From a virus, in IMG/VR virus record IMGVR_UViG_3300032182_000302, positions 1 through 20,558 of that record: a DNA stretch of 20,558 nt, one strand, 5' to 3'. A program made the translations under genes and the position numbers. Positions 1 through 20,558 of the stretch are shown piece after piece. The notes under the pieces were generated by a model. The model did no database searches and was not told where the DNA came from. It saw only the letters and a list, made by a program, of their open reading frames with translations. Position 1 is the stretch's first letter; each line of letters opens with the position of its first letter.

Positions 1-3000
1 AACCAATGTTCAAGAACACATCACCTTGGTTATCTAATCTAAGTACAGGATCAACCGTTAGACCAGCAGATAATCCTAGATCAAAATACTGCTTAGTTGT
101 ATGTAAGAATGTTCTATCTATTGCAGTATTGTCAAATGTAGAAGTTCCTTGATCAAATGTTAGTAGAGAAGCAGTAATTTCCAATTCATCAGAAGTTACG
201 GATCTAATGGTATCAATACCATAGAAATCCATCGCTGTTGTAGTTACTTCTATGGTCTTTACATTGTCATTATAGAAGAACAATGTATTTTCGTTTGCAC
301 CTGGAGAGGATTCTGGAATAATGTAAGTGTTTTGATCTACATCCTTAACTCCACCAAGAGATCCCCAGTTAGTTCCATCATATCCTTCAAACTGAATTGT
401 GGTATCACTGAACCTGATAGATCCTTTGACTGCAATACCTCTATCTGAATCAGGACCATTTGGAACAACAAGAGAACTAGCAGCATCGCAAACAATCTTT
501 TTGCCAGGATTGGGACGAATAACAAGATCGTTAATGTCTGTAGAAATTACATTGTTTGCAAATCTCAGATCGTTGTTGACAGAAAGTGATAGTTCTGATT
601 GTGGACCAACACGAATTTCACTTACATCTTCAAATGTAATTGCATCAACTGCTAGTTGAGACCATGTTAATTCTGCAGAACCATTAACAACTGAACTTGT
701 AGTATGTGTTGGTTCATTGCCACTAGATGCTGTAGTACCTGCTACAGTTACTTCATACAAGTTATTTTTATACTTGATATAATCTCCAACTTGAACTGGG
801 GTATTTGCGGTCCACTCAGTAAATGCTGGTGCTGCTGTATTAAGAGATCTAATTTTCTTAACACTCATGAACTCCAGATATGTTGGAGTTACTTTCATTG
901 TATTGATAGCATCATTATAGAACCATAATGTGTTATCGTTAGCACCTACAGTTTCTTCTGCTAAAATATAAGTATTACCATCTAGATCTCTTACACCACC
1001 AAGAGAAGACCACGAAGTTGTCGTTGAACTATAACCTTCATATTGATTAGTTTGAGTATTAAATCTAATAGATCCGTCAGTAGCAGCACTTGGACGTTGG
1101 GTTGTGGTGCCAGCAGGAATAGTAAGTGCTCCAAAACCAGTAACTTGTGTTAATCTTCCTGTAGGAGCGGACAATAATAGATCAGAAGACGCATCTGTTG
1201 AAATTACATTATCTGTAATAAACAATTTGTTGTTGACATTTAATCTGTTTAATGTCTGAACTTCTCCAGATGTAAGAACATCTCCTGTAGTATGATCTAC
1301 GGAGAACAGACCAACAGTCAAGTCATTTGTTAGAGATACATTATTTGCTCTCAGAATCAGAGTATTACTGGTGATAATTTCTGGTGTAGTAACACTTTGA
1401 GAAGCGGTAACATCAGTAACATTAATGCTTGTTCCTGTGAGTTGGTCGATTTCTCCTGTAGTTGCAACAATTTTAGTTACTGTTTGAGTTCCAGTTAATA
1501 CATCACTAGTAATAACATCAGATTCCTGAATAGTAGTTACTCTTAGTTGGAATCCAGATCCAAATACTTTAGGGTTATTTGAATCAATGCTGATTACTGC
1601 TTCGTTGCCATCTGTACCGCCAGCGTCTGGGAATAAACCATTATCAAAATAGTATAGTGATGGCGTGGAAGAAGTAACTCTCAGATCAAGGAACCCTTGT
1701 CCTGTTGTTACGCCATCTGTATATAAAGAACCAGCAAATGTTAATACAATAGCACCAGATGTAGTTGGAACTTGAGATAAAGTAATTTGTGTAGAACTAT
1801 CAACACTTTCTACTCTTGTATCAGATTCTAATTCGCCATCTCCACTATCTTTTGTTATAATCATTCCAGCAGTAATTCCTGCTGTGCTTGCAACTGTAAT
1901 TGTTGTAGAAGTATTATCTAAAGTTGTTGATACTGCTTCTACACGAGATGGTGAATTAAAACCATCAGCAAATGTACTGAGATTAAACTGTGTACCAGCT
2001 AAAGAGTTATCTGATAGATCAAATCTATATGTAGTTCCTACGTATAAAGTTAAGTTTGGAGTTAGTTGAGGACCGTTGCCATCTGGATCGATATAGAACC
2101 TAACACTAGTTGCGGAAGCAGTATCAATTGTGTATATTGGAGTTGTTGTTCCGTCCTTTACAATTGACTGTGCGCTAGTAAAAGGATTACCTTGGTCGGT
2201 TTCTACTAGAATTGATGTAATATTTCCGCCAGACTCAGTTACGGTAATTACTTCGCCAGGAGTGCTGCTAGTTACACCAGTGGTAGATAATTCAATATCA
2301 TGCGTTGGTGAGGTGCCACCAGTCAAAGTACCAGATACAGTTAGAGTTTCACCACTCTGATATCCTGTACCACCCTGATTCACCAAGACTTGTGTTACCT
2401 GTCCTAGACTATTTCTAGTTACATCTACCGTACATCCACTGCCAGTACCACCTGTTGTTGCTACATCAGTGTAGGTTGCTGCTTCATCTGATGTAAAAGT
2501 TAAATTGGGTGTTGATGTTTGTAGTGCAGGAGCACTCATAGTAATTTGTGTTCCACTGTCAACACTTAAAACAGTTGGATCAACAGGAATATTACCACTA
2601 GCGTCTTCTGTGATAACGTCCCCAACATTAATACCAGTTGTAGATGTCAATGTTACAACTGCACTTCCACTAGTCAGTGTAGCTGCAATAGGACCAGTAA
2701 CAGTTGGTGTTCTGTCTGGAGCATTGATAGTAGTTACTCCAGTAACTACTCCATCGACTTCTTTGATGCTGTCACCAGCAATGACCCAACCAGAAGCAAT
2801 TGTTTCAACAAAAGTTACATTTTGTACGTATTTTGCTGTTACGGGGATAGACTCTGGTTGTGTTAAGTCTGATGCAGAAACTGTCAATAAATCATTAACA
2901 GCATAACCATTACCAGTATTATTAACAGTAATGGTATCGACAGTTCCTAGATTATTGATAGTATATTCAAAGTCATCTGCTGGATTGCCATATGGTGGAA

Positions 3001-4960
3001 GAACATTAAGTACAATTGGACCAGCAGCAGTTGGTTGTGTTGATAGTGTAATAGTTGTAGCATCATCAACGTTAGCAACTGTTGTTCCTGCAGCAAGTAC
3101 ACCTGTACCAGAAACTTTTTCGACGATATCGTCGATATTCATTGCAGATGTGTCTGGAACAGTGACCTGGAATAAATTTTGAGTTGTAAATACGATGTTT
3201 GCTGCACCACTAACTAGAGGTGCAATATCTAAAGTAACTTGTGTTGCACTATCGATGCTTTGGATAGTTGATACTGGATCAAGAGATCCTGTATCACCTG
3301 CACTAGTAGCAGCATACATGCCGACTTGCAGTGCCGAAGTATCCGAAATAGTAAATGACTGACTACCAGTAGAAAGTGTAGTAGCATAAGGACCAGACTG
3401 TCCTGGAGCGTATGCAGAGATATTACTAACACCTTGACCTAAAGTTAAAACATCCCCTACTTGATATCCTGTTCCTTTCTGTGCTGGAGCAAAATTCTTA
3501 ATTAATCCTGGTTGTGATGTGATAGTATACTGGAATCCAGAACCAGTACCTCCACCGCCTACATCAGAATCATTTACGCCTAGTGTATCACCAGTTTGAT
3601 ATCCTGTTCCACTATCTGTGATAGTAACTGTTGTTACAACACCAGTGTATACAATTCCAGAAGTAGTATATTCAAATCCAGATCCAGCGTTGCCAACGTC
3701 TAAATTTGAAATTTGTAATACATCACCTGCTTTATATCCGCCACCATCGGCAACAAATGTGATATTTGTTACTGCTTGTCCGCTAATAGTAATATCTGCA
3801 TAAGCTTGCGATCCGTAAGATCCTACAGCGCCTGTATTGACGGTGATGTTTCCACCTGCAGGTGCCATATTTGGGTGATTGGCACAATCATATCTGATAA
3901 CGTTTGTGCCAGTTGCTGCAGTTGGTTTGATAATTAAATCTTGGAATGCTCCCGTAGTTCCTGTAAGACCCTTAGTGAAAAATTCAAACTCTGGATCGAT
4001 GCCAGAACCATCTGCCATCTGGAATGTCATTCTATGGTTAGCACCAGCGTCTGCGCCATTAGAAGGATCTAGGCTGGTATCTGACATATCAAAACGATAT
4101 GTATTACCAGCAACCATTGTTAGTAATGGTTGAGTATTACCATCAATTTGATAAATGTAGTTTGGTTCTCCAGGATTGCCTGCATTCGGATTAGGAATCG
4201 AAGTAACTACAAAAGTTTGTGTTGGTTCGTTGAATAATTGAACGAATGCATAATTACCATCAACATATCCAGTACCACCTTGGGTGATAGAACCACTAAG
4301 TGCTGCTCCACCTTGGATGTCGAAAGTTGCTTCTGCTCCAGAACCGTTACCGCCAGTCAGGGGAACATTAGTATAATTTCCTGGTACATATGCAGTACCA
4401 CCATCATCAATAGTACCATCAATTGGGTCTACTTCAAAGTTTGCTGTAGCACCATTTCCATTACCACCAAGTAGAGGAACTGATATGAAATTACCATCAT
4501 TGTATCCACTACCAGCGTTGGTAATAGATCCATCCCAAGCAGTTACTTCAATGTCAAGTGTACCAAATTGTCCGCTACCACCTACAATAGAAATACCTGT
4601 ATAACTTCCTGGATCGTAATTTGATCCTACTGAAAGAATAGTTAATCCGCTTTGAAGAAGTTTTCTCTGTTGAACGATAATATCTTGGAAAGAAGTAATA
4701 CTAGACAGTCCAATGTCTGTAATTTTTTTCCCACCAGCAGCAAATCCGAACGTAGAAATTTGTGGTCTGTAGATACCTAAATTATCTTCATTTACAAATG
4801 CTAGAGATGGAGCATTGAGTGTTCCATCTCCTAGTTTTAAGTTACCAGTAGATAGATCAGAACCACCAGAAGTAACATTAAATAACGCTGTACTAATCTC
4901 ATTAATTTTTACCCTTTGCTGTTCAAAGGTATCTGTCCTTGCGACATTAATTGCTGCCAT
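1..4960 (-). CDS. Fibre-like / gp10-region virion structural protein, C-terminus beyond left edge
   Basis: The frame is open from the ATG at 4960..4958 to the left edge: 1653 codons, no stop, so the C-terminus is missing. The start (MAAINVARTDTFEQ...) overlaps the 68-aa gene by 14 nt. Residues 1-60 (KINEIS, SGGSDLSTGNLKLGDGT, SLAFVNED) match, from memory, the N-terminus of fibre-like proteins in T4-like cyanophages. Residues about 144-243 are tandem G-x-GY repeats. Residues about 249-377 form a cupredoxin-like domain with C359, H362 and M365. More G-GY modules follow at about 397-507, then four VGM modules. A second cupredoxin-like domain (about 947-1115) is split by one of these. The C-terminal third has two long repeats with GSIRF, EGY and SLGGV motifs typical of phage fibres. 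There is no signal peptide or membrane segment. It is probably a late virion protein at the baseplate edge or a fibre. Homology to T4 gp10 is suggested by position and the KINE...LGDG resemblance only. Confidence 0.78.
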   Translation of the reverse strand, partial: MAAINVARTDTFEQQRVKINEISTALFNVTSGGSDLSTGNLKLGDGTLNAPSLAFVNEDNLGIYRPQISTFGFAAGGKKITDIGLSSITSFQDIIVQQRKLLQSGLTILSVGSNYDPGSYTGISIVGGSGQFGTLDIEVTAWDGSITNAGSGYNDGNFISVPLLGGNGNGATANFEVDPIDGTIDDGGTAYVPGNYTNVPLTGGNGSGAEATFDIQGGAALSGSITQGGTGYVDGNYAFVQLFNEPTQTFVVTSIPNPNAGNPGEPNYIYQIDGNTQPLLTMVAGNTYRFDMSDTSLDPSNGADAGANHRMTFQMADGSGIDPEFEFFTKGLTGTTGAFQDLIIKPTAATGTNVIRYDCANHPNMAPAGGNITVNTGAVGSYGSQAYADITISGQAVTNITFVADGGGYKAGDVLQISNLDVGNAGSGFEYTTSGIVYTGVVTTVTITDSGTGYQTGDTLGVNDSDVGGGGTGSGFQYTITSQPGLIKNFAPAQKGTGYQVGDVLTLGQGVSNISAYAPGQSGPYATTLSTGSQSFTISDTSALQVGMYAATSAGDTGSLDPVSTIQSIDSATQVTLDIAPLVSGAANIVFTTQNLFQVTVPDTSAMNIDDIVEKVSGTGVLAAGTTVANVDDATTITLSTQPTAAGPIVLNVLPPYGNPADDFEYTINNLGTVDTITVNNTGNGYAVNDLLTVSASDLTQPESIPVTAKYVQNVTFVETIASGWVIAGDSIKEVDGVVTGVTTINAPDRTPTVTGPIAATLTSGSAVVTLTSTTGINVGDVITEDASGNIPVDPTVLSVDSGTQITMSAPALQTSTPNLTFTSDEAATYTDVATTGGTGSGCTVDVTRNSLGQVTQVLVNQGGTGYQSGETLTVSGTLTGGTSPTHDIELSTTGVTSSTPGEVITVTESGGNITSILVETDQGNPFTSAQSIVKDGTTTPIYTIDTASATSVRFYIDPDGNGPQLTPNLTLYVGTTYRFDLSDNSLAGTQFNLSTFADGFNSPSRVEAVSTTLDNTSTTITVASTAGITAGMIITKDSGDGELESDTRVESVDSSTQITLSQVPTTSGAIVLTFAGSLYTDGVTTGQGFLDLRVTSSTPSLYYFDNGLFPDAGGTDGNEAVISIDSNNPKVFGSGFQLRVTTIQESDVITSDVLTGTQTVTKIVATTGEIDQLTGTSINVTDVTASQSVTTPEIITSNTLILRANNVSLTNDLTVGLFSVDHTTGDVLTSGEVQTLNRLNVNNKLFITDNVISTDASSDLLLSAPTGRLTQVTGFGALTIPAGTTTQRPSAATDGSIRFNTQTNQYEGYSSTTTSWSSLGGVRDLDGNTYILAEETVGANDNTLWFYNDAINTMKVTPTYLEFMSVKKIRSLNTAAPAFTEWTANTPVQVGDYIKYKNNLYEVTVAGTTASSGNEPTHTTSSVVNGSAELTWSQLAVDAITFEDVSEIRVGPQSELSLSVNNDLRFANNVISTDINDLVIRPNPGKKIVCDAASSLVVPNGPDSDRGIAVKGSIRFSDTTIQFEGYDGTNWGSLGGVKDVDQNTYIIPESSPGANENTLFFYNDNVKTIEVTTTAMDFYGIDTIRSVTSDELEITASLLTFDQGTSTFDNTAIDRTFLHTTKQYFDLGLSAGLTVDPVLRLDNQGDVFLNIG
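197..577 (-). repeat. Fibre repeat unit, second copy
   Basis: 127 residues from NNDLRFANNVISTD to GIDTIRSV. It is collinear with the first copy: GSIRFSDTTIQFEGY, GSLGGVKDVDQNTYI, GANENTLFFYND. About 88 residues of unrelated sequence separate the two, and more copies may lie beyond the left edge. Confidence 0.75.
842..1234 (-). repeat. Fibre repeat unit, first copy
   Basis: 131 residues from NNKLFITDNVISTD to VKKIRSL. It contains DGSIRFNTQTNQYEGY, SSLGGVRDLDGNTYI and GANDNTLWFYND. The pattern GSIRFN...EGY..T.W..L is common in phage fibre proteins. Confidence 0.75.
1736..1927 (-). repeat. VGM-type module, copy 4, inserted in a cupredoxin-like domain
   Basis: About 64 residues: ITVASTAGITAGMIIT ... 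TRVESVDSSTQITLS ... SGAIVLTF. It interrupts a cupredoxin-like domain between TYRFDLSDNS (before) and SLYYFDNG (after). Confidence 0.7.
2495..2680 (-). repeat. VGM-type module, copy 3 (fibre-like protein)
   Basis: About 62 residues: TLTSTTGINVGDVIT ... TVLSVDSGTQITMS ... STPNLTF. It is separated from copy 2 by about 107 residues that include a G-GY module. Confidence 0.7.
3002..3181 (-). repeat. VGM-type module, copy 2 (fibre-like protein)
   Basis: About 60 residues: FQVTVPDTSAMNIDDIV ... TTVANVDDATTITLS ... AGPIVLNV. It is diverged at the VGM position (IDD) but keeps the downstream V..V...T.ITLS pattern. Confidence 0.65.
3182..3382 (-). repeat. VGM-type module, copy 1 (fibre-like protein)
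   Basis: About 67 residues with the pattern F-x-ISDTSALQVGMY ... STIQSIDSATQVTLD ... SGAANIVF. It directly precedes copy 2. Confidence 0.7.
3440..3772 (-). repeat. Second G-GY repeat array in the fibre-like protein (three units)
   Basis: Three units share the core GGGYKAGDVLQ, GTGYQTGDTLG and GTGYQVGDVLT. The first two are followed by DVG..GSGF.YT. The unit is about 40 residues. Related single copies occur further on (NTGNGYAVNDLLTV near 2900 and GGTGYQSGETLTV near 2380). Confidence 0.75.
4232..4531 (-). repeat. Tandem G-x-GY protein repeats in the fibre-like protein (about 2.5 units)
   Basis: Three successive segments begin GSITNAGSGYNDGNF, GTIDDGGTAYVPGNY and GSITQGGTGYVDGNY. The first two continue with VPL.GGNG.GA.A.F. 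The unit is about 38-41 residues. They look like one beta-rich module duplicated in tandem and then diverged. Confidence 0.8.
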
Positions 4961-5153
4961 TTTTGATTAACTCTCTCAGTAGGGATTTGATTTCAGAGAT
5001 TTCATTCTTCAACATATTTATGTCGTCTAACGCGGAATTCAATTGTTTTTGTTTACGTCTTGCTTTAATAGCAGAATCGTCGTGATTCAAGATAGCACCT
5101 GTGGTCTCGTCTCTGACAAGACCATCGTGCCCCGAAACTTTAATATAAGACAT
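4947..5153 (-). CDS. Small charged coiled-coil protein of the cyanophage baseplate cluster (68 aa)
   Basis: I recognise a type, not a function. The N-terminal part (residues 1-30) has the pattern I-x-VSG...LVRD..TGAI.N.D, which I recall from small conserved proteins of T4-like cyanophages. Residues 30-37 are strongly basic (KARRKQKQ). Residues 38-63 show hydrophobic spacing typical of a short coiled coil (LNSALDDINMLKNEISEI..LLREL). The gene lies 9 nt after the stop of the DUF4815 gene with no clear Shine-Dalgarno sequence (TTTCCGCGT precedes the ATG), which suggests translation coupled to the upstream gene. Its last four codons and stop overlap the start of the fibre-like gene. A CATAAATA octamer lies inside it. 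Sandwiched between two giant virion genes, it could be an assembly factor, a trimerisation aid or a minor virion part. This is inference. Confidence 0.72.
   Translation of the reverse strand: MSYIKVSGHDGLVRDETTGAILNHDDSAIKARRKQKQLNSALDDINMLKNEISEIKSLLRELIKNGSN
5015..5022 (-). promoter_or_regulatory. Possible internal late promoter CATAAATA inside the 68-aa gene
   Basis: CATAAATA (NATAAATA class) on the minus strand lies inside the coding sequence of the small protein, 54 nt upstream of the fibre-like gene's ATG at 4960. The spacing is similar to that seen before gp8. It would give the fibre-like gene its own transcript independent of the 8-kb DUF4815 gene. A chance match in coding sequence is possible. 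Confidence 0.45.
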
Positions 5154-5162
5154 ACGCGGAAA

Positions 5163-8100
5163 TTAGAATGATGCGACAGCGCGAATGTCCTGAATTTTTG
5201 GTACAAATGCTGGATCTATACCTTTCAGAACAACTTTAATCGCGAAAGTAGAAAATTCTGGTAAATCAGATACACTGTATTTCAAGTCTTGATAAGATGA
5301 TTGCTTCTCAACAATACTAGAGATAGTGTTCTCTGGATTTGCAATTTCAGCAACATCAGGTTGACCGTTTCCATTGAAGTATTCCCAATCAATATCATCG
5401 AAGTTATCTTGACTGGATGCTTTCTTGATTTTGTAAAGAACTTCAATGTTAGAAATTTCTTTTGCGTTTGCAAGGAGATGAACGTCAATAGAAGTTCCTG
5501 GATTTGAAATTGAAATTTCTTTAGTTACATATTTTGCAACAGATGAACTGTTCTTAGAAGTGTCATCTGCAACAAAGTCAGATCCATTTGTATATGTTAC
5601 AGATCCAATTTCCCAATAAGCAGCTTGTGCGTCAGGTTGACCCGCATAACTAATGAAATCACCAACTCTAAAGATATCCAAACCTTGATCGCCAACGCTT
5701 GCATTTCTATTAAATGCTGTTGTATTATCTTGAATTCTTCCAGTATAGTCATCTAGAATTGGTCTAACATCATTTTTCAAAGTTAATTCTTCAGTTTGAT
5801 TATTCCACGAAACTGTAGTACCATAGATAATGTTATCATATGCGTCTCCAGTAATATCACTTGGATTTCTCGCAGTGATAGTTGCACCATCAGATAGAGA
5901 AAGATTAATTTTTACTGGTACTCCGTCAACTACAACAGAAGTTAGTGCTGGTTGAGTTGCTAGAGCAACTGTTTCTCCATTAATGAAAGATTGTTTTGTT
6001 TTTACTCTGACAACTACAGTAGACCCATCGACTTTTGCAATGGTTCCTGCTGCCTTAGAAGTAAGACCTGTAATTGTTTGAGATTCAATAATTCCTGTTG
6101 CTCCCTGACCCGATAGATCAAAGGAGAAAACATTGTAGAATTTAATAACTTGATCTCTAGCGCCAAATCTGTCCTCTTGACCCTCTCCACTTTCAATTCT
6201 ATTAGTTACTGTTTTTACAGAAGCACTTGACAAATCAATTACTGGTGATAGAGTAGATTTTGTAGAACTTAAAGACATCTTGTAAGTAAGAGATCTTTCT
6301 AAACCATTCAATGTTTCGTTAATACGAGAAGCAATGAGTTTTTGATTTGTGAAGAAATGCGATTCATTCAAGAAAGTTTTTTCATATTCAGTTTGTGAGT
6401 ATGATGTGTAGTTTGTAGTGGATGAATCTACAGGAACAACATTGGTTGTAGATACAAAACTTTCTAGTTTAGTATCACTAAATGTTAGATAGTTGATTTG
6501 TGGATAAAGAACTTCATACTTTCTATTATAAGTTGCGTATACACTCGAACCTCCACCAACAGAATTGCTAGATGCTAAACTTGTGGAAGTTAAATTATAT
6601 TGGTCGATACCTACATTGGTAACATTGAAGAGGGTACTATTGAAAATATCAGCAGTAATTCCTCCAGTTTCTAGAGCTTGTCTGTAGAAAACATAAGAAT
6701 TTCCAGAACTATCAAATCCATGATCTCTATGTGATACTTTGACGATTTGATTGTTACCTTTATATAAAGTTGATGTAGCACTAGTGCTGGATCCAGCATT
6801 AGTTTCAAATGGATTCTTACTCAATAATTCATAACCTAGATTTTCATTAGTGAGTAAAAGTTCGCATGGTCTGCTAATTTCAAATTCTGCTCTGTAAAGA
6901 TTGAATTTTAAATCTAAATCTAAGTCTTCAGTCCAAATATCAGTATTTTGAGACTTATACAATGAACCTAAAGATGGTTGTGATGTAATGATAGTGCTTG
7001 TAGCAATATCACTAGATCCAAGTTCAGAAACCCATAACTCATAATCAGTAGAATCTGTCTCTACAACTAGAGCATATTCTGTGTCATTTTGTAAGTATAC
7101 TGGATGATCGAATTTGAAATTAGTTGGTGTTGTTGAGTTGGTAACTCCATCTCTATCAACCGCTATACCCATCCTAACTGCTGGTGTGTCGATTTCTATG
7201 AAGGTTTGGATTACACACCCTCCCGCTCCATTTCCAACGCCTTTGACGACCACTGAGGGGGGTTCTGTGTATCCAATACCACTAAGAGAAATTTCTGTAT
7301 TGTAAATCCTTCCATTAGAAACTTCTACACGAGCAGTAGCAGATGATCCTCCAGGGAGTTGTGGACTTTCAATCGTTAAAATTGCACTATCATAATTTTG
7401 ACCTGTGTTAACAATCTTAATGTCAGAAACTTTTCCACTATCTTTAGCAATAGTTAACTTCAGATCTGTTCCACCAGTTGCATTTGCAGCAGTAACAGAA
7501 GGAATAGATAGATCTTCATTAGGTCTGAAAGACTTGCCATTGTGATTGCTGAGGACAATCGTATATACCTGATCGTTTGTTAATGCAAATATTCCAGTAG
7601 AAGATGGTGTTAGCTCAACGCCGTTTTTATCAATGATTCTGGAAATAGGACCAGAAGCAGCAGTCGATACCCCTGTTACAAATTCTCCTTGAGTTACTGA
7701 AACGTTGCCATTTGTATAACACTTCAAGTAAGTGTTTGGAGAAAGAGTTTTTTCTGTTCCTGGGAGAATATTTTTTGCTGGTTTATCTGAATCAACATTA
7801 GTCAAGTAAACTCTCAATGGAATAGTATCACTCTTCTTGCTGAAGAAGAGATCTAAACCAGTAACAAATACTCCGCCATCATAGTTTTCAACTTTGATGA
7901 TTTGTGCTAGAGGATTTGGTTTTAATGGATTATCTGTATTACTGTTAACAGACTGAACTCCTTCATTAGATTTGAAGTATGATGGTTTTGTTGATACAAT
8001 ACTAGATGGATTCTGTGGTAGAATTCCAGTAGCATAGTATTTTACTTCTGCATAAGAGGAAACTTTTTCTTTGCTCTCGTCAGTAGCACTAGAGGTAAAT

Positions 8101-11100
8101 CTGATAGTCTTTACTCCAGTAGTAACTCTAACTTCTTCTCCAGTAGAATCATAACTTACAGTGTTAACATCACCAGTCCAAGTCGTATTCTCTGTTGGGG
8201 GTGCTCCTGCTGGTATTAGAATAATACCACTCGCATTTCCACTTTCATCAGTTGTAACAACTCCTCCAAATGTTGACAAAGAGTTGCCAGCAATTCCACT
8301 AAATCTCAAATCTGGGTTTACCCATCTGTTGATGTTTCTGCCTTCCATGAAGACATTGACAGTCGTATTTGGTTTTAGTCTTCTAATAACAAATTTTACA
8401 GGAATACTTCTTGCATAGAACTGAACGGAAGAAGAAACTAGTCTCTCTCCAACGTTCCTAGTAACAATTCCTTTTCCAATCTCATTATTTTGTGGACTAA
8501 TATTTGAAGAACTTCCTACAGATGCTGATCCAACAGAAGATACTGCATTCTTAGTAGAAGCTTCTCCTAAAGAATTAATAGAAACAAACGATGGAGATGT
8601 TCCAACCCAGTTGACTAAGAAAGAATTGTGTAGACTTGAAAAACTTTCTCTCGAATCTTCTTTTGCTAAGAAAATAGAATACAAACTTGTATTGGTATCA
8701 ACAACCAAAGGTTCTACACTCTTGTCGTACCATTGATCGATTGAAGGGGAAACTTCTCCATCTCCAACATACTGGATAACAACAAATGGGTTTGGATCTA
8801 GAGTTCTGGAAGCAGATTGGTTTGAAAGCAACTTCAACTCAGAATATGGCAGAGTAACAATGTCTCCAGATTTTTGGTATCCAGCGACAGATCGTTGATC
8901 TTCTCTAGTATTAACTTCTTTTAGAACAAAAGAAGATTCATTTGACTGCGGTCTAAGTACAGACTGTTGACTGTCTATAGCACATGCATAATCGATAGAT
9001 CCTAAGTTTCCAACTCTGTGCTCTTCAAAATTGTCTACCAAGAAACCACTCTTGAATCTATCTAATCCAATAGAATCCTTGACTTGCATATTAAGAGCTT
9101 GTTGCTCTAGGATGCTAAGTGTGGTATAATACTCAAGACGCTCAATGCGTTTTTCCAGTTTACCAATGTCACGCATCGTGTAACGACGGTTGTCAACTGG
9201 AGTGATTCTTACATCTTTGCTGCTTTGTGTATAAGCGGGAATGTAAGCATAGAAAAGAGCAATAGCATCGTCTACTGGATCTGGTTTTGTTGGATTTAGA
9301 GAAGAATTTCCTTCTTTAACAATAAACTCACCATTCTTATTGAGGAAGATACCATCAATCCTACTGAGGTATTGAGTTTGACTAAACGAAATGGTATACT
9401 CTAGATTTGAGTCTGGTGCAGGAGAACTTGTAATTACTGATCCAGGACCAGCAAACTGACTAGTTGTTAATGATAAAGAAGACGTATCCTTATATCCAGG
9501 AATAATAGTATCGCTATCTACTTTTGGTCTAAAGTCAATAACGTTTTTCAGTTCAACAATTCCATGAACGTTGGAGTTGAAATCGGGAATTTGATCTTCG
9601 GTAACACCTGCCTCATGAAGATAACTGTCGATGGTGCAAAAATCACCCTGTGAGTGCTCGAAATAATCAAATGCAATTACTAATTGTCCTGTAGTCTGTT
9701 CGTATCCAGGTTTTAAAACAATTCTAGACACATCATATAAAGTGTCTCTTTGACCGTCGTCAAAAGTAAATCTTTCCGTGACATCAGTACCAGTAATTAA
9801 ATTACCTGCAGCATCTACATCAGGTGCCTTAGAAATAGTTCCTTCATACACATATCTCAACTTATAAGCATCTGCATAAGATAAAGTTTCAACAACCTCC
9901 GTGTCGTAATTAGTTCCCCTAAATGGAATAACTCTATCACCAGAAGAAGTTACAACAATTCTTCTATTTTCGACAGAAGTCTTAAGTCTTGGTTTTGCGT
10001 TAGATACTTCAAGAGTAGCAGTCAACTTAAGTCTGGGGAAAGTTCCATTAGATGGAATAGTACCAAAGTAAGTTGATGGAAGCTCTAGACTAATACTACC
10101 TGAAGTTAAACCACTTGCTGTATCAGTAGCAGAACTGATACTTACATTATCCGCATCGACATAGATAATATCTCCCTCTTCAATATCTGGTGCATCACCT
10201 GGATCTAATACAGTAATAATGTAATTCTTTTCAGAGAAAGCAGCGAATCTTTGTGTACCAAAAGGTAGTTGTGCTGCGAAAGTAATAGTTCCTCCACCAG
10301 AAGAAGCAGTAGTAACAAAATCTCTTCTGAAGTAATACTTAATTTTTGTTTCATCCCCACCAGCGGAAATTCCTTTGACCTGCTTACTGCCAGTTGGATA
10401 TAGTAGTGATCCAGAGTTTGCGTTTACTGTTTTTGGACGAAGACGAACAATACTAGTATTAGAAACATCTCCAGGAAGAACAGTATCTAGATAAATTCTA
10501 GTTTTTACTGAACCCTCTTGTCTTGTAGATTTTTGTACGACTGCGCGAACTAGATTATTATCTTCATCAGAGAATTGAATGAGATCACCCTGAATTAAAA
10601 ATTCGCTAGCATCTGCACTGAAACTAGTTGACTCTAAGAAAAGAGTTCCTTTTGTTCCAAAAAATGTAAAATCTGTTACTGATTTAATTTCAGAATATTG
10701 TTGATTGTCAACTACTACATCTGCAGTAAATACGTTTGCATTGCCAGATCCATATCTACAACCAACAGATTTGATATTTTGTGGAGTATATGTAGTTACA
10801 GTATTTCTAAACAATACTGGAACAATTGTTGCAATTGAAGATGGTGCAGCTGAACCAGTTGGTTGTAAAACTGATACTGCAGGTGGTTGACTATATTCAA
10901 TTGAAACCGCAGATCTATTAGTAATTACTGCCCTTAGTGCGTTTCCTGTAGCGCCAATTTCTAAATTGATTTTTGATCCATCAAATTCAACACCATTAAT
11001 TAAGAGAGTTGAACTTTGACTGTAACCAAGTCCTCTTTGTCTTACAATAAAGTGAGAAATTGTATTATCTTTCGCAATCCTTACAGTATTACGATCTTCA

Positions 11101-13259
11101 TCTCTGAGTGTTTCTCCAGAAATAAATTTACCAGAAAGAGTCTTGACAAATAAGATATTTGAAGTGGAATATGTACCACCAGACTCTCCTTCTACAACGC
11201 CATATGCACCACTTTCCAATCCATACACATATTTACCTACACCAAAACCACCTGCAGGTGGAATCGAATTTAGAAGAAGACGTGTAAAGAATTGGGGATC
11301 GAAATAAGATAATCCGAATACGGTATTATATGAAGAAGTTCCTTGAGGTAAACGTCCTTTTGATAAAATAATATCCGAATCGTCATCAAAACCAGCACCC
11401 CTAGATTCTAGGTAGAAATTATTTGGTTTTACTTTACCAATAACTGGAGTGATAGTTTCACTATAATCAACAATAAATCCAAACTTATCATCTCCAGCAA
11501 GTTTTGCTTCACTAAGATATAGTTGTCTTTGGAATGCAATATCACCAGCATCATAATCTGTTAGTAAAAGTTCTACTTCTTCTTTTTTACCAAATACAGT
11601 AACTTCGTAGAATTGAACTCCTGTAGATGGATTAATCTCAGGACGAGTAACTTTAGAGAATGATAGAGTCTGTACGCTGCTTGTAGAAAGAACTGCTCCT
11701 TGTGAATCTCTAGTCTTAATAAAGAATAAGTTTTTAAATGTAGTTTGGAATGTACTATCATTTAAAGTTGCTAATGTGTCAGTTGTGCTAGTAATTTGAA
11801 TGGTTAGAGTTTTGATACCAGTATTGGAATCAAACAATAATCCTCTTCTATTTACAGTTTGCCTTAAAGATGTAGTATCTTCGGTATTGTTTAATCCAAT
11901 AGAACCGTCATTAAAAGTAGAATATAAAAATACCTCTGGATATGCCGTTAAGTCGGATCCTTCTTTGTTTAGAGGAACACTACCAAAAGTATTGGTAATA
12001 TTTAAAGTTGGCAATCCTTTGCTCTTTAAAGTTACATTGTCACTTGAAAGACTTTCTCTAGCTTTACTGATCTCTAGATACTTAGTTTCTTTATTGACAA
12101 TTTCATAACCTTTGATGTATGCTTTACCAGGACTTACACTAGCAACCATCTTGCGGTATGCATCACTAGCACTTAACCCATTGAATGATCCATCATCTGC
12201 TGCAGCATAAAGTCCTCTGTTGCCATCTCTTTGTGCGTACTCTCTAATATCAACAGAGAAATTGTCAACTACATAATCGCCACTTTCATCAAAAGTTCTT
12301 CTTGCTAGAGTTTGCTCTAGTAGACTGTAATCTGTTGGTTTAACTCTTCTCTGTACTGCTCCTCTTACAACAGTAATTAATTGGATGAAATTCTTATCTG
12401 TAATTTCATCAATAGCAAATTCTTTTAAAGTTAAATCAATCTTTAATCTATTTGCACCAGGAGCAGTATAATTAGAAGATCCGATTGCATTATCATACAA
12501 TGAAGGATCTTCTTCTGGTGTTACAACATCTTCACTAATTGTAAATCCAACTTTTGCAGTTGGTTGATCGTAATACTCTTCGATTACTAAAAGTTGTTCT
12601 TTGTTACGAACAAAAAATCCGTTTACAAAGTAAATGCCTTCTTCTACTTTAACAGCAGAACCATATCCCATTGCAGGACTTTCCAAAGAAGTTACTTCAC
12701 CAGTGTCAGGATTAGTAACAGAAATACTAGTAGGAAGTACGCTACCATCGGTTCCAACAACTAGAAGTGGAGTATTAACACCATTAACTACTTCTAAAGT
12801 TTCTCCTTGTCTAAAAGTAAGTTCTGTGTTAGAATTACCACTATTAAGATAATTTACAAATACAGTATCAGCAGAAGACTCTGTTGCCAACTTAGTAGAT
12901 AGTACAATAGCATCTACACCAGAAGATAAACCTCTTAGTGTCTGACCTACAAGTTGACTAATATCATACTTTTTGTATACAATATCATTTCCTTCATTAA
13001 CGGCAACTTCTGAAACTGAAGATAATTTTACATAATCTAATTTTGTATTGAGACCAACTTCTCCAGGGATTACTAAATCTCCCTGTTTAAAAGCAAACTT
13101 ACCAAACGATTCAATTTGACTTTGAAGAATCGATTGGATCTGTGTTAATTCTCTACCCTGAATAGAATATCCAGGACGGAAAAGAATCTTATAAAAATTC
13201 TTGCTCGCGTCAAAGTCCTCGTAATAAGGAGAAACGTTTAAGTTAGTCTGCTGTGGCAT
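5163..13259 (-). CDS. DUF4815-type giant virion structural protein (2698 aa)
   Basis: Residues 1-80 (NVSPYYEDFD, FYKILFRPGYSIQGRELTQIQSILQ, FGKFAFKQGDLVIPGE) match the N-terminus of DUF4815 proteins as I know them from T4-like cyanophages. A second family block lies near residues 1355-1430 (RRYTMRDIGKLEKRIERLEYY, GLDRF.SGF.VDNF). Others are near 1610-1650 (IPVKFVIRRLKPNTTV, then TDESGNASG) and near 2095-2130 (SLGSLYKSQN...W..DL..DLKFNLYRAEF). Between them are repeated 'GE.L.G..SGA.G.V' and G-x-GY segments. No signal peptide, membrane span or enzyme motif is visible. The ATG is supported by GGAG four nt upstream. The gene follows a terminator and a late-promoter-like octamer. It sits at the T4 gp9/gp10 position, so a peripheral baseplate or fibre-attachment role is likely but unproven. 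At 8.1 kb it is by far the largest gene here. Confidence 0.85.
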   Translation of the reverse strand: MPQQTNLNVSPYYEDFDASKNFYKILFRPGYSIQGRELTQIQSILQSQIESFGKFAFKQGDLVIPGEVGLNTKLDYVKLSSVSEVAVNEGNDIVYKKYDISQLVGQTLRGLSSGVDAIVLSTKLATESSADTVFVNYLNSGNSNTELTFRQGETLEVVNGVNTPLLVVGTDGSVLPTSISVTNPDTGEVTSLESPAMGYGSAVKVEEGIYFVNGFFVRNKEQLLVIEEYYDQPTAKVGFTISEDVVTPEEDPSLYDNAIGSSNYTAPGANRLKIDLTLKEFAIDEITDKNFIQLITVVRGAVQRRVKPTDYSLLEQTLARRTFDESGDYVVDNFSVDIREYAQRDGNRGLYAAADDGSFNGLSASDAYRKMVASVSPGKAYIKGYEIVNKETKYLEISKARESLSSDNVTLKSKGLPTLNITNTFGSVPLNKEGSDLTAYPEVFLYSTFNDGSIGLNNTEDTTSLRQTVNRRGLLFDSNTGIKTLTIQITSTTDTLATLNDSTFQTTFKNLFFIKTRDSQGAVLSTSSVQTLSFSKVTRPEINPSTGVQFYEVTVFGKKEEVELLLTDYDAGDIAFQRQLYLSEAKLAGDDKFGFIVDYSETITPVIGKVKPNNFYLESRGAGFDDDSDIILSKGRLPQGTSSYNTVFGLSYFDPQFFTRLLLNSIPPAGGFGVGKYVYGLESGAYGVVEGESGGTYSTSNILFVKTLSGKFISGETLRDEDRNTVRIAKDNTISHFIVRQRGLGYSQSSTLLINGVEFDGSKINLEIGATGNALRAVITNRSAVSIEYSQPPAVSVLQPTGSAAPSSIATIVPVLFRNTVTTYTPQNIKSVGCRYGSGNANVFTADVVVDNQQYSEIKSVTDFTFFGTKGTLFLESTSFSADASEFLIQGDLIQFSDEDNNLVRAVVQKSTRQEGSVKTRIYLDTVLPGDVSNTSIVRLRPKTVNANSGSLLYPTGSKQVKGISAGGDETKIKYYFRRDFVTTASSGGGTITFAAQLPFGTQRFAAFSEKNYIITVLDPGDAPDIEEGDIIYVDADNVSISSATDTASGLTSGSISLELPSTYFGTIPSNGTFPRLKLTATLEVSNAKPRLKTSVENRRIVVTSSGDRVIPFRGTNYDTEVVETLSYADAYKLRYVYEGTISKAPDVDAAGNLITGTDVTERFTFDDGQRDTLYDVSRIVLKPGYEQTTGQLVIAFDYFEHSQGDFCTIDSYLHEAGVTEDQIPDFNSNVHGIVELKNVIDFRPKVDSDTIIPGYKDTSSLSLTTSQFAGPGSVITSSPAPDSNLEYTISFSQTQYLSRIDGIFLNKNGEFIVKEGNSSLNPTKPDPVDDAIALFYAYIPAYTQSSKDVRITPVDNRRYTMRDIGKLEKRIERLEYYTTLSILEQQALNMQVKDSIGLDRFKSGFLVDNFEEHRVGNLGSIDYACAIDSQQSVLRPQSNESSFVLKEVNTREDQRSVAGYQKSGDIVTLPYSELKLLSNQSASRTLDPNPFVVIQYVGDGEVSPSIDQWYDKSVEPLVVDTNTSLYSIFLAKEDSRESFSSLHNSFLVNWVGTSPSFVSINSLGEASTKNAVSSVGSASVGSSSNISPQNNEIGKGIVTRNVGERLVSSSVQFYARSIPVKFVIRRLKPNTTVNVFMEGRNINRWVNPDLRFSGIAGNSLSTFGGVVTTDESGNASGIILIPAGAPPTENTTWTGDVNTVSYDSTGEEVRVTTGVKTIRFTSSATDESKEKVSSYAEVKYYATGILPQNPSSIVSTKPSYFKSNEGVQSVNSNTDNPLKPNPLAQIIKVENYDGGVFVTGLDLFFSKKSDTIPLRVYLTNVDSDKPAKNILPGTEKTLSPNTYLKCYTNGNVSVTQGEFVTGVSTAASGPISRIIDKNGVELTPSSTGIFALTNDQVYTIVLSNHNGKSFRPNEDLSIPSVTAANATGGTDLKLTIAKDSGKVSDIKIVNTGQNYDSAILTIESPQLPGGSSATARVEVSNGRIYNTEISLSGIGYTEPPSVVVKGVGNGAGGCVIQTFIEIDTPAVRMGIAVDRDGVTNSTTPTNFKFDHPVYLQNDTEYALVVETDSTDYELWVSELGSSDIATSTIITSQPSLGSLYKSQNTDIWTEDLDLDLKFNLYRAEFEISRPCELLLTNENLGYELLSKNPFETNAGSSTSATSTLYKGNNQIVKVSHRDHGFDSSGNSYVFYRQALETGGITADIFNSTLFNVTNVGIDQYNLTSTSLASSNSVGGGSSVYATYNRKYEVLYPQINYLTFSDTKLESFVSTTNVVPVDSSTTNYTSYSQTEYEKTFLNESHFFTNQKLIASRINETLNGLERSLTYKMSLSSTKSTLSPVIDLSSASVKTVTNRIESGEGQEDRFGARDQVIKFYNVFSFDLSGQGATGIIESQTITGLTSKAAGTIAKVDGSTVVVRVKTKQSFINGETVALATQPALTSVVVDGVPVKINLSLSDGATITARNPSDITGDAYDNIIYGTTVSWNNQTEELTLKNDVRPILDDYTGRIQDNTTAFNRNASVGDQGLDIFRVGDFISYAGQPDAQAAYWEIGSVTYTNGSDFVADDTSKNSSSVAKYVTKEISISNPGTSIDVHLLANAKEISNIEVLYKIKKASSQDNFDDIDWEYFNGNGQPDVAEIANPENTISSIVEKQSSYQDLKYSVSDLPEFSTFAIKVVLKGIDPAFVPKIQDIRAVASF

Positions 13260-13263
13260 CGTA

Positions 13264-13267
13264 CTCC
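13264..13267 (-). promoter_or_regulatory. Shine-Dalgarno GGAG for the DUF4815 gene
   Basis: GGAG on the minus strand is followed by TACG and then the ATG at 13259. It is the clearest ribosome binding site in the window and fixes this start. Confidence 0.7.
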
Positions 13268-13295
13268 GCCAATAATACTATGGTCTTCGTTATAG

Positions 13296-13303
13296 TATTT
13301 AGT
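13296..13303 (-). promoter_or_regulatory. Late-promoter-like octamer ACTAAATA before the DUF4815 gene
   Basis: ACTAAATA on the minus strand differs from TATAAATA at the first two positions. It lies just downstream of the gp8 terminator and 36 nt before the ATG at 13259. This is the expected place for a promoter that restarts transcription. By eye I saw no other copy of the 7-mer CTAAATA on this strand. It is weaker evidence than the exact TATAAATA copies before gp8. Confidence 0.55.
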
Positions 13304-13309
13304 AGAGAT

Positions 13310-13339
13310 AAAAAAAATCCCCCCATTGCTGGAGGGATT
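13310..13339 (-). terminator. Intrinsic terminator after gp8
   Basis: Read on the minus strand: AATCCCTCC (13331..13339), loop AGCAAT, then GGGGGGATT (13316..13324) followed by a T run reaching 13310. The stem is 9 bp with one G-T pair, and the T tract has 8 T in total, two of them in the stem. It lies 18 nt after the gp8 stop. The opposite strand lacks a T tract, so the terminator is directional. Confidence 0.9.
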
Positions 13340-13356
13340 AATCTTGTAAATTGAAA

Positions 13357-15165
13357 TCAGAATTCGATGACTAGTTTGATGTCTTCAATCTGGTCAGGAG
13401 CACGGGTGATTAGACGGCGGTTTTCGATGTAAATAACATCACCAGAGTTGTTTCTAATTTCTGATGGTGAAAGACCAGCGGTAAAGGTGTGACCTAGTAG
13501 AGGTAGAACACCACCACCAGTATTGTAACCAGTGTCAACAACACCAGCAGCAGAGGATTGTCCTCCAGAGATTGCGTTAGAACCATTACTCTCGAAATCT
13601 CTTACAACACCTTGATCTAGGTGTGCGTCATTGGTTTGGATGTACTTGAGGACACCAGCAGTAGTAGAACCACTGTCAAGAACCCAAGAAACTACGGTTC
13701 CATATGCAGTACCACCAGTTACGGTCTGAGAGATTCTTTCGTCTGGAATGAAGTCTCCAGATCCGCCATTTAGATTAACTTTAATTGCTTTTAGACCAGA
13801 ATATGTAGATTCTGTTGCTGCAGCGCCTGTAGAAGTCAAGAGAGGATCTTTGATGATACCAATACGACGGAAGTCGTTATCAACAGGGAAGTCTCCAGAA
13901 CCTTCAGCATAGGTAAGGCGAATGTTAGTCATCACGCGCTTGCCGTTGAGTTCTAATTCATGATCGGAACCATGACCTCCCTGAGGAGGTAGAACAACTT
14001 CAATAGCGCCAGTTGCGTTTGCTGGAGTTGCAACTCCAGTTGTCAATCCACTATCAGAGAACAAGTTGCCATTACCGAGGAGAACGTTAGCGTAGGTGTA
14101 ACCAGATCCACGAGACCAGATGCTTGCAGCAGTAATTGAACCACCACTAATTGTTAGTTCTACAACGCCACCAGTTCCGTCACCCTTGACGCTGGTATAT
14201 ACAGTTCCATCAGTGAAGTTAGCACCAGCATCTTCGATAAGAGCAACATCAAGTGATCCATCAACTGCAAGAGCTTCGACTGCTTGACGAGTAGACTCTG
14301 TTGGTAGTACAATAGGCATGAAGTCTGAAGACAAGAACTTCAGAACATCATCAGTTGGAATAGTATACATGTACTTCCAAATGTATAGACCACCAGTGGT
14401 CTCTGTGTAGATGCCTGTTGATGCGTTATAGTTAGCACCAGAAGTAGTTGGTTCTTCGGTTGCGTTTACTCCAGATGGATTTGCAGGGGTTTGACCGTTG
14501 TAAAGACACTTGAATACTTCATAGTTTGTATTCATTACGTAGAACTTAGCATCTGCAATTGAAGCGACATTAGTTGCAGTCTGCTTACCTACTTGACCGC
14601 CGCCTGCTGGAGTAGCAGAATAGTCGGGTTTCCACATATCATAGAATGGGTTCGCAACAACATCCCAGTTGTAACGACGAATAACAGTTCTTGCTAGATC
14701 TGTGGTGATACGCTTAGCAGCAATAATCTCGTCGTAAAGACCAATCTTCTCTCTTTGGTTGTCGAGAGGTAGAGGAGGAATATCCTCAGTACCATAACGA
14801 TAAACACCAGTGGTTGCTGTAGCGGAAGTTGTAGTAGAACCACCGTCTGCGGTTTCTAGTAGAGTGCTGCCAGTTGCTGGAACAGAGTTGATACCGTTGC
14901 TGCCAAAAACGTCGGTCAGAAGAAGGGCACCATCATAAACAGCAGAAACAGTAGCACGGAAAGCAGTAGAACCATATGTTCCAACAAACACCTCATTACC
15001 AACGGTGAAGTTAGTAGCACTCTTAGAATATACTTCTAAGTACGCCTTCCAAGGTTGAGGGCGACCGACAAAGAAGTACATGTTTGTACTGGGAGTTTCC
15101 GATAGCGATTCAAGGAATTGCTTCGCATTAAAAATTCTAAACTTATCAGAGATAATAGCAGCCAT
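13357..15165 (-). CDS. 8: Baseplate wedge subunit gp8, enlarged (602 aa)
   Basis: It is recognised by comparison with remembered T4 gp8 (334 aa). The C-terminal motif GDVIYIENRRLITRAPDQIE (575-594) matches T4 GEMIYMENRPPIIMAMDQTE. FRRIGIIKDPL (432-442) matches FRQISIITNPL. YIWKYMYTIP (261-270) matches YVWEYLFEIP, and GRPQPW (34-39) matches GRSEPW. PPLPLD...VIRRYNWD (130-168) matches PPYPTD...VIPRRDWG. The order is collinear. The extra length sits mainly in three insertions: residues about 45-127, about 295-390 (with a G-x-GY module, SRGSGYTYANV) and about 455-565 (with a GGTAYGTVVSW module). gp8 is a structural part of the T4-type baseplate wedge and binds the gp7/gp10 region. Three TATAAATA-type octamers precede the gene and a strong terminator follows it, so it can be transcribed as its own late unit. 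The Shine-Dalgarno is weak (CGGAAC about 8 nt upstream of the ATG). Confidence 0.92.
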   Translation of the reverse strand: MAAIISDKFRIFNAKQFLESLSETPSTNMYFFVGRPQPWKAYLEVYSKSATNFTVGNEVFVGTYGSTAFRATVSAVYDGALLLTDVFGSNGINSVPATGSTLLETADGGSTTTSATATTGVYRYGTEDIPPLPLDNQREKIGLYDEIIAAKRITTDLARTVIRRYNWDVVANPFYDMWKPDYSATPAGGGQVGKQTATNVASIADAKFYVMNTNYEVFKCLYNGQTPANPSGVNATEEPTTSGANYNASTGIYTETTGGLYIWKYMYTIPTDDVLKFLSSDFMPIVLPTESTRQAVEALAVDGSLDVALIEDAGANFTDGTVYTSVKGDGTGGVVELTISGGSITAASIWSRGSGYTYANVLLGNGNLFSDSGLTTGVATPANATGAIEVVLPPQGGHGSDHELELNGKRVMTNIRLTYAEGSGDFPVDNDFRRIGIIKDPLLTSTGAAATESTYSGLKAIKVNLNGGSGDFIPDERISQTVTGGTAYGTVVSWVLDSGSTTAGVLKYIQTNDAHLDQGVVRDFESNGSNAISGGQSSAAGVVDTGYNTGGGVLPLLGHTFTAGLSPSEIRNNSGDVIYIENRRLITRAPDQIEDIKLVIEF

Positions 15166-15198
15166 TGGTTTGTTCCGACGTAGTGTTTGTGCCTGTGT

Positions 15199-15224
15199 TA
15201 TTTATATTTATACCGTTATTTATG
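15199..15224 (-). promoter_or_regulatory. Cluster of three T4-type late promoter octamers before gp8
   Basis: On the minus strand TATAAATA occurs at 15199..15206 and again at 15205..15212, sharing two bases. CATAAATA occurs at 15217..15224. TATAAATA is the T4 late promoter -10 element, recognised by the gp55 sigma-like factor with gp33/gp45, and cyanophages use NATAAATA variants. The nearest copy is 33 nt upstream of the gp8 ATG. The third copy overlaps the stop codon of the gp7-like gene. No -35 element is expected for this promoter class. Confidence 0.82.
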
Positions 15225-18200
15225 AAATTGCAAATGGAATCAAGTCATCGCCATTTGAAATCGAGTTTGGACCTCTGTATAAGGTACATCCAGTAAATGA
15301 TGTTGTAGTTTTGCCTGTGTATTCTACTACAGATCCGCTCTCAGTAAAGATGTAACCTGATGATGGGAAATGCGTGGTATCAGTGACTACAATAGTTGTT
15401 GGTATTGTACCACTAGAAGTGGTTGTGGTGACTGGACTTTGAATAGACGGAGGTAGTACATTAAATTTATCTCCACCCAATGTATATTGAGATTCGGATC
15501 TATCAACAAAATCTCTAATAGTTAATGATGGGAAATAGAATTGAATATCCGCAAGTGTGTAACCAGACACATTTGCAAAACCATCGTCAAATAGTCCATC
15601 AAAGTGTTTTAAGACATATCCAACATTAGTTTTTTTGTAATTACCAATATATTGACTGAATGTGGCAAACGCCGCATTCTTGACAAAGATGGTAGTACCA
15701 TCACGTTTAGTTACACCATAATCATCTAGTAGATCAACGTATCCATTCAATCTTGTGTTGATAGGATCATCAATAAATGCACTCTCTTCGTAACCATCAA
15801 CAACACCTCCAGGTGGAGTAAAGATTAAGAACTCTGTGGATTCTTTTCTAACTGTAAATTCGCTATGTACGGTTTGTACTTCCGAACGAGCAAGTGTCTC
15901 TTTGTGCGTGGTCGTGAATGATAAAACATTCTCAGCAAAAGTTTCTAACTTATACTGTACGTCTGCAGAAATTTGACTAATTGACTGAACGTTCAGTTGT
16001 GGTTGAATTTCTGCTGTAATAACCCTAGTAGAAGTTTTGGGTTGTACGTCAGGAGTAATAATTAATCTTTCAGTTTCTCTCTCTGTGAGACCTACTGCAG
16101 CACCACCCTTAACAGAAACAAGACTACTCTGAGACTCAATTGCAGTAACACCGCCGTATGCGATAGATACTGGATCTGGGATTTGTCTGAGGTATGTTCC
16201 TGCAGCCCAGAACTGAGCGGTAGTATTGTTTACTCCTCTCTTAACTTTGAGGAATCTATCGCCAAACTTGAGGAAGTATTTAACAATCTCATTTCCGATT
16301 AACAGATAACCATTTGATTTGAATTTGCTAGTGTCAGCAATGTAAATGATAGTATCTGTTGGATCGGCATCTGCTTGTAGATATGCTGCAACTTCATAGT
16401 AATTAACATTAGATAGTGCAGAGTTATTGATAACATAATTTACAGAATTAGTAATCTCTCTATTAGAACTTTGTAGAGTTAGAGTTGATTGAGTATCAAT
16501 ATTAACAATGTAAGGAGTTTCAATGTAAACATTGATCTCGGTGATTTCATGTTCTGTATCAATTAGTGCTGTGTCTCTTTCACTGGTAACAGTTGAAAGA
16601 TGCTCTACCAATCCAGCATCTAAATCTTCTCCAGTTTCTTCAACTAACTGAATTTGAGCGGTAATTACTCTATCAGTGTCAACAGGACTATCGAAGAAAA
16701 CAGAGGTGAAAGAGTTAACTCCAGAAACTTGGTTTCCAAGAACATCAATCCTAGAAATCGCTGTCATACCAGCGGTTTCTACGTATGGATTCATTCTGAG
16801 ATTGATTAGAGAAACACCAACTCCTCTTTCTTTTTTCAGATCATATCTTCTGGAAACACGAACTAAAGGTGCTTCGGTATATCCTTCACCACCTTCTATT
16901 AGATCAACACTAACAATTTGTCCTTTGCTTACAAGAACAACCGCTTTTGCTCCACCACCATTTCCATCTTGAGGGATAAAGTTGAGAACAGGTGGTGTAT
17001 AATATTGATATGCAGTTGGTTGAGTTAGAGGATCAAAACTTCTTTGATTCCATGTCAATGATACAACACGTCCATTTTCGACGGTTGCAACTACACTGAG
17101 TCCTTCTCCTCTAGTGACGCCACTATAAGTCTCTACTTCGACTGTGCCGAATATAGAGTTTGTAGATCCTTTCTGAAGTCTCTCTTCTCTTGTTCCTACA
17201 ATTTGTGGTAGTTTCTTGATTCTTCTGAATCTTGATTCTCCCTCAACTCGGATAAAGTCATTATCTGATAGACTTACAAAAGGATTTTTGTAAGATTTTC
17301 TAATAATAGATCCTTTCCAAGGAGTAAAGTTATCAGAAAGTTGCAATCTTCCAGAATCATCAACATCATATGTTATAGTAGATCCAGTAGACGCAAGTGG
17401 AACTGTGTAATTAACATCATAGTGCCCTTTAATTGCGAATACTACAGGAGATCCCTGTGTTAATTCACACTTCATACCATAAACATCTAGATTTAAAACA
17501 TCTCCAGTAGCAACTATTTCAAGAACTTCTCCAATAATATTTCTAGTTCCATCGGGATTAATTTGCCAACATTGTAATGTGTTGCCAGAATATTCTCCAG
17601 CCCAAGAACCTTGTACTAAAGCAGCAGCTCCAGATGTTGTTTGTAGTTCTACACTACCTTTAGCATAATAAGTATCTGGCAGATAATCATAGATGTTTAG
17701 AATTTGACCGATTTCTCTTCCGTAGAGATATCTAATATCGATCTTCATCTCCTGTTTAATAGGAGCTTTAAATGTAATATTTGGACCAACAACATCATAA
17801 GAATATCCTTCTCTTTGTAGAACTCCGTCTAAGAAAACATATAAGTATGCATTGTCTTCAATATTTTGAACTGTGAGATCTTCTAAGTCTAAGATTAAGA
17901 ATGGACCACCACGAGATCCATCAATTAAGTTTTTGTCTACAGTAAGACGCTTGTAATTACCGACACCTACTCCAACAACTTTTTCAACCGCAGTTGGTTC
18001 ACCAATACTCTTTGCACCAAGATCTTGATCCCAAATAGGTGCTACATCAAAAACAACTCTATTTGGAATTACGGTTCTATCGATGTAATATGCATCCTCG
18101 GCAGGATAATCTTCTCTGTACTTAGGTTTTTGTAATACAGCGTTAATAGTCAAGAATAAATCTTCATCTTCTTCTGTAATAACATCTGATCCATCTTCCC

Positions 18201-20558
18201 AATACAATTCAAAGATTTTATTTTCTCCATCTACATAATCTGGATAAGCAACAGGAACAGAATTTCCATCTAAGATATTGGTAATAGTTGCATACAGTGA
18301 ATCAACAGAAGAGACTACATCAGCACATTCATATGAAGGCAATAACGAATCGGGAATAATAGTATAGTTAGAGTATGGCAATAGACCAGTCCAATTTCCT
18401 GGTTTGCTAGAGTTGACAGGAGATTTTTCTACCAATCCTTTTCCTTCCGTTAAAACGGTATTCATGATAGAATAGAAAGAATCCAAAGCAGATTCTACCT
18501 GAGCGCATAATGGGAATGATGGATCAGTTGCAATAGAATTATCGAAATATGGAGCAACGTTTGTATATGTTCCTGCAGGTAAAGAGTTTCTCATAGCAAG
18601 AACCATAAGATCTCTTACAAAAGAATAACCAGCAGAGAATTTCGTAGCATCTACCCCATACTTTAAAGTTTCTGGATATGGATAGAAAGTATTCTGGTAG
18701 TAATTTTGTGCTAAGTCTACTACGTATTCATTACCACCAAAACGTAAATGGTATACTACACTATCAATATAGTCATTAACATCTTTAACTAGATCCGTCC
18801 ATGTTGTAGTAGGATAAGTAGCAGCAAACCATCCTGTCAGTTCTTCGCGAATATACTGCTTATTGCCTTCAATTAAATTCGATGCATCGTAATAAGTTCC
18901 ATTATTAATACCACTAAAGAAGAAAGTAGCACTATCGGAACTTGAGAATGATACAGGAACTGCTACAACTGATCCAGGAGGAACTTGATATTGTCCTCCT
19001 GATACAACACGACCAATTGCTGTTGGTAATGTAGTTCCTCCCGCTGGTGCAGTTCCCTGAAGGTTTGTGATGCCAACTGATGCGCCACCGCCACCTCCAG
19101 AGTTTGCTAAAGCGGCTTTGTTTAATGTGATTTCAGTATCGCTATCGATAGATACAATTTTTGTATCTGAAGAGAAAGCAGTTCCTGAACTTATATGCAT
19201 TCCTACTGCTAGATTCTTAGTATCAGAAACAGTAACTTTAAACGATCCTTGTAAGTAAGAAACATTTTCTTCTACAAAGTCCCAATTTCTAACAGAAAGA
19301 TTGACTAGATTTGTAAGATATTTTACGATACCTAAAGATTCAGTTTTATTTGTGGTAAAGTAATCATAATCATTATTATCATTAATAATATTAAGATAAC
19401 TATTAATTTTTACATTTCCACCAAATCTCAAATCATGTGAATATGCATCAACAATAAATCCAAGATCTCTTTCATAGTCGTCAGTTTTTGTACTCCAATC
19501 TAGAGTGGGATATTTTTCTTTACCATATCCAATCGATTCTGCAACAATAAACTCTTTGTTTCTTTCAACTTGGTTTGCTGCATCAATCCATCTTCCATTT
19601 CTTTGGAAAATATTTCTTACCTTCTTAATATATCTGTCATCATATTGATTATCTTTAAACTGAATATATTTGCCGTAGAATGTAACACCATCATAATCTG
19701 TCACATCACTGATAGCATTTCCAGTTTGTTTTGTATTATCACCTAATGGTGGTTTCGCAAATGTAATAGTTTGTCCTGATACAGTGTATGCAACCTCTGG
19801 TTCTTGCAATATTCCATCTAGAGTAATAATTAAATTACTTGCGCTATATGGCGTAAAGAGATTTCCCTCATCATCTTTTACTTGGAATGTTCTTGTTCCT
19901 TGCAATCTACCATCACTATCGTAATAACCATCAAAGTCTGCTGACAGTTTAACTTCAAAAGCTCTAGTCTCATTGAAATTAAATTCAGAAGTAGATGCCG
20001 AACCCAATCCTTTTATGATATTGTACTGATCTACTTTTTGAACTGTTTGTGTAATAGTTCTTCTAGTGTTTTCAACAGTAACAGTATTCTTTTCAGGATC
20101 CCACAACTGAATAACAGTAAAGTGTCCCGCACTAGGAGACTGAACTGGCATCTTGTTAGATGCTTCTGCATCAATTGCAACCTCACCAAACAGTTTAAAT
20201 CCTGCTGGGTGTGTCGTAGACTTAATTAAATCACGCCACTGTTCGATAGAAGTCTTAGATTTAATTACATAAGAATAGTCTTGATAAAAATGACTATCAA
20301 TAATTCTTTGATTGGAAACTCCCAATCTTCCTCTATCAGAAACATAGTAACCAATATTGTCATAAAAACTAGCAATTGATGGATTTAGTTCAGTAACAAA
20401 AATAGAAGTCACTGTTCCAGTAGATTTAGATACAAAACCTTTGATTTCGAGATTTTGTCTTAATGTGCCTTGAATCTTTTCTAATTTTAGTAAATTAGAT
20501 CCAGGTCTCCACTCAGAAACTTCTGCTCTACTGACTTCGACACCATTAACTATTTGTT
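15220..20558 (-). CDS. 7: Giant gp7-like baseplate wedge protein, C-terminal 1778 residues (start beyond right edge)
   Basis: The frame stays open to the right edge, so the true N-terminus is outside. A GTG at 20412 is not a convincing start because the protein reads through it (GFVSKSTGTVTSIFV). At 20197..20274 SYVIKS...W.DLIK...HPAGF parallels T4 gp7 near its C-terminus (SYYVMKIKS...W..DVIRFVHPVGF). Position next to gp8 supports gp7, the wedge initiator. In T4 little follows this motif; here about 1660 residues do. They include two 102-aa repeats with RFGGN (19276..19581, 18580..18885), two 19-aa C..V.S..DS.Y repeats, two 33-aa 'LDG.LQ' modules, one VGM module, and two 'DT..F..SG...V.Y...RG' modules, one forming the C-terminus. 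No signal peptide or membrane segment is seen in the visible part. An alternative is a fusion of gp7 with fibre-like material. Confidence 0.68.
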   Translation of the reverse strand, partial: QIVNGVEVSRAEVSEWRPGSNLLKLEKIQGTLRQNLEIKGFVSKSTGTVTSIFVTELNPSIASFYDNIGYYVSDRGRLGVSNQRIIDSHFYQDYSYVIKSKTSIEQWRDLIKSTTHPAGFKLFGEVAIDAEASNKMPVQSPSAGHFTVIQLWDPEKNTVTVENTRRTITQTVQKVDQYNIIKGLGSASTSEFNFNETRAFEVKLSADFDGYYDSDGRLQGTRTFQVKDDEGNLFTPYSASNLIITLDGILQEPEVAYTVSGQTITFAKPPLGDNTKQTGNAISDVTDYDGVTFYGKYIQFKDNQYDDRYIKKVRNIFQRNGRWIDAANQVERNKEFIVAESIGYGKEKYPTLDWSTKTDDYERDLGFIVDAYSHDLRFGGNVKINSYLNIINDNNDYDYFTTNKTESLGIVKYLTNLVNLSVRNWDFVEENVSYLQGSFKVTVSDTKNLAVGMHISSGTAFSSDTKIVSIDSDTEITLNKAALANSGGGGGASVGITNLQGTAPAGGTTLPTAIGRVVSGGQYQVPPGSVVAVPVSFSSSDSATFFFSGINNGTYYDASNLIEGNKQYIREELTGWFAATYPTTTWTDLVKDVNDYIDSVVYHLRFGGNEYVVDLAQNYYQNTFYPYPETLKYGVDATKFSAGYSFVRDLMVLAMRNSLPAGTYTNVAPYFDNSIATDPSFPLCAQVESALDSFYSIMNTVLTEGKGLVEKSPVNSSKPGNWTGLLPYSNYTIIPDSLLPSYECADVVSSVDSLYATITNILDGNSVPVAYPDYVDGENKIFELYWEDGSDVITEEDEDLFLTINAVLQKPKYREDYPAEDAYYIDRTVIPNRVVFDVAPIWDQDLGAKSIGEPTAVEKVVGVGVGNYKRLTVDKNLIDGSRGGPFLILDLEDLTVQNIEDNAYLYVFLDGVLQREGYSYDVVGPNITFKAPIKQEMKIDIRYLYGREIGQILNIYDYLPDTYYAKGSVELQTTSGAAALVQGSWAGEYSGNTLQCWQINPDGTRNIIGEVLEIVATGDVLNLDVYGMKCELTQGSPVVFAIKGHYDVNYTVPLASTGSTITYDVDDSGRLQLSDNFTPWKGSIIRKSYKNPFVSLSDNDFIRVEGESRFRRIKKLPQIVGTREERLQKGSTNSIFGTVEVETYSGVTRGEGLSVVATVENGRVVSLTWNQRSFDPLTQPTAYQYYTPPVLNFIPQDGNGGGAKAVVLVSKGQIVSVDLIEGGEGYTEAPLVRVSRRYDLKKERGVGVSLINLRMNPYVETAGMTAISRIDVLGNQVSGVNSFTSVFFDSPVDTDRVITAQIQLVEETGEDLDAGLVEHLSTVTSERDTALIDTEHEITEINVYIETPYIVNIDTQSTLTLQSSNREITNSVNYVINNSALSNVNYYEVAAYLQADADPTDTIIYIADTSKFKSNGYLLIGNEIVKYFLKFGDRFLKVKRGVNNTTAQFWAAGTYLRQIPDPVSIAYGGVTAIESQSSLVSVKGGAAVGLTERETERLIITPDVQPKTSTRVITAEIQPQLNVQSISQISADVQYKLETFAENVLSFTTTHKETLARSEVQTVHSEFTVRKESTEFLIFTPPGGVVDGYEESAFIDDPINTRLNGYVDLLDDYGVTKRDGTTIFVKNAAFATFSQYIGNYKKTNVGYVLKHFDGLFDDGFANVSGYTLADIQFYFPSLTIRDFVDRSESQYTLGGDKFNVLPPSIQSPVTTTTSSGTIPTTIVVTDTTHFPSSGYIFTESGSVVEYTGKTTTSFTGCTLYRGPNSISNGDDLIPFAIS
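15241..15399 (-). repeat. 'DT..F..SG' module, copy 2 at the C-terminus of the gp7-like protein
   Basis: TIVVTDTTHFPSSGYIF...S.VEYTGKTTTSFTG..LYRG. It ends five residues before the stop, so it is the terminal domain. Confidence 0.65.
16195..16359 (-). repeat. 'DT..F..SG' module, copy 1 in the gp7-like protein
   Basis: TIIYIADTSKFKSNGYLLIG.EIV.Y ... VKRGVNNTTA ... AGT. It is a recurrent phage virion module with a V/L-x-RG step. Confidence 0.65.
17758..17856 (-). repeat. 'LDG.LQ' module, copy 2 (33 aa) in the gp7-like protein
   Basis: YVFLDGVLQREGYSYDVVGPNITFKAP. A looser third copy with LFLTINAVLQKP lies between the two, around 18030..18170. Confidence 0.6.
18271..18327 (-). repeat. Short Cys repeat, copy 2 (19 aa) in the gp7-like protein
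   Basis: CADVVSSVDSLYATITNIL. The spacing from copy 1 is exactly 180 nt (60 codons). Confidence 0.6.
18451..18507 (-). repeat. Short Cys repeat, copy 1 (19 aa) in the gp7-like protein
   Basis: CAQVESALDSFYSIMNTVL. It matches the copy 180 nt further on, at C, V, S, DS, Y, I/T and the final L. Confidence 0.6.
18580..18885 (-). repeat. gp7-like internal repeat, copy 2 (102 aa)
   Basis: It runs from ASNLIEGNKQYIR to VLAMRNSL, with YPTTTW, DVNDYIDSVVYHL and RFGGN. It has the same length and motif order as copy 1. Confidence 0.75.
19090..19250 (-). repeat. VGM-type module in the gp7-like protein
   Basis: FKVTVSDTKNLAVGMHIS ... TKIVSIDSDTEITLNKAAL. It has the same pattern as the four copies in the fibre-like protein and is followed by a run of five glycines. 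This is the only copy I found in the gp7-like gene. Confidence 0.65.
19276..19581 (-). repeat. gp7-like internal repeat, copy 1 (102 aa)
   Basis: It runs from AANQVERNKEFIV to LSVRNWDF, with YPTLDW, DYERDLGFIVDAYSHDL and RFGGN. It pairs with the equal-length repeat at 18580..18885. Relatives of the 'RD.G.IVDA...DL..GGN' pattern are familiar from other marine phage virion proteins. Confidence 0.75.
19744..19842 (-). repeat. 'LDG.LQ' module, copy 1 (33 aa) in the gp7-like protein
   Basis: IITLDGILQEPEVAYTVSG..ITF. It is equal in length and order to the copy at 17758..17856. Confidence 0.6.

Follow-up and report, generated by a model that had tools for sequence, protein, structure and literature searches.

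The I-domain of the phage P22 coat protein provides that protein with contact surface or spacing. One published account describes this 'insertion domain', in the structural proteins of the phages P22 and CUS-3, as a six-stranded beta-barrel that folds autonomously (PMC11243222). Here we describe a cyanophage virion protein in which a small predicted barrel appears to lie inside a cupredoxin-like domain. A word search of the openly available literature found neither a phage virion protein described as having a cupredoxin domain nor an account of this insertion.

The window, by which we mean the whole stretch of DNA analysed, is a 20,558-base virus record, and its minus strand carries a block of large structural genes from P0004 to P0001. 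The block includes P0004 (PHROG 4406), a gp8-like baseplate wedge protein (Pfam Phage-Gp8), P0002 (DUF4815) and a 68-aa protein (PHROG 473). P0001 strongly matches the PHROG 6005 virion structural protein profile (E 0, 1651.9 bits); the category label of this profile, 'head and packaging', is a generic one. P0001 has its nearest named relatives among Synechococcus phages; 54 records match, and the best, ACG-2014h, shows 48% identity over 95%. Its neighbours are the same as in named cyanophages, and the gene order P0002-like, small protein, P0001-like, T4-GC_512 is common to the window, ACG-2014h and S-PM2. The parts of P0001 that concern us, together with one related part of P0004, are as follows.

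2..4960, minus strand: P0001 open reading frame, virion structural protein, 1653 aa with the C-terminus cut by the window edge (PHROG 6005, E 0)
3827..4219, minus strand: D1, the first cupredoxin-like domain, continuous, residues 248-378 (hhalign to D2; keeps C-x2-H-x2-M as CANHPNM)
3185..3382, minus strand: stand-alone sister module 1, residues 527-592 (54.8 bits)
3005..3172, minus strand: stand-alone sister module 2, residues 597-652 (43.1 bits)
2492..2689, minus strand: stand-alone sister module 3, residues 758-823 (41.7 bits)
1943..2137, minus strand: left half of D2 (TYRFDLSDNS...), residues 942-1006 (sequence, alignments, AlphaFold2)
1733..1933, minus strand: inserted barrel module, residues 1010-1076 (HMM; AlphaFold2, pLDDT about 95-98; VIA match to 8eci_1)
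1577..1729, minus strand: right half of D2 (SLYYFDNG...), presumed metal ligands lost, residues 1078-1128 (sequence, alignment)
19108..19251, minus strand: module copy in the neighbouring protein P0004, residues 436-483 (34.0 bits, E 5e-10)

Further repeated sequence is present in the same gene. More short repeats (Gly-rich, GTGYQxGD-like units) are seen as direct DNA repeat families at 4252-4532 and 3452-3745, and the translation of the C-terminal part shows a duplicated unit at 191-340 and 848-1000 (GVRDLDGNTYILAEETVGANDNTLWFYND / GVKDVDQNTYIIPESSPGANENTLFFYND).

The initial annotation had proposed two cupredoxin-like domains with a TYRFD motif, the first continuous and the second split by a repeat module, and this layout is borne out. 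TYRFD occurs at residues 287 and 977, and a profile-profile comparison of D2 with D1 by hhalign gives a probability of 98.6% (E 9e-16, 106 columns) and places most of the module in a gap. By this comparison D1 and D2 are homologous, and judged from its sequence P0001 is a virion structural protein of T4-like cyanophages with two such cupredoxin-like domains. D2 as a whole extends over about residues 942-1128 and is interrupted by a module of ~67 residues. The annotation had placed the module at 1736-1942 on the minus strand, i.e., residues 1007-1075 of the 1653-aa reading frame; the location is right and the boundary, now 1010-1076, was off by one to three residues.

The inserted part also exists on its own, as would be expected in a domain insertion, in three copies in P0001 and one in P0004. 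The profile behind these calls was built from the inserted modules of relatives, and the three stand-alone sisters, which score 41.7-54.8 bits, were not used in building it; when the rest of P0001 was shuffled 500 times, no domain scored above 6.9 bits. The inserted module itself scores 95.6 bits, although it was in the training set. By profile score, then, the inserted module is homologous to its stand-alone sisters. The name 'VGM module' used in the annotation fits less well, as VGM is literally present in only one of the four P0001 modules (residue 546) and the inserted one reads AGM.

An AlphaFold check had been suggested, with the expectation of a beta-sandwich bearing a small extra domain, and the model with its fold matches is consistent with this. 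AlphaFold2 was run on window residues 930-1140 with a 46-sequence alignment that included two orthologs without the module (L134 and L135) and a continuous domain (L030). The mean pLDDT was 90.4 and pTM 0.79, the five models ranging from 88.0 to 90.4; by part, pLDDT was 95-98 in the insert, mostly 85-97 in the flanks, 68-74 in the first 20 residues and 54-57 in the last 11. This model supersedes one from a smaller 19-sequence alignment (pLDDT 78.5, weak flanks).

Structural matches were sought with VIA-align 2 among the best 1000 chains ranked by Foldseek. The best cupredoxin match of the D2 flanks taken together (model 22..203) is nitrite reductase 2dv6_A (Z 7.0, rmsd 2.8, 90 aligned), and AcoP 7z3b_B follows with Z 5.4 and 87 aligned. 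Other cupredoxins, 6tfd and laccases, align over 80-90 residues, the laccases and AcoP having Z 4.9-5.8. Since the cupredoxins cover model 22 to 203 with about 90 residues aligned, the insert is skipped. VIA and hhalign thus point to flanking halves that make one known fold, which is a moderate test given a predicted model and middling Z values, and the same reservation applies to the cupredoxin beta-sandwich predicted for D2. The insert alone (model 76..147) matches 8eci_1 best (Z 8.4, rmsd 1.8, 67 aligned), followed by the Mystique tail tube protein (7.9), the head-to-tail protein of FCWL1 (6.8) and P22 coat (5.6). Ubiquitin-activating enzymes match the barrel too (Z 5.0-6.7), and the barrel shape would therefore be a common one; these fold matches are middling, and Z <8 can reflect a common arrangement. 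In the viral structure library the best match was the ACG-2014e ortholog (TM 0.78 on query). The model supports the view of the module as a unit, predicted with confidence, that occupies one loop of the cupredoxin-like domain.

Several other searches gave nothing comparable. Foldseek alone found no PDB match at E <= 0.001, searching solved structures by sequence, with P0001 or its alignment, returned nothing useful, and in Pfam and NCBIfam zero families were above the cut-off for P0001 or its domains. The Pfam cupredoxin models stay below their gathering cut-offs, with Cu-oxidase at 12.8 bits against 21 for D1 and Copper-bind at 15.9 against 21.2 for the continuous relative L030.

The module is widespread at this position. 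D2 matches 48 phage records, and in 46 of these the match spans at least 80% of the domain; the remaining two are S-WAM2 and its RefSeq copy. An alignment of 19 named phages shows the module in the same position in 17; the other two are S-WAM2, where it is missing, and P-HM1, whose domain is continuous and of unsure orthology. Adding metagenomic relatives gave 105 records with and three without the module among 108 (duplicates removed by a hand-made list). The final census, which followed two extra scans using only the sequence behind the insert, comprises 127 distinct D2 sequences. The module is inserted at one common point in 124 of them, a figure to be read knowing that the searches take the best 80 loci by similarity, so that distant orthologs without the insert may be under-sampled. 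Inserted modules were called by profile positions, and rows with a C-half score <20 bits or no NNP-like signature behind were left out. S-PM2 is outside the census by the NNP-like signature though it carries the insert, as are L029 and L030, which are not orthologs, and L028, which is cut short.

The three empty orthologs, S-WAM2 and its metagenomic relatives L134 and L135, form one clade. In an unrooted tree of the region behind D2 with 53 representatives, one branch separates these three from the other 50 (100/100), and a single presence/absence change is required in 200/200 bootstrap trees. This pattern fits one gain or one loss alike. In the PHROG 6005 profile the module lies at 722-792, right behind the part (655-721) that is matched by the best stretch of L134.

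We consider it very probable that these observations reflect an old insertion, in which a phage barrel of a common type came to lie between two strands of D2 in a long modular virion protein, followed by vertical inheritance. The module, a small beta-barrel of a type often seen in phage structural proteins, would have lodged between two D2 strands, presumably, by analogy with plastocyanin, where strand 4 connects to strand 5, and would then have been passed on vertically across the T4-like cyanophage family. The barrel may project as a side domain and, as we infer from the P22 coat I-domain, would offer the structural protein an extra contact surface or a spacer. The entry of the phage barrel into a loop of this unrelated sandwich would then predate the divergence of the inserted orthologs sampled here, which come from named phages of many genera and from metagenomes, and the barrel would have stayed in place since.

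Within this reading of an old insertion there is the question of which state came first. It is a tentative possibility that the S-WAM2 clade, being empty, shows the ancestral condition and that the module was gained on the branch to all other orthologs. This would agree with the single change in the tree and with the midpoint root, which falls on that branch, and continuous domains are the rule elsewhere, in D1, in L029 and L030 and in the Eurybiavirus proteins (P-HM1, P-HM2 and MED4-213). However, the tree carries no root, the branch to S-WAM2 is a long one (1.44), and the single continuous domain of the Eurybiavirus proteins fits both the D1 and the D2-left profiles and is therefore unable to root it. 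On visual inspection, S-WAM2 retains a YAPS-V stretch that resembles the left junction of the inserted forms and is without the EYTxG stretch that continuous and inserted forms have in common behind the gap. These two details hint at a later deletion, and loss may be slightly favoured.

A different explanation would be that the module is an integral part of a larger fold and that D1 is a shortened form of it. Almost every ortholog has kept the module, and the spacing of the D2 halves is nearly constant; the initial annotation had itself held that an insert shared by all homologs would speak against its proposal. Among the orthologs this is almost the case, but a clade lacking the module was found when such homologs were sought, and the three empty orthologs, D1 and the other continuous domains (L029 and L030) show the sandwich without it. 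Moreover, the module occurs alone three times in P0001 and once in P0004 and matches separate domains of other phages, and without it the D2 halves match known cupredoxins. An integral fold is thus improbable.

The annotation was right that the module sits in the loop of a predicted folded domain, but not that it is a recent arrival. The window's inserted module has 37-43% identity to the four other modules of the window (the three sisters and the P0004 copy) versus a median of 56% to the 123 inserted modules elsewhere, and its nearest row in a tree of 142 modules is an inserted module (97*). Because that tree has few columns and needs 12 label changes, we used it only for the window's modules and for one odd clade. 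Across proteins, an inserted module is never >59% identical to a stand-alone module of the same protein (loci retrieved twice were left in for these counts). DNA similarity between the modules of the P0001 gene is limited to one ungapped 43-nt family at 63-77%, the direct repeats being short and diverged; the G+C of the insert, 34.3%, is close to the 36.4% of the left flank and the 38.6% of the gene. Neither absence from near relatives nor a near-identical donor copy, either of which would mark a recent insertion, was found. The odd clade (L096, L098, L102, L107, L109 and L129) has its stand-alone module 2 among the inserted modules (96*), as if copied or converted between positions, which suggests that exchange between positions may occur at times. 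That a sister copy moved into D2 in the window's own lineage, as this clade and the presence of sisters in the same protein might suggest, is very improbable, and we reject it in view of the census, the one-change tree and the low identity to the sisters.

The cupredoxin-like domains also raise the question of metal binding. A His together with a Cys-x2-His-x2-Met set is a type 1 copper ligand pattern. In the window, the sequence of D1 has both parts of it (NHRMTF and CANHPNM), and C-x2-H-x2-M is kept in 46 of 47 distinct D1 sequences, a count that rests on CxxHxxM only because the motif used for the first His was too narrow. D1 is thus a possible copper site in a virion protein. The pattern in D2 is more complicated. 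By ad hoc motif tests that miss some variants, 33 of the 124 inserted sequences keep the first His and C-x2-H-x2-M, 43 have His and C...H-x2-E (e.g., L115:7992-8633 and L117:2691-3335), six have C-x3..9-H-x2-M (five of these with His), six have a Cys with other spacing and 36 have no Cys. The Cys...His-x2-Glu group would represent a systematic change of the presumed fourth ligand. The window's D2 (SLYYFDNG...DAGG) belongs to the last group and has no His either; the three empty D2 domains likewise have neither Cys nor His. As it is without the ligand residues kept by many relatives, the window's D2 is most likely purely structural. A wider reading, which we regard as doubtful, would make these cyanophage virion proteins metal proteins, with type 1 copper-like sites on the particle and with the inserted barrel covering or tuning the D2 site; if so, in the window only D1 could carry a site.

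In comparison with known systems, cupredoxins are the closest to the host domain: the D2 halves align together with the N-terminal part of Hyphomicrobium nitrite reductase (2dv6) and with AcoP (7z3b), and D1 and many D2 relatives keep CxxHxxM. However, P0001 is a virion protein, the Pfam cupredoxin models score below cut-off and the window's D2 is without the ligand set. For the inserted barrel, the best fold match, 8eci_1 of Arthrobacter phage Bridgette, has 30% identity, but it is part of a 124-residue chain and not within a cupredoxin. The tail tube protein of Acinetobacter phage Mystique (9n71_A, residues 103-177) matches the insert over 67 aligned residues within a 264-residue protein, which is another host protein; a word search of the openly available literature found no paper on it (9n71). 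Residues 221-350 of P22 coat (8i1v_A) align to the insert region over 72 residues, but the host fold of the I-domain is the HK97 coat protein and not a cupredoxin, and the likeness, at a middling Z, is one of fold. With stand-alone copies of the module in P0001 itself and a clade of orthologs that lack it, what the insert does to the fold and to the presumed metal ligands is open to direct comparison. P0001 would be a good example, in marine cyanobacterial viruses, of phage structural proteins built from parts.
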